DNA from: an uncultured Actinomycetes bacterium
GTDB lineage: Bacteria; Actinomycetota; Acidimicrobiia; Acidimicrobiales; RAAP-2
Reading direction: 5' to 3'
Assembly: GCA_903893745.1 (NCBI GenBank)
Contig: CAITNF010000016.1
Coordinates: forward strand, 1 to 64,000
DNA: 64,000 nucleotides
Below, in pieces: positions 1 to 64,000 of the stretch. Below the pieces are notes generated by a model. That model saw only the letters and a program-made list of their open reading frames with translations. It was not told where the DNA came from and did no database searches. Numbering within the stretch: the stretch's first letter is position 1; every line of letters begins with the position of its first letter. Made by a program: the position numbers and the translations under genes.

Positions 1-4
1 GCAC

Positions 5-54
5 AATTCAAAATTGCAGCAAGACCCACCACCATTGCTGCTCTTTGAATTTTT
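5..54 (+). terminator. Terminator-like hairpin of an upstream gene
   Basis: Positions 5-22 and 35-52 form an imperfect inverted repeat. The inner part GCAGCAA/TTGCTGC is perfect and the outer part AATTCAAA/TTTGAATT pairs around a small mismatch, with a 12-base loop. A run of T follows at 50-54. This fits a rho-independent terminator read on the plus strand for a gene lying before the window. The stem is AT-rich and I cannot see the upstream gene, so confidence is moderate. Confidence 0.45.
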
Positions 55-148
55 CGATTACAAAACATTGTCCATCCTGTCCACGCAGTTGACATTGCCT
101 CTAGTCCTACCACATTGAGAGACAAGCCCTGTCCAGTTGAAACCGCCG

Positions 149-221
149 TGGAGGTAAGGGGATTCGAACCCCTGACCCCTTGCATGCCATGCAAGTGCTC
201 TACCAGCTGAGCTATACCCCC
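149..221 (-). tRNA. tRNA-Ala (anticodon GGC)
   Basis: Read on the minus strand, the 7-bp acceptor stem GGGGGTA/TACCTCC closes with the G3:U70 wobble pair that is the alanine identity element. The D arm has GCTC...GAGC, the anticodon stem CTTGC/GCAAG encloses loop ATGGCAT with anticodon GGC, and the T arm contains GGTTCGAATCC. The discriminator is A. The 3' CCA is not encoded; the next bases are CGG. A possible -10 box, TAATCT, lies at 234-239 on the same strand. It is divergent from leuS. Confidence 0.96.
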
Positions 222-434
222 AAAGGTTCTTGAAGATTAGCAGTTCCGCTAGCCCTCGCCTTCGGTCAGGTTTTGCGTGGATTGTCAATCCGTAATCATT
301 TTGCACTGGTAGAGACTGAAACCCCACACTCACTGCTTCACTTTGCGGATTTTTTACTAAGACGTCACAAGCTGCGTTGAATACTCAATCAAGGTTGAAA
401 AACAACCTGATTACTGCCCTCTTGGGACCTTCTC

Positions 435-440
435 TAGAAT
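435..440 (+). promoter_or_regulatory. -10 element of leuS, leaderless geometry
   Basis: TAGAAT ends 6 bases before the leuS ATG, so transcription would start at or within a base of the start codon. No Shine-Dalgarno is present. A clear -35 is not visible. Just upstream, 392-408 holds a perfect 6-bp hairpin AGGTTG/CAACCT with a five-A loop; its role is unknown. Confidence 0.6.
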
Positions 441-446
441 GTATTA

Positions 447-2915
447 ATGGCTCGCCCCTTTGACGTTCAAAGTGTAGAAAGTAAATGGCAAGCACGTTGG
501 TTGGACGACGGCAGTTACGAAATCGAAAATGATGATCCGCGCGAGCGTTTTTATGCCCTCTGTATGTACCCCTATCCGAGTGGCACTGCTCACCAGGGGC
601 ACATTAGGAATTACACCTTTGGTGATCTGGTAGTTCGGTACCAAACCATGCGCGGGAAAGCAGTGCTTTCGCCATTTGGGTTTGACTCATTTGGACTTCC
701 CGCCGAAAACGCCGCAATCAAAGCGGGCAGTCATCCTCGACTCTTTACCGACGCGAGGATGAAGGAACTGAAATCATCGGTTCGACGTCTCGGGGCGGTT
801 TACGACTGGCGGCGTGAAGTGTTCAGTCACGATCCGCAGTACATGAAATACTCCCAGACTATTTTTCTGGCTCTCTTTAAGGCGGGCCTGGCCTACCGTG
901 CCGAAGCACCAGTCAATTGGTGCCCCGGGTGTGCCACCGTGCTGGCCAACGAGCAAGTACTCACTGATGGCACGTGTGAGCGTTCGGGCGATCTGGTGGA
1001 GCGAAAGAACCTCGAACAGTGGTTTTTTAAAATTACTGACTACGCCGATGAACTGTTACGTGACATCGACACTTTGGATTGGCCTGAACGAGTTAAAACA
1101 ATGCAGCGTAACTGGATCGGACGGTCCGAAGGTGTGGAGTTCGATCTACCGCTGGCGAATGATCCATCAAAGGCATTGCGGGTCTTTACCACTCGACCCG
1201 ATACGGGTTACGGCGTTACCTACGCCGTGGTGGCCCCCGAACATCCACTGCTCGATCAACTAACGACAGAAGACGAGCGACCGTCGGTCACGGCGTTGGT
1301 GCAGCGAGCCAAGTCGGCGAGTGAAGTTGAGCGGACTGCCAGTTCCGATAGTGGGGCCGGACTCGAGAAACGTGGGGCGTTCACTGGCAGTTTTGTCCTT
1401 AACCCCTTCACGAATGAGCAGGTACCGGTTTACGTCGCTGACTACGTGCTCGGTACCTACGGTACTGGCGCCATCATGGCGGTGCCGGCCGAAGACGAAC
1501 GCGACTACGCCTTTGCCATGGTGCACGGTCTACCGGTCGTTCGTACGGTGGAGCCACCTGAGGGCTTTGAAGGCGGTGCCTTCAGCGGTGACGGGCCCCA
1601 CATCAACTCCGGATTTCTAAATGGTCTTCAGACTAAAGAAGCGAAAACGCTGGCGAGTGACTACCTCGCTACGCACGCTCGAGGAATAAAGAAAGTCAAT
1701 TTCCGATTGCGCGATTGGCTGGTCTCACGTCAACGATTCTGGGGCTGTCCCATTCCCATTGTCTATTGCGACGATTGCGGCATTGTTCCCGTACCGCTCG
1801 ACGATTTACCCGTTTTGGCTCCGGACGACGTGACCATGGACAAGAGTGGACAGTCGCCTCTGGCTACGCACGAGGGATTTCGAAATGTGGCCTGTCCGAA
1901 GTGTGCGAAACCAGCTCGTCGTGAAGCGGACACGATGGATACCTTCACCGACTCGTCGTGGTACTTCTTGCGCTACGCGGACCCCTTCACACCGGGCCAA
2001 CCATTTGACGCGGCCCAAGTGGCGAAGTGGATGCCGGTCGATCAGTACATCGGGGGCATTGAGCACGCCATTTTGCATCTCCTCTATGCCCGCTTCTACT
2101 TAAAGGCTCTCATCGATATTGGTCTGGCGCCCGGACTTCCCCGAGAACCCTTCCGCCGACTATTCACTCAAGGAATGATCCGGTTAGAGGGCGCCAAGAT
2201 GTCCAAGTCCAAGGGCAATCTCATCGCGCCCGAGAAGTACTACGAAACCGTTGGTGCCGATGGCCTTCGACTCTTCCATCTCTTCGTGGGACCGCCGGCC
2301 GATGACGTGGACTGGACTGAGCAGACCGAGGACGTTATTGAGGGATGTGGAAGATTTCTGGATCGTTTGTACCGTTTGACTCAGTACGACGAGGTGAACT
2401 TTCACGATCAAGAAGACGACAGTGATTTTGCCGTTCGACAAGCGCTGCACCGAACCATCGTCAAGGTAACAGACGATATCGAAGGCTGGCGCTACAACAC
2501 TTCGGTTGCGGCAATGATGGAACTCTTGAACACCGTGTCGAAGTGGGCTCGAAGTGAGCATGGAGCCCAGCGGGCCGTCCTTGATGAAGTCCTCGACGTC
2601 ATGTTGCGACTACTGGCGCCAATGGCCCCGCACATAACTGCGGAACTGTGGGAACAACGTCACCCGCAAGGTAGTTCGCTTCACCGCCAAAGTTGGCCCG
2701 AGGCCGATCCAGCGTTGGTGAAGCATGAGATGATAACCATGGTGGTGCAGGTCAACGGAAAAGTACGCGCTCGCGTCGAAGTGTCACCCGACATTAACGA
2801 AGAGCAAGCCGAACTCGCGGCCTTGGCCGATGAAGAGATTGTCAAAGTTTTGGCGGGCTCCAAGCCCCAACGGTTGGTGGTCCGACCGCCCCGATTGGTC
2901 AACATCATCATCTGA
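447..2915 (+). CDS. leuS: Leucyl-tRNA synthetase
   Basis: This cytoplasmic class I synthetase charges tRNA-Leu with leucine. The 822-residue length is usual for the bacterial enzyme. The HIGH-type signature is HQGH at residues 49-52, followed by IRNY. The KMSKS loop is intact at about 584-588 within GAKMSKSKGN. The CP1 editing domain is present, with TTRPDT and the conserved acidic residue in the MAVPAEDERDYAF segment near 345-355. The zinc-type segment CPGCATVLANEQV follows the first Rossmann half. The C-terminal anticodon-binding and tRNA-contact regions look complete. The ATG at 447 is chosen because it sits 6 bases after a strong TAGAAT box. The stop overlaps the next start by one base (TGATG). 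Confidence 0.98.
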   Translation: MARPFDVQSVESKWQARWLDDGSYEIENDDPRERFYALCMYPYPSGTAHQGHIRNYTFGDLVVRYQTMRGKAVLSPFGFDSFGLPAENAAIKAGSHPRLFTDARMKELKSSVRRLGAVYDWRREVFSHDPQYMKYSQTIFLALFKAGLAYRAEAPVNWCPGCATVLANEQVLTDGTCERSGDLVERKNLEQWFFKITDYADELLRDIDTLDWPERVKTMQRNWIGRSEGVEFDLPLANDPSKALRVFTTRPDTGYGVTYAVVAPEHPLLDQLTTEDERPSVTALVQRAKSASEVERTASSDSGAGLEKRGAFTGSFVLNPFTNEQVPVYVADYVLGTYGTGAIMAVPAEDERDYAFAMVHGLPVVRTVEPPEGFEGGAFSGDGPHINSGFLNGLQTKEAKTLASDYLATHARGIKKVNFRLRDWLVSRQRFWGCPIPIVYCDDCGIVPVPLDDLPVLAPDDVTMDKSGQSPLATHEGFRNVACPKCAKPARREADTMDTFTDSSWYFLRYADPFTPGQPFDAAQVAKWMPVDQYIGGIEHAILHLLYARFYLKALIDIGLAPGLPREPFRRLFTQGMIRLEGAKMSKSKGNLIAPEKYYETVGADGLRLFHLFVGPPADDVDWTEQTEDVIEGCGRFLDRLYRLTQYDEVNFHDQEDDSDFAVRQALHRTIVKVTDDIEGWRYNTSVAAMMELLNTVSKWARSEHGAQRAVLDEVLDVMLRLLAPMAPHITAELWEQRHPQGSSLHRQSWPEADPALVKHEMITMVVQVNGKVRARVEVSPDINEEQAELAALADEEIVKVLAGSKPQRLVVRPPRLVNIII

Positions 2916-3523
2916 TGGCTTCGAGAATGCCGTCAGCGAATTCACCCAACGTGGTTATCGAGCCTCCTCGTTTCGATCGCCCGGAAGTTGAAATCCAAGC
3001 ATCGAGTCGTCGAAAAAAGACTGGCAACGCCCACTGGTCGGGTTCGAGAATTATCGTCCAGATTCCCTCACGATTACGCGGGCGTGAGCGCCAGTTGTTT
3101 GTCGATGACCTGGTCGAACGTTTAATTGCGCAGCGTCCACAAAATGCCGCGAGTGATGGCGCACTAGAGGAGCGTGCCGCCGTGCTCGCGGAACTTTACA
3201 ACGATGGGGTGTTGCCGCACTCCGTTCGTTGGGTAAATAACCAGCAGGCTCGCTGGGCATCATGTTCACCGGCCAGCCGAGAGATTCGAGTGTCGAGTCG
3301 ACTTCGCCAGTGTCCCGAGTGGGTCATTGACGCCGTACTGGTGCACGAGTTAGCTCACTTACACGTTGCTGATCACTCGCCAGCTTTTTACGAGATAGCC
3401 GACCGCCATCCACGACAAGCTGAATCGGCACACTTTCTCGAAGGGTACGCACTGGGCCTCGGTCTTCGCATTGAAGATGGCGACGTCGACCAGAACGGAA
3501 CTGCTGAACCGACTGCGCCGTAG
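2915..3523 (+). CDS. YgjP/SprT-like zinc metallopeptidase (DUF45)
   Basis: A 202-residue protein predicted to be a zinc-dependent gluzincin of the YgjP (DUF45/M48-like) family. The catalytic motif HELAH lies at residues 144-148, and His154 in the following DHSPAF segment is the likely third ligand. The upstream RWASCS element and the strand IRVSSRL match the family pattern that precedes the helix. No signal peptide or membrane segment is visible, so a cytoplasmic enzyme is expected. The substrate is unknown for the family. The first 40 residues are low in conserved features and charged. It overlaps leuS by one base, so it is probably translated by coupling. Confidence 0.85.
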   Translation: MASRMPSANSPNVVIEPPRFDRPEVEIQASSRRKKTGNAHWSGSRIIVQIPSRLRGRERQLFVDDLVERLIAQRPQNAASDGALEERAAVLAELYNDGVLPHSVRWVNNQQARWASCSPASREIRVSSRLRQCPEWVIDAVLVHELAHLHVADHSPAFYEIADRHPRQAESAHFLEGYALGLGLRIEDGDVDQNGTAEPTAP

Positions 3524-3526
3524 CGT

Positions 3527-4408
3527 TTAAGAGGATTCTCCGCGTAAGAATCGTTCGAGTTCGGCGGCCAGTTCGTCACCAGAGGGGAGATCGTCGCCCA
3601 GCGACGTTCCCTCAATCTCGTCGGCGGCGTCTTCAAGCTGCTCAACCATTGAGCTGTGGTCGGGGTTGTTCGTAACTAAATCGTCCACCCGCTGGCGGGC
3701 CTCATCGGCCGACGCGCGCAGGTGGCTGGCGTCTAGGGTCAGACCACCAATTCTCGCCAGTCCCTCAATGAGCGCCGCCGCAGCCTGCGGGTAGGGCATC
3801 GAGGCAACGTAGTGCGGAACTCGAGCCCAGAGCGTCAGAACGTCCATATCGACTTCGGCAAATCCAAGTTCGAGTGCCGCACTAATGCCCGCGGGCACTT
3901 CGAGTTCGCCGGTCACCGTGCCCACGAGGGGCAAGAGATGGGCACTGGCTTGGGGCGCCGTCGCAATTACGCGAACGGGGCGAGTATGCGGGGTTGGTGC
4001 GGGGAATGCGCCCAGACCTACCACCAGGCGTACGTCAAACCTTCCGGCGGCGTCGGTGACCACTTCAACGAAATCGCTCCAGTGAAAGTCGGGTTCGGGT
4101 CCAACGAGAAAGAGAATATCGGCGCCGTCGCCATCACGTCCGTAGCGTAACTGCACTTCGGGCCACGTGAGCTCCGTGGTAACGCCATTGACAATTCGAG
4201 CCAGTGGACGACGGGCCCGTTGATCGATGAAGTACTCGGTGTCGAACGTGGCGAGGACCTCGGTGTGGATGGTATTCAGTAAGGTGTTCATTGCGGTAGT
4301 GGCTCCGAGTCCCGCATCGATCCAACCTTCGAGTCCAATTACTAATACCGGTTCGTGGAGATCGGGGTCGGCGAGAAAAATAATGCGGTCGAAGATCTCA
4401 TCATCCAT
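3527..4408 (-). CDS. PAC2-family protein (proteasome-assembly-chaperone-like)
   Basis: A 293-residue soluble protein of the PAC2 family, which is common in actinobacteria and archaea and distantly related to eukaryotic proteasome assembly chaperones. The family core is seen in the N-terminal strand LVIGLEGWIDAGLGAT, the FDTEYFIDQRARRP segment and the FLVGPEPDFHW motif, followed by a VVGLGAFPAPTPHTRPV strand-loop and the glycine-rich GISAALELGFAE region. The C-terminal 70 residues are acidic and helical. Its biochemical role in bacteria is not established. The start overlaps the stop of the upstream phosphotransferase gene by one base (TAATG), so the two form an operon. It converges on the ygjP-like gene with a 3-base gap. 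Confidence 0.85.
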   Translation of the reverse strand: MDDEIFDRIIFLADPDLHEPVLVIGLEGWIDAGLGATTAMNTLLNTIHTEVLATFDTEYFIDQRARRPLARIVNGVTTELTWPEVQLRYGRDGDGADILFLVGPEPDFHWSDFVEVVTDAAGRFDVRLVVGLGAFPAPTPHTRPVRVIATAPQASAHLLPLVGTVTGELEVPAGISAALELGFAEVDMDVLTLWARVPHYVASMPYPQAAAALIEGLARIGGLTLDASHLRASADEARQRVDDLVTNNPDHSSMVEQLEDAADEIEGTSLGDDLPSGDELAAELERFLRGESS

Positions 4409-5448
4409 TAGTGCTGCTCCAAAGTCTGTTTGGCCGTCTCGGCCAATAAAGCGATATGGCTCGGAAACTCATCGACGCTGCCCTGATCACCCGCTGAGGC
4501 TCCCGCGCGATAGCGCGCAAACACTCCTTGGAGAATGCAGGCCAATTTCCAGTAACCGAATGCTTGATAATACGCGACGTGACTGACGTCGAGATCGCTG
4601 TGACGGGCGTACGCGTCGAGTACTTGATCGCGACTGGCGAAGCCTGGCGCGGTGGTAGGAGCGGCCCCGAGCAGTGCGGCTGTGGCGTCATTGGGCTGTG
4701 CCCAGTAGACCAGTAAGAGGCCAACGTCGGCCATTGGATCTCCCAACGTGCAGATCTCCCAGTCGAGAATGGCTCGCACTGAACCATCGGGGCCGAGCAC
4801 GGTATTGTCCAATCGATAGTCGCCGTGAACGACCGACACTCGCTGTTGGTGGGGGATGGTGGCTCCAAGTTGATCGCCCACGGCTTCAATGAGGCCGTCG
4901 TGGTCAACCCCTTCGACGGCCATCTGCTCGTACTGGCCACGCCACCGACGAAGCTGTCGTTCGATGTAACCCTCGTGTCGTGCAAGGTCAGCGAGACCCG
5001 CATCTTGCACGTTCACGTCGTGCAGACGAGCCAAGGTGGTGGCGAGGTTCTCACCAATGTGAGATCGAGTGGCAACGTCGAAAGCCGATTCTGCCTGGGC
5101 TCGATCGCGCAAGATGGCCCCGTCAACAAATTCCATTACGTAGAACGGCCGCTCGTTCACTGAATCGTCGACGCAAAGTCCGAGAGGTTGCGCCACCGGA
5201 ATACCCAATGGGTACAGCGCAGAAATAACCGTGTGTTCGCGCACCATGTCGTGGGCAGTGGGCAGCACGTGGCTTACGGGCGGGCGACGAAGTGCGAAAT
5301 GGCGAGAGGCTGCATCGGTCACTCGGAAAGTGAGATTGGACCTGCCACCGGCAATCAATTCGAAGGTGAGTGGTGCCACGGCTCCCACGTGCTCAACCAT
5401 CCAGGCCGTTACCTGGTCTTGCTTGATGCCAACGATTGCACTCTCCAT
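4408..5448 (-). CDS. Phosphotransferase, aminoglycoside/choline kinase fold (ACAD10-like)
   Basis: A 346-residue protein of the APH/choline-kinase superfamily, closest in pattern to the stand-alone kinase domain of ACAD10/11-type proteins. Visible motifs are the nucleotide-binding N-lobe strand GGRSNLTFRV, the ALRRPP strand, the catalytic loop VVHGDYRLDNT and the metal-binding AILDWEICTLGDP. The small-molecule substrate cannot be deduced; in actinobacteria such genes are usually not antibiotic resistance genes. The ATG at 5448 lies 8 bases after a TAACCT box. It is divergent from the thioredoxin gene and coupled to the PAC2 gene downstream. Confidence 0.85.
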   Translation of the reverse strand: MESAIVGIKQDQVTAWMVEHVGAVAPLTFELIAGGRSNLTFRVTDAASRHFALRRPPVSHVLPTAHDMVREHTVISALYPLGIPVAQPLGLCVDDSVNERPFYVMEFVDGAILRDRAQAESAFDVATRSHIGENLATTLARLHDVNVQDAGLADLARHEGYIERQLRRWRGQYEQMAVEGVDHDGLIEAVGDQLGATIPHQQRVSVVHGDYRLDNTVLGPDGSVRAILDWEICTLGDPMADVGLLLVYWAQPNDATAALLGAAPTTAPGFASRDQVLDAYARHSDLDVSHVAYYQAFGYWKLACILQGVFARYRAGASAGDQGSVDEFPSHIALLAETAKQTLEQH

Positions 5449-5456
5449 ACGCGCCG

Positions 5457-5462
5457 AGGTTA
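5457..5462 (-). promoter_or_regulatory. -10 element of the phosphotransferase-PAC2 operon
   Basis: On the minus strand TAACCT lies 8 bases before the ATG at 5448. No Shine-Dalgarno precedes the start. The 63-base gap to the thioredoxin gene therefore holds two back-to-back short promoters. Confidence 0.45.
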
Positions 5463-5498
5463 CAGGGAATTGGCCACTCCCGTTTTGCGCGGCACCGT

Positions 5499-5504
5499 TA
5501 GTCT
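5499..5504 (+). promoter_or_regulatory. -10 element of the thioredoxin gene
   Basis: TAGTCT lies 7 bases before the GTG at 5512 and no ribosome binding site is seen between them. This supports the chosen start and a leaderless transcript. Confidence 0.5.
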
Positions 5505-5511
5505 GGGATAC

Positions 5512-6213
5512 GTGACTGACGTAACGGACGACACTTTTGCTTCGGCGGTAATGGAGCGGTCACACGCCGTTCCAGTAGTAGTAGATCTTTGGGCGGAGTG
5601 GTGCGGCCCGTGTCGAACCCTGGGCCCGATACTGGAGAAGGTAATTGACGAGACCAACGGTGCAGTCGAACTGGCCAAGGTCGATATTGACGCAAATCCA
5701 CAAATTGCCCAAGCGTTCAAGGTGCAGTCAATCCCGGCGGTCTTCGCAATTCAAAATGGTCAAATAATTGACTCGTTCGTAGGGGCTCTGCCCGAACCAG
5801 CGATTCGTGATTTTCTGAAGCGACTCAGCCCGGCCGTCACCGCGACGAGTGAGGTGGTCGCTGAAGTCGATGAAGCGTCGCTACGGCGCACCCTCGAAAT
5901 GGACCCGGCCAATCTGGACGCAGCCGTAACTCTCGCTGACTTACTTCGTCAGAATGATCAACTTGATGAAGCCGAGAAGGTACTGGAATCATTCGCCAGC
6001 AACCTCGCAGCAAAGACGGTGCTGGCTCGTGTTGGCTTGCAGCGAAGGGGGGTGTCGCTGAGTGACGACATCGATGGCACACTGAACGACCTATTGGCCC
6101 GATCTGGCGACGAAACAGTGCGAACCCAGCTACTCGAAGTTCTTGATGCGCTCGGCCCTGACGATGCTCGCTACGTGACGTATCGTCGACGGCTGGCCAA
6201 TCAGCTGTACTAG
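5512..6213 (+). CDS. Thioredoxin-TPR protein (CnoX/YbbN-like)
   Basis: A 233-residue two-domain protein. Residues 1-110 are a thioredoxin fold with the active site WCGPC (Cys31, Cys34), the cis-proline segment VQSIPAVFAI and the VDIDANP strand. Residues 120-233 are helical, with TPR-like repeats (for example LEMDPANLDAAVTLADLL) and resemble the C-terminal half of CnoX/YbbN, a redox-regulated chaperone that protects clients from chlorine stress. Unlike E. coli CnoX, both active-site cysteines are kept, so oxidoreductase activity is likely. The frame is open further upstream, but the GTG at 5512 just after a TAGTCT box is the best start. The stop overlaps the folP2-like start by one base (TAGTG). 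Confidence 0.88.
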   Translation: MTDVTDDTFASAVMERSHAVPVVVDLWAEWCGPCRTLGPILEKVIDETNGAVELAKVDIDANPQIAQAFKVQSIPAVFAIQNGQIIDSFVGALPEPAIRDFLKRLSPAVTATSEVVAEVDEASLRRTLEMDPANLDAAVTLADLLRQNDQLDEAEKVLESFASNLAAKTVLARVGLQRRGVSLSDDIDGTLNDLLARSGDETVRTQLLEVLDALGPDDARYVTYRRRLANQLY

Positions 6214-7073
6214 TGAAACTCTTTTATCCGGCGCGACCGATCGCCCTCGCGTTGGGCAGCGCGCACTACGACGTGACGACGCGCGCATTGGTGATGGGGA
6301 TTATGAATCGGACAAAAGACTCGTTCTTTGGTCCAGCCGCTACGTACAATCTCGACGCATTCTTCACTCGAGCTGACCAGCTCGTTAGTGATGGAGCTGA
6401 CCTGCTCGATGTCGGAGGTGTCAAGGCCGGACCGGGCGACGACGTAACTGAAGCTGAAGAACTTGATCGAGTGGTCCCGGTTATTGAAGAACTACGTCGT
6501 CGGTTTGACCTGCCACTCAGTATTGACACGTGGCGAGCGTCGGTCGCCGGCGCCTGCTTCAACGTTGGTGCCTGCGTGGGTAACGACATCAGTGGTTTTG
6601 CCGACCCGGACTACCTGGCAGTGGCGGCCCGAGCCGGGGCGACGGTGGTAGCCACGCATATCCGACTTCGACCTCGCGTGGCCGATCCAAATCCGCACTA
6701 CGACAACGTGACCGAAACGGTTCGAGACTTTCTGGTGGAACGACGTCAACGTGCGCTCGATGCGGGTATTGCGGATGAACGAATTATTCTCGACGCGGGA
6801 TTAGACCTGGGTAAAACTGCGGCCCACTCTCTCCAACTGCTTCGAGATAGTTCGGTGCTCGCGGCACTGGGGTCGCCCCTCTTGCTGTCGGCGTCGAACA
6901 AGACTTTCCTGGGGGTTATGTTCGATCTGGCGGTTACGCAACGACGCGAAGCATCCTTAGGCGCCGCCGCCCTCGGGATCGCCGGGGGATGTCGTATCGT
7001 TCGAGTTCATGACGTTGCTGGATCGGTTCGCGTGCGTGACACCTTGTCCCGAATAATGGAGGCCCGATCGTGA
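6213..7073 (+). CDS. FolP2-type dihydropteroate synthase homologue
   Basis: A 286-residue pterin-binding TIM barrel of the dihydropteroate synthase family. Two signature loops differ from active synthases. The first loop reads MGIMNRTKDSFF (Asn32 to Phe39) instead of the usual N-V-T-P-D-S-F-S, and the second reads DVGGVKAGPG (66-75) instead of the DIGGESTRPG type that binds p-aminobenzoate and sulfonamides. Both changes match mycobacterial FolP2, a paralogue reported to lack synthase activity. The later LSIDTW, NDISG and SASNKTFLG motifs are kept. It lies between the thioredoxin-TPR gene and holA in one operon, with one- and four-base overlaps, and no other folate gene is nearby. A pterin-binding but non-synthase role is inferred. 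Confidence 0.85.
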   Translation: MKLFYPARPIALALGSAHYDVTTRALVMGIMNRTKDSFFGPAATYNLDAFFTRADQLVSDGADLLDVGGVKAGPGDDVTEAEELDRVVPVIEELRRRFDLPLSIDTWRASVAGACFNVGACVGNDISGFADPDYLAVAARAGATVVATHIRLRPRVADPNPHYDNVTETVRDFLVERRQRALDAGIADERIILDAGLDLGKTAAHSLQLLRDSSVLAALGSPLLLSASNKTFLGVMFDLAVTQRREASLGAAALGIAGGCRIVRVHDVAGSVRVRDTLSRIMEARS

Positions 7074-8086
7074 CGAGCTCAATCATCGCGGTAGTCGGAA
7101 GCGACGCCACGATGGTCTACGACGCGGTCCATAATGTGATCGAAAAGGCGCTTGGTGAGCGCGACCCCTCGTTCGCACTTCAGGACTTCACCGTCAAGGA
7201 CGTCACCGCGGGAGGTGACAGCTCGGTGCTCTCTCGAATTATGGAGGCCCTGAACACGCCGCCATTTCTTATTGATCGGCGAATCGTGGTGGTGCGCGAC
7301 GCACATCAACTCGTGGCTGATGAAGTAGCCCAACTTAGCGAGTGGATGGAGAACCCCTCTCCCGATACCACCCTGGTCGTAGCCGTGGTGGGTACCAAGG
7401 CGAACAAACTGGTTAAGGGGGCGAGCGAAGTTATTGACGTCAAAGTCGGCACCCGACCAAAAGATCGCGCTCTGTTCATCACCGAGAAGATGAGTGAGTA
7501 TCACGTGAAGGTTGATGGCGCAACGGCCCAGGCAATTACTGCTCGAGTTGGTGACGACGTAGCTCGAATCGATGCTCTGGCGAGAACCCTGCAATCGATC
7601 TACGGATCAGCGCCATTGAATTTCAGTCACGTCGAGCCCTACCTCGGTGAAGCGGGTGACGTGCCGGAGTGGGACCTCACCAATGCCATTGACAAAGGGG
7701 ACCTCGCCAAAGCCATCATCGTGGCCCGACGAATGCTTGATTCCAAGGAGCGAGTTGGTCTGCAGATCATCAATATTCTGCAGCGGCACTACTTGCGAAT
7801 TGCTCGGCTGGAAGGCTCAGGAATTCGCGATGAGCAAGAGGCCAGCATTTTCTTGGGTATAAAAACCTATGGAGCGGGTCAGGCGCTCACGATGTCGCAG
7901 CGACTGGGTGCAGCTCGCGTGGCCCAGGCTGTGCACTGGATTACTCGTGCGGACATGGACCTGAAGGGTGGCGTGACCTTTGGCGGCAAGGATCTCAACA
8001 CGGATTTAGACGCGACCGACCTCACCGTTGTGGAGATCTTGATTGCCCGACTGGCCATGATGTCGCGCGGCGCACGAAGCCGCTGA
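7070..8086 (+). CDS. holA: DNA polymerase III delta subunit
   Basis: A 338-residue clamp-loader subunit of the HolA family that opens the sliding clamp during replication. The sequence begins with the weak AAA+-like strand SIIAVVGSDATMVYDAV, continues with the clamp-contact region (ALNTPPFLIDRRIVVVRDAHQL) and ends with the helical collar domain (DLTNAIDKGDLAKAI, ILQRHYLRIARLEG). A functional P-loop is absent, as expected for delta. The GTG start overlaps the preceding stop (GTGA), so it is translationally coupled. Its position two genes before rpsT (opposite strand) is the common bacterial holA-rpsT neighbourhood. Confidence 0.92.
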   Translation: MTSSIIAVVGSDATMVYDAVHNVIEKALGERDPSFALQDFTVKDVTAGGDSSVLSRIMEALNTPPFLIDRRIVVVRDAHQLVADEVAQLSEWMENPSPDTTLVVAVVGTKANKLVKGASEVIDVKVGTRPKDRALFITEKMSEYHVKVDGATAQAITARVGDDVARIDALARTLQSIYGSAPLNFSHVEPYLGEAGDVPEWDLTNAIDKGDLAKAIIVARRMLDSKERVGLQIINILQRHYLRIARLEGSGIRDEQEASIFLGIKTYGAGQALTMSQRLGAARVAQAVHWITRADMDLKGGVTFGGKDLNTDLDATDLTVVEILIARLAMMSRGARSR

Positions 8087-8102
8087 GGAACTCGCCGCGC
8101 TC

Positions 8103-8765
8103 GTGGGAAAGTCGTCGGAAGCGAACCATCACCCATTGGTGCTCTTTGATCTAGATGGAACCTTGCTCGACTCGCAGTCGGGTATTTTGTACTCGTTTCG
8201 CGAGACGCTGCGCGAACTTGGCCGCGACGAATCTGACGACAACCTTCGCCAGCTCATTGGACCTCCACTATGGGAGAGCTTTGCTCGGCTCGGTGTGGGT
8301 GACGATGATCTTGACGCGGTGGTTCGACGATATCGCGAACACTACGATCGTCGAGGCGCTGACATGTCGCAGCCCTACGAGGGGATTCGCGAACTTCTCG
8401 AGCAACTCGACGCTGAGCACGTCACGATGGCGGTCGCGACATCGAAGCGAGTTGACTTCGCTCTGCGAATGCTGCAAGGCCACCATCTCGACCAGCACTT
8501 CGTGACAATCTGTGGCGCCTCACTCGACAACCAGGTCACGACCAAGATTGACATCGTAGATTTGGCTCTGGTCGAACTTGGCTCGCGTAGCGTTGGTGCG
8601 CAGTTCATGGTGGGGGACCGACGAGAAGATATGGCCGCCGCGGTGCAGCACTCGTTGCGTCCGGTGGGGGCCCTGTGGGGTTATGGCTCAGTTGACGAAC
8701 TCATTGGAAGCGGCGCCTTCCACGTGCTCACTGAACCGGGAGAACTTCTTGGCCTGGTGGTCTAA
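8103..8765 (+). CDS. HAD-superfamily phosphatase, phosphoglycolate-phosphatase-like
   Basis: A 220-residue haloacid dehalogenase-fold hydrolase. Motif I is FDLDGTLLDS (nucleophile Asp in DLDGT), motif II is the threonine/serine of VATSKR, the conserved lysine sits in TTKIDIVDL, and motif IV is MVGDRREDM. The helical cap between motif I and motif II (LRQLIGPPLWESF and so on) places it with Gph/PpaX-type enzymes. The substrate is not certain; phosphoglycolate or pyrophosphate are candidates. The GTG start is 16 bases after holA, with no strong ribosome binding site. It is probably the last gene of the trx-folP2-holA transcript; rpsT converges after 39 bases. Confidence 0.85.
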   Translation: MGKSSEANHHPLVLFDLDGTLLDSQSGILYSFRETLRELGRDESDDNLRQLIGPPLWESFARLGVGDDDLDAVVRRYREHYDRRGADMSQPYEGIRELLEQLDAEHVTMAVATSKRVDFALRMLQGHHLDQHFVTICGASLDNQVTTKIDIVDLALVELGSRSVGAQFMVGDRREDMAAAVQHSLRPVGALWGYGSVDELIGSGAFHVLTEPGELLGLVV

Positions 8766-8804
8766 CGGCTCAGGTCGGGCCGCAGGGAACTCGAAAGCGA
8801 GGTA

Positions 8805-9068
8805 CTAGTTACCAGCGCGCAGCGAGTTGATCCGACGCATCAGACCACTCTTCTTGTTCGCCGCTTGATTCTTGTGAATCATGCCTTTCGACGCCGCCTT
8901 GTCAATACGTTTGATGGCACTGCGCAGGGCGGTCTCTTCGTTCTCGGTACCCACTGCGGCAATCGCGTTCTTCGTTCGCGTACGCAGCTCTGATTTGACG
9001 GCACGGTTCCGCTCACGTGCGACAAGATTCTGCTTGTTTCGCTTAATTTGGCTCTTTATATTTGCCAC
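8805..9068 (-). CDS. rpsT: Ribosomal protein bS20
   Basis: An 87-residue basic protein that binds 16S rRNA early in 30S assembly. The start ANIKSQIKRNKQN and the motif KRIDKAASKGMIHKNQAANKKS are diagnostic for S20. The frame is open upstream, but the true start is the GTG at 9068-9066, because that gives the canonical (M)ANIKSQ N-terminus and is preceded by a GAGGA ribosome binding site. A possible -10 (TAGCCT) lies at 9115-9120 on the minus strand, giving a leader of about 40 bases. It is divergent from lepA. Confidence 0.95.
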   Translation of the reverse strand: MANIKSQIKRNKQNLVARERNRAVKSELRTRTKNAIAAVGTENEETALRSAIKRIDKAASKGMIHKNQAANKKSGLMRRINSLRAGN

Positions 9069-9171
9069 GAAAATCCTCGTTCTAGGTCGCCGTAACTGTC
9101 CGGCGGGCTGCATAAGGCTAGCAGGGGCGCTGAGTGGCTCTCCACTTCACCCCGGCGCACGGTGTGCCGGG

Positions 9172-9177
9172 TAGCCT
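9172..9177 (+). promoter_or_regulatory. -10 element of lepA
   Basis: TAGCCT lies 9 bases before the GTG start of lepA at 9187, with no Shine-Dalgarno in between. The same hexamer at the same distance precedes ffh. A leaderless or nearly leaderless transcript is likely. Confidence 0.45.
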
Positions 9178-9186
9178 TTCTACACC

Positions 9187-10992
9187 GTGCCAACTCCTCA
9201 CCAGACCGTTGATTCCAGCAAAATCCGGAATTTTTCTATCATTTCGCACGTCGACCACGGAAAGTCGACGCTCTCGGACCGCATTCTTGAGATTACTGGA
9301 GCAGTTGATCCGCGGCTCATGCGTGCGCAGTATCTGGATTCAATGGATATTGAACGCGAACGCGGCATCACGATCAAGGCCCAGAACGTGCGCGTGCACT
9401 TTGAGGGTCACATCCTCCAGCTGATCGACACCCCCGGACACGTCGACTTTGGGTACGAAGTCTCACGCTCACTCGCGGCCTGTGAAGGTGCCGTGCTCCT
9501 CGTCGACGCGAGCCAAGGTATCCAGGCCCAGACACTCGCGAACTGTTACCAAGCGTTAGAGAACAATCTCGAAATTGTGGCCGTGTTGAACAAGATCGAC
9601 CTACCGGCCGCTGATCCGGAGCGGTGTAAGGAAGAGCTCGAACTCGTCCTTGGTCTTCCAGCCAATGAGGTGCTCTCAATTTCAGCGAAGACCGGCGAGG
9701 GTGTTGACGAGTTACTACGCGCAATAATTGCGAGAATTCCTGCGCCCCAAGGTGATGCGGACGCGCCACTACGCGCTTTGATTTTTGACTCGCACTACGA
9801 CCAGTACCGCGGGGTGATTAGTTCTTTACGAGTTATTGACGGCACACTGCGTGACAACGTGAAAATTCGAATGATGCAGGCTGGGCAGAATCATGAAATC
9901 GAGGAAATCGGAATTCGAACTCCCGAGATGCTCACGGTCTCCCAGCTCGGACCGGGCGAAGTGGGTTTTATCGTCGCGGGTATCAAGGACGTCGCCGGTG
10001 CACGCTCGGGTGAGACTATTACCGAAGCCGCTCGCCCCGCTAGCCAGGCTCTGGACGGATACCGCGATCCCAAACCGATGGTCTTTTGCGGTATCTACCC
10101 CATTGATGGTGACGACCTGCCTGACCTTCGCGACTCGCTCGACAAACTGAAGTTGAACGACGCTTCAATTACCTACGAACCAGAATCAAGTCACGCGCTC
10201 GGCTTTGGCTTTCGGTGCGGCTTTCTCGGTCTCTTGCACATGGAAATTGTTCGTGAACGCCTGGAGCGCGAGTTCAATTTAGCCCTGATCGCTACCGCGC
10301 CCTCAGTGGTCTACCGGGCCTTTCTCACGGACGGTACTGAAATCGATATTGACAATCCGACTGACCTGCCCGATCCCAGCCGGCTCGACCACATCGACGA
10401 GCCGATGCTCGACATTTCTATACTCACGCCCGCGGAGTATTTGGGAACGGTGATGGACCTGTGTCAATCTCGCCGAGCCGAGATGAAAAAGATGGACTAT
10501 CTCTCGACGGAACGCGTGGAACTGCGCTACTCAATTCCCCTCGCTGAAGTAGTCATTGACTTCTTCGATGCGCTCAAGAGTCGCACCAAGGGGTACGCCA
10601 GTTTGGACTACGAGCAGAGTGGCTACATCACGAGTCAACTCGTGCGGGTCGATCTCTTAATCAACCACGAACCGGTTGACGCGTTCTCCACCATCGTGCA
10701 CAAGTCCAACGCCGACTACTACGGTCGGCGAATGGCGGAGCGTTTGAAGGAGCTCATTCCGCGCCAGATGTTCGACGTGCCCATTCAAGCGGCCGTTGGT
10801 GGACGCGTTATTGCCCGTGAAACGGTGAAGGCCCGTCGAAAGGACGTTCTCGCCAAGTGTTACGGCGGCGACATCACCCGTAAACGCAAACTGCTCGAGA
10901 AGCAAAAAGAGGGCAAGAAGCGCATGAAGAACTTGGGTCGAGTCGAAGTTCCCCAAGAGGCCTTCGTCGCGGCCTTAAAACTCGAGGACTAG
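9187..10992 (+). CDS. lepA: Elongation factor 4 (ribosomal back-translocase)
   Basis: A 601-residue translational GTPase that acts on stalled or mistranslocated ribosomes. The G domain has HVDHGKST at 21-28, the switch region [18 protein letters not shown] near 81 and NKID near 135-138. EF-G-like domains II, III and V follow, with the LepA-specific C-terminal domain ending in the basic [20 protein letters not shown] stretch and the VEVPQEAF segment. The length equals the family norm (about 600). The GTG start gives the expected short N-terminal extension. It is monocistronic by appearance; hrcA has its own promoter 76 bases later. Confidence 0.98.
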
Positions 10993-11029
10993 CGCCCTAT
11001 TTGCACCCCACCATTGGGTTGTTCGTGGT

Positions 11030-11056
11030 CTAGCACTCGGTAGAATCGAGTGCTAA
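11030..11056 (+). promoter_or_regulatory. CIRCE operator of the hrcA operon, overlapping the -10 box
   Basis: The inverted repeat CTAGCACTC - 9 bases - GAGTGCTAA is the CIRCE element bound by HrcA, with one base different from the consensus left arm. The 9-base spacer contains TAGAAT (11041-11046), a good -10 box, with TTGTTC at 11019-11024 as a possible -35. HrcA bound here would directly occlude RNA polymerase. The ribosome binding site AAGGAGG follows at 11058-11064. Confidence 0.95.
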
Positions 11057-11068
11057 CAAGGAGGACCG

Positions 11069-12112
11069 ATGGCTCGACGAGCCGCGACGAAAACACCCGC
11101 GACACTTAGTGATCTCGACGCGCGTAAGGCCACGATTCTCGAAGCGGTTGTCAACGAACATATCGACACCGCCCAGCCGGTCGGCTCATCGTCAGTGGCG
11201 TCTAATGCTGACCTCGCGGTCTCATCGGCGACGGTACGTTCCGAGATGGTGGCACTTGAGCGCGAGGGCTACTTGATCCAGCCTCATACCTCATCGGGCA
11301 GACTACCGACCGAAAAAGGCTATCGCTACTTCGTTGACCACCTCACTTCTGGCGTGCTCGGCCCCGCTCAGCAGTTGCAGATAAAAGACTTTTTCGCCGG
11401 GGTGCGAGGTGAAGTTGAAGACGTACTCGAACAGACTTCGACACTGCTCACACAATTAACCAGCTACACGTCGGTAGTCGTTGGCGCGGGACACAGCCAC
11501 AGCACAATTTTGAGTGTGCAGTTGGTGAGTCTCGACGCGCGCCACCAAGTCCTGGTGACGGTTTTTTCGGATGGTTCGGTGGTGAAGCACAGTGTCGTAA
11601 CTCAGTTTGATGTCACCCACGTCGACGTTGCCGAAGCCTCGCGTCAGCTCCACGCCCTGTTACTCGGTTTAACGATAGGTAGCAGGGTGCAGGTGCCGTC
11701 GCGATCTGATCACGTTGCGTCGCTCGTACGCGAGTCCGTAAGCCTGTTACTCGCTGAACAGCCGACGGTTGAAGGTGAGCAAGTCTTCATTGGCGGCTCG
11801 TCACGGGTGGCCGATGCCTTTGATGGCGTCGAAACCGTCCGCAAGGTGCTGTCAATTCTTGAGCAGGAGCTCCTCGTGGTCTCACTCGTGCAAGACATTC
11901 TCGATCAGGGACTCTCCGTGGCAATTGGCTCAGAGCACGGCTTTGAACTGCTGTCGTCGTGCGCCGTCATCGTGGCTCCCGTAACGATTGATGGTGAGCC
12001 CGCGGGCGCGGTGGGCTTACTTGGTCCCACTCGAATGAAGTATCGCGAAGCCATGGCCGCCGCCGAAGCCGTATCGCAACAACTCTCACACCACTTCACC
12101 GGAGGCGAGTGA
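11069..12112 (+). CDS. hrcA: Heat-inducible transcription repressor HrcA
   Basis: A 347-residue repressor of chaperone genes that binds CIRCE and is thought to sense free GroEL. The N-terminal winged helix covers about residues 15-95, including QPVGSSSVASNADLAVSSATVRSEM and the conserved LIQPHTSSGRLPTEKGYRYFVD segment. The GAF-like dimerisation part follows, and the C-terminal motif SVAIGSEHG with VGLLGPTRM is typical. It carries an extra Ala/Arg-rich N-terminus of about 13 residues. The ATG at 11069 has a strong AAGGAGG site. It is autoregulated through the CIRCE element upstream, and dnaJ starts one base after its stop. Confidence 0.97.
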   Translation: MARRAATKTPATLSDLDARKATILEAVVNEHIDTAQPVGSSSVASNADLAVSSATVRSEMVALEREGYLIQPHTSSGRLPTEKGYRYFVDHLTSGVLGPAQQLQIKDFFAGVRGEVEDVLEQTSTLLTQLTSYTSVVVGAGHSHSTILSVQLVSLDARHQVLVTVFSDGSVVKHSVVTQFDVTHVDVAEASRQLHALLLGLTIGSRVQVPSRSDHVASLVRESVSLLLAEQPTVEGEQVFIGGSSRVADAFDGVETVRKVLSILEQELLVVSLVQDILDQGLSVAIGSEHGFELLSSCAVIVAPVTIDGEPAGAVGLLGPTRMKYREAMAAAEAVSQQLSHHFTGGE

Positions 12113-12113
12113 C

Positions 12114-13217
12114 GTGGCAAGTCCCGATCTGTACGCGGTGCTCGGCGTCGACCACTCGGTGTCGCCCGATGAGTTAAAGAAGGCGTATCGCCGCTTAGCG
12201 CGCGAGCTGCACCCGGACGCCAACCCCGAAAACCCCGAGGCCGAATCACGCTTTAAGGATGTCTCGCAGGCCTACGAGATCCTCTCGGACCCCGACCGGC
12301 GAGCACACTACGACCGATTTGGGGCCGACGTCGGTGGCGGTGGTGGCGACCCCTTTGGATCTGGTTCCGTGCAAGATATTTTCGACATGTTCTTTGGTGG
12401 GATGGGCGCTCGCCCCCAACGTCGAGGTCCCCAACCGGGTCCCGACGCGGAAATCAGTATTGATATTTCGCTCGACGACGCCGCCTTTGGCGCGTCGCAC
12501 GAGGTGACCGTGACACTGCCCGGGCGCTGTGCATCGTGTGAGGGATCGGGGTGTGCTCCGGGCACCTCACCCGTTACGTGTGTCGAGTGTGCCGGTATGG
12601 GTGAAGTGCGTCGCGTGCGTAACTCGATTTTGGGTCAGATGGTTACCTCAGCTGCCTGCTCGCGATGCCAAGGCGCCGGTTCACGTATCGACACACCGTG
12701 CGACGACTGTCGCGGTGAGGGTCGACGACAGGCCACGTCAACGTTTACGGTACAAATTCCTGCCGGCGTCGAAGATGGCTCGACGATGCGTATTGCTGAG
12801 CGTGGTCCAGCGGGCCAGCGAGGTGGGCCGAATGGTCGACTGTACGTACACTTACGGGTAGAGCCCGATGAACGATTCGAACGTGTTGGTGACGATCTGC
12901 ACCACGAGGCTCACGTCGCATTTACCCAGGCGGTACTCGGTGCCACTATCGAGGTGCCAACGTTACGCGCCACGGCGACCCTCGATATCGAACCCGGCAG
13001 CGCCAATGGAACCGTGCACCGGCTCAAGCATGAAGGCGTGGAACACCTGCATGGTCGAGGACGTGGAGATCTCTACGTGCACGTGGTCGTTGACGTGCCA
13101 ACGGAACTGGACGAGACGTCGAGCGACCTCTTGCGACAGTTAGCAGCACATCGTGGCGAAGCAGTGACCGAAGTCGGTACCCACCGGTTTGCTCGGCACC
13201 GAGGCGCGAAGCGGTGA
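12114..13217 (+). CDS. dnaJ: Chaperone DnaJ (type I)
   Basis: A 367-residue co-chaperone that stimulates DnaK ATPase and delivers unfolded substrates. The J domain carries HPD at 33-35. A Gly/Phe-rich linker follows (FGADVGGGGGDPFG). The zinc domain from about residue 140 to 205 has four Cys-X-X-Cys-X-Gly type repeats (CASCEGSG, CVECAGMG, CSRCQGAG, CDDCRGEG). The C-terminal substrate-binding domains include the RIAERGPAGQRGG loop. The GTG start is chosen from the spacing after the hrcA stop. Pairing with hrcA places it under CIRCE heat-shock control. No dnaK or grpE is in the window. Confidence 0.97.
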   Translation: MASPDLYAVLGVDHSVSPDELKKAYRRLARELHPDANPENPEAESRFKDVSQAYEILSDPDRRAHYDRFGADVGGGGGDPFGSGSVQDIFDMFFGGMGARPQRRGPQPGPDAEISIDISLDDAAFGASHEVTVTLPGRCASCEGSGCAPGTSPVTCVECAGMGEVRRVRNSILGQMVTSAACSRCQGAGSRIDTPCDDCRGEGRRQATSTFTVQIPAGVEDGSTMRIAERGPAGQRGGPNGRLYVHLRVEPDERFERVGDDLHHEAHVAFTQAVLGATIEVPTLRATATLDIEPGSANGTVHRLKHEGVEHLHGRGRGDLYVHVVVDVPTELDETSSDLLRQLAAHRGEAVTEVGTHRFARHRGAKR

Positions 13218-13927
13218 CGTATCTCGAGTGGCCACGTCGGGTCGCGGCGCTCGCTCAGTTTCGTGTTAGCAACGTGATGATCCCTCTACTGAGTCGTGAC
13301 GATGATCACCATCTTCGAAACGTGCTGCGTGCGCGCAGCGGCGAAGAGGTGGTCGCCACTGACGGACGAGGGGAGTGGGCGCTTTGCACCATCACCGACG
13401 ACGCCCTCGAGCGCTCAACACCAGTTCATCGCGATCCATCGACACCAACGACCGTGCTCTACCTGGCTCCGCTGAAGGGCGACCGTAGTGAGTGGGCGGT
13501 CGCCAAGGCGACTGAACTAGGAGTAAGTCAGATTGTGCCACTGCTGAGTGAGCGGGTAGTGGTGAAATTTAAAGGTCCGACCGGCGAAAAAATTCTGCAT
13601 CGGTGGCGACGAATTGCGGCCGAGGCGGCGGGCCAGTGCCGTCGAACCTACGACGTGGAGATTACTGATCCGGTAAAGGTCGCGGACGTCGCGAGCGATG
13701 TCGGTGTGGCCGATTTTGGTGGCTCGGGTGATTGGGGGGGCGTGCGTGCCGTCGCTATTGGGCCCGAAGGCGGCTGGGGCGCCGCGGAGTGGCCAACCAC
13801 GCAGCGACGACTGTCGCTCGGGCCCACGGTGCTGCGAGCCGAGACGGCGGGTGTCGTGGCCGCGTCGCTGCTGACCTTTGGGGCTGGTAACTGGGGATTT
13901 ACCCTGGGTGAGCGCGAAGATGGGTAA
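13214..13927 (+). CDS. rsmE: 16S rRNA (uracil1498-N3)-methyltransferase
   Basis: A 237-residue SPOUT-class methyltransferase that modifies U1498 of 16S rRNA. An N-terminal PUA-like domain (HHLRNVLRARSGEEV, ATDGRGEW) precedes the knotted domain with YLAPLKGDRSEWAVAKATELG, AIGPEGGWG and LGPTVLRAETA, the SAM-binding signature. The GTG start overlaps the dnaJ stop as GTGA. The first 15 residues are variable, so a start slightly downstream is possible. The dnaJ-rsmE order is conserved in many bacteria. Confidence 0.93.
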   Translation: MTYLEWPRRVAALAQFRVSNVMIPLLSRDDDHHLRNVLRARSGEEVVATDGRGEWALCTITDDALERSTPVHRDPSTPTTVLYLAPLKGDRSEWAVAKATELGVSQIVPLLSERVVVKFKGPTGEKILHRWRRIAAEAAGQCRRTYDVEITDPVKVADVASDVGVADFGGSGDWGGVRAVAIGPEGGWGAAEWPTTQRRLSLGPTVLRAETAGVVAASLLTFGAGNWGFTLGEREDG

Positions 13928-13942
13928 TGATGAGGGCACGAG

Positions 13943-14287
13943 ATGAGTGACTGCCTGTTCTGCAAAATTGTTGCGCGAGAGATTCCGTCGAAGCTCGTGG
14001 CCGAGAGCGATACCGCGGTGGCCTTCTGCGACATCGCCCCTCAAGCCCCGGTGCACGTACTCGTTATACCTAAATCACATATCACCAGCGCTGACGAAGT
14101 GGCCAGTTCACATGGTGGCGTGGTCGATGACCTGGTGATGCTCGCGCAGCGGGTGGTGGAGATTGAAGGCGTTCGTGAGAGTGGTTATCGACTCGTGCTG
14201 AACGTCGGCGCAGACGCGCAAATGTCGGTTCCCCACCTTCACCTTCACGTGTTGGGCGGACGACGATTGGAGTGGCCACCCGGATGA
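13943..14287 (+). CDS. HIT-family nucleotide hydrolase (histidine triad)
   Basis: A 114-residue histidine triad protein, HinT-like. The active-site motif is HLHLHVLGG near residues 97-105. The N-terminal CLFCKIVAREIPSK and the HVLVIPKSHI segment are typical of the purine nucleoside phosphoramidase branch. It probably hydrolyses AMP-linked phosphoramidates. The ATG follows rsmE by 15 bases with a weak GAGG-type site. The stop overlaps the phoH ATG by four bases. Confidence 0.93.
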   Translation: MSDCLFCKIVAREIPSKLVAESDTAVAFCDIAPQAPVHVLVIPKSHITSADEVASSHGGVVDDLVMLAQRVVEIEGVRESGYRLVLNVGADAQMSVPHLHLHVLGGRRLEWPPG

Positions 14288-15249
14288 CCTACGATGCCTC
14301 CGCCGATGAGGCGCTGACGGCGACCACCTTCGTTCCTAACACCCACCTGATGGCCGGGCTGCTGGGTCCTCGCGACGAACATCTTCGAGTGATTGAACGG
14401 TCGTTTCCCAATTCCAAAGTCCAGGTGCAGGGCAATCAAATTTCCGTCGTGGGTCCCGACGCGGCCAAAATTCTTCGCCTCTTTGATGAGTTAGTGCTCG
14501 TCTTGGAAAGTGGTCAGCCACTCGACCCCACCAAGATTGCTCGCACCGTTGACATGGTCGATGATGATTTGCGCCCCAGCGAAGTACTACGACACGAGGT
14601 AGCTCGGGGCGTCAAAGGAAAACCAATCCGTCCGTCGACTGCGGGTCAAAAACGCTACAGCGATGCTATTGATTCATCGATAATTACTTTTGGGATTGGT
14701 CCAGCCGGCACCGGCAAGAGTTATCTAGCGGTTGCCGCCGCCGTCCAAGCGCTGCATCGACGCCAGGTCCAGCGAATTGTGCTCACCCGTCCAGCGGTCG
14801 AAGCCGGGGAGCATCTGGGTTTTCTACCGGGTGACTTGATGGCCAAGGTCGATCCGTACCTTCGACCCCTCTACGACGCCCTCTACGAAATGGTGGGACC
14901 CGACGGGGCGCAACGACTCATTGCGAACGGGACTATTGAGGTGGCACCGTTAGCGTTCATGCGTGGACGGACCTTGAATGATTCGTTCATCATCTTGGAC
15001 GAAGCGCAAAATACGACGCCCGAACAGATGAAGATGTTCCTCACCCGCATTGGATTTAACTCAAAGGCGGTAGTGACGGGCGACGTGACCCAAGTCGACC
15101 TCAGCGGCAAAAGTAGCGGGTTAGCCAATATCGAAAAGATTCTCTGGAACATTGAGGGCGTAAGTTTTGTGCACCTCAGCGCCAAGGATGTGGTGCGCCA
15201 CCGAATCGTGGCCGACATTGTGGCCGCGTACGAGCAGCATCAATCATGA
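14284..15249 (+). CDS. phoH: PhoH-like ATPase
   Basis: A 321-residue P-loop protein of the PhoH/YbeZ family, associated with RNA metabolism and ribosome maturation together with YbeY. An N-terminal KH-like segment (RVIERSFPNSKVQVQGNQI) precedes the ATPase, with Walker A GPAGTGKS at about 139-146, the LTRPAVEAGEHLGFLPGD stretch and Walker B FIILDEAQNTT. The ATG at 14284 gives an ATGA overlap with the HIT gene. A GTG 12 bases earlier would also keep the frame but lies deeper in the upstream gene. The neighbouring ybeY gene supports a joint role. Confidence 0.95.
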   Translation: MTYDASADEALTATTFVPNTHLMAGLLGPRDEHLRVIERSFPNSKVQVQGNQISVVGPDAAKILRLFDELVLVLESGQPLDPTKIARTVDMVDDDLRPSEVLRHEVARGVKGKPIRPSTAGQKRYSDAIDSSIITFGIGPAGTGKSYLAVAAAVQALHRRQVQRIVLTRPAVEAGEHLGFLPGDLMAKVDPYLRPLYDALYEMVGPDGAQRLIANGTIEVAPLAFMRGRTLNDSFIILDEAQNTTPEQMKMFLTRIGFNSKAVVTGDVTQVDLSGKSSGLANIEKILWNIEGVSFVHLSAKDVVRHRIVADIVAAYEQHQS

Positions 15250-15752
15250 GTATTGACATCTACGCCGCTGACGAACAAAATGACCACGTTATTGATCTCG
15301 ATAGATGGGTGAAGTTAGCGAGGGGAGCACTCACTGATGAAGGAGTGCGCGGTGTAGCGGAGGTATCGTTAATCTTCGCTGATGAGGTAACTATGGCGTC
15401 GCTCAATTCGCAGTTCATGGGCAAAGAGGGGCCCACGGACGTACTGAGTTTTCCCATTGACAACGAACCTGAACCCACTGGTCGAGTGCCTGACGCGGGC
15501 GGAAGTGGCCCCGGTGAGCCGCCGATGCCCGTCATACCTCAATTAGTGGGCGACATCGTCATTTGTCCTACGGTGGCGGCTCGCAACGCGATTGAGCACG
15601 AGTGTTCATTCGACGACGAAGTCGCCTTGCTGGTGGTTCACGGAGTTCTGCACTTACTGGGCTGGGATCACATGGTTGACCAAGAGGCCGAGCGCATGGA
15701 GGCTCGCGAGCGCGAGCTACTGGCCCGCCACTACCGAGCGGGTCACGGATGA
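15246..15752 (+). CDS. ybeY: Endoribonuclease YbeY (rRNA maturation factor)
   Basis: A 168-residue zinc-dependent endoribonuclease that helps mature the 3' end of 16S rRNA and supports 70S quality control. The metal site is HGVLHLLGWDH near residues 131-141. The upstream strand GPTDVLSFP is conserved. An inserted proline/glycine-rich loop (about residues 72-95) is longer than in E. coli YbeY, as seen in some actinobacteria. It starts as ATGA within the phoH stop and ends as ATGA with the next gene, so the operon is tightly coupled. Confidence 0.95.
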   Translation: MSIDIYAADEQNDHVIDLDRWVKLARGALTDEGVRGVAEVSLIFADEVTMASLNSQFMGKEGPTDVLSFPIDNEPEPTGRVPDAGGSGPGEPPMPVIPQLVGDIVICPTVAARNAIEHECSFDDEVALLVVHGVLHLLGWDHMVDQEAERMEARERELLARHYRAGHG

Positions 15753-17032
15753 TTGCCATGACCTGGTCGCTCAGCGACACGTACCTTTCAATTACTGTGG
15801 TCGTGCTGCTGGTCCTTTCGGGGTTTTTTGCCCTCGCCGAAACGGCTCTCGTTCGCATGAATAAGTCGAGGGCCCGGTCGTTGCGTGACGCGGGTCGACG
15901 AGGCTCACGCGCACTTGTGCTGTTGACCGAATCACCGCAGAAATTTCTTAATCCGCTCTTGCTCCTCATCTTGATCTGTCAGTTGGTCTCGGCGACCATG
16001 GTCGGTGTGCTGGCGGGTCATCTCTTTGGAGCGGCCGGTGTCTTTGTGGCGACCGTGGGCGAAGTGGTCGTCATCTTCGTGGTCTTCGAGGCAATTCCCA
16101 AGAGCTTTGCGGTCCAGCACCCCGATCGTTCGGCCCTCGCTGCCGCACCGGTGGTGGGTTCGATTCTGCGCTTCTGGCCAATCCAATGGATCTCGTCGCT
16201 CCTCAACGCCGTAGCCCAAAGCGTGATTGGCCTCTTTGGTAGTGCCAGTCAGTCGCACCGCGTGACCGAATCCGAGGTGCTCGCACTGGCCGACGTGGCC
16301 CACGAGGACGAAGCAATCGCGTCCGAGGAGCGTAACTTCATTCACTCCATTATTGAATTTGGCGACACCATTGTCCGTGAAGTGATGGTGCCGCGTATTG
16401 ACATCGTCGACGTTGCCGAAAGCGCCACTATCCGAAGTGCGCTCGATCTGGCGATTGAGACGGGTCGTTCGCGGATCCCGGTGGTGGGCGGAGGCCCCGA
16501 TGACGTTGTTGGAATCGTTAATTTGCGCCACCTGGCGGGCCTGGTCGTCGAGGGCAATGGTGATGACCTCGTGCGTGATCACATGGGCCCCGCACAGTTT
16601 GTGCCCGAGACCAAAAAAGTCGCGACCTTGCTGAGCGAAATTCGCCGAGCGAAGAGCCACCTCTTCGTGGTCGTTGACGAATACGGAGGCACCGCCGGAT
16701 TGATCACGCTCGAAGATGTCCTCGAAGAACTCGTCGGCGAAATCACTGACGAATCAGACCCGGAGCTCGAGTTCGAGGATGCGGGCCAGTCAATTGATGC
16801 CGGCATCACGTTGAGTGGACGACTGAATATTGATGACGCTAATGACGAATACGAGCTGGCCCTACCTAAGGACGGCTGGGACACGGTGGGTGGACTCGTG
16901 CTCGATTTGGCTGGGGGAGTGCCCAAGGTGGGCGACGTGTTCGAGACCGAAGAGTATCGACTTACGGTTGTGCGCATGGACGCACGACGAATTGAGGAAA
17001 TCTTGATTGAGCCCCTGGCGGTGACGACGTGA
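15749..17032 (+). CDS. CNNM/CorC-type membrane protein with CBS domains
   Basis: A 427-residue integral membrane protein of the CNNM-CorC (hemolysin C-like) family, linked to magnesium or cobalt efflux. The N-terminal DUF21 region has about four hydrophobic segments in residues 8-165, including the FFALAETALVRMN motif. Two CBS domains follow (REVMVPRIDIVDVAES, VVGIVNLRHLAGL, HLFVVVDEYGGTAGLITLEDVLEELVGEI in part), then a CorC/HlyC domain after about residue 345. Transport activity is inferred from the family only. It overlaps ybeY and era by four bases each; this order (ybeY-corC-era) is widespread. Confidence 0.92.
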   Translation: MIAMTWSLSDTYLSITVVVLLVLSGFFALAETALVRMNKSRARSLRDAGRRGSRALVLLTESPQKFLNPLLLLILICQLVSATMVGVLAGHLFGAAGVFVATVGEVVVIFVVFEAIPKSFAVQHPDRSALAAAPVVGSILRFWPIQWISSLLNAVAQSVIGLFGSASQSHRVTESEVLALADVAHEDEAIASEERNFIHSIIEFGDTIVREVMVPRIDIVDVAESATIRSALDLAIETGRSRIPVVGGGPDDVVGIVNLRHLAGLVVEGNGDDLVRDHMGPAQFVPETKKVATLLSEIRRAKSHLFVVVDEYGGTAGLITLEDVLEELVGEITDESDPELEFEDAGQSIDAGITLSGRLNIDDANDEYELALPKDGWDTVGGLVLDLAGGVPKVGDVFETEEYRLTVVRMDARRIEEILIEPLAVTT

Positions 17033-17934
17033 CGCGCGCTGGCTTTGCGGCCATTATTGGTCGACCCAACGTCGGAAAGTCAACCTTGATTAACCAGGTG
17101 GTCGGGGTGAAGATCTCCATTACGTCTCCGTCACCGAACACGACGCGTAGCGCCATCCGAGGAATCCTGACCGAAGACGACGTGCAGGTTATTTTCGTCG
17201 ACACGCCAGGAATTCACCGTCCGCGCACGACGCTGGGGGGGCGACTCAACGAGACTGCTCGAGCCGCCGCTGATGACGTTGACGTGATTATGGCTCTGGT
17301 CGACGCCGGCGCGTCGATTGGACCAGGGGACCGCACGGTACTGACGAAGTTGCTAGAGGCTTCACGCTCCTCGCACGGACCAAAACTCTGTGTGGTAGTC
17401 AATAAGATCGATCGCACTTCTCGAGAGAGTGTGGCAGCACAATTAATGGCGGCCGTGGAGGCCGTGCAAGAGATCGCCGACGAACGGGGACTGGGCAACG
17501 TGGTGGACCGCGTGGAGTACTTCCCAATTTCGGCCAAGACCGGGGTGGGCACGGCCGAACTCGTGGAGTACGTGAAAGCGGCCATGCCCGAGTCGCACTA
17601 CCTCTTTCCCGAAGAGGAAGTATCCGATGTGCCCGAAGCAATATGGGTCGCGGAGCTCGTGCGAGAGCAGTTGGTGCGAAAGACAAAACAGGAACTGCCC
17701 CACTCCATTCACTGTCGAGTGACGGAGTTTGAATGGCCTCACATTACGGTCGAAGTACTGGTCGAGCGTGAAAGTCAAAAGGGCATGGTCATTGGTAAGG
17801 GTGGACAACTGCTCAAGGACGTCGGAATCGCGGCGCGAGCGCAGCTACCCGAAGGCGTCTACTTAGAACTGCGCGTGTCGGTCGAGCCGGGTTGGCAGAA
17901 GCGTGACGACATGCTGGATCGTTTTGGTTACTAG
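17029..17934 (+). CDS. era: GTPase Era
   Basis: A 301-residue GTPase that binds the 3' end of 16S rRNA and checks 30S maturation. G1 is GRPNVGKST at 11-19, G3 is DTPG, G4 is NKID and G5 is in the ISAKTG segment. The C-terminal KH domain carries the VIGKGGQLLK loop. It starts as GTGA on the corC-like stop. It is the last gene of the hrcA-era run and converges with the dinG-like gene after 3 bases, with a short inverted repeat ACTAG-CAA-CTAGT (17932-17944) at the junction. Confidence 0.97.
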   Translation: MTRAGFAAIIGRPNVGKSTLINQVVGVKISITSPSPNTTRSAIRGILTEDDVQVIFVDTPGIHRPRTTLGGRLNETARAAADDVDVIMALVDAGASIGPGDRTVLTKLLEASRSSHGPKLCVVVNKIDRTSRESVAAQLMAAVEAVQEIADERGLGNVVDRVEYFPISAKTGVGTAELVEYVKAAMPESHYLFPEEEVSDVPEAIWVAELVREQLVRKTKQELPHSIHCRVTEFEWPHITVEVLVERESQKGMVIGKGGQLLKDVGIAARAQLPEGVYLELRVSVEPGWQKRDDMLDRFGY

Positions 17935-17937
17935 CAA

Positions 17938-19905
17938 CTAGTCACGCAGCGCGCGAAGGAATTCGTGCACCTGACTCCGATCGCGAGTTCGGCGCATCGC
18001 GGGTAATTTACGAAAAAGCGACGTTCGATAACTCGACGTGGCCAAACGAGTGTCCAAGACAGCCACGACGCCACGGTCCGTCGTACTTCTAATCAGTCGA
18101 CCCACCCCCTGGGCGAGCAACATTGCCGCGCGGGGAAGATCTACTTCGTAAAAGGGGCTGGTCGAGCGACTTCGTCGCGCCTCCGCCAAAGGATCGTTGG
18201 GCACCGCGAAGGGCAATCGGTCAATGGTGACCAGGCTTAAGGAGTGCCCGGGAACGTCGATGCCCTGCCAGAAACTCGTGACGGCAAAAAGACTGGCTTC
18301 GGCGTCATCGCGAAACTCTTCAATAATTCGCTGTCGCGAAAGGGTCCCTTGCACCAATACGGGCGTCTTGATTCGCGGCGCCACCGCTTCGGCCACGCGA
18401 TTCATCACCGAACGATTCGTAAACAGGGCCAGTGTTCGACCCCCCGCGGCTTCGATAAGACCCACCAGTTCTTCGATAATCGCGCCTTCAGCTCCTTCGT
18501 CATTGCGGGAGGGAAAACCCTCGGGCACGTAGAGCAGCGAGTTCTCTTGGTAGTCGAAGGGGCTCGCGAAGTGTTCGATGACGCAGTCGTCGTCCATACC
18601 GAGATTGGCGGGCAGCGTATCGGGGATGGTCGCGCTCGTTAGTACCGCGGTGACTGATCCCCAGAGGTCGTCACGCAGTCGTGGACCCACGTCGACGAGA
18701 GATATCTCAATGTCGATCTCGCGGTCTCGTCGGCTGATGTAGAGCAGTTCACCCTCACGCACGTGACTCGAACGCGCCACGTCATTACCGAGGTGCACTG
18801 CGGGACCCAACGCGCGAAGTCGGCGCGCGTCATCGTCAGGGTTGGTCGAGGGTAGTGCCCGAAGGGCTTCAATCAATTGCGTGACGAGTTCGCTGGCTCG
18901 ACCCAGCTCGCGTGCGCAGTCCTCGCTAAGGCCGGTCAATTCGTTGGCGTCGTACTGGGCTTGCAGTGACGTGGCCAGTCGATCGGCAACGGTGACGAGC
19001 TCCGTACATCGGTCAACCTGCTCAGAACCAAGAAGTGATCGGGCCATCGCGGCCAGCGCTCGAAGTCGTGACGCGTTGAGCGATGTGCCAAGCAGCGTCG
19101 CAAAGATATCGAGAACCTCGTGGGCCTCGTCAAAGATCACAAACTCGTGGGCTGGCAGCAGCATCGAGCCCGCCGCGAGGTGTGAAGCGTAGAGGTGCGT
19201 GTTGACAATGAGCAGTGAACTCTCGGCGGCTCGGTCTCGGGCGAGTTCGGCGAAACACGACGACCCTTGGGGGCACTGGGCTCGTCCGAGACATTCTTGG
19301 GGCGTAACTGAGAGACCACGCCACGCCCGTTGATCAATTTCAAAAGGGAGTTCATCGCGGTCGCCCGTTGTTGTTTCGTTGGACCATTTCAGTATTCGGC
19401 GCATCTGGTCGGCCACGCCTCGAGGTACTTCGGTGCCGTCATCGAAACTGAGTTGTGCATTCGCTCCCATACTCTGGGCTCGATTCCGACAGAGATAGTT
19501 GGCTCGTCCCTTGAGGACCGCCACGCGAACTCCCCGAGTGTGCTCAGCCACGGTGGGCGCGTCCTTTTGCGCCAGTTGATCTTGGAGATTCTTGGTGGCG
19601 GTGGCAATGACGACCCGCTGACCGGACATGGCGGCTGGTACGAGGTAGGCAAGTGACTTACCAATTCCAGTTCCCGCCTCAATCACGGTGTGCTGACGAC
19701 GCGTGAGGGCCGCCGCCACAGCTCGAACCATTTCACGCTGTCCTTCGCGATTCTCGCCACCACCGGGCAGTTCGTGCGTAATGAGATCGAGCAGAGCGAG
19801 GGCCCGGTCGGCATCAATCGCGACCACGTCTTGGTCGAGCTGAATTCCCGCCTCGACGTCAGGATCAACGTGGGGTGAATCGTCGTCAGGATCGTAGGAC
19901 TGCAC
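17938..19905 (-). CDS. DinG/YoaA-type Fe-S superfamily 2 helicase
   Basis: A 655-residue XPD-like 5'-3' DNA helicase. Walker A is EAGTGIGKS with the GTGIGKS core at 78-84. The likely Fe-S cluster cysteines are in NYLCRNR and in the ECLGRAQCPQGSSC segment. The DEAH box is in FVIFDEAHEV. The C-terminal helicase motifs include TSFWQGIDVPG and QGVGRLIRS. Such proteins unwind R-loops and damaged DNA. The start is GTG at 19905, 6 bases after TAAGGT, which supports a leaderless mRNA. The acidic N-terminal 30 residues are variable. It is divergent from uppS. Confidence 0.93.
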   Translation of the reverse strand: MQSYDPDDDSPHVDPDVEAGIQLDQDVVAIDADRALALLDLITHELPGGGENREGQREMVRAVAAALTRRQHTVIEAGTGIGKSLAYLVPAAMSGQRVVIATATKNLQDQLAQKDAPTVAEHTRGVRVAVLKGRANYLCRNRAQSMGANAQLSFDDGTEVPRGVADQMRRILKWSNETTTGDRDELPFEIDQRAWRGLSVTPQECLGRAQCPQGSSCFAELARDRAAESSLLIVNTHLYASHLAAGSMLLPAHEFVIFDEAHEVLDIFATLLGTSLNASRLRALAAMARSLLGSEQVDRCTELVTVADRLATSLQAQYDANELTGLSEDCARELGRASELVTQLIEALRALPSTNPDDDARRLRALGPAVHLGNDVARSSHVREGELLYISRRDREIDIEISLVDVGPRLRDDLWGSVTAVLTSATIPDTLPANLGMDDDCVIEHFASPFDYQENSLLYVPEGFPSRNDEGAEGAIIEELVGLIEAAGGRTLALFTNRSVMNRVAEAVAPRIKTPVLVQGTLSRQRIIEEFRDDAEASLFAVTSFWQGIDVPGHSLSLVTIDRLPFAVPNDPLAEARRSRSTSPFYEVDLPRAAMLLAQGVGRLIRSTTDRGVVAVLDTRLATSSYRTSLFRKLPAMRRTRDRSQVHEFLRALRD

Positions 19906-19911
19906 GCAGTG

Positions 19912-19917
19912 ACCTTA
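19912..19917 (-). promoter_or_regulatory. -10 element of the dinG-like gene
   Basis: TAAGGT on the minus strand lies exactly 6 bases before the GTG at 19905. No ribosome binding site is present. It is part of a 61-base divergent promoter region shared with uppS. Confidence 0.55.
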
Positions 19918-19954
19918 CGTGGTGGGTTCAGTGGGGCAGGCGACAGCGAGCCAC

Positions 19955-19960
19955 TAAGTT
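19955..19960 (+). promoter_or_regulatory. -10 element of uppS
   Basis: TAAGTT lies exactly 6 bases before the GTG at 19967, with no Shine-Dalgarno. This supports both the chosen start and a leaderless transcript for the uppS-recO run. Confidence 0.55.
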
Positions 19961-19966
19961 TTAACT

Positions 19967-20707
19967 GTGCCTGATCCTCGCCCGACCCCGGTTCCCGAGA
20001 TGATTGATCGCGCCAGTGTGCCGCGCCACGTTGCGGTGGTTATGGACGGTAACGGCCGCTGGGCACAACGCCAGGGCTTGGTACGAACCGAAGGACACGG
20101 AGCCGGAGAACGCGCGCTCTTGGATACCGTCTACGGGGCCCTGTCGGTCGGTCTCGACGTGCTGACCGTCTACGCCTTTTCGACCGAAAACTGGCGTAGA
20201 CCGGTCGATGAAGTTCGCTACTTAATGAACTTCAACCGAGGCCTCTTGACGCGGCGACAACATGAACTTGATGACGAGGGTGTGCGGATAACGTTTTCTG
20301 GTAGACGAGATTGGCGCGTACCCAAGGGTGTGTTGAAGACCATGGACCAGGCTGAAGCGTTAACGGCGAGGAACACCACCATGACACTTAATATCGCCTT
20401 TAACTACGGAGGTCGCGCGGAGATTGTGGACGCGGTACAAAAACTCGTGGAAGAAAAAGTGCCGGCGAAGAAGATTGACGAAAAGGCCATTCGAGCTCGG
20501 CTGTATCACCCCGAGATTCCCGATCCTGATCTCGTGGTTCGTACGTCGGGGGAGTACCGCATCTCGAATTTCCTGCTGTGGGAGATGGCTTACTCCGAAC
20601 TGGTCTTTTCCGACGTTCTCTGGCCAGATTTCCGCCGAGAAGATCTCTTCTCCGCAATCGAGGAGTATCAGCAACGTGAGCGCCGCTTCGGAGGTCTCGA
20701 CAAGTGA
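19967..20707 (+). CDS. uppS: Isoprenyl transferase (undecaprenyl diphosphate synthase family)
   Basis: A 246-residue cis-prenyltransferase that elongates allylic diphosphates with isopentenyl diphosphate to make the lipid carrier for cell-wall synthesis. Motif I VVMDGNGRWA carries the catalytic Asp. AFSTENWRRP and the C-terminal RTSGEYRISNFLLWEMAYSE region are diagnostic. Product chain length cannot be read from the sequence. The GTG at 19967 is preceded by a TAAGTT box. The stop overlaps the next start as GTGA. Confidence 0.95.
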   Translation: MPDPRPTPVPEMIDRASVPRHVAVVMDGNGRWAQRQGLVRTEGHGAGERALLDTVYGALSVGLDVLTVYAFSTENWRRPVDEVRYLMNFNRGLLTRRQHELDDEGVRITFSGRRDWRVPKGVLKTMDQAEALTARNTTMTLNIAFNYGGRAEIVDAVQKLVEEKVPAKKIDEKAIRARLYHPEIPDPDLVVRTSGEYRISNFLLWEMAYSELVFSDVLWPDFRREDLFSAIEEYQQRERRFGGLDK

Positions 20708-20919
20708 ACTTTATTCGCGCCACCGTGGTCGTGGCGGTCCTGTTTTACATTTTTCTTTGGGTACTGGTCTTCAATGGGGTATCCAGCCTCGTTGCACCTC
20801 TCGCCGTTCCGCTCATTTTGGCGCTACTCGTGGGATTAGGAGTTCGACTTAATCGCTATCTCGGTATTACTCCGCGCCGCCAGAGTTTCCAAGAACCCGA
20901 GGACGATTCCGACCAGTGA
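20704..20919 (+). CDS. Small two-helix membrane protein
   Basis: A 71-residue protein with two hydrophobic segments, about residues 5-24 and 29-48, a short loop between them, a basic stretch (RLNRYLGITPRRQ) and an acidic C-terminal tail (EPEDDSDQ). The positive region after the second helix suggests both ends face the cytoplasm. I do not recognise the family. It overlaps uppS and recO by four bases on each side (GTGA), so it is surely translated as part of this operon. Location beside uppS suggests a link to the membrane or lipid carrier, but this is only inference. Confidence 0.75.
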   Translation: MNFIRATVVVAVLFYIFLWVLVFNGVSSLVAPLAVPLILALLVGLGVRLNRYLGITPRRQSFQEPEDDSDQ

Positions 20920-21659
20920 AGGAGCTGCAAGACGAAGGCGTCGTGCTGCGAACCTACAACTCGGGTGAATCCGATCGCGTGGTCGTGCTGTGGACTCGCC
21001 ACTTTGGCAAGATTCGTGCACTGGCCAAAGGTATTCGAAAGACGACGAGTCGGCTCGGAGGAACGCTCGAAGCGCTGGCGCACGTTGACGTCGATCTCGT
21101 TAAAACTCGAGGTGAACTCTACATAGTTCGCCACGTCCAGCATCGATCGCGACTCGTCACGCTTCGCTCGTCGTACGACCGAATTAGCGCGGGTTACGCC
21201 GTCGTTGAGGTCATCGACGCCATTCCAGCCGATGACCTCGCCGATGAGGGCATCTTCGACTTAGTGGCGCGAGTACTCCTCGCGCTGGATGATGAGTCCA
21301 TAAATCCCCAATTGGTGCCCGCCGCTTTTGATTTTCGCTTACTGGCCCACGATGGCTCGGCGCCGGTCGTTGACGAGTGCGTTAACTGCGCGAGCGCCGG
21401 GCCGCTCGTTGCCTTTGACGCGTCAGTGGGGGGCACGCTCTGTGGATCGTGTCGATCTGGCCACGCCATCAGTGCCGAGGCGCTTGGGCTTCTACGCCGC
21501 CTTCTTGGTGGGGACCTGGCTGCCGTCCTGCGCGAAGCAGCGCCTCGAGGCGCCGGCGAGGTGACCGCTCTCGCGCAAGAGTCCATTGAACAGCACTTTG
21601 GACGGCGACTTCGAGCGGCTCGTTCCACCGCGCCGCTGGCCCAGCCGCGCGACCGGTAA
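20916..21659 (+). CDS. recO: DNA repair protein RecO
   Basis: A 247-residue recombination mediator that anneals DNA and loads RecA with RecR. The N-terminal OB fold includes GVVLRTYNSGESDRVVVLWT and GKIRALAKGIRKT. A zinc motif of paired cysteines is present (CVNC near 153-156 and CGSC near 174-177). The C-terminal helical part is normal in length. It begins as GTGA on the upstream stop. The era-recO proximity common in bacteria is here interrupted by dinG and uppS. Confidence 0.94.
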   Translation: MKELQDEGVVLRTYNSGESDRVVVLWTRHFGKIRALAKGIRKTTSRLGGTLEALAHVDVDLVKTRGELYIVRHVQHRSRLVTLRSSYDRISAGYAVVEVIDAIPADDLADEGIFDLVARVLLALDDESINPQLVPAAFDFRLLAHDGSAPVVDECVNCASAGPLVAFDASVGGTLCGSCRSGHAISAEALGLLRRLLGGDLAAVLREAAPRGAGEVTALAQESIEQHFGRRLRAARSTAPLAQPRDR

Positions 21660-21685
21660 GGTGCCAACGAGAACTGCGAGGCACT

Positions 21686-23107
21686 GTGTCACCGACCCCC
21701 ACAATTTTTTGGTTTCGCCGCGATCTGCGTCTCTCGGATAATCGCGCCCTCACTCAAGCGGCGCAAGTCGGTCACGGTCGCGTGGCGGCAACATTCGTTA
21801 TTGACGATACGTTTTGCGCCCCGGCCGGTCCCACTCGGGTGGAGTTTTTGCGCCGCACGTTATCGGCACTAAGCCAATCGCTCGAAGGGCGCCTGCACGT
21901 GCTCGCGGGCGACCCCGCCAAAGTACTCGGGGAGTTGGCCCGCTCGGTGGGCGCGACGATCGTGTTCGCCACGGCCGACTTCGCTCCGGCGGGTCGGCGC
22001 CGAGACCAACTGGTCGCTGAGGCATTACGTGCCCAAGGAATTGAGCTCCAACTCGTCGACTCGCCGTACGTGGTGACGCCCGGCACCGTGGTTACGAAGA
22101 CCGGCACCCCGTGTCGAGTTTTCACGGCCTTTCGTCGAGGATGGGAAGAGATCGCCACGTCGACCACGCTGGGTTCGGTGGAGGCGGACTGGTTGACGAG
22201 TCCGTCGACCGATCTGGGCGAATTGACGAGCCGCAGTGCTCAGCGTCGCCCAGATTACTTTGGCGACCTTCCCGATTCCGTGGCCCCCGCGATGATTGAG
22301 GCGGGCGAGGCGGCCGCACACCAGCAACTGGAGAACTTTCGTGGTGCCGTCGATCGCTACGCAGAGGCGCGCAATATCCCCGGCGTTGAGGGTACGAGCC
22401 GACTGAGTGCGCACCTGCGCTTTGGCACCTTGCACCCTCGCCAAGTACTCGCCGCACTCGATGGCGTCTCACCCGACCGCGCCACCTTTCGCTCTGAAAT
22501 TTGTTGGCGCGAGTTTTATGCGGACGTGTTGTGGCACCATCCCGATTCAATTTGGCGAGTGCTGCAGCCCTCGATGGAGCATCTGCGAATCGATCGCGAT
22601 GACGCGGCCATTGAACGGTTTCAGACGTGGGCCCGAGGAGAGACGGGGTACCCACTAGTGGACGCCGGTATGCGTCAGTTGTTGAGCGAAGGCTGGATGC
22701 ACAATCGTGTACGAATGGTCGCGGCGTCATTTCTGGTCAAGCACCTACACCTCGACTGGCGTTGGGGGGCCAAGTGGTTTATGTGGCGCCTCATTGACGG
22801 TGACGTAGCGTCCAACCAGCACGGTTGGCAGTGGACCGCCGGGACTGGTACCGACGCCGCTCCGTTTCATCGGATCTTCAATCCCACTCTGCAGGCCGAA
22901 CGCTTCGACGCCCAAGGTGAGTACGTCCGACGTTGGATACCCGAACTGGTCGACGTGGCCGCTCCCCAGTGCCTGCAACCTGGTGGCGGGACGGGACTTC
23001 TCGCCCCGAGTAACTACGCTGCCCCCATCGTGGACGCGGCGCGCGAGCGTGACGAGGCGTTGGCCCGGTTTGCCGAGGCGCGCGCCCTCGCCAAAGTGTC
23101 ACCGTGA
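21686..23107 (+). CDS. phr: Deoxyribodipyrimidine photolyase (class I)
   Basis: A 473-residue flavoprotein that repairs UV-induced pyrimidine dimers using blue light. The N-terminal antenna domain begins with FWFRRDLRLSDN. The FAD-binding half has GTSRLSAHLRFGTLHPR, the CWREFYADVLWHHP segment and the signature MWRLIDGDVASNQHGWQW followed by TGTDAAPFHRIFNP. The tryptophans of the electron-transfer path appear to be kept. The GTG start lies 26 bases after recO with a weak GAGG site 4 bases before it. It overlaps hemW by four bases. Light-driven repair suggests a sunlit surface-water or surface habitat. Confidence 0.95.
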   Translation: MSPTPTIFWFRRDLRLSDNRALTQAAQVGHGRVAATFVIDDTFCAPAGPTRVEFLRRTLSALSQSLEGRLHVLAGDPAKVLGELARSVGATIVFATADFAPAGRRRDQLVAEALRAQGIELQLVDSPYVVTPGTVVTKTGTPCRVFTAFRRGWEEIATSTTLGSVEADWLTSPSTDLGELTSRSAQRRPDYFGDLPDSVAPAMIEAGEAAAHQQLENFRGAVDRYAEARNIPGVEGTSRLSAHLRFGTLHPRQVLAALDGVSPDRATFRSEICWREFYADVLWHHPDSIWRVLQPSMEHLRIDRDDAAIERFQTWARGETGYPLVDAGMRQLLSEGWMHNRVRMVAASFLVKHLHLDWRWGAKWFMWRLIDGDVASNQHGWQWTAGTGTDAAPFHRIFNPTLQAERFDAQGEYVRRWIPELVDVAAPQCLQPGGGTGLLAPSNYAAPIVDAARERDEALARFAEARALAKVSP

Positions 23108-24180
23108 GCGACTTCGGCGTCTACGTTCACGTTCCGTTCTGCGCGCATCGTTGTGACTACTGCGCGTTCGCGACCTACTCTGACCGCGATCACTTGATGG
23201 ACGACTACGTCGACTGCGTGGTGAGCGAACTGAGTTGGAGCGTGGCCGAAGGTATGCCCGCCGCGAGTTCAGTCTTTTTTGGTGGGGGTACGCCATCGCG
23301 GCTGGCTCCGCAACAACTACTACGAATTCTCGACGCCGTTCCGAAAACGAACGACGCCGAGATAACGGTGGAGTGCAATCCGGAAGACGCGAGCCTGGAC
23401 CGGCTGCTGGCCTACCGTCGTGGAGGGGTCAATCGGATGAGCTTTGGCGTGCAGTCCACTCAGCCCAAAGTGCTGGCCGATCTCGGACGTCGTCACGGGA
23501 CCATGGCGCACGAGGAAGTTTCGATCGCCGTGCACGAGGCGGGGTTTGCCACGTGGAATATGGACTTGATTGTCGGTTCGCGAGCCGAGGGGCTCGCCGA
23601 CGTCGCGGCCACGCTCGCCGACATTGTGGGACTGAAGTTCGCGCCACCCCACATCAGTTGTTACGCGTTAACTCCCGAGCCGGCGACCCCGCTCGGTCAA
23701 GATCTCTCGCGTCACCCCGACGAGGACGCCACAGCCGACGCCTACGACCTCGTGGGTGAGGTGCTCGAAGCCAACGGGTACGCGTGGGAGGAGATCTCGA
23801 ACTGGGCCCGTCCCGGTCACGAGTGCCGCCACAATCACCTGTACTGGGATCAAGGAGAGTACGCGGGCTTCGGTTCGGCAGCGCACTCGCACCGGGCCGG
23901 TCGACGATATTGGAACGTGCGCACGCCCGATCGTTACGTAGCCTTGATTCGCGAAGGCGAGCGACCCTTGGGCGGTGAAGAGATTCTTGACGAACCAACG
24001 AGAGACTTTGAACGTGATTCATTGGCACTGCGCACGCGACGCGGTGTGCCCGTGGAGGCATTCGACTCACTCGATGAAATCGCGCACCTCGTCGCGGTCG
24101 AAGAAGGCCGAGTCACGTTGGCACCGCAGGGTCGCCTCCTGGCCAATCAGGTCATCATTCGACTAAAGAGTGCGAATTAG
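23104..24180 (+). CDS. hemW: HemW-type radical SAM heme chaperone
   Basis: A 358-residue radical SAM protein. The cluster motif is CAHRCDYC (Cys13, Cys17, Cys20), followed by FFGGGTPS. HNHLYWDQGEYAGFGSAAHS is typical of HemW rather than of true coproporphyrinogen dehydrogenase HemN, because the extra N-terminal Cys and other HemN residues are absent. HemW binds heme and inserts it into respiratory enzymes. Older annotations call this gene oxygen-independent coproporphyrinogen III oxidase. It starts as GTGA on the photolyase stop. Confidence 0.9.
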   Translation: MSDFGVYVHVPFCAHRCDYCAFATYSDRDHLMDDYVDCVVSELSWSVAEGMPAASSVFFGGGTPSRLAPQQLLRILDAVPKTNDAEITVECNPEDASLDRLLAYRRGGVNRMSFGVQSTQPKVLADLGRRHGTMAHEEVSIAVHEAGFATWNMDLIVGSRAEGLADVAATLADIVGLKFAPPHISCYALTPEPATPLGQDLSRHPDEDATADAYDLVGEVLEANGYAWEEISNWARPGHECRHNHLYWDQGEYAGFGSAAHSHRAGRRYWNVRTPDRYVALIREGERPLGGEEILDEPTRDFERDSLALRTRRGVPVEAFDSLDEIAHLVAVEEGRVTLAPQGRLLANQVIIRLKSAN

Positions 24181-24185
24181 TCCAG

Positions 24186-24191
24186 TAACCT
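24186..24191 (+). promoter_or_regulatory. -10 element of glyS
   Basis: TAACCT lies exactly 6 bases before the ATG at 24198 and overlaps the space just after the hemW stop. No Shine-Dalgarno is seen. A leaderless glyS transcript is predicted. Confidence 0.55.
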
Positions 24192-24197
24192 TGGTTC

Positions 24198-25520
24198 ATG
24201 GCCGATCACCCCACCCTGGACCCCGACCTGCTCGACAAGGTCATCAATCTCGCAAAACGAAGGGGTTTTATCTTTCAGTCGGCGGAGATTTACGGTGGAT
24301 TTCGCTCGACCTACGACTACGGCCCCTTGGGCGTGAACATGCTGCGCAACGTCAAGCAGGCCTGGTGGCGAGCAATGGTGCAGCTTCGTAGCGACGTCGT
24401 GGGCCTCGACGCGGCGATTCTGGGTCCGCCCGCAGTCTGGGCCGCGTCGGGTCACCTCGAGACCTTCACCGACCCACTGGTGGACTGTCGTAAGTGTAAG
24501 GAACGTTGGCGAGAAGACAAAATTGAGGGTGTCTGTCCGAACTGTGGCTCGAAAGAGTTCACCGAACCGCGGGCCTTCAATCTGATGTTCAAGACCCAGG
24601 CCGGTCCCGTGGAGGGCGAAGGTGCCACGGCCTACCTGCGCCCCGAAACGGCCCAGGGGATGTTCACCAATTTCGCGAACGTCTTGTCAACAACGAGGCG
24701 CAAACCTCCATTTGGTATTGCCCAAGTTGGTAAGTCGTTTCGAAATGAAATCACGCCACAGAACTTTGTCTTTCGAACTCGAGAGTTTGAGCAGATGGAA
24801 CTTGAGTACTTCGTCCCGCCAGCCGAGGCCGAAGAGTGGTATCGCTACTGGATTCAAGCTCGCCTGGACTGGTACCTCGATTTAGGAATTTCGCCAGAGC
24901 TGTTGCGACTCCACGAACACGCTCAGGCCGACCTGTCGCACTACTCAAAGGGTACGACCGACGTGGAATTCGCCTATCCCTGGGGATGGGATGAGCTCGA
25001 AGGAATTGCCAATCGCGGTGACTACGACCTCACGCAGCACTCCAACGCCTCGGGCACTCGCCTCGAGTACTTTGATCAGGCGACGAATGAGCGCTATCTG
25101 CCGTACGTGATTGAACCAGCCGCGGGAGCGACGCGCGCCATGATGGCCTTTTTGCTGGCGGCGTATCACGAAGACGAGGTCGGCGGCGAGCTGCGCAGCG
25201 TGCTGAAGCTCGACTGGCGCCTTGCTCCTTACCAGATTGCGGTCCTGCCACTTTCGAAGAAGCCTGAGCTCGAGGGCGTTTCGCGCGAGGTCTTGTCAAT
25301 GCTGCAGCCTTACTTCATGTGTGACTATGACGTCACCCAATCGATTGGTCGTCGTTACCGTCGCCAAGACGAAGTTGGCACTCCGTTTTGCATCACGGTC
25401 GACTTTGACACGCTCGACGACCGGGCCGTGACGGTTCGCGATCGTGACTCGACTGAACAGACGCGCGTGGCGCTCACTGACCTACTGGGCGAACTTCGCT
25501 CGCGTACGAATCAGTCGTAA
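24198..25520 (+). CDS. glyS: Glycyl-tRNA synthetase (dimeric, alpha2 type)
   Basis: A 440-residue class IIa synthetase of the single-chain dimeric type found in actinobacteria, archaea and eukaryotes, not the alpha2beta2 type. Class II motif 2 is seen around VGKSFRNEITP and RTREFEQMELEYF, and motif 3 in the GATRAMMAFLLAAY region. A zinc-like cysteine set is present in VDCRKCKERW and VCPNCGSK. The YGPLGVNMLRN segment near the N-terminus is conserved. The C-terminal anticodon-binding domain is complete (APYQIAVLPL, RRYRRQDEVGTPFCIT). It converges with the MFS gene after 21 bases. Confidence 0.97.
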   Translation: MADHPTLDPDLLDKVINLAKRRGFIFQSAEIYGGFRSTYDYGPLGVNMLRNVKQAWWRAMVQLRSDVVGLDAAILGPPAVWAASGHLETFTDPLVDCRKCKERWREDKIEGVCPNCGSKEFTEPRAFNLMFKTQAGPVEGEGATAYLRPETAQGMFTNFANVLSTTRRKPPFGIAQVGKSFRNEITPQNFVFRTREFEQMELEYFVPPAEAEEWYRYWIQARLDWYLDLGISPELLRLHEHAQADLSHYSKGTTDVEFAYPWGWDELEGIANRGDYDLTQHSNASGTRLEYFDQATNERYLPYVIEPAAGATRAMMAFLLAAYHEDEVGGELRSVLKLDWRLAPYQIAVLPLSKKPELEGVSREVLSMLQPYFMCDYDVTQSIGRRYRRQDEVGTPFCITVDFDTLDDRAVTVRDRDSTEQTRVALTDLLGELRSRTNQS

Positions 25521-25541
25521 CGCCTCAACGAGCGAGGTGAC

Positions 25542-26774
25542 TCAGTTCGCCGCGCTAGCTGATCGCCTAAGGGCCGCGGGAATAGTCAGTCCCAGACCTA
25601 GCGCCACGCCCAAGAGACAGACCCCACCCCATTGGTAGCGCGCGTAGAGTTCGCCCGCGGCGTACGAACCAATGGACGCGCCGGTGAAGCAGCAGACCAT
25701 ATAGGCACTGTTCACGCGACTACGAGCATCGGGTAAGAGCTTGTAGATCACGGATTGATTGGTGATCTGGAGTCCCTGCATCCCACCCTCGAGTAGAACG
25801 AGCCCGAGCGCGACGCCAAGAAAGCTGGCGCGACCTAACCACAGCACACCGGCTGATCCAAGCATGAGGATGGACGCGACCAGAGTGGTGCGTGCGGCGA
25901 AACTGCGATCGGCGTGATGACCGGCGAAGTTCGCACCAATGACGCCCGCAACTCCAAAGAGCCCAAAGAAACCAATAATGCCGTTGGAGTAGTGAAATGG
26001 TGCGGCCGAGAGATGAAACGACAGGGTGGTCCAAAAGGCACTGTTCACCGCGAAGATGAGTGCCCCGAACCACGCTCGGCGTCGCAGGACGGGCACCGTC
26101 GCGAGCAGAGAAAACGAGCCCACGACCAGGTGGTGGTACTTGACGCGCGGACGTAGGGGCTCGTCGGGGAGTACGAAATGCAACACCACTGCGGCGAAAG
26201 CGACAAGTACCGTGGCAAACCAGTAGACGGCTCGCCAGCCCGCGAACTGGGCAATGAGTCCCGAGACTGTTCGCGAAAGCAAAATCCCCAATATCAGTCC
26301 AGTCATCACTTGAGCGATGATTCGACCTCGATTGTGTTCGTCCGCCAGGTCCGCAGCGAAGGGCACAATGACCTGCCCGCCGACTGAAGAAAGACCAATA
26401 AAGAACGTCACCACCGCAAAGGGAGCGAACGATGACAGGAACGACGCCACCGCCATCGTGAGGGCCGCAACGCAGAAAATAGCCACGACAAGACGACGTC
26501 GACGGATGAGATCGCCGAGCGGAACCACGAAGGCGAGGCCGGCGGCGTAACCCACTTGGGTCAACGTCATCAGTGAGGCCGCACTCGAGGTGCTGACGTG
26601 AAAGTCACCTCGAATTTGATGTAAGAGTGGTTGCACGTAGTAAAGATTGGCCACAATGATGCCAATGGCACTGGCCATGAGGGTAATGAGGCCACCCGAA
26701 AGTGGGCGGGCAGTGGCGGATGTGGTCACAGTATCCAATCGAACACGAGCGAAGAAAGAAATTAGTCGTCGCAA
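25542..26774 (-). CDS. MFS transporter
   Basis: A 410-residue major facilitator protein with about 12 hydrophobic segments. The loop GDLIRRRRLV after the second helix is the MFS motif A region. It resembles drug or metabolite exporters of the YnfM/AraJ-like group, but the substrate cannot be read. The start is uncertain: TTG at 26774 gives 410 residues, GTG at 26729 gives 395, and neither has a good ribosome binding site. It is the last gene of an operon with a hotdog thioesterase (20-base gap) and a DrrAB-type ABC exporter, so efflux of an acylated or hydrophobic compound is possible. Confidence 0.8.
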   Translation of the reverse strand: MRRLISFFARVRLDTVTTSATARPLSGGLITLMASAIGIIVANLYYVQPLLHQIRGDFHVSTSSAASLMTLTQVGYAAGLAFVVPLGDLIRRRRLVVAIFCVAALTMAVASFLSSFAPFAVVTFFIGLSSVGGQVIVPFAADLADEHNRGRIIAQVMTGLILGILLSRTVSGLIAQFAGWRAVYWFATVLVAFAAVVLHFVLPDEPLRPRVKYHHLVVGSFSLLATVPVLRRRAWFGALIFAVNSAFWTTLSFHLSAAPFHYSNGIIGFFGLFGVAGVIGANFAGHHADRSFAARTTLVASILMLGSAGVLWLGRASFLGVALGLVLLEGGMQGLQITNQSVIYKLLPDARSRVNSAYMVCCFTGASIGSYAAGELYARYQWGGVCLLGVALGLGLTIPAALRRSASAAN

Positions 26775-26794
26775 CTTAGAGGGGTGTCGAGAGA

Positions 26795-27205
26795 TTAGTT
26801 CGCGGGTAGTGAGTACGTGACCTGTGCCTTAGCGACCAGATCATTGTGGCCCCGTGAGAAAAGTTCAACTTCAACGACGGCCAGGGTTCGACCTAGCTTT
26901 AAGAGTCGCCCCCGCGCCATTAGATCGCCGAGTTGCGGTTTGCGAAGAAAGTCAATGTGGAGACTGGCGGTGACCGCGAGTAGTTGCGGTCCGATTTGAG
27001 CGAGGATAACTATCCAGGCCGCAGTATCGGCTAGCAACATCATGGTCGGACCCGAAACGGTCCCACCTGGTCGAGCGTGTTGGTCAGTGGCGAGCTGGTA
27101 GACCACGACGGACTCGTCATCGGCCGATTCAACTCGAGGGACGATGCTGGTGGGAAAGGCGTCGTCGAGAATACGCTGCAACTGCTCAGCGTTGAGCACG
27201 GCCAC
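26795..27205 (-). CDS. PaaI-like hotdog-fold thioesterase
   Basis: A 136-residue single hotdog domain. The central helix region GGTVSGPTMMLLADTAAWIVI with its Asp is the usual PaaI-type active-site area, followed by SLHIDFLRKPQLGDLMARGRLLKLGRTLAVVEVEL. It should hydrolyse acyl-CoA or aryl-CoA thioesters; the substrate is unknown. The GTG start at 27205 is 7 bases after the permease stop. The operon position between an ABC exporter and an MFS protein is unusual for a thioesterase and may point to a lipid-like cargo. Confidence 0.85.
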   Translation of the reverse strand: MAVLNAEQLQRILDDAFPTSIVPRVESADDESVVVYQLATDQHARPGGTVSGPTMMLLADTAAWIVILAQIGPQLLAVTASLHIDFLRKPQLGDLMARGRLLKLGRTLAVVEVELFSRGHNDLVAKAQVTYSLPAN

Positions 27206-27212
27206 TGGTTCG

Positions 27213-28022
27213 TTACGCGGCTCGGCGGAACTTCATGGTGGCGAGGGGTCCGAGCACGGCAATCGCTCCGAGCGCCCACAGCAGCGTCAACTCCGTACTG
27301 TGCTCGTGGGGTAGACCGAGCATTAAGCCTCGAACTGCTTCAGCGGCTTGAGACACGGGCTGGTTACGCGCAAAGACCTGAAGCCACGAGGGCATCTGTT
27401 GGACGGGAACAAAAATCGATGAGGCGAAGGTCAAGGGAAAAATGAGCGGAAAGGTCATCGCCTGGGCGGTTTCTGAGTTCGGCGCTGCCAGGCCAATGTA
27501 GGCGAAGCCCCACGACAGACAGTACGCAAATAAGAGCATTAAGAGGCTGGCCTGCGCGTAGGCCACGAAGCCACCGTGCGGTCGAAAGCCGACGCAGAAA
27601 CCAACGACGGTAATCACGACCAACACGAGCACGTTTCGAGCGAGGTCCGACACGGTTCGCCCACCCAACACCGCCATGCGAGCCATTGGCAGGGCGCGGA
27701 ACCGCTCAATTAGGCCACGTTGGAGGTCTTCGGCCAACCCAATGGCGGTGCCGACTGCTCCAAAAATTGTGGTCTGCACGAGGATGCCGGGAATAAGGAA
27801 GTTGACGTAGTCGACGCCCGTGTGGATAGCTCCGCCAAAGACGTAACGAAAGAGCAAGACGAACATGATTGGCTGGATCACCGAGAAAACTAGTGCGGTT
27901 GGAATACGGATCAGGGCGAGTAGGTTGCGACGCGCAATGGTCATAATGTCGCTAATTGCCCACAGCACGGCACTCTTTTGCGAACGCGTGGGTGCCGTAG
28001 TGGTGTGAATATCGAGACTCAT
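27213..28022 (-). CDS. ABC-2 type permease, DrrB-like
   Basis: A 269-residue membrane protein with six predicted hydrophobic segments, of the ABC-2 (DrrB/NodJ-like) family. Typical features are the N-terminal cytoplasmic helix (IMTIARRNLLALIRIP), the VFSVIQPIMFVLLFRYVFGGAI first segment and the family region LAEDLQRGLIERFRALPM between helices 2 and 3. The C-terminal VPVQQMPSWLQVFARNQPVSQ segment is also common in the family. It overlaps the ATPase gene by four bases and should form a homodimeric export channel with it. Confidence 0.92.
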   Translation of the reverse strand: MSLDIHTTTAPTRSQKSAVLWAISDIMTIARRNLLALIRIPTALVFSVIQPIMFVLLFRYVFGGAIHTGVDYVNFLIPGILVQTTIFGAVGTAIGLAEDLQRGLIERFRALPMARMAVLGGRTVSDLARNVLVLVVITVVGFCVGFRPHGGFVAYAQASLLMLLFAYCLSWGFAYIGLAAPNSETAQAMTFPLIFPLTFASSIFVPVQQMPSWLQVFARNQPVSQAAEAVRGLMLGLPHEHSTELTLLWALGAIAVLGPLATMKFRRAA

Positions 28023-29026
28023 GAGCGAACCTTTCGTGCGCGACGACCTCTCGCGGTCGCGACTTCAGGCGCGGCGACACCGTCCTCAGCTTTATGTCCC
28101 GTGATATTAAGAAAGACATCATCGAGGCTTGGCTCACGCAGCGCGAGTCCGGCGAGAGTAATTCCAGCTTCGTCGAGCCGGCGCAGCGCAACCGCTGCTG
28201 ACGCGGGACCTTGATCGACTGTCAGTTCGATAACCGTGCCTTCGACGTTTGGGGGGTTTGACGAAATACCGCTGAGCAGTCCACTACTTCGTTCGGCGTC
28301 GCCCGTGGAGGCAAACGTGAGGGAGAGCACCGTGTTGCCCAGTTGCGTCTTTAGTTGCTGCGAGGTTCCCTCAGCAATGATCTTGCCGTGATCAAGTACG
28401 ACCAGTTGCTTGGCTAGTCGATCGGCCTCTTCGAGATATTGCGTGGTGAGCAGTACCGTGGTGCCTCCCTCGACGAGGTGTTCGATAATGGACCACAGGT
28501 CCTGGCGGCTTTGGGGGTCAAGACCCGTTGTCGGTTCGTCCAAGAACAGCAGGGGAGGATTGGCGACGAGGGCCGCCGCGAGGTCGAGTCGACGACGCAT
28601 ACCACCCGAGTAGGTCTTGGACGTGCGATTGGCGGCGTCGCTTAAACCGAATTGCCCGAGGAGTTCGTGCGACCGCTTAATCACGTAGGTCATATCTAAA
28701 TGGTTGAGTCGACCAATCATCCGTAGATTCTCAAAGCCGGTCAAGTTCTCGTCGACGGTCGCGAACTGTCCGGCGAGACCAATGCTTCGTCGCACGGCGT
28801 CGCCTTCTTTTACGACGTCAAAGCCGTTGACGGTGGCCGTTCCCGAAGTGGGGGCGAGGATGGTGGAGAGAATTCGAACCATGGTGGTTTTACCCGAACC
28901 GTTGGGCCCGAGCAGGCCAAAAACTTGACCCCGAGGGACTCGTAGCGATACGCCGTCCAAAGCGCGCACCGCACCATCTTTGAAGGTTCGTACGACATTA
29001 TTGGCTTCGACGGCAAAATCGCTCAC
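28019..29026 (-). CDS. ABC transporter ATP-binding protein, DrrA-like
   Basis: A 335-residue ATPase of the daunorubicin-resistance DrrA family. Walker A is GPNGSGKT at 40-47, the Q-loop lies in GLAGQFATVDENLTG, the signature is YSGGMRRR, and Walker B is LLFLDEPTTGLDPQSR. The C-terminal extension after about residue 240 (SLTFASTGDAERS and onwards) is the DrrA regulatory region. It is likely to power export of a hydrophobic compound through the DrrB-like partner. The GTG at 29026 sits 6 bases after TAGAAT on the minus strand, divergent from dnaG. Confidence 0.93.
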   Translation of the reverse strand: MSDFAVEANNVVRTFKDGAVRALDGVSLRVPRGQVFGLLGPNGSGKTTMVRILSTILAPTSGTATVNGFDVVKEGDAVRRSIGLAGQFATVDENLTGFENLRMIGRLNHLDMTYVIKRSHELLGQFGLSDAANRTSKTYSGGMRRRLDLAAALVANPPLLFLDEPTTGLDPQSRQDLWSIIEHLVEGGTTVLLTTQYLEEADRLAKQLVVLDHGKIIAEGTSQQLKTQLGNTVLSLTFASTGDAERSSGLLSGISSNPPNVEGTVIELTVDQGPASAAVALRRLDEAGITLAGLALREPSLDDVFLNITGHKAEDGVAAPEVATARGRRARKVRS

Positions 29027-29032
29027 CAGGGC

Positions 29033-29038
29033 ATTCTA
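29033..29038 (-). promoter_or_regulatory. -10 element of the drrA-like operon
   Basis: On the minus strand TAGAAT lies exactly 6 bases before the GTG at 29026, the same hexamer and spacing as at leuS. No ribosome binding site is visible. Confidence 0.6.
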
Positions 29039-29082
29039 GGGATTAAATCGGCTTGGGCCGCAACGACGGGCCGCGGGGGCGG

Positions 29083-29088
29083 TACCTT
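29083..29088 (+). promoter_or_regulatory. -10 element of dnaG
   Basis: TACCTT lies exactly 6 bases before the ATG at 29095. The reading frame is open further upstream, but this geometry and the usual DnaG N-terminus favour 29095. Confidence 0.5.
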
Positions 29089-29094
29089 CTGTGC

Positions 29095-30933
29095 ATGGCT
29101 ATTTCCGAAGGTGAGATTGCACAGGTTCGTGCAGCAACCGACATTGTGGCTCTCATAAGTGAGTACGTAGCGCTTAAGAAATCGGGGCGGCGCTGGAGTG
29201 GACTCTGCCCATTTCACGGCGAAAAAACACCATCCTTCTCCGTCAACGCCGAAGAGGGGCGCTACTACTGTTTTGGCTGTCGTGCTTCGGGCGATCAAAT
29301 CACCTTCGTGCGTGAGATGCAGCATCTTGATTTCATCGAAGCCGTTCGACAGTTGGCAGACCGCGCGGGCATTGAACTACACGAAGACGCCAACGCCGGA
29401 CCAGCTCGAAAGGAACGCCAAGAGTTCCTCGCCGCTATGGAAAAGGCGGTGGTCTGGTATCACGAGCGCTTGTTGAATGACCCAGAGGCCCGACCGGCCC
29501 GTGAATACCTACGCTCGCGCGGCATCTCGGGCGACGTGGCTCGGCAGTTTCAGTTGGGATGGGCGCCTGATGAGTGGGACTCGTTATCGACGGGATTGAA
29601 CTTAAACGCGAAAGTTCTCGAAGGAACGGGACTGGGTTTTGTCAATAAGCGAGATCGACGACAAGACGCGCTACGTGCTCGAATTATCTTTCCGATTTTT
29701 GACCCTAGTGGCAAAGCCATCGCGGTTGGCGGTCGAATACTGCCGAGCGCTCAGACGCCAGTTCGACCCGATGGCCGAGTCGAGCCAAAGTACAAGAACA
29801 GTCCCGAAACAGTCATTTACTCCAAGCGTCGCACGCTCTACGCGTTGAACTGGGCAAAGGACAACATCATCAAGTCGGGTGAAATTATTGTCTGTGAGGG
29901 GTACACCGACGTCATTGCATTTTTCGCAGCGGGGATGCCCCGGGCCGTCGCCACGTGCGGCACCGCGCTAGGTGAGGAACACTTTCGCACTATGCGTAAT
30001 TTTGCCAAGCGCATTGTGTTGGCGTACGACGCTGACCAGGCTGGCCAGAGCGCGGCGGCCTCGGTCTATCAGTGGGAGCGCCAGCACGAAGTCGACGTGG
30101 CGGTGGCGAGGTTGCCTAAAGGTAGCGATCCAGCAGATTTAGCCCAGCGAGACCCCGAAGCTCTCCGCACGGCCATCGCTGACGCATTGCCGTTCTTACA
30201 GTTCCGCCTAGAACGAGTACTCGATGGAGCCAATCTCCACACCGTTGAGGGCCGGGCTCGAGCGGCCGAACTCGCCATCGCTGTCATTAGTGAACACCCC
30301 AGTGAGCTCGTGCGCGATCAGTACGTGATGGAAGTCGCCGATCGACTCCGTCTCGAGTCGTCAACGCTACGCAACCGCGTGAGTGAAGCCGCTCGTAGTG
30401 GTGTTCGCGTTATCGCCAACGAACCCCGAGAAGAGACGACGACGCCAATGGTGCGCGAATTTAGCCCCCAGCCGCGGCCGGGACTCGAGGCACTACGGTT
30501 GTGCATCCACTTTCCGAGCGATGTACGAACGCGACTAATTAGTGAGTATTTCATCAATGAGACGCAGCGTGAAATTTTTGAGGGAATTATTAGTGACCGT
30601 CCACTCTCCGAGGTCGTCGACGACCTCGAGCGACGAGGAGAAGCGGAAGCCGCCCATGTTTTAAGCCAGCTCGTGGTTGATGAACTCGATCGTGACTACA
30701 CCGGTGAGGACGTCACTGCGGTGATTTCACAACTACTGCGCAGTGCGGTAGGTGAGGCATTGAAGAATGTCGAACGCGAGCTGCGCGACGGCACCATGGC
30801 GCCCGACCTCGCCATGGTGACCATACGAGACGTGAAGGAGCGTCTGGCACTGTTGGAATCGACCCGCAGCGAAGAGGTGGAGCAGAACCTTCGCCAGTGG
30901 CTCCTCGGCAGAAAGATTTCGTCCCCGTCGTGA
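29095..30933 (+). CDS. dnaG: DNA primase
   Basis: A 612-residue primase that makes RNA primers for replication. The N-terminal CHC2 zinc ribbon uses Cys38, His41, Cys59 and Cys62 (CPFH ... CFGC). The RNA polymerase core contains the TOPRIM signatures EGYTDV near 268 and AYDADQAG near 311. The C-terminal helicase-interaction region is present and diverged. The ATG at 29095 gives MAISEGEIAQVRAATDIV, the family-typical start. It is followed by a sigma-factor gene overlapping by four bases, a remnant of the primase-sigma arrangement of the macromolecular synthesis operon. Confidence 0.97.
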   Translation: MAISEGEIAQVRAATDIVALISEYVALKKSGRRWSGLCPFHGEKTPSFSVNAEEGRYYCFGCRASGDQITFVREMQHLDFIEAVRQLADRAGIELHEDANAGPARKERQEFLAAMEKAVVWYHERLLNDPEARPAREYLRSRGISGDVARQFQLGWAPDEWDSLSTGLNLNAKVLEGTGLGFVNKRDRRQDALRARIIFPIFDPSGKAIAVGGRILPSAQTPVRPDGRVEPKYKNSPETVIYSKRRTLYALNWAKDNIIKSGEIIVCEGYTDVIAFFAAGMPRAVATCGTALGEEHFRTMRNFAKRIVLAYDADQAGQSAAASVYQWERQHEVDVAVARLPKGSDPADLAQRDPEALRTAIADALPFLQFRLERVLDGANLHTVEGRARAAELAIAVISEHPSELVRDQYVMEVADRLRLESSTLRNRVSEAARSGVRVIANEPREETTTPMVREFSPQPRPGLEALRLCIHFPSDVRTRLISEYFINETQREIFEGIISDRPLSEVVDDLERRGEAEAAHVLSQLVVDELDRDYTGEDVTAVISQLLRSAVGEALKNVERELRDGTMAPDLAMVTIRDVKERLALLESTRSEEVEQNLRQWLLGRKISSPS

Positions 30934-31775
30934 CCGCGACTTCTCGGCGATTGGTCGGCGGCCTTAAACTCATCGCCCCGCTGAGCGTCGACGAGGAACG
31001 TCGACTGCATCCGATTATTCAAAAGGGTCGAGAGGCCGCGATCGCCCTGAACTCCTCGTCGTTGATTGATTCCGCGCAGCGACGTCGATTACTGCGACTA
31101 CGACACGCGGGTCAAGAGGCTGAGTCGCTGTTGCTCCAAGCAACGTGTGGTCTCGTGCGGACCAGGGTGATGGAACGGGGCTATCGGTTTGGTGATGAAG
31201 ATTTGGAAGCTGCGGGCATTGAAGGTCTCGTCAATGCGCTGGCTCGATTCGACCCCGAGCAGGGTACCCGTTTCTCCACGTACGCGAATTACTGGATTAT
31301 GAAGTTAGTGAATCAAGCAATTCAACAACAGGCCGGACTGACTGATTCCGAGATGCGCCTCATTCTGTCGCTGCAAAAATTTGAACGTAGCGCCAATGGT
31401 CGACGGCTGACCAAACGAGAAGTTGCCGACACCCTTCAAATTCCGATGAGCAAGGCTGTTGAGGTCATGCAGATGAGTCGTGACCTCAACGAACGACGTT
31501 TTGAATCAACTGAGTTCACGGACGATGCAGATTTCAGTTCCAAAGCTGATCGAGTCGACGCCCCCGCTTGGGTCATTGACGAACTCCGACGCCTTTGTGC
31601 TCGCGACTTCGATTCGTTTTGGCAGTTCACATTTCGCACTATGTCAATTGAAGAGTTAGCGAGGAATAACGGTATTTCTCGACAGGGTATGAGCAAGCGC
31701 ATAGATCGGTGTCGACGCGCAGTGCGCGAAAGCCCCGAAGCGGCACGGCTCCTGCATTGGTTTGACCAGCAGTAG
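30930..31775 (+). CDS. Divergent short sigma-70 family factor
   Basis: A 281-residue sigma-70 family protein translationally coupled to dnaG (GTGA). Region 2 lies at about 63-136 and includes GDEDLEAAGIEGLVNALARF and FSTYANYWIMKLVNQAIQ (115-131). Compared with primary sigma factors, the paired tryptophans of region 2.3 become Tyr-Trp, and the positions that contact the -12 base (Gln and Thr in the housekeeping factor) become Lys and Asn. Region 3 lies at about 158-190. Region 4 ends in a helix-turn-helix, MSIEELARNNGISRQGMSKRIDRCR (239-262 in part), without the usual RTLEEVG core. There is no region 1.1. It is more likely an alternative factor than the housekeeping one; whether a normal rpoD exists lies outside this window. 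Confidence 0.85.
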   Translation: MTATSRRLVGGLKLIAPLSVDEERRLHPIIQKGREAAIALNSSSLIDSAQRRRLLRLRHAGQEAESLLLQATCGLVRTRVMERGYRFGDEDLEAAGIEGLVNALARFDPEQGTRFSTYANYWIMKLVNQAIQQQAGLTDSEMRLILSLQKFERSANGRRLTKREVADTLQIPMSKAVEVMQMSRDLNERRFESTEFTDDADFSSKADRVDAPAWVIDELRRLCARDFDSFWQFTFRTMSIEELARNNGISRQGMSKRIDRCRRAVRESPEAARLLHWFDQQ

Positions 31776-31818
31776 CGGGGGTTTCTCGGTGCTAGAGTTT
31801 CACTGCCCTCGGGCGCAT

Positions 31819-31891
31819 TCCCAGATAGCTCAATTGGCAGAGCAAGCGACTGTTAATCGCTAGGTTGCAGGTTCGAGTCCTGCTCTGGGAG
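31819..31891 (+). tRNA. tRNA-Asn (anticodon GTT)
   Basis: The acceptor stem TCCCAGA/TCTGGGA is perfect. The D arm reads GCTCAATTGGCAGAGC, the anticodon stem AGCGA/TCGCT encloses CTGTTAA with anticodon GTT, and the T arm contains GCAGGTTCGAGTCCTGC. The discriminator is G at 31891 and a CCA is encoded at 31892-31894. A TAGAGT box at 31793-31798 may be its -10 element. Confidence 0.97.
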
Positions 31892-31901
31892 CCAACATTT
31901 T

Positions 31902-31928
31902 TAGGGGAATAAGTATCCCTACTTTTCT
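31902..31928 (+). terminator. Possible terminator of tRNA-Asn
   Basis: TAGGGG at 31902-31907 pairs with TCCCTA at 31916-31921 (one G-U pair) around an 8-base loop, followed by CTTTTCTT. The stem is short. It lies between the tRNA and the converging cfa-like gene and could serve both strands. Confidence 0.4.
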
Positions 31929-31975
31929 TGGCCCCACAGTGGACTGACCTGCGTCAGATTCTCGCAACGCTGGAA

Positions 31976-33298
31976 TTAGAAATCTGGCTCAAAGTTCAGA
32001 CGCAGCGAGACGCCACTTCGACCCTTTGAAGGGCGCACGCAAAGAATTTGGTGGATTTCTAAATGATGGCGTTCGAAACCAACCGCCGATCCGGCCATGT
32101 AGAGCCGCCACACCCTGGCGCGCTCCTCGCCAACTTCGTTGACCGCCTCGTCCATTCGCTTAGCGAGATTGTGCACCCATTGGCGAAGGGTGAGTGCGTA
32201 ATGTTCGCGAAGACTTTCGAGGTGTCGCACTTCAAAGCCGTGGGCCTGAAACATTGCAACCATCATGCCGACTTCGTGTAGCTCACCATCGGGGAAAACG
32301 TAGCGTTCCATGAAGGGGCTACCAATCTTGGATGGACCTCGCATCCCCAAGGCAATTTTGATCTGGCGCTTTATTTCGGAACTTCGAGTAGGCCGAGGAT
32401 TCTCATTAAATGAAACGGGACGACCGATGGCGTGATTGAGGAGTCGACCTTCCGGTTTTAAGAGATCAAACAGAATTTGTGAATAGGCCGAAAGTGATCG
32501 GCGCCCAACGTGCTCGGACATCCCAATTGAGCTAATCGCGTCAAAGGGCCCGTCGGTAACATCGCGAAAATCCTGAACACGAAACTCGACGAGGTCACTC
32601 ACACCGGCCAGGCGGGCCTGCTCGGTGGCGTAACGCTGTTGGGGCTCTGAAAGAGTTACTCCCACGACGGATGCGCCGTACATCTTCGCGGCGTGAATCG
32701 CCATGGCCCCCCAACCACAGCCCACGTCGAGGAGTCGCATGCCCGGTTGGAGATTGAGTTTTCGCGCCACGAGGTCGACCTTGCGACGCTGGGCAGTCTC
32801 CAAGGTGTCGTCGGGGGAGCCAAAGACTGCACACGAGTAGGTCATGGAAGGTCCGAGAATCATCTCGTAAAAATTGTTGGATACGTCGTAGTGGTGTGCA
32901 ATCGCTTCGCGGTCGCGTCGACGACTATGGAGCGCACCTCGCTGGCGTGCTTCGATTCGCGGAGGTCGCAGTGGCTTAAGAGTGGACACGCCCACGGCGC
33001 TTAAAAGTCCCCGGAGGTTCTTCAGGTTGAGCAGCTGACTGGTGGGAGGAAGTGAAAGTGAAAAGAGTGCGTCCAGATCACCGTCGATATCAAGGTCACC
33101 CGCGACGTAGGCCCTCGAAATCCCCAGTTCGCCCGGGCGAGTCAGAACTCGATTTAACGCATCGCGGCGCAGGATCTTTAGGGTGATCGAATTAGCGGGG
33201 TCCACGATGCCGGGTTCGGCCACGCTCCCGTCGTAGGCCTCAACTCGAAAGGGGAGTTGATTATTAAATACTGACGAAACAAAGGACGCAACGTTCAT
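31976..33298 (-). CDS. Cyclopropane-fatty-acyl-phospholipid synthase family methyltransferase
   Basis: A 440-residue SAM-dependent methyltransferase of the CFA synthase/mycolic acid cyclopropane synthase family, acting on unsaturated acyl chains of membrane phospholipids. The SAM motif LLDVGCGWGAM lies near residue 190, preceded by HYDVSNNFYEMILGPSMTYSCA, the family bicarbonate/substrate region. The C-terminal IFPDG-type segment appears as RYVFPDGEL, with LRQWVHNLAKRMDEA near the end. It has the full N-terminal domain (about 120 residues) of E. coli-type Cfa. The ATG at 33298 is preceded by GGGGGA. Product could be cyclopropane or 10-methyl fatty acid. It appears to be a single-gene unit. Confidence 0.9.
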   Translation of the reverse strand: MNVASFVSSVFNNQLPFRVEAYDGSVAEPGIVDPANSITLKILRRDALNRVLTRPGELGISRAYVAGDLDIDGDLDALFSLSLPPTSQLLNLKNLRGLLSAVGVSTLKPLRPPRIEARQRGALHSRRRDREAIAHHYDVSNNFYEMILGPSMTYSCAVFGSPDDTLETAQRRKVDLVARKLNLQPGMRLLDVGCGWGAMAIHAAKMYGASVVGVTLSEPQQRYATEQARLAGVSDLVEFRVQDFRDVTDGPFDAISSIGMSEHVGRRSLSAYSQILFDLLKPEGRLLNHAIGRPVSFNENPRPTRSSEIKRQIKIALGMRGPSKIGSPFMERYVFPDGELHEVGMMVAMFQAHGFEVRHLESLREHYALTLRQWVHNLAKRMDEAVNEVGEERARVWRLYMAGSAVGFERHHLEIHQILCVRPSKGRSGVSLRLNFEPDF

Positions 33299-33504
33299 AA
33301 TTCCCCCAAAATCTCCGGCACAACCAACCGACCGCTGGCGGTAGCCGCCCTAGTGGCCACTGGTCAATAGCGTAGAACGTACCGCATCTGGCCCAGGTCG
33401 AGGTTGGTGGTAGTGGCCAAATTAGGCTGTACCAGAGCCTCAAAGAAGATTACGCAACGCAGGGGTCAACTGAGACCTCGATGCAGTTCTAGAAAAGGGT
33501 AGGT

Positions 33505-34455
33505 ATGGCACAAGGAGCATTGCAAAGACAGTTCGTCGTCGCCGGACAAGCGACGACCACCTGCGCATTCTGTGGCTCGAAATGCCCCCACACAATTGGG
33601 GACACTCGTCGCTCGCTGATTACCTTTGGCGTCACGCTCTTTCGCTATCCATCGACGCCGTATATGACGTGTTCGTCGTGCGGTCGCATCACGATCGCGA
33701 CCGACGAAAGCCCGCTTCCCGTGCGAGTTACGAGTCCGATTGATCAGCCGCTCGTCGCATCGCCACCAATGACGCTGGGTTCGATGGGAGCCACTGTCAG
33801 TGCAGCTTCGTCAACCTTTGGGGCGCCGTCAGCACTGCCGGGAGTAAGCGACTCGACTTTTAGCGCACCACTTCAAACGAATGAAGCCCGCCCGCCGACT
33901 TCCTTCACTGACACACCTAACGCCCCTGCGTCCACGTGGTCGTTAGACGCACCAGTGGCGGCATTTGATCTTGGGCCGCGTACGGCCGCGGTGCCAACAG
34001 TTCTCCCCACACCTTCGGCGACGACTGGTCCGGGATTGGTGACCAGCGTGAAGTCCGAGTCCAAGAGTGCCGTCGCTCGAATTGTGAGTCTCGTGGTGTA
34101 CGTAGTTGCCATTGTCTGCATTGCACTTTTGATTGGTGCCCGCTTTAGCGTGCCGCTACAGCACCGGCTCTTTGGCTCATCGCCCGTGACTCAAACGATT
34201 TACCGTGACGTCAAAGTGCTGCCCACCCCTACCTGGGAAGTGGGAGGTTGCGTAGCCCAGTCGCCAAGTGGGAAAGCTTTTTTTCCGATTGCGTGCAGTG
34301 CTCCGCATTTCGCCGTCATCGTCTCCAAGTCGACCACCGTCAATGCGTGCCCCTACTATGAGAATTTCAATGCTTCATACAAAAACCACGCAACGTACTT
34401 CAAGCGTTTCGGCGTGGTCTGGTGCGCGGTGAAGGCTGATATCGCAACGCCCTAA
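33505..34455 (+). CDS. Zinc-ribbon membrane protein with a cysteine-rich outer domain
   Basis: A 316-residue protein of unknown function with three visible parts. The N-terminal zinc-ribbon uses Cys20, Cys23 (with Cys27) and Cys56, Cys59, in CAFC and CSSC. A long Ser/Pro/Thr/Ala-rich linker covers about 65-185. One membrane segment lies at about 191-213 (SLVVYVVAIVCIALLIG). The outer C-terminal domain has four cysteines (GGCVAQ, IACSAPH, NACPYY, VWCAVK). The CSAPH element and cysteine spacing resemble the septum-formation/DUF4190-type domains of actinobacteria, which I infer by pattern only. The ribbon would face the cytoplasm. The ATG has an AAAGGG-type ribosome binding site. It is monocistronic. 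Confidence 0.75.
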   Translation: MAQGALQRQFVVAGQATTTCAFCGSKCPHTIGDTRRSLITFGVTLFRYPSTPYMTCSSCGRITIATDESPLPVRVTSPIDQPLVASPPMTLGSMGATVSAASSTFGAPSALPGVSDSTFSAPLQTNEARPPTSFTDTPNAPASTWSLDAPVAAFDLGPRTAAVPTVLPTPSATTGPGLVTSVKSESKSAVARIVSLVVYVVAIVCIALLIGARFSVPLQHRLFGSSPVTQTIYRDVKVLPTPTWEVGGCVAQSPSGKAFFPIACSAPHFAVIVSKSTTVNACPYYENFNASYKNHATYFKRFGVVWCAVKADIATP

Positions 34456-34490
34456 TCTCCGAGCGGGTGTGCGGAGCCAAGGTTTAACGC

Positions 34491-34511
34491 GAATGGTCAA
34501 TCTGACCATTC
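34491..34511. repeat. Perfect 9-bp inverted repeat
   Basis: GAATGGTCA and TGACCATTC are separated by three bases (ATC). It lies 36 bases after the zinc-ribbon gene and 66 bases before the CAU tRNA. As RNA it forms a strong hairpin but no T-run follows, so it may be a protein-binding site or a factor-dependent terminator. A weaker repeat CTCCG/CGGAG lies just upstream at about 34458-34475. Confidence 0.6.
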
Positions 34512-34576
34512 AGTAGTTGGGTGGAGCTCGAAACGAGGTTGTACGGTTTGTCCAGCCTCTAGATTGTGAAGTCAGC

Positions 34577-34649
34577 AGGGCCGTAGCTCAGTGGTTAGAG
34601 CAGGGGACTCATAATCCCTCGGTCGTGGGTTCGATCCCCACCGGCCCTA
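34577..34649 (+). tRNA. tRNA with anticodon CAT (tRNA-Ile2 likely, elongator Met possible)
   Basis: The acceptor stem AGGGCCG/CGGCCCT is perfect, the D arm is GCTCAGTGGTTAGAGC, the anticodon stem GGGGA/TCCCT encloses CTCATAA, and the T arm contains GTGGGTTCGATCCCCAC. Discriminator A; CCA is not encoded. It is not the initiator, because the first pair is A-U and the three stacked G-C pairs next to the anticodon loop are absent. The D-loop and variable region (AGTGGTTAGAGCAG, GGTCG) resemble the lysidine-modified tRNA-Ile2 of E. coli more than elongator tRNA-Met, so AUA decoding is my preferred reading. Confidence 0.93.
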
Positions 34650-34679
34650 CGAGTACGTCAGCAGTGAAAATGAGACAGA

Positions 34680-34702
34680 GTGACGCGAGGTCACGGTTCT
34701 TT
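34680..34702 (+). terminator. Weak hairpin after the CAU tRNA
   Basis: GTGAC and GTCAC (34680-34684 and 34690-34694) enclose GCGAG, then GGTTCTTT follows. The short stem and few T residues make this only a possible terminator for the tRNA. Confidence 0.25.
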
Positions 34703-34759
34703 GGACCACGTGATGCATTAAACCGTTATGCCAGAGCTATTGACTGAGACTGTGGACCC

Positions 34760-36136
34760 CTACGCGCTCGGCGTGTGAATCAGTTTCTTATTCACGAACT
34801 CTTCAATGCCGTAGGGTCCGAGTTCACGGCCGACACCAGAACGCTTCGTGCCGCCAAACGGTAGTTCCGCGCCCCCGCCCTCTGGTGCGTTAATCCAAAC
34901 CATGCCGGTGTCGAGTCGGTCGGCAATGTCAAGCGCCAGCGCCTCATCCTTGCAGTACACGCTGGCCCCCAGGCCGTACGGCGTGTCATTGGCTAACGCC
35001 ACTGCTTCTTCGACATTCGCGACCCGGTAGACCACGGCCACTGGACCAAAGAGTTCCTCTCGAAAGGCCCGCATGGACGGCACGACGTCGGTGAGCACAC
35101 TGGGCTCAAAGAAGGCTCCAGGTCCACTGACACGCTTGCCCCCCGTGCGCACTTTGGCGCCCTTGCTCACGGCATCTTGAACCTGCTCGTCCAAGTTTCG
35201 TACGGCCTGCTCGGAGGAGAGCGGACCAAAAGCTACGTCGGGGTTCGTGGGGTCGCCCGTCGTGTAGGAGGCAATGACCGCGGTGAACTGTTCGACGAAG
35301 TCATCGTAAATAGCGTCGGCGATGATGAAGCGCTTTGATGCGTTGCAGGCCTGGCCACCGTTCTCCATTCGAGCCGCCGCCGCCTCCCCAACCACTTTGG
35401 GCAGGTCGTCGGTGTCGAGCACGATGAAGGGATCTGATCCACCGAGCTCGAGTACGACCTTCTTGAGGTGCTGTCCGGCCAGGGCCGCCACGGCGGTGCC
35501 CGCGCGCTCACTGCCCGTTACCGAGACGCCACAGACCCGGGGGTCGGCAATGATGTCGGCCACCTGCTCGTTGCTCGCAAAAATATTGATGTACGCGTCG
35601 CCCGGCAGTCCGGCATCGTGGAAGATCTGTTCCATTTGGAGAGCGGACTCGGGGCACTGGGGTGCGTGCTTCAGTAAGACCGTGTTACCGATCATGAGGT
35701 TGGGCGCAGCAAAGCGTGCAACCTGGTAGTAGGGGTAGTTCCAAGGCATGATTCCCAATATCGGCCCGACGGAAGCCTTGCGCACCCAGGCGGTGCCGTC
35801 AGTGTTCGACGGCAATGGTGCGTCCGCCAACAGTGCGGGGCCCTGATCGGCGTAGTACCGGTAGATATCGACGACGAAACTAATTTCGCCCAGTGCTTCG
35901 GCCGTCGTCTTACCCATTTCACGGGTAATGATGGCCGCGAGGTCGTCGGCTCGGTCGCGATAGAGATCAGCTACTCGGTGCAGCATTTTGGCGCGGTCGT
36001 CTTTCGACGACGTACGCCACGAAAGATAACCAGCGTGCACTCGGGCGAGGGCATCACCAATCGCGGCGTCGGTTGCGGTGGCGTATTCGCTGATGGACTC
36101 GCCAGTTGCGGGGTTAACGACTTTGTACAGACTCAT
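34760..36136 (-). CDS. Aldehyde dehydrogenase, succinate-semialdehyde-dehydrogenase-like
   Basis: A 458-residue NAD(P)-dependent aldehyde dehydrogenase. The catalytic cysteine is in NGGQACNASKRF near 263 and the general base Glu in LELGGSDPF near 228. PWNYPYYQ and the SVTGSERAG Rossmann segment are typical, and the C-terminal ELPFGGTKRSGVGRELG is conserved. The family branch (GabD/YneI-like, short N-terminus) suggests succinate semialdehyde as substrate, but other aldehydes are possible. ATG at 36136 has AAGGGAG 7 bases upstream. It is transcribed alone, divergent from a TetR gene 707 bases away, which may regulate it. Confidence 0.92.
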   Translation of the reverse strand: MSLYKVVNPATGESISEYATATDAAIGDALARVHAGYLSWRTSSKDDRAKMLHRVADLYRDRADDLAAIITREMGKTTAEALGEISFVVDIYRYYADQGPALLADAPLPSNTDGTAWVRKASVGPILGIMPWNYPYYQVARFAAPNLMIGNTVLLKHAPQCPESALQMEQIFHDAGLPGDAYINIFASNEQVADIIADPRVCGVSVTGSERAGTAVAALAGQHLKKVVLELGGSDPFIVLDTDDLPKVVGEAAAARMENGGQACNASKRFIIADAIYDDFVEQFTAVIASYTTGDPTNPDVAFGPLSSEQAVRNLDEQVQDAVSKGAKVRTGGKRVSGPGAFFEPSVLTDVVPSMRAFREELFGPVAVVYRVANVEEAVALANDTPYGLGASVYCKDEALALDIADRLDTGMVWINAPEGGGAELPFGGTKRSGVGRELGPYGIEEFVNKKLIHTPSA

Positions 36137-36777
36137 TATAAAACTCCCTTTGATAATGCTCGAAGCGGGTCCATTCAGACACCGCGTAGGCCTCGTCGAT
36201 TACGACTTAGTGCGTTCTCAACGTCACCACCAGCCCAAGACTGGTTACAACATTTGGATGTTAGCGTCCTTTGGCGCAACATTTCGAGGGCCATACTTCC
36301 GGTCCACTTTTTCGTGACGTGAGGCCCCTTTCGCGAACTTGAGGGGGGTTATGAATCTGGTGTGGCGCCGCGAGTGATTCGTTCACCTAGTCGGTGGTGA
36401 CCTCAAGTCTTCTGGTGCATCGCCACACGCCCGGACTTGCAGCGACCGCGGTGCTACTTCGTCACGCGGTCATGAATGTCGAGGAATTGGCACGTGATGC
36501 TGACGCGCGCTGCAACATGATGAAGGGTGTCTCCTCACACAAAATGGTCACCGTTGGTCAAAATGTGACGGAACTACCCGGCGGCTAAGGAACCAAGCGC
36601 GAAGTGGGGATTGTGAAATTCATGCGAGATGCCTTAATCAATCTCCACTGGCGCGACACGACGGACGTCTCCATGGTCAAAATTGCTCGTGTGAGGTCGC
36701 TCGACACTGCTGGAAAGTCCGTCGGACCAGAGTAAATACGTTGCTGGCGATGGTTTGTGCTTGACACAATCGCAGCT

Positions 36778-36793
36778 AGTGACCTAAGTCACT
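36778..36793. promoter_or_regulatory. Candidate TetR operator
   Basis: AGTGAC-CTAA-GTCACT is a perfect inverted repeat with 6-base arms, 51 bases before the tetR start. A TTGACA hexamer lies just upstream at 36761-36766. Its position next to a TetR-family gene makes it a plausible autoregulatory site, possibly shared with the divergent aldehyde dehydrogenase. Confidence 0.45.
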
Positions 36794-36831
36794 TCTGGGT
36801 TGTTATTCGCCAAGAAATTTTAATTGAGACC

Positions 36832-36837
36832 TAGCCT
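36832..36837 (+). promoter_or_regulatory. -10 element of the tetR-like gene
   Basis: TAGCCT lies exactly 6 bases before the ATG at 36844, again with no ribosome binding site. This is the same leaderless geometry as at the housekeeping genes of this window. Confidence 0.55.
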
Positions 36838-36843
36838 TAGTTC

Positions 36844-37491
36844 ATGATCAAACAACGACGCTCCGAGCCTGTTATGCACGCGATTTTAGTGGCGGTGACC
36901 GAACGGTTGAAAAGTAGCGACGAGTCACTCATCCGGATTCCCGAGATCTGTCTAGCGACGGGTGTGAATTACGGCTCGGTCTACCACCACTTCGGATCTC
37001 GCGAAGGGGTAATAGATGCCGCCTACGAAATGATGTTCATGACGATGGTCGAAGAAGATATTGACGTAATTCGGAGCATCGACTTGAGCGCGAACACGAT
37101 TGACGAATTCATCAACGCCTTACAGCCAATCTTGCTGCGGCTGTCGGCGGATTCGGATCGGCGCGAACGACGCTCGCAGCGCGCTCGTATCGTGGCGGCG
37201 TCGTTAACGCGTCCCGAACTACGAACCCTCATTGGCGCGGCACAGGCTCACCTCACCGACGAGCTAAGCCACGTCGTAAAGTTTGGGCAAGATCGAGGTT
37301 GGATTCGCACTGAAATCTCCGCGCACGCTCTGGCGGTCATGATGCAAGCGATTGTTATTGGTCGGACAATTGACGATATTTCGCTGACCCCCATTCCACA
37401 AGCGGAGTGGGATGGCTTGTTTCATGTCATTTTCGCTAATGTCCTCGATCTGAGCGATGCACCACACGACATCGAGCGTGTGCTCGACTGA
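36844..37491 (+). CDS. TetR-family transcriptional regulator
   Basis: A 215-residue one-component regulator. The N-terminal helix-turn-helix covers about residues 10-58, with the recognition part CLATGVNYGSVYHHFGSREGVIDAAYE typical of TetR proteins (VYHHF pattern). The C-terminal ligand-binding half (about 80-215) is variable and gives no ligand. It is followed 4 bases later by a small secreted protein gene, so both are probably co-transcribed. Regulation of itself and of the divergent aldehyde dehydrogenase through the palindrome at 36778-36793 is inferred. Confidence 0.88.
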   Translation: MIKQRRSEPVMHAILVAVTERLKSSDESLIRIPEICLATGVNYGSVYHHFGSREGVIDAAYEMMFMTMVEEDIDVIRSIDLSANTIDEFINALQPILLRLSADSDRRERRSQRARIVAASLTRPELRTLIGAAQAHLTDELSHVVKFGQDRGWIRTEISAHALAVMMQAIVIGRTIDDISLTPIPQAEWDGLFHVIFANVLDLSDAPHDIERVLD

Positions 37492-37495
37492 GGGA

Positions 37496-37855
37496 GTGCC
37501 TCTTTTTCGACTCATCGGCTCTCTCGTACTTATTGGAGCACTGAGTGTTGCGGCTGGTCAGATGAGCGAGGTGACTAGTTCGTTGCCGCCGACCACGGCT
37601 CCGTGCTCCGAGGGAGCGATACTGGCCCCCTTTACTGGGCCACAGTTCGTAACCCTGGTGACTCGTTACGACTGTGTGGGCAACTACGGCTACCTGTGGG
37701 CCACGATTGGCACCGGTGCTCGTGCGGTGAGTGTCACTGAGGTCGTCGTATACGACGAACAACAGCGTTCGTGGAGTGTCGCGAATCGGTCAGTCGTCTG
37801 TTCACCGTCGGTGTTGCCGCCCCTCATCTACCGACAGGGCTGTTTTTCAAATTAA
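37496..37855 (+). CDS. Small secreted protein with four cysteines
   Basis: A 119-residue protein of unknown function. With the GTG at 37496, 4 bases after the tetR stop, it begins with a clean signal peptide (PLFRLIGSLVLIGALSVAAG). The frame is open 39 bases further upstream inside tetR, but that start would bury the signal. The mature part carries four cysteines (TAPCSEG, RYDCVGNYGYLW, SVVCSPS, RQGCFSN), which could form two disulfides. No lipobox cysteine is next to the signal. Coupling to a TetR regulator suggests inducible secretion. Confidence 0.65.
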   Translation: MPLFRLIGSLVLIGALSVAAGQMSEVTSSLPPTTAPCSEGAILAPFTGPQFVTLVTRYDCVGNYGYLWATIGTGARAVSVTEVVVYDEQQRSWSVANRSVVCSPSVLPPLIYRQGCFSN

Positions 37856-37859
37856 TGAT

Positions 37860-38687
37860 TTATTTGGGGCGACGCGGTGGCCACGGCACGAATGAGCTGG
37901 TTGACGCCACGTACTCCTCGTAGCCCGCACGAGTCTTCGTTAACTTTCGCTCGAGCATTGGACGCCCCGACAACGAAGTGAGTAACCAAATCATCACCAG
38001 TGGTGAGAGCAACGTCAGCCAACCAGCTCCCGACGACGCGGCAGCAAAGTAGAAACCTCCCCACACCACAGCGTCACCGAAGTAGTTGGGGTGGCGGGTG
38101 TAGCGCCAGAGTCCACGATTCATCGTGGTGCCCGCATTCGCGCGATTGGCGACGAATCGACGGAGCTGCTCATCGCCGACGGCTTCGAAGAAGAGACCCT
38201 TCGCAACCATGACGAGTCCCAGCCCGAGCAGCCAATTGAAGCCGGTGCCAAACGCAATCCACTGCAAGGGAATTGAGACAAACCACAGCAGCAGCATTTG
38301 AAGTCCGTAAATCATTTTGAAGGCGTAGAGGGTCTCGTTTCGCCCGCGAGCCCCGTTCATGATCATCACGTAGCGAGAGTCCTCGGCTGATCCGCGCTGG
38401 CGAATTGCCAGATGGATGGAGAGGCGAAGCGCCCAGGCCGCGACCGCGCCCAACATAAGCATTCGCTCCGTCGCGCCGCTGTGCCACCAGGGTGTCATCG
38501 AGGAGCCACTTAACTGATGCGAGACGGCGAGGCTTTCAATGAAGACAACGAGAAAGCCGGCACCCCAAAAGGCGTCAATGGTGGCGTGGCGCTTGACAAT
38601 ACGCCCCACACCAAAGGCGAGGACGCCCCACACCAGAGTGGTGAGCAGAGCAAAGGGAAGATTGAGAAAGAAGGAGTTACGTCCCAC
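37860..38687 (-). CDS. DUF1295 / steroid 5-alpha-reductase-like membrane protein
   Basis: A 275-residue integral membrane protein with about six or seven hydrophobic segments. The diagnostic C-terminal motif LWRYTRHPNYFGDAVVWGGFY marks the DUF1295 family, related to isoprenylcysteine carboxyl methyltransferases and steroid reductases. The AFWGAGFLVVF and the SRYVMIMNGARGRNETLY regions are also typical. The reaction is unknown; NAD(P)H-dependent reduction or methylation of a lipid is possible. The GTG at 38687 lies 6 bases after TAGAAC. It converges with the secreted protein gene after 4 bases and is divergent from an MFS gene. Confidence 0.85.
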   Translation of the reverse strand: MGRNSFFLNLPFALLTTLVWGVLAFGVGRIVKRHATIDAFWGAGFLVVFIESLAVSHQLSGSSMTPWWHSGATERMLMLGAVAAWALRLSIHLAIRQRGSAEDSRYVMIMNGARGRNETLYAFKMIYGLQMLLLWFVSIPLQWIAFGTGFNWLLGLGLVMVAKGLFFEAVGDEQLRRFVANRANAGTTMNRGLWRYTRHPNYFGDAVVWGGFYFAAASSGAGWLTLLSPLVMIWLLTSLSGRPMLERKLTKTRAGYEEYVASTSSFVPWPPRRPK

Positions 38688-38693
38688 CAGTCC

Positions 38694-38699
38694 GTTCTA
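38694..38699 (-). promoter_or_regulatory. -10 element of the DUF1295 gene
   Basis: TAGAAC on the minus strand lies exactly 6 bases before the GTG at 38687, without a ribosome binding site. Confidence 0.5.
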
Positions 38700-38744
38700 G
38701 CACTTCATTACCATTGCTTGGCGGGAATCTTTACTCGCATGACC

Positions 38745-38750
38745 TACGCT
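38745..38750 (+). promoter_or_regulatory. Possible -10 element of the MFS gene
   Basis: TACGCT lies 8 bases before the GTG at 38759. The fit to TANNNT is acceptable and no Shine-Dalgarno is present. Confidence 0.35.
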
Positions 38751-38758
38751 CTTTAGTC

Positions 38759-40051
38759 GTGCGTCGTCGTGGATTTGGGTCGTTGGCGTGGGCCGCGATC
38801 GAGGACCTCTTTGATCAACGTACTGGCTTTGGTCGCTTAGCTCTGGTTCACGTCGTGATGATGGCGGGCGACACCCTGGTTACGATCTCGTTGGCCGGCT
38901 CACTCTTTTTTTCGGTGTCGCCGACCGAGGCAAAGGGCAAGGTCTTGGCCTACCTGGTGTTAACCATCGCACCCTTTGCCGTCGTGTCGCCACTGCTCGG
39001 CCCACTCATTGATCATTCGCCCGCGGGTCGGCGCGTGTTAGTGGCGCTCTCGGCGAGTCTGCGTGTGGCGCTCTGTTGGCTCATGAGTCGACACCTCAAC
39101 TCGCTCTGGCTCTTTCCCGAAGCCTTCCTCGTCCTCGTCTCGTCGAAACTGTACGTCGTAACCCGTGGCACTCTGGTGCCAGAAATGGCCCGAAGCGATC
39201 AGTTCCGAGAACATCGCGCGCTGCTGGGCGACGCTGGCTGGCCAAGCGATGAGCATCAGCAGTCCCGGGGCTTCGCCGGTTTTAATGCTCAGCTGACACT
39301 GCTCGGCACTTTGGCCGGACTCGTCGCGGGCGTGGTCGGCGCCGGGGTGCTGAAAAGTATCGGCGCGCCCAGTGTGCTCTTTGTTGCGGCCGCAGTCTTT
39401 GCGCTCGCGACTGTAGTGAGTGTGCGCCTACCGAGTCCACCGCGAACGAGTAGCAATCTGCAGCCTTCGATGACCCAAGTGGAGCGTGATCTGCACGCGC
39501 TCAATCCGACCGGTGACTCTGAGGTGGTGTGGGGACTTAGTGCGGCCGCGTTGATGCGGTTCACGGTCGGCTTTGCCACGTTCTTGCTCGCCTTTGGGCT
39601 GCGACGCGAACACGCCTCGTTGGGCTGGTTCGCTTTTGCCCTCGCAATCAGTGGCATTGGGGCACTGGGGGGACTTGGTTTGGTGACGCGAACGCGAAAC
39701 GCCCTCACCGAGTCAACGTTATTGACCTTGGCGCTGCTCGCCAGCGGACTCGGGGCCCTCGTGGCGAGTCTTCATCCCTCGTTGGTTTCCCAGTCAATAT
39801 TTGCGGGCTGGTTGGGGCTCACCGCCGCTGTCGCTCAACCAAGTTTTGACGCCATCACTCAACGACTCGTTGCCCCGGGCGCGCAGGGCCGCACGTTTGC
39901 GCGCTTCGCCGTTCGCCAACAACTGCTGTGGGTGCTGGGTGCACTGGTGCCAGTTGGCATCGCACTCTCGTTTGGAGTCGGCGACCGCATCTTGGCGGTC
40001 GTGACGTTGCTGGGTGGGTTGGTGTACGCATTGGGTCGGCGACTTTCGTAA
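38759..40051 (+). CDS. MFS-type membrane transporter
   Basis: A 430-residue protein with about 11-12 hydrophobic segments and the loop PLIDHSPAGRRVLVAL that matches the MFS motif A position (G-X-X-X-D-R/K-like). The central loop (about residues 215-250) is charged and long. An extended frame begins at 38714 with TTG, but GTG at 38759 is preferred because it follows a TACGCT box and gives a normal short cytoplasmic N-terminus. The substrate is unknown. It is divergent from the DUF1295 gene by a 71-base gap and converges on pckG. Confidence 0.8.
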   Translation: MRRRGFGSLAWAAIEDLFDQRTGFGRLALVHVVMMAGDTLVTISLAGSLFFSVSPTEAKGKVLAYLVLTIAPFAVVSPLLGPLIDHSPAGRRVLVALSASLRVALCWLMSRHLNSLWLFPEAFLVLVSSKLYVVTRGTLVPEMARSDQFREHRALLGDAGWPSDEHQQSRGFAGFNAQLTLLGTLAGLVAGVVGAGVLKSIGAPSVLFVAAAVFALATVVSVRLPSPPRTSSNLQPSMTQVERDLHALNPTGDSEVVWGLSAAALMRFTVGFATFLLAFGLRREHASLGWFAFALAISGIGALGGLGLVTRTRNALTESTLLTLALLASGLGALVASLHPSLVSQSIFAGWLGLTAAVAQPSFDAITQRLVAPGAQGRTFARFAVRQQLLWVLGALVPVGIALSFGVGDRILAVVTLLGGLVYALGRRLS

Positions 40052-40112
40052 TCGTTGGCCGCAATGCGTCTTTTCGTGCGCGCGGTCTGTCTCGCGGTGC
40101 TGAAAGAGTTGT

Positions 40113-41903
40113 TTAGCGAAGGCGCTGGGCCAAATCATCGACCTGAACTTCCAGGCGCGCCGGTAGGTGGTCACCAAATTGGGCGAAGTGTTCGCGAATC
40201 AACGGAACTTCGTTGCGCCAGTCGTCGTTGTCAACGCGCAGCAGTTCTTCCATGTCGCTGGGCGTAACGTTGAGACCCTCAACGTTGATCGCGCTCGACG
40301 TGGGCACAAATCCAATCGCCGTCTCGGTCGCCTCGCCACGTCCGGCGACGCGATCGAAGACCCACTCAAGTACGCGACTGTTTTCGCCGTAACCGGGCCA
40401 GAGCCATCGGCCGTCGTCGCCCTTCTTAAACCAGTTCACGTAAAAGATTTTTGGCAGTTTGGCCTCGTCGAATCGATCAGAAAAACTCAACCAGTGGTTG
40501 AAATAGTCCGCCATGTTGTAGCCGCAGAAGGGGAGCATGGCGAAGGGGTCGCGGCGCAGATTACCGACTGCACCAGTCGCCGCGGCCGTGGTCTCTGAAG
40601 CCATGATCGAACCCAAGAAGACGCCGTGATCCCAACTGCGTGACTGGAAGACCAAGGGAATCACGCTGGCGCGACGTCCGCCAAACAGAATTGCGTCAAT
40701 GGGCACGCCGGCGGGGTCTTCCCACTCTGGGGCGATAGCCGGGTCTTGACCAGCCGGTGCGGTGAATCGTGAGTTGGGGTGGGCCGCAGGGGTCGTGCTC
40801 TGGGCGGTCCAGGGCTGGCCCTTCCAGTCGGTGAGTCCTTCGGGCGGTTCGCCCATTCCCTCCCACCACACATCACCATCGCTGGTTAACGCGGTGTTCG
40901 TGAAAATGGTGTTCGCCTCAATGGAGTACATGGCGTTGGGGTTGGTGTTCATGTTGGTTCCCGGGGCCACGCCAAAGAAACCAGCTTCGGGGTTAATGGC
41001 GTAGAGGCGTCCGTCCGGGCCGGGCTTCATCCAGCAGATGTCGTCACCAATGGTTTCGACCTTCCAGCCGGGTAGCGAGGGCACCAGCATGGCCAGATTG
41101 GTTTTACCGCAGGCACTAGGGAAGGCCCCCGTGACGTAGCGCGATTCTCCAGCGGGATTGGTCAGTTTCAAGATGAGCATGTGCTCAGCCAGCCAGCCAG
41201 CATCGCGGGCGAGTACCGACGCGATACGTAGTGCGAAACACTTTTTACCCAACAGCGCGTTACCGCCGTAACCCGAACCGTAGGAAATGATCTCGTGAGT
41301 CTCGGGGAAGTGCACGATGTACTTGTTCTCGGCGTCGCACGGCCAGGGCACGTCGACTTGACCGGCGGCCAGGGGCATACCGACCGAGTGCAGGCACGGC
41401 ACGAAGGGGCCATCGTCACCCAGAACCTCGAGTGCCCCTCGACCCATGCGCGTCATAATGCGCATGGAGACGGCTACGTAGGGCGAGTCAGTAATCTCCA
41501 CGCCAATGTGGCTGATCTTGGAGCCGAGCGGTCCCATAGAGAAGGGCACGACGTACATCGTTCGTCCCTTCATGGAACCCTTAAAGAGTCCCTTTAGCGT
41601 GGCGCGCATTTCGTCGGGGTCGGTCCAGTTGTTGGTGGGACCAGCGTCTTGCTCGTTTTGTGAGCAGATGAACGTGCGATCCTCAACGCGAGCGACGTCG
41701 CCCGGATCAGACGTTGCGTAGTAACTGTTGGGGCGTTTGGCCTCGGAGAGCTTGGTAAAGGTTCCCTGATCGACGAGTAACTGACAAAGTTCGTCGTATT
41801 CTTCGCCTGATCCGTCACACCAGTGGATACGATCGGGTGTAGTGAGTTCGGCAACTTCATTAACCCATGCGATGAGACGTTGGTGTTGGGTGGGGTACGT
41901 CAC
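40113..41903 (-). CDS. pckG: Phosphoenolpyruvate carboxykinase (GTP)
   Basis: A 596-residue enzyme that interconverts oxaloacetate and phosphoenolpyruvate with GTP, at the gluconeogenesis/anaplerosis node. The kinase P-loop with the hyper-reactive cysteine is [48 protein letters not shown] and [13 protein letters not shown] are diagnostic for the GTP class, as is the length. The GTG at 41903 has a GGAGGAA site, so unlike many neighbours this mRNA has a leader; TACTGT at 41933-41938 (minus strand) is a possible -10. It is divergent from thiL. Confidence 0.97.
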
Positions 41904-41971
41904 GAGTAATTCCTCCGGGGTTCTGGTTCGTCACAGTACTGCAACGTCCCTATCTAGCACTAACCAAATTC

Positions 41972-42919
41972 GTGTCGACTAACCCACCCAATCCCCGGAG
42001 GGAACTGAGTCAACGCGAAGATGACATATTGGAGCGTATCGCCGCCATCGTGGGTAGTCGGCCAATACCCCGCGGCGAGGTCCATATTGGCGACGACGCG
42101 GCCGTCCTAGCACCCCTGGTCGGCGAGACAGTTATCAGTACCGATATGGGAATCTTGGGCGTCCACCTAGATCCGCAGTGGTTCCCACTCGAGGATTTGG
42201 GCTTTAAAGCCGTGGCCGCCGCCGTGTCCGATTTAGCGGCCATGGGGGCTCGACCGCGAGCGACCGTGGTGGCCGTCAGTGCCCCAGCCGGCACTGATCT
42301 GGAGGCGTTGCATCGCGGTATCGCGGCGGCCGCGACCATCACTAACTGTCCGGTGGTGGGTGGAGACCTCTCACAGGGGCTCGACGTCGCCGTCGCCGTT
42401 ACGGTGATTGGTGAGTGTCCGACTCGAGGAGCGGTACTGCGTAGTGGCGCGTGCGACGGTGATGAACTCTTCGTCACGGCACCACTAGGACGAGCCGCAG
42501 CGGGACTGCGACGTCGTCGCGCTGGTGCCTCGCTCGACGACGAGCTGGTGCTCGCACACCGTCGTCCGTGGCCACGCCTTCGAGAGGGGCAGGCGGCACG
42601 TGACGCCCGAGTACACGCGATGATGGATCTCAGCGATGGACTCGCCTTAGACCTCCATCGAATGGCCGACGCCTCAGGTGTGGGTTTTGAACTCGACTAC
42701 GTGCCCGTCGCGGAAGGTGCGACCGAGGAAGAGTCGTTAAGCGGCGGGGAGGACTACGAGTTGTTAATTGCGACCGATGACGCCGCTCGACTCCGCATGA
42801 TCTATTTAGATCGGGGACTGGCCGCGCCAATCAGCATTGGGCGAATCGTCGCGAATCGAACGAGTCGAACGTGGCGCGGCAGTGAACTCGAACGCAAGGG
42901 CTGGCAGCACCAGCTCTGA
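41972..42919 (+). CDS. thiL: Thiamine-monophosphate kinase
   Basis: A 315-residue ATP-dependent kinase that makes thiamine diphosphate, of the PurM-like fold. Motifs are HIGDDAAVL, the STDM strand, the DLAAMGARPRA helix, VGGDLSQG and the C-terminal SGGEDYELL. The GTG start at 41972 has no ribosome binding site; a weak TAACCA lies 5 bases before it. The first 15 residues are variable. It appears monocistronic and converges on rpmB after 6 bases. Confidence 0.93.
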   Translation: MSTNPPNPRRELSQREDDILERIAAIVGSRPIPRGEVHIGDDAAVLAPLVGETVISTDMGILGVHLDPQWFPLEDLGFKAVAAAVSDLAAMGARPRATVVAVSAPAGTDLEALHRGIAAAATITNCPVVGGDLSQGLDVAVAVTVIGECPTRGAVLRSGACDGDELFVTAPLGRAAAGLRRRRAGASLDDELVLAHRRPWPRLREGQAARDARVHAMMDLSDGLALDLHRMADASGVGFELDYVPVAEGATEEESLSGGEDYELLIATDDAARLRMIYLDRGLAAPISIGRIVANRTSRTWRGSELERKGWQHQL

Positions 42920-42925
42920 GCGTGA

Positions 42926-43135
42926 CTAGGCAGTGGTGGTTCGACGGGCCGGTTTGGTGACCTTGCCCGAACGAAGACAACCGGTGCAGACGTTGAGTCG
43001 GGTGGTGGTGCCACTCACGACTGCGCGCACTCGCTGAATGTTGGGATTCCAACGGCGCTTGGTACGACGGTGCGAGTGGGAGACGTTCATGCCGAATGAC
43101 GGCTTCTTGCCGCAGATTTCGCAGACTGATGCCAT
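42926..43135 (-). CDS. rpmB: Ribosomal protein bL28
   Basis: A 69-residue basic 50S protein. [31 protein letters not shown] is the diagnostic L28 start (given here in part), and paired cysteines in CEIC and CTGC (Cys5, Cys8 and the later pair) make this the zinc-ribbon (C+) form. The ATG at 43135 is preceded by AAGGAG. The -10 candidate TACAAT lies about 65 bases upstream. It shares its promoter region with the fakA-like gene on the other strand. Confidence 0.96.
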
Positions 43136-43198
43136 GATGAACTTTCTCCTTATTTCGGACCACCGCCCACAACGGACGCCAGTAGAAACCGAATGACC

Positions 43199-43204
43199 AT
43201 TGTA
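43199..43204 (-). promoter_or_regulatory. -10 element of rpmB
   Basis: On the minus strand this reads TACAAT, a near-consensus -10. It gives rpmB a leader of about 55-60 bases with an AAGGAG site. It overlaps the -10 of the divergent fakA-like gene by two bases, so the two promoters may compete. Confidence 0.45.
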
Positions 43205-43208
43205 GCAT
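43203..43208 (+). promoter_or_regulatory. -10 element of the fakA-like gene
   Basis: TAGCAT lies 8 bases before the ATG at 43217. It overlaps a perfect 14-base palindrome (43206-43219) that includes the start codon. Confidence 0.4.
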
Positions 43209-43216
43209 CGCTAGCG

Positions 43217-44857
43217 ATGACCTCTTCCGCGGCGCTGTCCGCCGCCGACCTGCGGGCAGTAATTGCCACTTACGGCGAGCTTTTACGCGCGCACAAAGAG
43301 GTCATCAATCGCTTGAACGTCTACCCGGTGCCGGATGGTGACACGGGGACGAATATGACCTTGACCATTGAATCGGTCATGGAAGAACTCAACGCCCTCG
43401 ACGAGTCGCCAACCATGAGCGAAGTCTGTCGGGCGATTGGTCACGGCTCACTGATGGGTGCTCGAGGAAATTCTGGCGTCATCTTGTCCCAGTTGCTGCG
43501 CGGGATGGTTGAGCGATTTCGTGACGGAACTGAGATCGACGCAGCCCTGGTCGCCGACGCGCTGCACCACGCGGACGTACTCGCGCGACAAGCAGTGGTG
43601 CGCCCCATCGAAGGAACGATTCTTTCGGTCGCGCGCGCCGCGGCGCAAGGAGCCGCTCTTGATACGTCAAGTTTGGAAGCCTCCGTGCGCGCGGCGCGGG
43701 AAACGGCTCGCGTAGCGCTGGCGCACACGCCCGAGCAGCTGGCGGTACTGGCTCAGGCCGGCGTGGTCGATTCGGGCGGCACGGGTCTGGTGCTGTTGCT
43801 CGACGCACTGTGTTACGTGGTCGCGGGCGATGCGTTACCCGAGGCGCCGCCACTGGATTCGATTGTGGTGAACTTTCACGAGTCCGCCCCCCAACACGGT
43901 GAAGGGGACATTGGCGATCTGCGCTACGAAGTGATGTACCTACTCGACGCGGCGGACGAAAAGATGGCCGCCTTTCGCGAAGTATGGGCCGGCATTGGTG
44001 ACTCGATTGTGATCGTGGGTGGCGAAGGTCTCTACAACTGTCATATTCACACCGACGAGGTAGGGCCAGCTATTGAGGCCGGTATTGATGCTGGCCGTCC
44101 TCGTGATATTCGAGTGACCGATCTAAACGAACAGGTCATTGAAGAGCGTTGGGTCCGAGAAGGTTGGGCCGTGCAACCCGATGAAGAGGTAACGCCACCA
44201 CCACCGACTGCCGTCGTCGCGGTGGTCGTCGGCGACGGCGTGGGGCGCATCTTTCGCTCGCTCGGGGTACGGGTTCTCGTAAAGGGCGGTCAATCGATGA
44301 ATCCTTCAACCGCCGATCTGGTGGCCGCCGTGCGCGCCACCGGTTCGTCGCAAGTAGTGATACTGCCCAACAACAAGAACATCCGGCCGGTGGCCGAACA
44401 GGTCGCGGGCCTCGTCGACGAAGTGGTCACGGTAGTGGGTACGGACTCGATTGTGGAGGGCTTCGCGGCGCTACTGGCCTACGACCCCGACGCCTCGGCC
44501 GAGCAGAATTTTGCGGCGATGCGTGACTCGGCGGCGCACGTTGTGGCGGGAGAAGTGACTCAGGCGGTTCGTGACACCACCACCGACGCGGGCGAGGTGC
44601 ACGTGGGCGACTGGATTGGTCTTGGGGCTCACGGGGTACTTTCAATTGCCGGTTCCATTGCGGCGGCGAGTAACGAACTATTGAGCGCGCTGGTTACGAC
44701 CGATCATGAATTAATCACCATCATTGAGGGCGACGGCGCAACGCCCGCGAATACTCGCCGCATCACCGAATTCCTCGGCGAAATGTTTCCCTCGTTAGCG
44801 CTCGAAGTCCATCACGGCGGACAGCCGCTCTATCCCTACTTCTTCGGCATCGAGTGA
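43217..44857 (+). CDS. FakA/YloV-like DAK2-domain kinase
   Basis: A 546-residue protein of the FakA family, which phosphorylates fatty acids held by a FakB partner before membrane lipid synthesis. The N-terminal DhaL-like domain has the nucleotide/metal motif NVYPVPDGDTGTNM, then GSLMGARGNSGVILSQ and AGVVDSGGTGLVLLL. The C-terminal half contains the conserved GEGLYNCHIHTDE-like segment (EGLYNCHIHTDEVGPAIE) and ends PYFFGIE. An ATG at 43193 is in frame, but 43217 follows a TAGCAT box and gives a normal N-terminus. No FakB gene is in the window. The recG neighbour matches the yloV-recG order of Bacillus. Confidence 0.88.
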   Translation: MTSSAALSAADLRAVIATYGELLRAHKEVINRLNVYPVPDGDTGTNMTLTIESVMEELNALDESPTMSEVCRAIGHGSLMGARGNSGVILSQLLRGMVERFRDGTEIDAALVADALHHADVLARQAVVRPIEGTILSVARAAAQGAALDTSSLEASVRAARETARVALAHTPEQLAVLAQAGVVDSGGTGLVLLLDALCYVVAGDALPEAPPLDSIVVNFHESAPQHGEGDIGDLRYEVMYLLDAADEKMAAFREVWAGIGDSIVIVGGEGLYNCHIHTDEVGPAIEAGIDAGRPRDIRVTDLNEQVIEERWVREGWAVQPDEEVTPPPPTAVVAVVVGDGVGRIFRSLGVRVLVKGGQSMNPSTADLVAAVRATGSSQVVILPNNKNIRPVAEQVAGLVDEVVTVVGTDSIVEGFAALLAYDPDASAEQNFAAMRDSAAHVVAGEVTQAVRDTTTDAGEVHVGDWIGLGAHGVLSIAGSIAAASNELLSALVTTDHELITIIEGDGATPANTRRITEFLGEMFPSLALEVHHGGQPLYPYFFGIE

Positions 44858-47064
44858 GCGAGGCGGCGCCGCGCCGACTTCGCCATTTGGGCGACGTACC
44901 CGTGAGTCAGCTTCGCCACGTCGGCGAAAAGCGAACGGCCGCGTTAGCGACGCTGGGCATTGAAAACGTCTTTGATCTGTTGACGGTCTATCCACGTCGC
45001 TACATTGACCGCACCAAGCAGCTCGATCTCTCGGACCTCGGCGTGGGTGACGAAGCAGCCATCTTCGGCGAAGTTCAAAAAATTTCGTCTCGACGAACGA
45101 AGCAGGGGCGCACAATGGTGAACGCCACGGTGGCCGACGCGACCGGATCGATGAAAGTGGTGTTTTTCAATCAACCGTGGCGCGAGCGACAACTCACGTC
45201 CGGGGTCCAGGCTCTGTTTTTTGGCAAGGTGACCGACTACCGAGGAGAACGTCAGATGACGAACCCCGTGGTCGACGTCATCGTGGGAGCATCGGGCGAA
45301 GAGCGCGACGCGGCCAAAGTGGGTCGGGTGGTCGCGATCTATCCGGCTTCGGGCAAGGCGGGACTTACGAGTTGGGAGTTGGGCGGCTTTATCGAAGAGT
45401 CCCTGCGACGAGCGGGACCGATGCTCGACCCAGTGCCGGCGTGGGTACTCGAAGAGCTGGCTCTCGTCGATCGCACGAGCTCGCTCTGGGGCATACATCT
45501 GCCGGGCGAATTAGAAGACGTCGCCCCGGCGCGACGACGGCTGGCCTTTGACGAGTTGCTTCGTCTCCAACTCCTCTTGGCCCTACGCCGGCGTCGTCTC
45601 GAACGCACCGCGGCGGGCATTGCGCACTCCTTTGACCCAGATGATCTGGACGTCTCGCCCGGGGCCTTGCGCAACCCGGCATCGTCACTCGTGCGTCAGT
45701 TTTTGGGCGGCCATCGCTACCAGTTGACGTCGGCCCAGCGCCGAGTCCTGCACGAGATAGCCATCGATATGTCATCGGTCCTGCCCATGCACCGACTGTT
45801 GCAAGGTGACGTGGGATCGGGCAAGACCTTGGTGGCCGAAACGGCCATGCTCGCGGTAATTGACACCGGACGTCAGGCCGCGATGATGGTGCCAACGGAA
45901 GTACTCGCCGAACAGCACCTCGCGTCACTGCGCCGTGACCTGGAGGGGTTGGGTCGAGCGGATCTGGCAGTGCTCGGAGGTGAGCGACCGCTCTCGGTGC
46001 AACTCTTGACCGGTCGGCTCAAGGTTCGAGAACGTCAAGCGGTGCTCGACGGTTTGGCCAGTGGCGCGGTTGACGTGGTTGTGGGCACGCACGCGCTCTT
46101 GACTGATGACGTGCACTTTCGAGCGCTCGGACTCATCGTGATTGACGAACAACACCGCTTTGGTGTCGAACAGCGCGCCAAACTGCGTGACAAGGGTCGC
46201 GCAATGTCCGATGAGGCCTGTGACCCCGACCTGCTGGTCATGACCGCAACGCCAATACCACGCACCGCCGCCATGGTTCTCTTTGGTGACCTCGATCGTT
46301 CGGTACTTGACGAGCTACCCAGCGGCCGGATACCAATTCAGACCAAGTGGGCCGTCACCGACGATGAAGTGGCCGCCTCGTGGCAGTTAGTGCGCGATGA
46401 GGTGGCGGCCGGTCGACGAGCGTACGTCGTCTGTCCCTTGGTGGAAGGATCCGATCGAGTCGAAGCGGCGAGCGCGGTGAACGAACATCTGCGTCTGATG
46501 GAGAATGAACTACACGGGCTCGCGGTGGGACTGCTGCACGGACAGATGAAGGGCCCAGAAAAAGACTCGGTTATGGAACAGTTTCGTCAAGGCGACCTCG
46601 ACGTGCTCGTGGCCACCACGGTGATCGAGGTGGGTGTGGACGTTCCCGAGGCCAGCGTGATGGTGATTGAGGACGCGTGGCGCTTCGGTTTAGCCCAGCT
46701 GCATCAGTTACGTGGACGGGTGGGTCGCGGCTCGGCGTCGAGTTACTGCGTCGTGCTGGGTGCGGCACCCAACGATGACGCCACGCAACGGCTCGAGGCG
46801 CTGGTCAACCTAACTGACGGTTTTGCCCTCGCGGAGATTGATCTGGACTTACGTGGTGAAGGCACAATCCTGGGCGCGCGCCAGCAGGGCCGTAGCGACC
46901 TGCGACTCGCTTCGTTGCGCAACGACGAAGACCTCTTGCTCGCGGCGCAAAGAATCGCGACAAAAATGGTGGTGGACGGCGACCTCGAGCACGAACCCGA
47001 GATGATTGACGAGCTGCGCCTCTTCGTTGATGACGAAGAGGCGAACTTCTTGTTCAAATCGTGA
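44854..47064 (+). CDS. recG: ATP-dependent DNA helicase RecG
   Basis: A 736-residue helicase that remodels stalled forks and Holliday junctions. The N-terminal wedge/OB domain includes GDVPVSQLRHVGEKR and YPRRYIDRT. The helicase core has GDVGSGKT near 318, the DEQH box in VIDEQHRFGV near 430, TATPIPRTAAM and the later motifs EVGVDVPEASVMVIEDAWRFGLAQLHQLRGRVGRG (given in part). The tail QGRSDLRLASLRNDEDLL is typical. It is coupled to the fakA-like gene through GTGA. Confidence 0.97.
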   Translation: MSEAAPRRLRHLGDVPVSQLRHVGEKRTAALATLGIENVFDLLTVYPRRYIDRTKQLDLSDLGVGDEAAIFGEVQKISSRRTKQGRTMVNATVADATGSMKVVFFNQPWRERQLTSGVQALFFGKVTDYRGERQMTNPVVDVIVGASGEERDAAKVGRVVAIYPASGKAGLTSWELGGFIEESLRRAGPMLDPVPAWVLEELALVDRTSSLWGIHLPGELEDVAPARRRLAFDELLRLQLLLALRRRRLERTAAGIAHSFDPDDLDVSPGALRNPASSLVRQFLGGHRYQLTSAQRRVLHEIAIDMSSVLPMHRLLQGDVGSGKTLVAETAMLAVIDTGRQAAMMVPTEVLAEQHLASLRRDLEGLGRADLAVLGGERPLSVQLLTGRLKVRERQAVLDGLASGAVDVVVGTHALLTDDVHFRALGLIVIDEQHRFGVEQRAKLRDKGRAMSDEACDPDLLVMTATPIPRTAAMVLFGDLDRSVLDELPSGRIPIQTKWAVTDDEVAASWQLVRDEVAAGRRAYVVCPLVEGSDRVEAASAVNEHLRLMENELHGLAVGLLHGQMKGPEKDSVMEQFRQGDLDVLVATTVIEVGVDVPEASVMVIEDAWRFGLAQLHQLRGRVGRGSASSYCVVLGAAPNDDATQRLEALVNLTDGFALAEIDLDLRGEGTILGARQQGRSDLRLASLRNDEDLLLAAQRIATKMVVDGDLEHEPEMIDELRLFVDDEEANFLFKS

Positions 47065-47080
47065 GGGTGGTTTGAGGGCG

Positions 47081-47086
47081 TACTCT
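47081..47086 (+). promoter_or_regulatory. -10 element of rsmD
   Basis: TACTCT lies exactly 6 bases before the GTG at 47093. The spacer TAAGGA would also be a ribosome binding site, though too close to the start, so the leaderless reading is preferred. Confidence 0.45.
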
Positions 47087-47092
47087 TAAGGA

Positions 47093-47620
47093 GTGCGAGT
47101 AATTGGTGGTGCGGCCCGAGGACGACCGTTAAAGGCCAAGTTACCCGCGACGGTGCGTCCGACCACCGACTACGCCCGAGAAGCAATCTTCTCCATGCTC
47201 GAGAGTCGCGGCGGGTTGGTCGACCTGGTGGTCGCCGACCTCTTTTGTGGTTCGGGGGCGATGGGCATTGAGGCTCTGTCACGAGGCGCCGCGCGCGTCT
47301 ACTTCGTGGACAGCGATCCGGCGTGCCTAGCGGCCGCCAAAGCAAATTTCGAATCCGTCAAACTGGCGGGCGAAGCGACCTTCGTGCGCGCTACCTTGCC
47401 GGTCTGGCAGCCGCCGGCTGGTTTAGACCTGGTCCTGGCTGATCCGCCCTACGGACCGCTCGACGTGGCGAGTCTGTTACGTGACGTGGTCGCTGCACGA
47501 GTGGTCATTGAGAACGATCGCCACATGGACGCCCCCGAAGGTTGGGTGGTCAGCAAGACCAAACGCTACGGCACTACGCTCGTAACGATGTTCGAGTCAC
47601 TCGAAGGAGACGCGCAATGA
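47093..47620 (+). CDS. rsmD: 16S rRNA (guanine966-N2)-methyltransferase
   Basis: A 175-residue Rossmann methyltransferase. RVIGGAARGRPL and PTTDYAREAIFSML form the N-terminal RNA-contact region, VADLFCGSGAMGIEALSRGA is the SAM motif and LADPPYG the catalytic NPPY-type motif. The length is slightly short at the C-terminus compared with E. coli but complete in motifs. It overlaps coaD by four bases (ATGA); rsmD-coaD is a widely conserved pair. Confidence 0.95.
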   Translation: MRVIGGAARGRPLKAKLPATVRPTTDYAREAIFSMLESRGGLVDLVVADLFCGSGAMGIEALSRGAARVYFVDSDPACLAAAKANFESVKLAGEATFVRATLPVWQPPAGLDLVLADPPYGPLDVASLLRDVVAARVVIENDRHMDAPEGWVVSKTKRYGTTLVTMFESLEGDAQ

Positions 47621-48105
47621 CAGTCGGTCTCATTCCCGGGTCCTTTGACCCATTTCACAATGGCCACCTCGAGGTTGTTGAGCGCGCGGCACTTATTTTT
47701 GATGAAATCGTGGTGGCGGCTATTCGCAACCCGCAAAAGTCCGAAGCGCTCTTTGACCTGGATGAACGTCGCGAAATGATTGCCGAAAGTTGCGCCCACA
47801 TCGCCAACGTCCGAATTGTTTCAATCGCCACCTTGCTGGTGAACGTTGCGCGTGACGTCCAGGCGACGGCCATTGTCAAGGGACTTCGAGCGGTGTCGGA
47901 CTTCGAAAGTGAACTGCAGATGGCTCAAATGAACCGGTCGTTGTCGGGAGTCGAAACGCTGTTCATTCCCACCAGCTCCACCCACTCGTTCATTGCGTCG
48001 AAGTTGCTGCGCGAGGTAACCCGCTACGGTGGCGACGTGTCCGCTTTTGTACCGGCTCCAGTGATCGCCCGACTTCGTGAGAAGAGTTTTGGAGATGACG
48101 AGTGA
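47617..48105 (+). CDS. coaD: Phosphopantetheine adenylyltransferase
   Basis: A 162-residue enzyme for the fourth step of CoA synthesis, transferring AMP to 4'-phosphopantetheine. The nucleotidyltransferase motif is GSFDPFHNGH, and the family motif ISSTxxR-like region appears as PTSSTHSFIASKLLREV. The adenine-binding KGLRAVSDFESELQMAQMN segment is conserved. The frame is open upstream within rsmD, but the ATG at 47617 gives the correct N-terminus and an ATGA overlap. Together with plsX and acpP downstream it marks a lipid/CoA cluster. Confidence 0.96.
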   Translation: MTVGLIPGSFDPFHNGHLEVVERAALIFDEIVVAAIRNPQKSEALFDLDERREMIAESCAHIANVRIVSIATLLVNVARDVQATAIVKGLRAVSDFESELQMAQMNRSLSGVETLFIPTSSTHSFIASKLLREVTRYGGDVSAFVPAPVIARLREKSFGDDE

Positions 48106-48749
48106 CTTCCTTTGATGGCTACGACGATCCGCGCGAATTTGGCGACCCTGCGGGGCGCCACATGCGACGCGACCTCGAATCTGATCTCCATCTCTTAATT
48201 GAGATGGTCCACAACGCTAAGCAGATGCCCCTATCGAATTCTGCGCTCTTGCCGCGCGAGGAGATTTTGCAACTGCTCGAAGAGGCCCTGCGCAACATGC
48301 CCGATGAGATTCGCGAAGCCCGGTGGGCGCTGCGTGATCGTGAACAGCTCATGGCGGCTGAAGTGCAAAAGGCCCAGCAACTCATGGATCAAGTGCGAGC
48401 GGAAGCTGCGCGCTTGGTCGACCGTACCGAGATCGTTCGCCAGTCGCGCCAGCAGGCCGAGCAGATTATTGCCGACGCCCAGGCCGAAGCTCGACAGTTG
48501 ATCAATCAGTCGGAGGATTTCATCGACGGCAAACTCGGTAACTTCGAAATTGTGCTCGAACGTTTACTTAAGACCACGCGATCGGGTCGTGAGCGGCTGA
48601 GCGCCCAGGGACTACCCGAAAGTTTCATCGAAGCTGAGCCGTTCGACGAGACGAGGTTGGAGCCGGCGGCCCCTCGAGACGACGCGGGAGCTGAATCCGC
48701 GGGCGATTTCTTTCGAGACGGACCGTTTTACGATCAGGACTCCTTCTAA
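48102..48749 (+). CDS. Coiled-coil protein, DivIVA/ATP-synthase-b-like
   Basis: A 215-residue cytoplasmic protein. After a short acidic start, residues about 25-60 are helical (LHLLIEMVHNAKQMP), and 60-165 form a long charged coiled coil with repeated Gln/Glu/Ala heptads (QQLMDQVRAEAARLVD, QQAEQIIADAQAEARQ). The last 50 residues are acidic and disordered. Such genes occur between coaD and yceD in many actinobacteria and are often named as DivIVA-like or ATP synthase F0 subunit B-like; real involvement in ATP synthase is not supported because no membrane anchor is seen. A scaffolding role is inferred. It starts as GTGA on the coaD stop. Confidence 0.8.
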   Translation: MTSFDGYDDPREFGDPAGRHMRRDLESDLHLLIEMVHNAKQMPLSNSALLPREEILQLLEEALRNMPDEIREARWALRDREQLMAAEVQKAQQLMDQVRAEAARLVDRTEIVRQSRQQAEQIIADAQAEARQLINQSEDFIDGKLGNFEIVLERLLKTTRSGRERLSAQGLPESFIEAEPFDETRLEPAAPRDDAGAESAGDFFRDGPFYDQDSF

Positions 48750-48754
48750 CCGCC

Positions 48755-49309
48755 GTGGGCTCGCCGTATTTGGTCCCCGTTGCGCAGTTGCTGCGTGACG
48801 TGCCGGCCACGCTCGACGTTGAGTTCGATGCCCCCTTTGATGAACGCCACGAGTTCGAGCCGCGAGGTCCCGCCGAATCTGACGTGGCGCCCGAGGCGAC
48901 CGTGCACGTGGCGCTCAACCTGCAGAGCTTTATTGGTGGACTGTGGGCGAGGGGACAGATTGAAGCGCCCTGGCACGGCATCTGTCGGCGCTGCTCCATG
49001 CCGGTCCTGGGCCTCGTGCACGTGGAGGTCAGCGAACGATTTGTTGACGAACGGGGTCCGGGTGATGAAGAGACGTACCTCATTGACCACGACGAAATGG
49101 ACCTCGCGCCCCTGATCCACGACGCCGTTTTCTTGGAACTGCCACTGGCGCCACTTTGCCGTGAAGACTGCCAAGGACTCTGCCCCTACTGTGGAATTGA
49201 CCGAAACGACGCGTCGTGTACCTGCGAAGTTCCCACGGATCCGCGCTGGGCTACACTGGACGGACTCCGATTCGCCAACGATGACGTTGACGAATCCAAC
49301 GACGTGTGA
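48755..49309 (+). CDS. yceD: YceD/DUF177 family protein
   Basis: A 184-residue protein of the DUF177 family, found next to rpmF across bacteria and linked to 23S rRNA accumulation. Cysteines in GICRRCSMP and in the C-terminal LCREDCQGLCPYCGIDRN and CTCE segments probably bind zinc. The middle is acidic (ERFVDERGPGDEE, IDHDEMDLAPL). The GTG at 48755 is 5 bases after the coiled-coil gene. It precedes rpmF, the expected neighbour. Confidence 0.9.
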   Translation: MGSPYLVPVAQLLRDVPATLDVEFDAPFDERHEFEPRGPAESDVAPEATVHVALNLQSFIGGLWARGQIEAPWHGICRRCSMPVLGLVHVEVSERFVDERGPGDEETYLIDHDEMDLAPLIHDAVFLELPLAPLCREDCQGLCPYCGIDRNDASCTCEVPTDPRWATLDGLRFANDDVDESNDV

Positions 49310-49342
49310 CGGGCGTGCCCGTTCTGGAGAAAGAGAAGATCG

Positions 49343-49522
49343 ATGGCAGTTCCAAAGCGCAAGACCAGTAAAGCGAAGACGCGTAGCCGCCGAGCGGCGA
49401 ACTGGCGTCTTGCTCTGCCCGCCCGCAGTGTCTGCCCGCAGTGCGCCACCTCGAAGCTGCCCCACGTGGTCTGTCCGAACTGCGGATGGTACAAAGGTCG
49501 CGTCGCCGTAGAGGTCAACTGA
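49343..49522 (+). CDS. rpmF: Ribosomal protein bL32
   Basis: A short 59-residue 50S protein. AVPKRKTSKAKTRSRRA is the diagnostic L32 start, and Cys31, Cys34, Cys44 and Cys47 form the zinc ribbon (CPQC, CPNC), so this is the zinc-binding form. An AGAGAAG purine stretch precedes the ATG. It lies between yceD and plsX, the classic order. The stop TGA is one base before the TTG of plsX. Confidence 0.96.
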   Translation: MAVPKRKTSKAKTRSRRAANWRLALPARSVCPQCATSKLPHVVCPNCGWYKGRVAVEVN

Positions 49523-49523
49523 G

Positions 49524-50510
49524 TTGACGCTCCCCATCGCTCTTGATGCGATGGGCGGTGATTTTGCCCCCGGTGCGATTATCGAGGGCGCCCGACGCGC
49601 CGTCGATGAGCTGGGTATTGACGTCACGCTGGTTGGCGTTCCCGAACTGATGGGAGACCCGCTGGGTCTCAACGTCGTGGCCTGCACCCAAGTGATTGGC
49701 ATGGACGACGATCCAGCTTCGAGCGTGCGCTCAAAGAAAGACTCGTCGCTGGTACGTGCGGCCGAACTGGTGCGTGACGGCCAAGCGAGCGCCATGGTCT
49801 CGGCGGGCAATACGGGCGCCACGATGGCGTCGGCGCTGTTGCGAATGGGCCGTCTACCGGGCGTGATTCGTCCCTGCATTGCGACGCCGATACCAAATCC
49901 TGGTCGTACCCCCACGGTGTTGGTTGACGCGGGAGCGAACGCCGAATGCACCGCGGAGATGTTGGTGCAGTTTGCCCAGATGGCCTCGTCGTTTGTCAGC
50001 GCGCACTACGGCGTGGCTGAGCCGCGCGTGGGCCTGCTCTCGATTGGTGAGGAGTCCTCGAAGGGTTCACCGCTCGTCAAAGAGACGCATCAACTACTGC
50101 GTGAACTCAGCGGGCTTAATTTCGTGGGCAACGTGGAAGGCCGCGACCTCATCCCTTCAACGGTGGACGTGGTGGTGACTGATGGATTCACGGGTAACGT
50201 CGCGCTAAAGACGCTCGAGGGCTCGATGAAGTTCATTTTTTCTGCAGTACTGCAAGCGATTGGAACCAACGACGAGACCAAGGCCGCCGGCGCGGTACTA
50301 CTAGAGCACCTGCTACCTGTTGCCAACCAGCTGTCGCCCGAGAATCAGGGCGGCGCCATGCTGCTCGGTCTGGACGGAATCTGCGTCATTAGCCACGGTT
50401 CGTCCAACGCCACGGCCGCGATGAACGCCCTTCGGGTGGCTCACGAAATGGCCACTGCGAAAGTGGTGGACCGGTTACGAACTACTATTAGACCTGATGA
50501 AAAGGTATAA
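49524..50510 (+). CDS. plsX: Phosphate acyltransferase PlsX
   Basis: A 328-residue peripheral membrane enzyme that converts acyl-ACP to acyl-phosphate for phospholipid synthesis. ALDAMGGDFAP is the diagnostic start, followed by the SAGNTGATMASAL loop, ARVGLLSIGEESSKG-like segment (VGLLSIGEESSKG) and VVVTDGFTGNVALKTLEG. The TTG at 49524 is used because it gives the canonical N-terminus. acpP follows with its own promoter, whose -10 box overlaps this stop. Confidence 0.96.
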   Translation: MTLPIALDAMGGDFAPGAIIEGARRAVDELGIDVTLVGVPELMGDPLGLNVVACTQVIGMDDDPASSVRSKKDSSLVRAAELVRDGQASAMVSAGNTGATMASALLRMGRLPGVIRPCIATPIPNPGRTPTVLVDAGANAECTAEMLVQFAQMASSFVSAHYGVAEPRVGLLSIGEESSKGSPLVKETHQLLRELSGLNFVGNVEGRDLIPSTVDVVVTDGFTGNVALKTLEGSMKFIFSAVLQAIGTNDETKAAGAVLLEHLLPVANQLSPENQGGAMLLGLDGICVISHGSSNATAAMNALRVAHEMATAKVVDRLRTTIRPDEKV

Positions 50511-50511
50511 T
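50506..50511 (+). promoter_or_regulatory. -10 element of acpP
   Basis: A consensus TATAAT overlaps the plsX stop codon. The -35 is not obvious. It would give acpP a leader of about 50 bases ending in AAAGGAG, 5 bases before the ATG. This is the best -10 box in the window and fits a highly expressed gene. Confidence 0.55.
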
Positions 50512-50567
50512 TAAGCACCCCACCACGCGGGCTCGGTATTCTTGTTCAGCAACACAAAGGAGTGGTC

Positions 50568-50855
50568 ATGACCGCTGACGCCGCATCATCCTCACTCGAC
50601 CGAGCCAGCGTGCTCACCTTGGTCCGAGGGCAACTCGCCGAAATCCTTGAAAAGGATCCGAACGACATTGGCGAGGACGTCTCTTTTGAAGACCTCGGTG
50701 CCGATTCGTTAGCCCTGATCGAACTGGTCGAGGCGCTCGAAGAGAGTCTCGCGACGCAGGTGGCTGGTTTTCACATCGATGACGAAGACTTGGAGGGACT
50801 CTTGTCGGTTCGCAATGCCGTCGACTACGTCACCGCCAAGCTCCAGGTGACCTGA
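50568..50855 (+). CDS. acpP: Acyl carrier protein
   Basis: A 95-residue acidic carrier protein. Ser47 in EDLGADSLALIELVE is the phosphopantetheine attachment site (DSL motif). The N-terminus is about 12 residues longer than E. coli ACP. A GTG 6 bases earlier is in frame, but the ATG at 50568 is spaced correctly from AAAGGAG. It carries acyl chains for fatty acid synthesis and for PlsX next door. Confidence 0.94.
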   Translation: MTADAASSSLDRASVLTLVRGQLAEILEKDPNDIGEDVSFEDLGADSLALIELVEALEESLATQVAGFHIDDEDLEGLLSVRNAVDYVTAKLQVT

Positions 50856-50861
50856 GCCCAT

Positions 50862-51551
50862 TTGAGTTTGCTGCTTGCACCCTTGGCGCAGTTGGCAGAA
50901 CGTGTTGGTCTGCGCCCCGATAGTGAAATGCTGAGCGTCGCGATGACCCACTCGAGTTTCGCCGCCGAACACCACTGCACGTCCAATGAGCGTCTTGAGT
51001 TTCTGGGCGATGCCGTCGTTGATTTGGCGGTCGCCGACTTAATTATGACGCAGTACCCTCACCTCGACGAAGGTTCGGGCTCACTGGTTCGTTCGCGAGT
51101 GGTGAATGAAGGTGCGCTCGCTCGGGCCGCCCAACGCCTCGACCTCGCCCAGTACGTGCGAGTCGGACGCGGTGAAGTGAAGTCCAATGGACTGGAGCGG
51201 CCATCACTGCTCGCCGACGCCTTTGAGGCGCTGGTCGCGGCGATCTATCTCGAGTCGGGCTTTGAGTCATCAAAGTCTTTCGTGCACACCATGTTGGCGA
51301 ATGACGTGGAACTAGCCGCTGCTAATCCCGACGACGTCGATCCCAAGACGCGTTTGCGCCAGTGGGCCGAAGCGCAAGGACACGGGACCCCGGTCTACGG
51401 ACTTAGTGAAAGTGGCCCGCAACACGCTCGCGCGTTTGAGGCCACGGTGAGCCTGGAGGGGCGAGTGTTAGCCCACGGTAGCGGTCGATCAAAGAAGCAC
51501 GCCGAGAGTGAAGCCGCAAGGGCCGCTTGGGAGGGTCGCACCAATGCCTGA
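50862..51551 (+). CDS. rnc: Ribonuclease III
   Basis: A 229-residue double-strand-specific endoribonuclease for rRNA and mRNA processing. The signature NERLEFLGDAVVDLAVAD carries the metal-binding acidic residues, and LLADAFEALVAAIYLESG the second set. The C-terminal dsRNA-binding domain includes GPQHARAFEATV and GRSKKHAESEAARAAWE. The start is TTG at 50862, 6 bases after acpP. acpP-rnc is a conserved order. The end overlaps mutM by 8 bases. Confidence 0.96.
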   Translation: MSLLLAPLAQLAERVGLRPDSEMLSVAMTHSSFAAEHHCTSNERLEFLGDAVVDLAVADLIMTQYPHLDEGSGSLVRSRVVNEGALARAAQRLDLAQYVRVGRGEVKSNGLERPSLLADAFEALVAAIYLESGFESSKSFVHTMLANDVELAAANPDDVDPKTRLRQWAEAQGHGTPVYGLSESGPQHARAFEATVSLEGRVLAHGSGRSKKHAESEAARAAWEGRTNA

Positions 51552-52446
51552 GCTACCTGAAGTAGAGACGGTTCGAGCGTCGCTCGCTCGCGATCTCGTA
51601 GGAAAAAAAGTGAAATTAGCAGCCGTCACTAATGGGCGAGCCGTTCGACGTCACAAGTCCGCCAAGGAGTTTCGCGCACTGCTCGAAGGCCACACCATTA
51701 AGTCGGCCGAGCGCCTGGGGAAATACTTAATCTTTGGACTCGATAACGCGAACCACTTGGTCATTCACCTCGGAATGAGTGGTCAACTACTGCGCTCGAA
51801 GGGCCCCAAGGACGTTAAACCTAAGCACACCCACGTCGTTATTAGTTTCGTGCAAGGTGGCGAACTTCGTTACGTCGACCCTCGAACGTTTGGCGAGCTC
51901 TTTGTTTCGGTGCCGCCCGTCGAAGGTGCGGAGGTCGAAATCTCCAAATTTGCTCGTCTGTCAATAGGCGGTGAGGGACTGCGCCTGCGTCGTCAGATCC
52001 CCGAGATTGCGCACTTGGGTATTGATCCCTTCGAAGATCAGATTGGCTGGGACCGCTTCGCGGCAATTTTGCGCAGTCGCTCGACGGGCCTCAAGGTCGT
52101 ACTGACCGACCAAGACATCATGGCGGGGCTGGGCAATATCTACGCCGACGAGGTGCTCTTTGCGGCGGCGCTTCGCTACGACCGACCGGCCGAGTCGCTC
52201 TCGACTATTGAGATTCGTCGGCTGCACCGGGCCATTATTGAGATTTTGACCGACGCGATCAAGTTCGGTGGCTCGACCCTCGACGACGAACAGTACGTCG
52301 ATCCCGACGGTAAACCGGGCACCTACCAAGAGCGACACCAGGTTTATAACCGCGAGGGGCTGCCCTGCTTCCAGTGCCGCCAGCCCATCATCCGCGTCAC
52401 CGTGCGCCAGCGTTCGACCTTCTTCTGCGCCAACTGCCAGAGCTAG
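51544..52446 (+). CDS. mutM: Formamidopyrimidine-DNA glycosylase
   Basis: A 300-residue bifunctional glycosylase/AP lyase that removes 8-oxoguanine and other oxidised purines. PELPEVETVR gives the catalytic N-terminal proline and Glu, so the ATG at 51544 is certain although the frame is open upstream. The helix-two-turn-helix GLGNIYADEVLF and the C-terminal zinc finger CFQCRQPIIRVTVRQRSTFFCANCQ (Cys4, given in part) are intact. It overlaps rnc, so both share a transcript. Confidence 0.97.
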   Translation: MPELPEVETVRASLARDLVGKKVKLAAVTNGRAVRRHKSAKEFRALLEGHTIKSAERLGKYLIFGLDNANHLVIHLGMSGQLLRSKGPKDVKPKHTHVVISFVQGGELRYVDPRTFGELFVSVPPVEGAEVEISKFARLSIGGEGLRLRRQIPEIAHLGIDPFEDQIGWDRFAAILRSRSTGLKVVLTDQDIMAGLGNIYADEVLFAAALRYDRPAESLSTIEIRRLHRAIIEILTDAIKFGGSTLDDEQYVDPDGKPGTYQERHQVYNREGLPCFQCRQPIIRVTVRQRSTFFCANCQS

Positions 52447-52469
52447 TAAATCTCCCTCGAGAAGGTTGC

Positions 52470-52475
52470 TAGCGT
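52470..52475 (+). promoter_or_regulatory. -10 element of smc
   Basis: TAGCGT lies exactly 6 bases before the GTG at 52482, with no Shine-Dalgarno. It is 24 bases after the mutM stop and should start the smc-ftsY transcript. Confidence 0.5.
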
Positions 52476-52481
52476 CTACGC

Positions 52482-55400
52482 GTGTTTCTTAAGCGATTGA
52501 CCATGAAGGGCTTTAAGTCCTTTGCTGACAGCACCACCTTGGAGTTTGAACCCGGGGTGACGGCGGTCGTGGGCCCCAACGGTTCGGGCAAGTCCAACGT
52601 GGTCGACGCGGTGACGTGGGTGCTCGGCGCCCAGAGCACTCGCGCGTTGCGCAGCGCCAAAATGGATGACGTTATTTTCGTCGGCACCGTGAGTCGCCCG
52701 GCCCTCGGTCGAGCCGAAGTGAGTCTCACCCTCGACAACGCGTCAGGTCGACTGCCCGTAGAGGGTAGCGAAGTAACCATCTCGCGCACGCTCTTTCGAA
52801 ACGGCGACTCGGAGTACGCGATTAACGGCATTACCTGTCGGCTCCTCGACGTGCAGGAGTTGCTCAGTGACTCCGGGGTTGGCCGTCACCAACACATGAT
52901 TATTGGACAGGGTCAACTTGATTCAATTCTCAATTCCAGCTCCGAGAGCCGACGCTCGGTCATTGAAGAAGCGGCCGGAGTACTGAAGCACCGTCGTCGC
53001 AAGGAACGAGCCGAACGTCGCCTCGATCAGACGCAAGAAAATCTTGAACGACTGGGCGACCTCGTGCGCGAGGTCCGTCGCCAGATGCGACCCCTCGAGC
53101 GACAAGCGGTCTCGGCTCGCAGCTACGCCGATATTGAGAGCGACCTGCGAGCGGCTCGTCACGTCTTGTTTTCGTCTCGACTCGAAGGCTTTGAGCAGCG
53201 TCGCCGCGAGCTCGAAAGTGGGCTCGAAGGTTCCACCAACGCGGAGCGCGATGTTCGCCACGAATTGGTCACGCTCGACGCGCAGGCCAGTACGGCGGCC
53301 GCCGAAATGGCTAGTCGTCGCGAAGAGATGCTGGCGTCCACGCTGGGAACCCTCCAGGGACTCTCGGAGCGTGCGCGAGGCACGTCGTCGCTCATTGGCG
53401 AGCGTGAACGATCGCTACAAATCGCTCTAATCGCGTCGGCGGATGAAAACGTCATCGCCACCCTCGAAGCCGACGCCGCACGACTGGCCAGTGACCTCGA
53501 AGAGCTGGCCCTCGTCGAGGCGCAACTCTCGAGTCAGCGCGACGAGGTGGCTCGTCTGCGCCACGCCTTCACTGAGTCCGACAGTGAGTTCAACGCCACT
53601 TGGGCCACGGGGTCCGTCGAGAGTGACGCCGCCGCGTTAGAGGCCGCCCGAGCCCGGCTTGAACTACTCGAGCGCTCACTGGGCTCGCTGCGAGAGAGCG
53701 AACGGCGCGCGACGAATCGACTGCACGACGTGCGCGCGCGCCACGCCGCGACGTCAGCCGCCGCAACGACGACGCTCGAGAGCGAGCGAGTCGCTCGCGA
53801 GCAACTGGCTCAAGCGTTAGCGGAGCAGTCCGAGGCCGAACGGGGCGCGACCGAGGCCGAACGTGCGCGCGCGAGTGCCGATGAAGCACTACGCGACGCA
53901 ACCGACGTCACGGCCCGAGCGCAGGCTCGCGCCGAGGCTCTCGCGCGGGCCCTCGACGAATTCTCTGGGGCTGGCGGTCGAGCCATTCTGGGAAATCTGG
54001 AAGGCGTGCTCGGAAGTTTTCTTGATCTGATTGACATTGACGGTGGTTGGGACCGGGCAGTGGAGTCGGCGGCTGGGGCGTCGGTGGGCGCCATGGTCGT
54101 GGATGGACGAAAGTCGGCGCGCGCGGCGTTAGTTGCTCTACGTCGTGAGGGTGGAGCGGGACTGATTTTGCCGGTTGGCGAAACCGACGTGGCGTCACTG
54201 CCAGCGCCAGCGGGCTGTACGCCACTACGAAGTGTGGTTCGTGCTCGGGCCGGCTCGCCGGCGCACGTGACCCGAGTACTGGACGCACTCTTTTCGCGTG
54301 CGGTCGTCGCCCCCGACTGGGAAGCCGGAATTGAAGTCGCGACGTCGCACCCCGATCTGGTCGTCGTGACGCGCGAGGGTGACCGCTTCGCCGCCTCGGG
54401 TTGGCGCGTGGCGTCCGGACGAGCACTCGTGACCCGCACGACCGTGGACGAGGCCCAGGCCCTGGCCGACGAAGCGGGAGCCGCGGTAGCGCCCCGGCGA
54501 GCTGCGCGTGATCAGGCCGACGCCGACGCGGTGGCGGCTCGCCAGCGTCTGAATCGCGCCGGTACTGCTTGTGCTCAAGCAGAAGCCGAAGTCCAGCGAC
54601 GCGCTCGCGAACTCGAGCGACTGCAGGCGTCACTAGAGGAGTTCACGACCACCGCGAATGCTCTGGCGGGCGAAGTGGCCGAACTCTCGGCCGACAGCGT
54701 AGCGATGGATGAAGAGATCAGTGAGTTGCGCGACCACTTGCCGACACTGGAGCTCGCCGCCGCGTCGGCGAGCAGTCGAGCCAATGATGTCGAAGCGGCT
54801 CGGGTAGTTCTCGAGGCCCAACGTGACGAGGTCACTGACGCCGCCACTGAGCTATCTCGTCGCGAAGCGGAGTACGGAGAACGACGACGTCTTATCGAGC
54901 TGCGTCGCAACGAAATCGAACATCGCCTGGAGGGTCACAGTAGTGAACGCGAAGAGGCGGCGAAGCGTCGTGGCGCCATTGAATTTGATCTCGACGCCCT
55001 TCAGCGCTTGGCCGCACTGGTGGTGCGCGCTAGTGATGAGATTCACGTCGCCCAAGAGGCCTTGGACACGAACTACCGTGAACAACTCGAAGCGTCGCGC
55101 GCCGGTGCCGAGCGCCTTGGCGTGATTCGTGAAGCTCGTAACGCGGCCGAGACGCGACTCAACGAGCTCAGCGAGCGTCGTCGTGGATCAGAAATTGAGC
55201 AAGCCGAACTCGCGATCAAGATTACGAACGTGCACGAGGCGATTCGCCGTGATCTAGGTATTGCCCCCCACGAATTGAACGGCGCCACGGCGTTGGAACT
55301 GCCCGAGGGTGTAACTATCGAGCAGCGAGTCGGTGATCTGGAAGCTCGGATCACGTCGTTGGGACCTATCAACCCCTTGGCTCTTGAAGAGTTGGCTGGT

Positions 55401-55973
55401 CTCGAGGAGCGATACCGAGAACTGGACGTGCAAGTGAGCGACGTGCGCAGCGCCCGACGCGAGCTCCAAGAGGTCATTCGAGCCCTCGACGAAGAGATCA
55501 TGCAGACCTTCTCGAGTGCGGTCGCGGACGTGAATGAGCACTTCTCGGGCTTGATTGCCATGCTCTTTCCCGGGGGACAGGGCCGCCTCATTCTGACGGA
55601 ACCCGACGACCCGTTGAACACCGGAGTCGAAATTGAAGTTCGACCAATGGGGCGCAATATTCGACGAATCTCACTCTTATCGGGCGGCGAACGTTCGATG
55701 GCCGCTCTGGCCTTTCTCTTTGCGGTGTTTCGCTCGCGACCCTCACCGTTCTACATGATGGACGAGGTTGAAGCGGCTCTCGATGACGTGAACCTGCAGC
55801 GATTCTTGAGTCTGGTGGATGAGTTTCGCCACGAGGCTCAGCTCTTGATTGTCACGCACCAAAAGCGCACCATGGAAAGTGCCGACGCGCTGTACGGAGT
55901 GACCATGGCGCCCGGTGGTTCGTCCAAAGTAGTGAGTCAGCGAGTTCGTCGTGACGGAGTAGTTACGTCGTGA
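52482..55973 (+). CDS. smc: Chromosome segregation protein SMC
   Basis: A 1163-residue condensin ATPase. Walker A is GPNGSGKS at 31-38. Two long coiled-coil arms run at about 170-480 and 650-1000, rich in Arg, Glu and Ala. The hinge lies at about 495-640 (GRAILGNLEGVLGSFLDLID and the glycine-rich SAAGASVGAMVVDGRKSA). The signature LSGGERSMAAL lies near 1065 and Walker B YMMDEVEAALDD near 1090. It forms dimers that organise DNA with ScpAB. The GTG start matches the usual FLKRLTMKGFKSF N-terminus. It overlaps ftsY by four bases. Confidence 0.98.
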   Translation: MFLKRLTMKGFKSFADSTTLEFEPGVTAVVGPNGSGKSNVVDAVTWVLGAQSTRALRSAKMDDVIFVGTVSRPALGRAEVSLTLDNASGRLPVEGSEVTISRTLFRNGDSEYAINGITCRLLDVQELLSDSGVGRHQHMIIGQGQLDSILNSSSESRRSVIEEAAGVLKHRRRKERAERRLDQTQENLERLGDLVREVRRQMRPLERQAVSARSYADIESDLRAARHVLFSSRLEGFEQRRRELESGLEGSTNAERDVRHELVTLDAQASTAAAEMASRREEMLASTLGTLQGLSERARGTSSLIGERERSLQIALIASADENVIATLEADAARLASDLEELALVEAQLSSQRDEVARLRHAFTESDSEFNATWATGSVESDAAALEAARARLELLERSLGSLRESERRATNRLHDVRARHAATSAAATTTLESERVAREQLAQALAEQSEAERGATEAERARASADEALRDATDVTARAQARAEALARALDEFSGAGGRAILGNLEGVLGSFLDLIDIDGGWDRAVESAAGASVGAMVVDGRKSARAALVALRREGGAGLILPVGETDVASLPAPAGCTPLRSVVRARAGSPAHVTRVLDALFSRAVVAPDWEAGIEVATSHPDLVVVTREGDRFAASGWRVASGRALVTRTTVDEAQALADEAGAAVAPRRAARDQADADAVAARQRLNRAGTACAQAEAEVQRRARELERLQASLEEFTTTANALAGEVAELSADSVAMDEEISELRDHLPTLELAAASASSRANDVEAARVVLEAQRDEVTDAATELSRREAEYGERRRLIELRRNEIEHRLEGHSSEREEAAKRRGAIEFDLDALQRLAALVVRASDEIHVAQEALDTNYREQLEASRAGAERLGVIREARNAAETRLNELSERRRGSEIEQAELAIKITNVHEAIRRDLGIAPHELNGATALELPEGVTIEQRVGDLEARITSLGPINPLALEELAGLEERYRELDVQVSDVRSARRELQEVIRALDEEIMQTFSSAVADVNEHFSGLIAMLFPGGQGRLILTEPDDPLNTGVEIEVRPMGRNIRRISLLSGGERSMAALAFLFAVFRSRPSPFYMMDEVEAALDDVNLQRFLSLVDEFRHEAQLLIVTHQKRTMESADALYGVTMAPGGSSKVVSQRVRRDGVVTS

Positions 55974-57019
55974 TCGTGCTGGTGCTAGTCCTCGGAGCGC
56001 TCGTGCTCGTGGGCGCAGTGATAATCGTGCGAGCGCGCCGTCGTCCACGACGCCCCGCACCGGCAGTTGCTCGGGCTCCGATGCCCGAGGTGCTGGTCAC
56101 CCAGGCAACACCGCGACCCACGATTGACCAAGTCGCCCCGACAAGTTTTGCGGACCGTTTGTCGACATCGCGAGGGGTCTTTGAGCGAGTGCGCGCCGTG
56201 ACGAGCGCGGGGGTGCTCAGCGCCGAGCAACTCGGCCTCGTCGAAGAGGTCTTGTTACGTAGCGACGTGGGAGTAGCGACCACGAACGAGGTCCTAGAGC
56301 AACTGAAGAACGACGGCGCCGTTGACGGACTGGCCCTGACCCTGCGGCGACTTCTTCTGAGTTATCTGGGCTCGTCTCGCACGGCGCACACGCAGGCCGA
56401 AGCGGGTCGCGTCGCGGTCTGGCTCTTTGTGGGGGTCAACGGGGTTGGCAAAACCACCAGTATTGGCAAGCTCGCTCACCGGTTTGTGAGTGAAGGTCAA
56501 TCGGTCGTCTTGGCGGCGGGCGATACCTTTCGAGCCGCCGCGGCCGACCAACTCGAACAGTGGGCCATCAAAACCGGTAGCGACGTGGTGCGCTCGAGCG
56601 AAGGGGCCGATCCAGGTTCGGTCGTGCACGACGCGCTGGGGCGAGCGTCGGCTCGTGGTGCGGACATTGTCTTAGCGGACACCGCTGGACGAAGGGCCAA
56701 CAGCACGAATCTGCTCGACGAGCTGGCCAAGGTGCGGCGCGTGGCGGATCGTGCGCCGGGTCAAGTAGTTGAAACACTTTTGGTGCTCGACGCCACGACG
56801 GGACAAAATGCGGTCTCCCAGGCTCGCGAGTTTTTGGCGGCGGCGTCAGTGACCGGCATCATTCTGACCAAACTCGACGGAACCGCCCGGGGTGGCATCG
56901 TGGTGGCAATCGAACGAGAGTTGGGCATCCCCGTCAAGTTCGTCGGGGTGGGCGAAGGCGTCGAGGACCTCGTGGCCTTTGACCCCGAAGCCTTTGTGGC
57001 CTCACTCCTTGACGCCTGA
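55970..57019 (+). CDS. ftsY: Signal recognition particle receptor FtsY
   Basis: A 349-residue SRP GTPase that docks ribosome-SRP complexes at the membrane. Residues 2-22 are a membrane anchor ([18 protein letters not shown]) followed by Arg-rich residues, in place of the long acidic A domain of E. coli FtsY; this short anchored form is usual in actinobacteria. The NG domain has GVNGVGKTT near 156, [22 protein letters not shown] and [10 protein letters not shown]. It is coupled to smc by GTGA. ffh follows after 18 bases. Confidence 0.96.
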
Positions 57020-57022
57020 CTG

Positions 57023-57028
57023 TAGCCT
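57023..57028 (+). promoter_or_regulatory. Possible -10 element of ffh
   Basis: TAGCCT lies 9 bases before the ATG of ffh at 57038, the same box and distance as at lepA. It allows separate transcription of ffh inside the smc-ftsY-ffh run. Confidence 0.4.
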
Positions 57029-57037
57029 TCGAGCACG

Positions 57038-58522
57038 ATGTTTGATGCCCTGACCGAACGACTCGAGCGACTCAGTTCGTCGCTGCGTTCACGTGGTCGA
57101 CTGAGCGAGGCCGACCTCGACGAAGCGCTCGGCGACGTACGCTCAGCGCTGCTCGAAGCCGACGTCGAACTCGGCGTGGTGCGAGCCTTTCTCGACGCAG
57201 TGCGCACGCGCCTCGACGGTGAGGTCGTAAACCAAAGTCTGACCCCGGGTCAACAGGTCATCAAGGCCGTGCACGAGCAGTTGGTTGAAGTTCTTGGCAG
57301 CACCCCGCTCAAGATCACGTACGCGTCGCGACCACCCACCGTGGTGCTGCTCGCGGGTCTGCAGGGTGCTGGTAAGACCACGACCGCCGCCAAATTGGCT
57401 TCGTGGTTTAAGCAGCAGGGTCGTCAACCGCTCCTCGTTGCGGCGGACCTCCAACGACCAGCTGCGGTCGAACAACTTAGAGTTCTGGGATCCCAGATTG
57501 GTGTTGACGTCTTTAGTCACGCGTCGGACCCAGTGGACGTGGCGCGACGCGGAGTCGAAGAAGCGACGCGCTTGGGTCGTGACGTCGTCATCATCGACAC
57601 GGCGGGTCGACTCAGCATTGACGAGCCGCTCATGCGCGAAGTTCGCTCGATTAGTGACGCGACGTCACCGCAGTACACCTTCTTGGTAATTGACTCAGTC
57701 ACTGGTCAAGACGCCGTCGCCACGGCGAGAACCTTCCACGAGACGCTGGAGCTCTCCGGCATCATCGTGACGAAACTGGACTACGACGCTCGCGGTGGCG
57801 CGGTGCTCTCGGTGCGCGGAGTCGTCGGACGTCCGGTGGTATTCGCGTCGACTGGCGAGAAGCTTTCGGATTTTGATCTCTTCTATCCCGAGCGCATGGC
57901 GTCGCGAATTTTGGGGATGGGCGACGTGCTCTCGCTTATCGAGCAGGCCGAGCGCACCATGGACCGCGAGGTCGTGGCCGAATCGGCCAGTCGTCTAATG
58001 AGCGGCACCTTCACACTCGATGACTTCATGGCACAACTCAATCAGGTGCGCAAGATGGGTTCCCTCGGGGGCCTCATGAAACTCATGCCGGGCGTGACCA
58101 AGGAGATGCGTTCGGCGGCAGCCAACGTTGATGACGGCGAGCTGAATCGTGTTGAGGCGATTATTCGCTCGATGACGCCGCACGAACGTCGCGACCCTCA
58201 AATTATTGATGGCTCACGACGTACTCGCATTGCGCGCGGTTCGGGCACGACGGTGAACGCCGTGAATCAGCTACTGAAGCAGTTCACCGAGATGCGAAAG
58301 ATGATGCGTCAGATGGCCGGGGGAGGAACGCCCGCACTGCCCGGAGGGATGGGTCGTATGGCTTCGCTCGCCGCCCGGGCTAACGCACAGCGAAGTGAAA
58401 CGATGCCCGAGGGCTTTGAGGCACTCGCGGCCGGCATGAAGTCGGCCACACCGCCCACGCGCAGTGGCGGAAAATCTAAGAAGAAGAAGGGCGGAAGGGT
58501 TACCCCTCCTAAACAACGCTAA
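57038..58522 (+). CDS. ffh: Signal recognition particle protein Ffh
   Basis: A 494-residue SRP GTPase that binds signal sequences and 4.5S RNA. The N domain covers the first 90 residues, and the G domain has GLQGAGKTT near 106, [17 protein letters not shown] and [11 protein letters not shown] (an Asp-Tyr variant of the usual TKLDGDARGG). The Met-rich M domain begins near 325 ([24 protein letters not shown], given in part) and ends with [16 protein letters not shown] Lys-rich tail follows. Its location before rpsP is conserved. Confidence 0.97.
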
Positions 58523-58525
58523 ACT
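58520..58525 (+). promoter_or_regulatory. Candidate -10 element of the rpsP operon
   Basis: TAAACT overlaps the ffh stop region and would give rpsP a leader of about 58 bases. The leader holds GGGT/ACCC around ATATC and ends with GAAGGGA before the GTG. The same hexamer TAAACT precedes rplS. Confidence 0.4.
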
Positions 58526-58589
58526 CTGTCGCTCGGGTATATCACCCCGTTCCGACTCGCGGGACGTACGGTTTGAAGGGAATTTCGTT

Positions 58590-58877
58590 GTGGCTGTGAA
58601 ACTTCGTTTGGTGCGCATGGGTAAGAAGAAGCAACCGACCTATCGCGTGGTGGCGGCTGAGAGCCGTCGGGCCCGTTCGGGAGCCTTTCTTGAGATCGTT
58701 GGCACGTACCAGCCTCGGGGAATTTCTGCCGCCGAGCCCGAGACCGTCTTTTCGATTGACAACGACAAGGTCGTTCGTTGGTTGAGCCAAGGTGCCCAGC
58801 CCACCGAGCGGGTGGCCAAGTTGCTGAAGGCCAGTGGCGCGCTTGACGCCTTCGAGGCTTCGAAGGCTGCCAAATGA
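58590..58877 (+). CDS. rpsP: Ribosomal protein bS16
   Basis: A 95-residue 30S protein. AVKLRLVRMGKKKQPTYRVV (given in full here) is the diagnostic start, with the GTG at 58590 preceded by GAAGGGA. The frame is open 42 codons further upstream, but this would add unrelated residues. It starts the rpsP-khpA-rimM-trmD-rplS block, a conserved ribosome maturation operon. Confidence 0.97.
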   Translation: MAVKLRLVRMGKKKQPTYRVVAAESRRARSGAFLEIVGTYQPRGISAAEPETVFSIDNDKVVRWLSQGAQPTERVAKLLKASGALDAFEASKAAK

Positions 58878-59215
58878 GCGACGTGCACGACGAGTACGTC
58901 GCCGGTGACGTCAACACGATTGACGACCAGGGCGACGATCACTACGACGAGCCGAGTAGCGGCAATATCGATCGAGCGGTCAGTGCGACGGCCGCTCTTG
59001 AGTTCATCGCGAAGTCGCTCGCGGACAGTCCCGAAGCCGTATCGGTTGAAGTCAGTGAGCGCCAGGGCAAGGTCGTGTTGGCCTTGACGGTCGCGGCTGA
59101 CGACATGGGGCGAATTATTGGTCGACGTGGTCGTACCGCGCAGGCTATTCGCGCCCTCGTTGGTGCCGCGGGTGCGCGTGACGGCGTGACGACGTCGGTC
59201 GACATCGTCGACTAG
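58874..59215 (+). CDS. khpA: KhpA-type KH-domain RNA-binding protein
   Basis: A 113-residue protein. The C-terminal 75 residues form a type II KH domain with the loop IIGRRGRTAQAIRALV. The first 35 residues are an acidic extension (DEYVAGDVNTIDDQGDDHYDE) that is longer than in most KhpA proteins. KhpA works with KhpB in RNA binding and cell-size control in Gram-positives. It overlaps rpsP by ATGA and sits in the standard place before rimM. Confidence 0.93.
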   Translation: MSDVHDEYVAGDVNTIDDQGDDHYDEPSSGNIDRAVSATAALEFIAKSLADSPEAVSVEVSERQGKVVLALTVAADDMGRIIGRRGRTAQAIRALVGAAGARDGVTTSVDIVD

Positions 59216-59220
59216 GCGCC

Positions 59221-59694
59221 ATGACCGACGAGCGCACCACGCTCGAAATCGGGCGCATCATCAAGGCACACGGACTACGTGGCCAGGTCATCGTGCATCT
59301 GACAACCGATCGACACGAACGCATGACCGCGGGCACCGAACTATTGACCCCGCGCGGAGCACTCGTGGTGGTGAGTGCGGGCGCCCATCAAGACCGCTAC
59401 ATCGTCACTTTCGATCGCATTACGTCACGAGAAGAGGCCGATCTTTGGCGCGGTGTCGTGCTGTCCGCACCGCGAATTGATGACGACGACGTGATTTGGA
59501 TTGACCAACTCTTTGGGGCCGAGGTCTTTGATGCGACGGGTGAACGCCGCGGTGTGGTGGTCGACGTTGAATCCAATCCGGCCAGCGACATCCTGGTCCT
59601 TGATTCGGGTGCCCTGGTTCCGCTCACTTTCGTGACCACCGTCCAGGCCAATACGCGAGTGGAGATTGACGCACCCGAAGGACTCTTCGAATGA
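59221..59694 (+). CDS. rimM: 16S rRNA processing protein RimM
   Basis: A 157-residue 30S assembly factor that binds uS19. The N-terminal beta-barrel has LEIGRIIKAHGLRGQVIVHL and the PRC-barrel half has IWIDQLFGAEVFDATGERRG and VPLTFVTTV. It is slightly shorter than E. coli RimM (182). The ATG is 5 bases after khpA and the stop overlaps trmD as ATGA. Confidence 0.94.
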   Translation: MTDERTTLEIGRIIKAHGLRGQVIVHLTTDRHERMTAGTELLTPRGALVVVSAGAHQDRYIVTFDRITSREEADLWRGVVLSAPRIDDDDVIWIDQLFGAEVFDATGERRGVVVDVESNPASDILVLDSGALVPLTFVTTVQANTRVEIDAPEGLFE

Positions 59695-60443
59695 CCCTAC
59701 GAGTAGACGTACTGACCCTCTTTCCCGACGCGATTCACCAGTACGCCTCGACGTCAGTGTTAGGTCGCGCCCTCGAACGCGACGTTTGGTCACTCCACGT
59801 GCACGATTTTCGCGACGCGACTGACGACGTGCACCGCACGGTCGACGACACCCCCTTTGGCGGAGGGGCGGGGATGGTACTGCGCGCGGAACCAATTTTG
59901 CGCACCGTGTCCCAGGTTCCCGATTTGGCTCGACCAATCATCGCCCTGACCCCATCGGGGCGTACGTTTACGCACGAGGTGGCGCGCGAGCTGAGTGAGC
60001 TCAACGGTTTCACGTTGCTGTGTGGTCGCTACGAAGGTTTCGACCAGCGAGTTCTGGACCTCGTGGTGGACGACGAGATCTCACTCGGGGACTTTGTCCT
60101 GGCGGGCGGCGAACTCGCCGCGCTGTGCGTGATTGAGGCAGTCGTGCGACTGCGACCGGGGGGACTTGGTAACGACGAGTCGGCCCTGGACGAGTCCTTT
60201 GGTGACGGACTACTCGAGTATCCCCAGTACACGAAGCCGGCTGAGGTGGAAGGTTTGGCAGTTCCCGAGATTCTGCGATCAGGTGATCACGCGCGCATTG
60301 CTCAGTGGCGCCGCGCACAGGCACTTCGGCGCACAATCGAGCGTCGGCCCGATCTCATCGAGCGACGAGGTGGCCTGAGCGACCAGGACCAGGCACTACT
60401 GGCAAAATACGCACCTTTGGATGGCACCGCGCCAACCGGCTAA
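59691..60443 (+). CDS. trmD: tRNA (guanine37-N1)-methyltransferase
   Basis: A 250-residue SPOUT methyltransferase that makes m1G37 and prevents frameshifting. [12 protein letters not shown] is the canonical start, followed by [14 protein letters not shown], the knot segment [29 protein letters not shown] and the YTKPAEVEG loop. The C-terminal helical domain is complete. It is coupled to rimM by ATGA. rplS starts 38 bases later with its own promoter. Confidence 0.97.
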
Positions 60444-60446
60444 ACT
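60417..60446 (+). promoter_or_regulatory. Promoter of rplS
   Basis: TTGGAT (60417-60422) and TAAACT (60441-60446) are separated by 18 bases. The -10 box overlaps the trmD stop. A leader of about 30 bases with AAAGGGA follows before the rplS ATG. Confidence 0.5.
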
Positions 60447-60481
60447 TGTCAAGCCTCAGTGATCCGAAAGGGACCGCTCTC

Positions 60482-60838
60482 ATGAATCCGACTGACATTA
60501 TTGACCGCGACTCGTTGCGCGACGACATTCCACCATTTCGCCAGGGCGACACGCTCAAGGTCCACGTCCGAGTGGTTGAGGGCACCCGTGAGCGCGTACA
60601 GGTCTTCCAGGGCGTGGTAATTCGTCGCCAGGGTTCGGGACTCCAAGAGACCTTCACCGTTCGCAAGATCAGTTTCGGCGTTGGCGTAGAGCGAACGTTT
60701 CCCGTGCACGCACCCACGATTGCCAAAATCGAAGTGGACTCGTACGGTGACGTACGTCGGGCCAAGCTGTACTACCTCCGTGATCTGCGCGGAAAGGCCG
60801 CCAAGATCAAGGAACTGCGCGTCACCGAGCGCGCGTAA
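60482..60838 (+). CDS. rplS: Ribosomal protein bL19
   Basis: A 118-residue 50S protein at the 30S-50S interface. [20 protein letters not shown], the [16 protein letters not shown] strand and [15 protein letters not shown] are diagnostic. The ATG at 60482 is preceded by AAAGGGA at good spacing; upstream in-frame codons have no homology. In many actinobacteria lepB and rnhB follow, but here DUF2469 follows directly. Confidence 0.97.
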
Positions 60839-60845
60839 GGCGCGC

Positions 60846-61145
60846 GTGGGCGACGAAGAACTCGACGACTACGAGTCGACGCTCGAACTCGCACTCGTTC
60901 AGGAGTACAAAGCGGTAGTTGGAATGTTCGACTACGCCGTAGAGACCGATCGGCGCTTCTATCTCGCCAATGACGTGGTGGTTGAAGTGCAATCGACCAC
61001 GCAACCAACCTTGCTCGAAGTGACCCTTCGCGACGCCTGGGTCTGGGATATGTACCGCACGGCTCGCTTCGTGCCGTCAGTGCGCGTCTTGACCTTTCGC
61101 GACGTCAACATCGAGCGCTTGCCCAAAGAAGACCTGCAGCCCTAA
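60846..61145 (+). CDS. DUF2469 family protein
   Basis: A 99-residue protein of the actinobacterial DUF2469 family (Rv2901c-like). The family pattern is clear: ELDDYESTLELALVQEY, the VVGMFDYAVETDRRFYLAND strand and the near-invariant TLRDAWVWDMYRTARFVPSV, followed by VLTFRDVNIE. It has no known activity. The GTG at 60846 is chosen because the family begins just before the Glu-Asp-Leu-rich helix. It follows rplS by 7 bases and is followed after 3 bases by an orphan gene. Confidence 0.92.
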   Translation: MGDEELDDYESTLELALVQEYKAVVGMFDYAVETDRRFYLANDVVVEVQSTTQPTLLEVTLRDAWVWDMYRTARFVPSVRVLTFRDVNIERLPKEDLQP

Positions 61146-61148
61146 GCG

Positions 61149-61640
61149 ATGGAGCTACTGCGACTCGAAGTCCCGCTCTCGCTTCGCGAATCAGTGCCGG
61201 CGATTTTGTCGACGTGGTCGTCGCCCGTGATGGTGGACTGCACTGACGCTGATGTGGTTATTGCACTTTCTTCGTTGGCTGGTCAACTACTAGAGCCCGT
61301 GGGCGTCTGGTTGCACGCCTCAAGGGACTATCCGAGCCAGCTCATTGCTCGCGACGTCGCGACGCTGAGCTGGTTGCTACCACTCGAGCACGTGGTCGTG
61401 CACGCCGAGAGCGACGCCCACCAACACGCCGAAGTGGTTCGAGCACTACTCACCAACGATGAAGTTAATTTTCATAACGACGTCGCCACGCTGCGCGAGG
61501 CCTACAACCGCCCGGCCCCACCGCGCTCAATCGAGGTCTGGAGCTGGGACGAAGTGACGCTCCGCTCAAGCACGCACGAACTGCATAGATCGTCGAGCGA
61601 ACCCCACCACGGCGCGGTACTCACTCGATTCGTTGACTAG
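61149..61640 (+). CDS. Orphan protein with a luciferase-like C-terminal segment
   Basis: A 163-residue protein of unknown function. Residues 64-130 resemble a compressed part of bacterial-luciferase-like (LLM, often F420-dependent) enzymes: LIARDVATLSWLL recalls their helix before the GGR loop, HAEVVRALLTNDEVNF recalls their E-V-x-x-L-L-T-G-E-x-V motif, and NRPAPPRSIEVW their P-R-P-P-x-I-x-V strand. Most of the TIM barrel is missing, so enzyme activity is unlikely. It is not evidently a frameshifted remnant, since the frame is clean. It is co-transcribed with DUF2469. Confidence is for being a gene; the family link is weak. Confidence 0.7.
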   Translation: MELLRLEVPLSLRESVPAILSTWSSPVMVDCTDADVVIALSSLAGQLLEPVGVWLHASRDYPSQLIARDVATLSWLLPLEHVVVHAESDAHQHAEVVRALLTNDEVNFHNDVATLREAYNRPAPPRSIEVWSWDEVTLRSSTHELHRSSSEPHHGAVLTRFVD

Positions 61641-62038
61641 TTCGGCTGCTGGGCAATGCGGTCGGGGCTAATGCGCACCACGACTCGAATCTCACCTTCA
61701 CGTCGGTAGGGGTAGCTGTCGAGGTTGAGGTATTTCTTGGCGAGTCGATCGATGTTCTCGTCGGCGCCGTCGGTGGTGAAACCCACCACGGTCCCTCGTA
61801 CCGCGATCACGACGTAGGGGTCATCGGGGTCGGTGAGCGACACGGCGACACGAGCGTCGTTCGCCAGGTTTCGGGCCTTGGCTCGCCCCAGTGCCGTATT
61901 GATCACGATGTTGTCGCCATCGAGTTCAACCCAGACCGGGGTGACGTTGGGGCCACCGTCGGCGCCCAGGCTCGCCACGTGGGCGAGCACCGTTTTATCG
62001 AAGATGGCTCGGGCGGCGGGGGTAAAGCTCTCGGGCAT
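61637..62038 (-). CDS. PNPOx-like flavin/F420-binding split-barrel protein
   Basis: A 133-residue protein of the pyridoxamine-phosphate-oxidase-like superfamily, the actinobacterial PPOX-class F420-dependent group. LAHVASLGADGGPNVTPVWVELDG, then INTALGRAKARNLANDARVAVSLTD (each given in part) and VAVRGTVVGF are the typical strands of the split barrel. F420H2-dependent reduction is inferred from the family; FMN or heme binding are alternatives. The ATG at 62038 is preceded by CAGGAA and gives the usual start near AIFDKTVLAH. Its 3' end overlaps the orphan gene by four bases on the opposite strand. Confidence 0.88.
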   Translation of the reverse strand: MPESFTPAARAIFDKTVLAHVASLGADGGPNVTPVWVELDGDNIVINTALGRAKARNLANDARVAVSLTDPDDPYVVIAVRGTVVGFTTDGADENIDRLAKKYLNLDSYPYRREGEIRVVVRISPDRIAQQPN

Positions 62039-62071
62039 GGCATTCCTGTTCGTTCGATGGGGTGGGGCTAC

Positions 62072-62077
62072 TAGTTT
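62072..62077 (+). promoter_or_regulatory. -10 element of nfo
   Basis: TAGTTT lies 7 bases before the ATG of nfo at 62085. It nearly touches the TACAGT box of the divergent flavoprotein gene at 62079-62084, so the two promoters share DNA. Confidence 0.45.
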
Positions 62078-62078
62078 T

Positions 62079-62084
62079 ACTGTA
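62079..62084 (-). promoter_or_regulatory. -10 element of the PNPOx-like gene
   Basis: On the minus strand this reads TACAGT, about 40 bases before the ATG at 62038, giving a leader with a CAGGAA site. It lies inside the expected start zone of nfo transcription. Confidence 0.35.
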
Positions 62085-62993
62085 ATGAATATTGGCGCAC
62101 ACGTCCGCGGCGGGGGCAAATTAGTACCGTCGCTCGAGGCGGGCGTGGAGATTGGCGCGACGTCGGTGCAGGTCTTTGTACAGAGCCCTCGGATGTGGAA
62201 ACCTTCGCAGTACTCGCCCGAGCTGCTTGGGGCCTACCGCGAGGCCCAGGCGGCACACCCGACGATTACCCATACTTTTTGTCACGCCACCTACTTAATC
62301 AATCTGGCCAGCGCCGATCGTGAACTTTACGAAAAGTCGGTGGAGTGCTTGACGAATAACCTTTCGGTCGCGCGCGGCATGGGCGCCTCGGGTGTGGTCT
62401 TGCACGTGGGCAGCCACAAGGGCGCGGGTTTTGATGACGTGATTAAACAAGTAGCGCAGGCCTTCGAGCGAGCTCTCGACGACGCCGAGCACGCCCCCGC
62501 CGGGGTTGCGGACTGTCCAATTCTTATTGAGAACGCCGCGGGAGCGGGTGGCACGGTGGGGCGAAGCCTCGACGAGATCGCCGCGCTCATTGAGGCGTGC
62601 GGTAACGATGAGCGACTGGGCCTCTGTATTGACACGCAACATCTGTGGGCCAGCGGAGTGGACTACTCCAGCGTGGCGGGCACCAAGCGATTAGTTCGCG
62701 ATATTGGCGCAACCGTGGGCCTTGAGCGACTTCGCTGTCTGCACCTCAACGATTCCAAGATTGAACTCGGCGGCAATCGTGACCGTCACGCCAACATTGG
62801 CGAGGGAACGATTGGCGCGAAGGGCCTGTCGGCATTGGTGGGACACCCCAAGATTCGAAATCTCCCGCTGTTGCTCGAGGTGCCCGGCGACGGTGATGGT
62901 CCTCGCGCGAAGGACGTCGCCCAAGCTCGCCGCGTCGTCATGGCCGGCATCAAGATGTACACCACGCCGAAGAAGAAAGAGGTCACCTCATGA
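62085..62993 (+). CDS. nfo: Endonuclease IV (AP endonuclease)
   Basis: A 302-residue TIM-barrel enzyme with a trinuclear zinc site that cuts at abasic sites. [12 protein letters not shown] carries the first histidine. Further metal ligands are in [46 protein letters not shown] and LLLEVPG. The ATG at 62085 is fixed by the family N-terminus and the TAGTTT box; the frame is open upstream. The stop overlaps fumC (ATGA). Together with mutM, phr, recO and recG it adds to a full repair set in this window. Confidence 0.95.
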
Positions 62994-64000
62994 GTGAATT
63001 CCGTATCGAATCTGACACCATGGGAACTATTGAAGTTCCCGCGAATCGCTACTGGGGTGCCCAAACCGAGCGCAGTTTGCACCACTTCGCCATCAGCGAC
63101 GAAACCATGCCGCCCGCGCTGATTCGCGCTTTTGGCGTACTGAAATTGGCGTCAGCCCAGGTGAACCACACGCTGGGCAAGCTTGACGAAACTCGCGCCA
63201 CGCTGATTGAGCGAGCCGCTCGTGAAGTGATTGACGGCACGTTGGCGGATGAGTTCCCACTGCGCGTGTGGCAGACCGGTTCGGGTACGCAGACGAACAT
63301 GAACGTCAACGAAGTCATATCCAATCGGGCGATTGAACTGGCGGGGGGCGAGCGCGGTAGCAAGGATCCCGTGCACCCTAATGACCACGTCAACATGTCC
63401 CAGTCGTCGAACGACACATTTCCCACGGCTATGCACATTGCGGCCGTACTCGAGATGACCGATCGACTAGCCCCGGCCGTGAGCCGCCTGCGCGACGCAC
63501 TCGACGCCAAGGCTCGCGAGTACGCCAACGTGACCAAGATTGGCCGCACGCACCTCATGGACGCGGTGCCGCTCACGCTGGGCCAAGAGTTTTCTGGTTA
63601 CGTGGCTCAGCTCGACGCCGACCTCGAACGACTGACCCTCACGTTGGGCGGGCTCTTGGAGCTGGCCGCGGGAGGTACCGCGGTGGGCACCGGACTGAAC
63701 ACGCACCCGGAGTTTGGTGACCGAGTAGCCGCGGCGATTTCCGCGTTGACCTCGAAGCCCTTTGTGACCGCTCCCAATAAGTTCGCAGCCCTGGCGGCGC
63801 ACGACGCGCTGGTCTTTGCGCACGGAGCAATCAAGACACTGGCGACCAGCTTGATCAAGATTGCCGACGACCTTCGTTGGTTAGGTTCAGGCCCGCGCTC
63901 GGGATTAGGTGAGCTGCAACTACCCGAGAATGAGCCGGGTAGCTCCATCATGCCGGGCAAAGTCAATCCGACTCAGAGCGAAGCGATGATTATGGTGGCG
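62990..64000 (+). CDS. fumC: Fumarate hydratase class II (3' end cut by window)
   Basis: The first 337 codons of the iron-independent fumarase of the TCA cycle. [25 protein letters not shown] is the family start (given in part), then [35 protein letters not shown] and [18 protein letters not shown]. The catalytic loop signature [16 protein letters not shown] is present near residue 318. About 120 further residues are expected beyond the window. It is coupled to nfo by a four-base overlap, an unusual partner for a TCA enzyme. Confidence 0.96.

Follow-up and report, generated by a model that had tools for sequence, protein, structure and literature searches.

A divergent sigma-70-family gene behind dnaG in an actinobacterial genus: a candidate rpoD rewritten in place

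Introduction

The principal sigma factor is regarded as a constant of bacterial genomes, and the linkage of its gene to the primase gene dnaG and the division of sigma factors into groups are covered in the available portions of PMC2824700 and PMC4598750. The locus considered here lies in a stretch of 64,000 nucleotides from an uncultured actinobacterium (contig CAITNF010000016.1), which is called the window throughout. A preliminary description of the window had reported an unusually short sigma factor in the position behind dnaG, proposing that it either reads a different promoter class or is a relic of rpoD. This raises the question of where the gene, here called Dg, comes from, and of what has taken over the usual task of a sigma factor in this position. 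A description of Dg was not found among the papers listed by searches for dnaG-linked or primary sigma factors of this group, and the available text of PMC4255298 does not discuss it.

The Dg locus

The reading frame of Dg is open and yields the reported product of 281 residues. Its GTG start overlaps the TGA stop codon of dnaG, and the gene lies in the usual place of rpoD, as had been described. The locus contains the following features:

29053-30933, plus strand: dnaG primase; homologues occupy this position in 38 of 39 loci from other genomes
30930-30933, plus strand: GTGA, in which the dnaG stop and the Dg start overlap (GTGA in 30 of 38 loci, ATGA in 2 of 38)
30930-31775, plus strand: Dg, 281-aa sigma-70-family protein, GTG start, stop included (open frame, matches to Sigma70_r2 and TIGR02937, present in 88 of 99 genomes of the genus)
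31819-31894, plus strand: tRNA-Asn, a landmark 3' of the dnaG-linked sigma gene, also in sister genera

The internal ATG at 29095 is the likely start of dnaG, and an in-frame GTG upstream of Dg (30897) falls within dnaG. The GTGA overlap suggests that translation of the two genes is coupled. No anti-sigma partner was seen beside Dg among the listed open reading frames of the window, and the convergent gene past the tRNA reads, from this listing alone, as one of the cyclopropane-fatty-acid-synthase type. A promoter scan around dnaG and Dg was uninformative, giving 2 matches vs. 1.2 expected, both on the opposite strand. Because 38 loci of other genomes exhibit the identical layout, we rejected an assembly or frameshift artefact.

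Distribution, selection and losses

Scanning contigs of one genome per species yielded 39 Dg-encoding loci in other genomes, which were 58-75% identical and mostly came from records titled Acidimicrobiaceae or actinobacterial MAGs. The dnaG gene lies immediately 5' of Dg in 38 of them, and the remaining locus lies at a contig edge and begins within the gene. Some of the records showed peculiarities of their own. Two of them (L016 and L029), titled Acidobacteria and Candidatus Saccharibacteria, hold the dnaG-Dg pair of the genus and are probably mislabelled or mixed bins. The dnaG match is in two pieces in L007 and L023, which points to a frameshift, a gap or an error in the sequence, and the Dg match of L036 (4965-5804) ends at residue 239 of 281 with the frame closing soon after, so that region 4 is either frameshifted towards the C-terminus or genuinely truncated. 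In a search of 296 genomes across the phylum, only the four sampled members of the genus matched along Dg. The other 30 matches covered about profile positions 16-189 only and belonged to frames of 392-457 aa, which are ordinary RpoD-like sigma factors; no full-length relative of Dg was found among the 292 phylum genomes outside the genus.

Selection was assessed on the 36 of 40 rows (the window plus the 39 loci) that were common to Dg and dnaG, with L036, L042 and L043 excluded. The dN/dS ratios of Dg were mostly 0.04-0.13 in the closest pairs, like those of dnaG, and the medians over 107 usable pairs were 0.22 for Dg and 0.18 for dnaG, with the median dN of Dg being 1.26 times that of dnaG. 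This similarity indicates that selection constrains Dg in the main clade and that the gene has not become a pseudogene. The earlier idea of a relic of rpoD is thus retained for the position of the gene, which most likely descends from rpoD, judged by gene order and by comparison with sister genera (see below), but not for its state, since purifying selection resembles that on dnaG and no decay is seen in the main clade.

Within the genus, Dg is kept in 55 of the 59 genomes that are at least 90% complete. Six of the 11 genomes lacking it could not be assessed, because they gave no dnaG match (G584, G599, G603) or their contig ends in dnaG (G618, G628, G645). In the other five (G102, G233, G595, G650, G619), tRNA-Asn comes next after dnaG, and a sigma gene is missing between them. 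Four of these form one clade of the dnaG tree, sister to the pair G055/G648, which carries a very divergent Dg; G619 branches elsewhere, so that at least two losses have occurred. Consequently, Dg is not universally essential and is dispensable in some species, and its loss in five genomes argues against an essential housekeeping role.

Domains and predicted fold of Dg

The sequence models agree in placing Dg in the sigma-70 family without assigning it to a named type. It exceeds the cut-offs of Sigma70_r2 (27.6 bits vs. 24, Pfam) and of the sigma-70 superfamily model TIGR02937 (44.7 vs. 42.9 bits) and stays under those of all more specialised models applied: 47.1 bits vs. 354 for the RpoD C-terminal model TIGR02393, 57.8 vs. 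464 for the SigB subfamily, 37.1 vs. 189.6 for FliA/WhiG and 35.3 vs. 234.35 for SigB/F/G. The match of Sigma70_r4 to residues 235-267 is weak (15.6 bits, Pfam cut-off 24.1), and Sigma70_r3 gives 13.5 vs. 25.3 bits, with helices at residues 162-169 and 173-189 aligning with region 3 of SigA; group 4 (ECF) sigma factors consist of domains 2 and 4 and have no region 3. The following parts of the gene are of special relevance:

31254-31337, plus strand: regions 2.3-2.4 (aa 109-136), with Y121, K125 and N128 at the positions of W433, Q437 and T440
31494-31562, plus strand: region 3.2 linker (aa 189-211), eroded, pLDDT below 50 for aa 191-209
31638-31733, plus strand: region 4.2-like helix-turn-helix (aa 237-268), -35 contact positions recoded

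In regions 2.1-2.4, 49 of 76 columns are invariant, a high share that becomes moderate in regions 4.1-4.2 (23 of 57) and drops to 2 of 23 in region 3.2. Region 1.1 is missing, in agreement with the preliminary description, and region 1.2 has had its first helix replaced. The absence of region 1.1 is not distinctive, because the most canonical sigma factor of the same genome, the 317-aa protein C13, lacks it as well. The reported lack of the region 4 core needs to be revised: Dg does have a region 4, in recoded form (SIEELARNNGISRQGMSKR). The Dg segment TMSIEELARNNGISRQGMSKRI aligns with the canonical RTLEEVG...TRERIRQIE, and the predicted structure contains helices at residues 240-246 and 251-266, as in a helix-turn-helix.

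The closest relatives of Dg among solved structures are the mycobacterial and Streptomyces SigA/HrdB proteins. An AlphaFold model based on 21 sequences (mean pLDDT 78.6, pTM 0.63) predicts helices for regions 1.2-3.1 and 4 and leaves the region 3.2 linker unresolved. The Foldseek and VIA match lists for this model are filled by sigma chains, with SigA and SigB as best matches; the rmsd values are about 28 over all domains and mostly 5-7 over residues 1-190, and the matches therefore support the domains, not their arrangement.

Rewritten contact residues

The Dg segment YANYWIMKLVN (aa 118-128) aligns with the canonical YATWWIRQAIT, confirming the reported changes from Trp-Trp to Tyr-Trp in region 2.3 and from Gln/Thr to Lys/Asn at the -12 contact positions. 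In the numbering of E. coli sigma-70, as transferred to this alignment, these are W433 to Y, Q437 to K and T440 to N. The first was observed in 15 of 16 Dg sequences, the second in all 16 and the third in 12. All 16 sequences also carry A or L for Q406 and A for E407, at positions which we take to be core polymerase contacts, as well as Q for E585, K for Q589 and S, T, A or H for R588. The substitutions hold in Dg members down to about 30% identity. Among 45 other sigma factors of the dnaG-linked type (one from an unlinked fragment), Q437, Q406, E407, E585 and Q589 are invariably present, and W433 in 43.

The available text of PMC2613000 connects Q437 and T440 of sigma-70 with the -12 base and states that the exchanges E585Q and R588H relax the specificity at -33. 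According to the accessible part of PMC4593229, the upstream bubble edge is held by W433 and W434, a pair described there as universally conserved among group 1 sigma factors. Because positions contacting the -10 and -35 elements and the polymerase are changed in nearly all members, we read Dg as an alternative sigma factor for a different promoter, and this conserved rewriting is, at the sequence level, best explained by the use of a different promoter class. Since effects of changes at E585 and Q437 are already known in E. coli (PMC2613000, available text), the conserved substitutions allow a direct test.

Gene order and phylogeny

The 3' side of dnaG was extracted from 60 genomes, 48 of them from outside the genus, of which four ended at a contig edge. 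In all 44 non-genus genomes with room, a sigma gene best matched by the canonical query adjoins dnaG on the same strand, the coordinates also putting it adjacent in L072 and L110, and in 10 of the 12 genus genomes the sigma gene next to dnaG is Dg. Sister genera of the same family encode an RpoD of 405-527 aa there, the order dnaG, sigma gene, tRNA-Asn is common to the Dg locus and genera g3, g4 and g5 of family f1, and the overlap of -4 between dnaG and the sigma gene also occurs in G229. Because this order is common to the sister genera, the most likely origin of Dg is an rpoD that was rewritten at its own locus.

The dnaG-linked sigma factors of sister genera score 367.5, 352.6, 332.7 and 324.9 bits with TIGR02393 (cut-off 354), a sister-genus fragment unlinked to dnaG in its assembly reaches 286.6, and scores in other families go up to 388. 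The cut-off is passed in only 14 of 46 genomes searched, and no sigma factor reached it in any of the 13 genus genomes scanned, the best value being 302. An apparently parallel case is seen in family f3 (L110-L113, from G130, G211, G267 and G014), whose dnaG-linked sigma factor is more mildly eroded and scores 219-263 bits with the RpoD model.

In a tree of 107 rows, from which group 3 sigma factors were absent, all Dg sequences fall into one clade (SH-aLRT 100). Its stem is very long and attaches via open forks beside dnaG-linked sigma factors of f1 genera g2 and g3. A further tree included group 3, with six of 20 group 3 loci left out to limit its size and L189 and L197 excluded as not being sigma frames. 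Dg again forms its own clade there (100/100), which falls within neither the WhiG/FliA nor the SigB/F/G clade; it attaches to group 3 as a whole (97/80) at a node flagged as a meeting of long branches. Neither of two groupings was rejected by AU tests: Dg with sister-genus rpoD gave p values of 0.356 and 0.193, and Dg with C13 gave 0.14. As the trees cannot place the very long stem of Dg, the argument for its descent is that of gene order. They give Dg no firm place in a characterised alternative group, a placement that would have spoken against the preliminary description, and we regard membership in a standard alternative group as unsupported, because Dg forms its own clade and scores far under the cut-offs of the respective models.

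Dg thus shares features with several known types. It resembles the dnaG-linked RpoD/SigA (group 1) of the macromolecular synthesis operon in its place after dnaG, the order of sigma regions and the best structural matches, but differs in lacking region 1.1, in the changed Trp dyad and Q437, in the recoded -35 helix and eroded finger, and in its low score against the RpoD cut-off. Group 2 proteins of the SigB or HrdA type likewise have no region 1.1 and keep regions 2-4, whereas Dg is far from group 1 in sequence and far below the SigB model cut-off. Its size, its divergent regions 2.2-2.4 and 4.2 and a possible sister relationship in one tree recall group 3 (FliA/WhiG, SigB/F/G), from which it is set apart by its own clade, model scores far below cut-off, the absence of an adjoining anti-sigma gene and other residues at key positions.

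A second sigma factor, C13

The genome of the window contains four sigma-70 genes, namely Dg, one of ECF size (a 168-aa frame), the 283-aa C15 and C13 (G000:C13). The search for a separate sigma factor thus turned up a canonical one elsewhere in the genome, although C13 stays under the RpoD cut-off, as it does in all genomes throughout the order. The canonical -10 and -35 contact residues are present in 22 of 22 C13 sequences. The identity of C13 is 93-98% in eight further genomes of the genus but 75% in G055, and no C13 was found in G161, a MAG of about 160 contigs. Mean pairwise identities within the genus are 89.8% for C13 (45 pairs) vs. 46.1% for Dg (55 pairs), and outside the genus 84.4% for C13 vs. 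51.9% for the dnaG-linked sigma factor (66 pairs each). C13 is therefore the probable housekeeping sigma factor. Points against this are that it was missed in G161, its scores under the RpoD cut-off and the value of 51.9%, which suggests that the dnaG-linked sigma factor may have been secondary in much of the order already. We rejected Dg as the principal sigma factor of the genome as unlikely, because its contacts are altered and C13 is present.

Possible history and function of Dg

Judged from sequence, it appears moderately probable that Dg goes back to the dnaG-linked rpoD of this lineage, having been rewritten in place and now serving as an alternative sigma factor, with C13 in charge of housekeeping. 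C13 would have taken this role before or during the rewriting of the rpoD at the dnaG locus. Freed of housekeeping, the latter would have shed its N-terminal extension, its region 3.2 finger would have eroded, and residues for the core polymerase (region 2.2), the -12 base and melting junction (regions 2.3-2.4) and the -35 element (region 4.2) would have changed before the rewritten protein settled under a new constraint. Dg would still be produced from the dnaG message through translational coupling, and it most likely would bind core RNA polymerase via region 2 as a minor alternative sigma factor, steering it to a small set of promoters with non-standard -12 and -35 bases. A broader proposal, which we advance with slightly more doubt than belief, is that the whole genus demoted its dnaG-linked rpoD and a group 2-type paralogue runs housekeeping, Dg being a new class of sigma factor with rewritten polymerase, -10 and -35 interfaces that is made in step with primase.

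An unlikely alternative is that a foreign or unrelated alternative sigma factor, group 3-like or mobile, displaced rpoD in the ancestor of the genus, so that Dg would have inherited the place and not the descent. The very long stem and the joining of group 3 would fit such an event, but that node carries the long-branch warning, the AU test does not reject the grouping with sister-genus rpoD (p 0.356), and without group 3 rows Dg stands beside the dnaG-linked sigma factors of f1, if at open forks. The displacement would also need an exact swap preserving both the four-base overlap, as found in G229, and the tRNA-Asn, and no full-length relative is seen in the 292 other genomes of the phylum.

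The changed region 2.2 residues could mean weak or no binding to the core polymerase, and together with the altered Trp dyad, the eroded finger and the coupling to primase they speak for a protein that keeps a polymerase- or DNA-binding fold but no longer initiates, acting as a regulator, e.g. a core-polymerase competitor or a link of transcription and replication. We consider this quite unlikely, as the promoter-DNA regions 2.3-2.4 and 4.2 are among the conserved parts of Dg and known group 3 sigma factors likewise differ at the core-contact and Trp-dyad positions. A slow decay, with Dg as a relic of rpoD that has no function of weight, is very unlikely: the losses in five genomes, in at least two events, and the very divergent members of some subclades would agree with decay, but the frame is intact in 36 loci across wide divergence, its dN/dS is like that of dnaG, regions 2.1-2.4 are largely invariant and nearly all of the most complete genomes keep the gene.

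Under the preferred reading of an rpoD rewritten in place, a group 1 sigma factor appears to give up its role. As the series runs from canonical in sister genera to rewritten, more divergent and finally lost, it allows one to ask how a primary sigma factor is replaced, and also how sigma factors gain new promoter specificity.

Further sigma factors of the genus

In the C13-type sigma factors L137 (G055), L157 (G102) and L158 (G233), regions 1.2 and 2.1 are separated by long insertions, and region 3 has an insertion that contains Cys. Of these three genomes, two have lost Dg. An extra, very divergent RpoD-like sigma factor (L160, G233:C75) with an end branch of 4.97 in the 107-row tree is encoded in G233, which has lost Dg.
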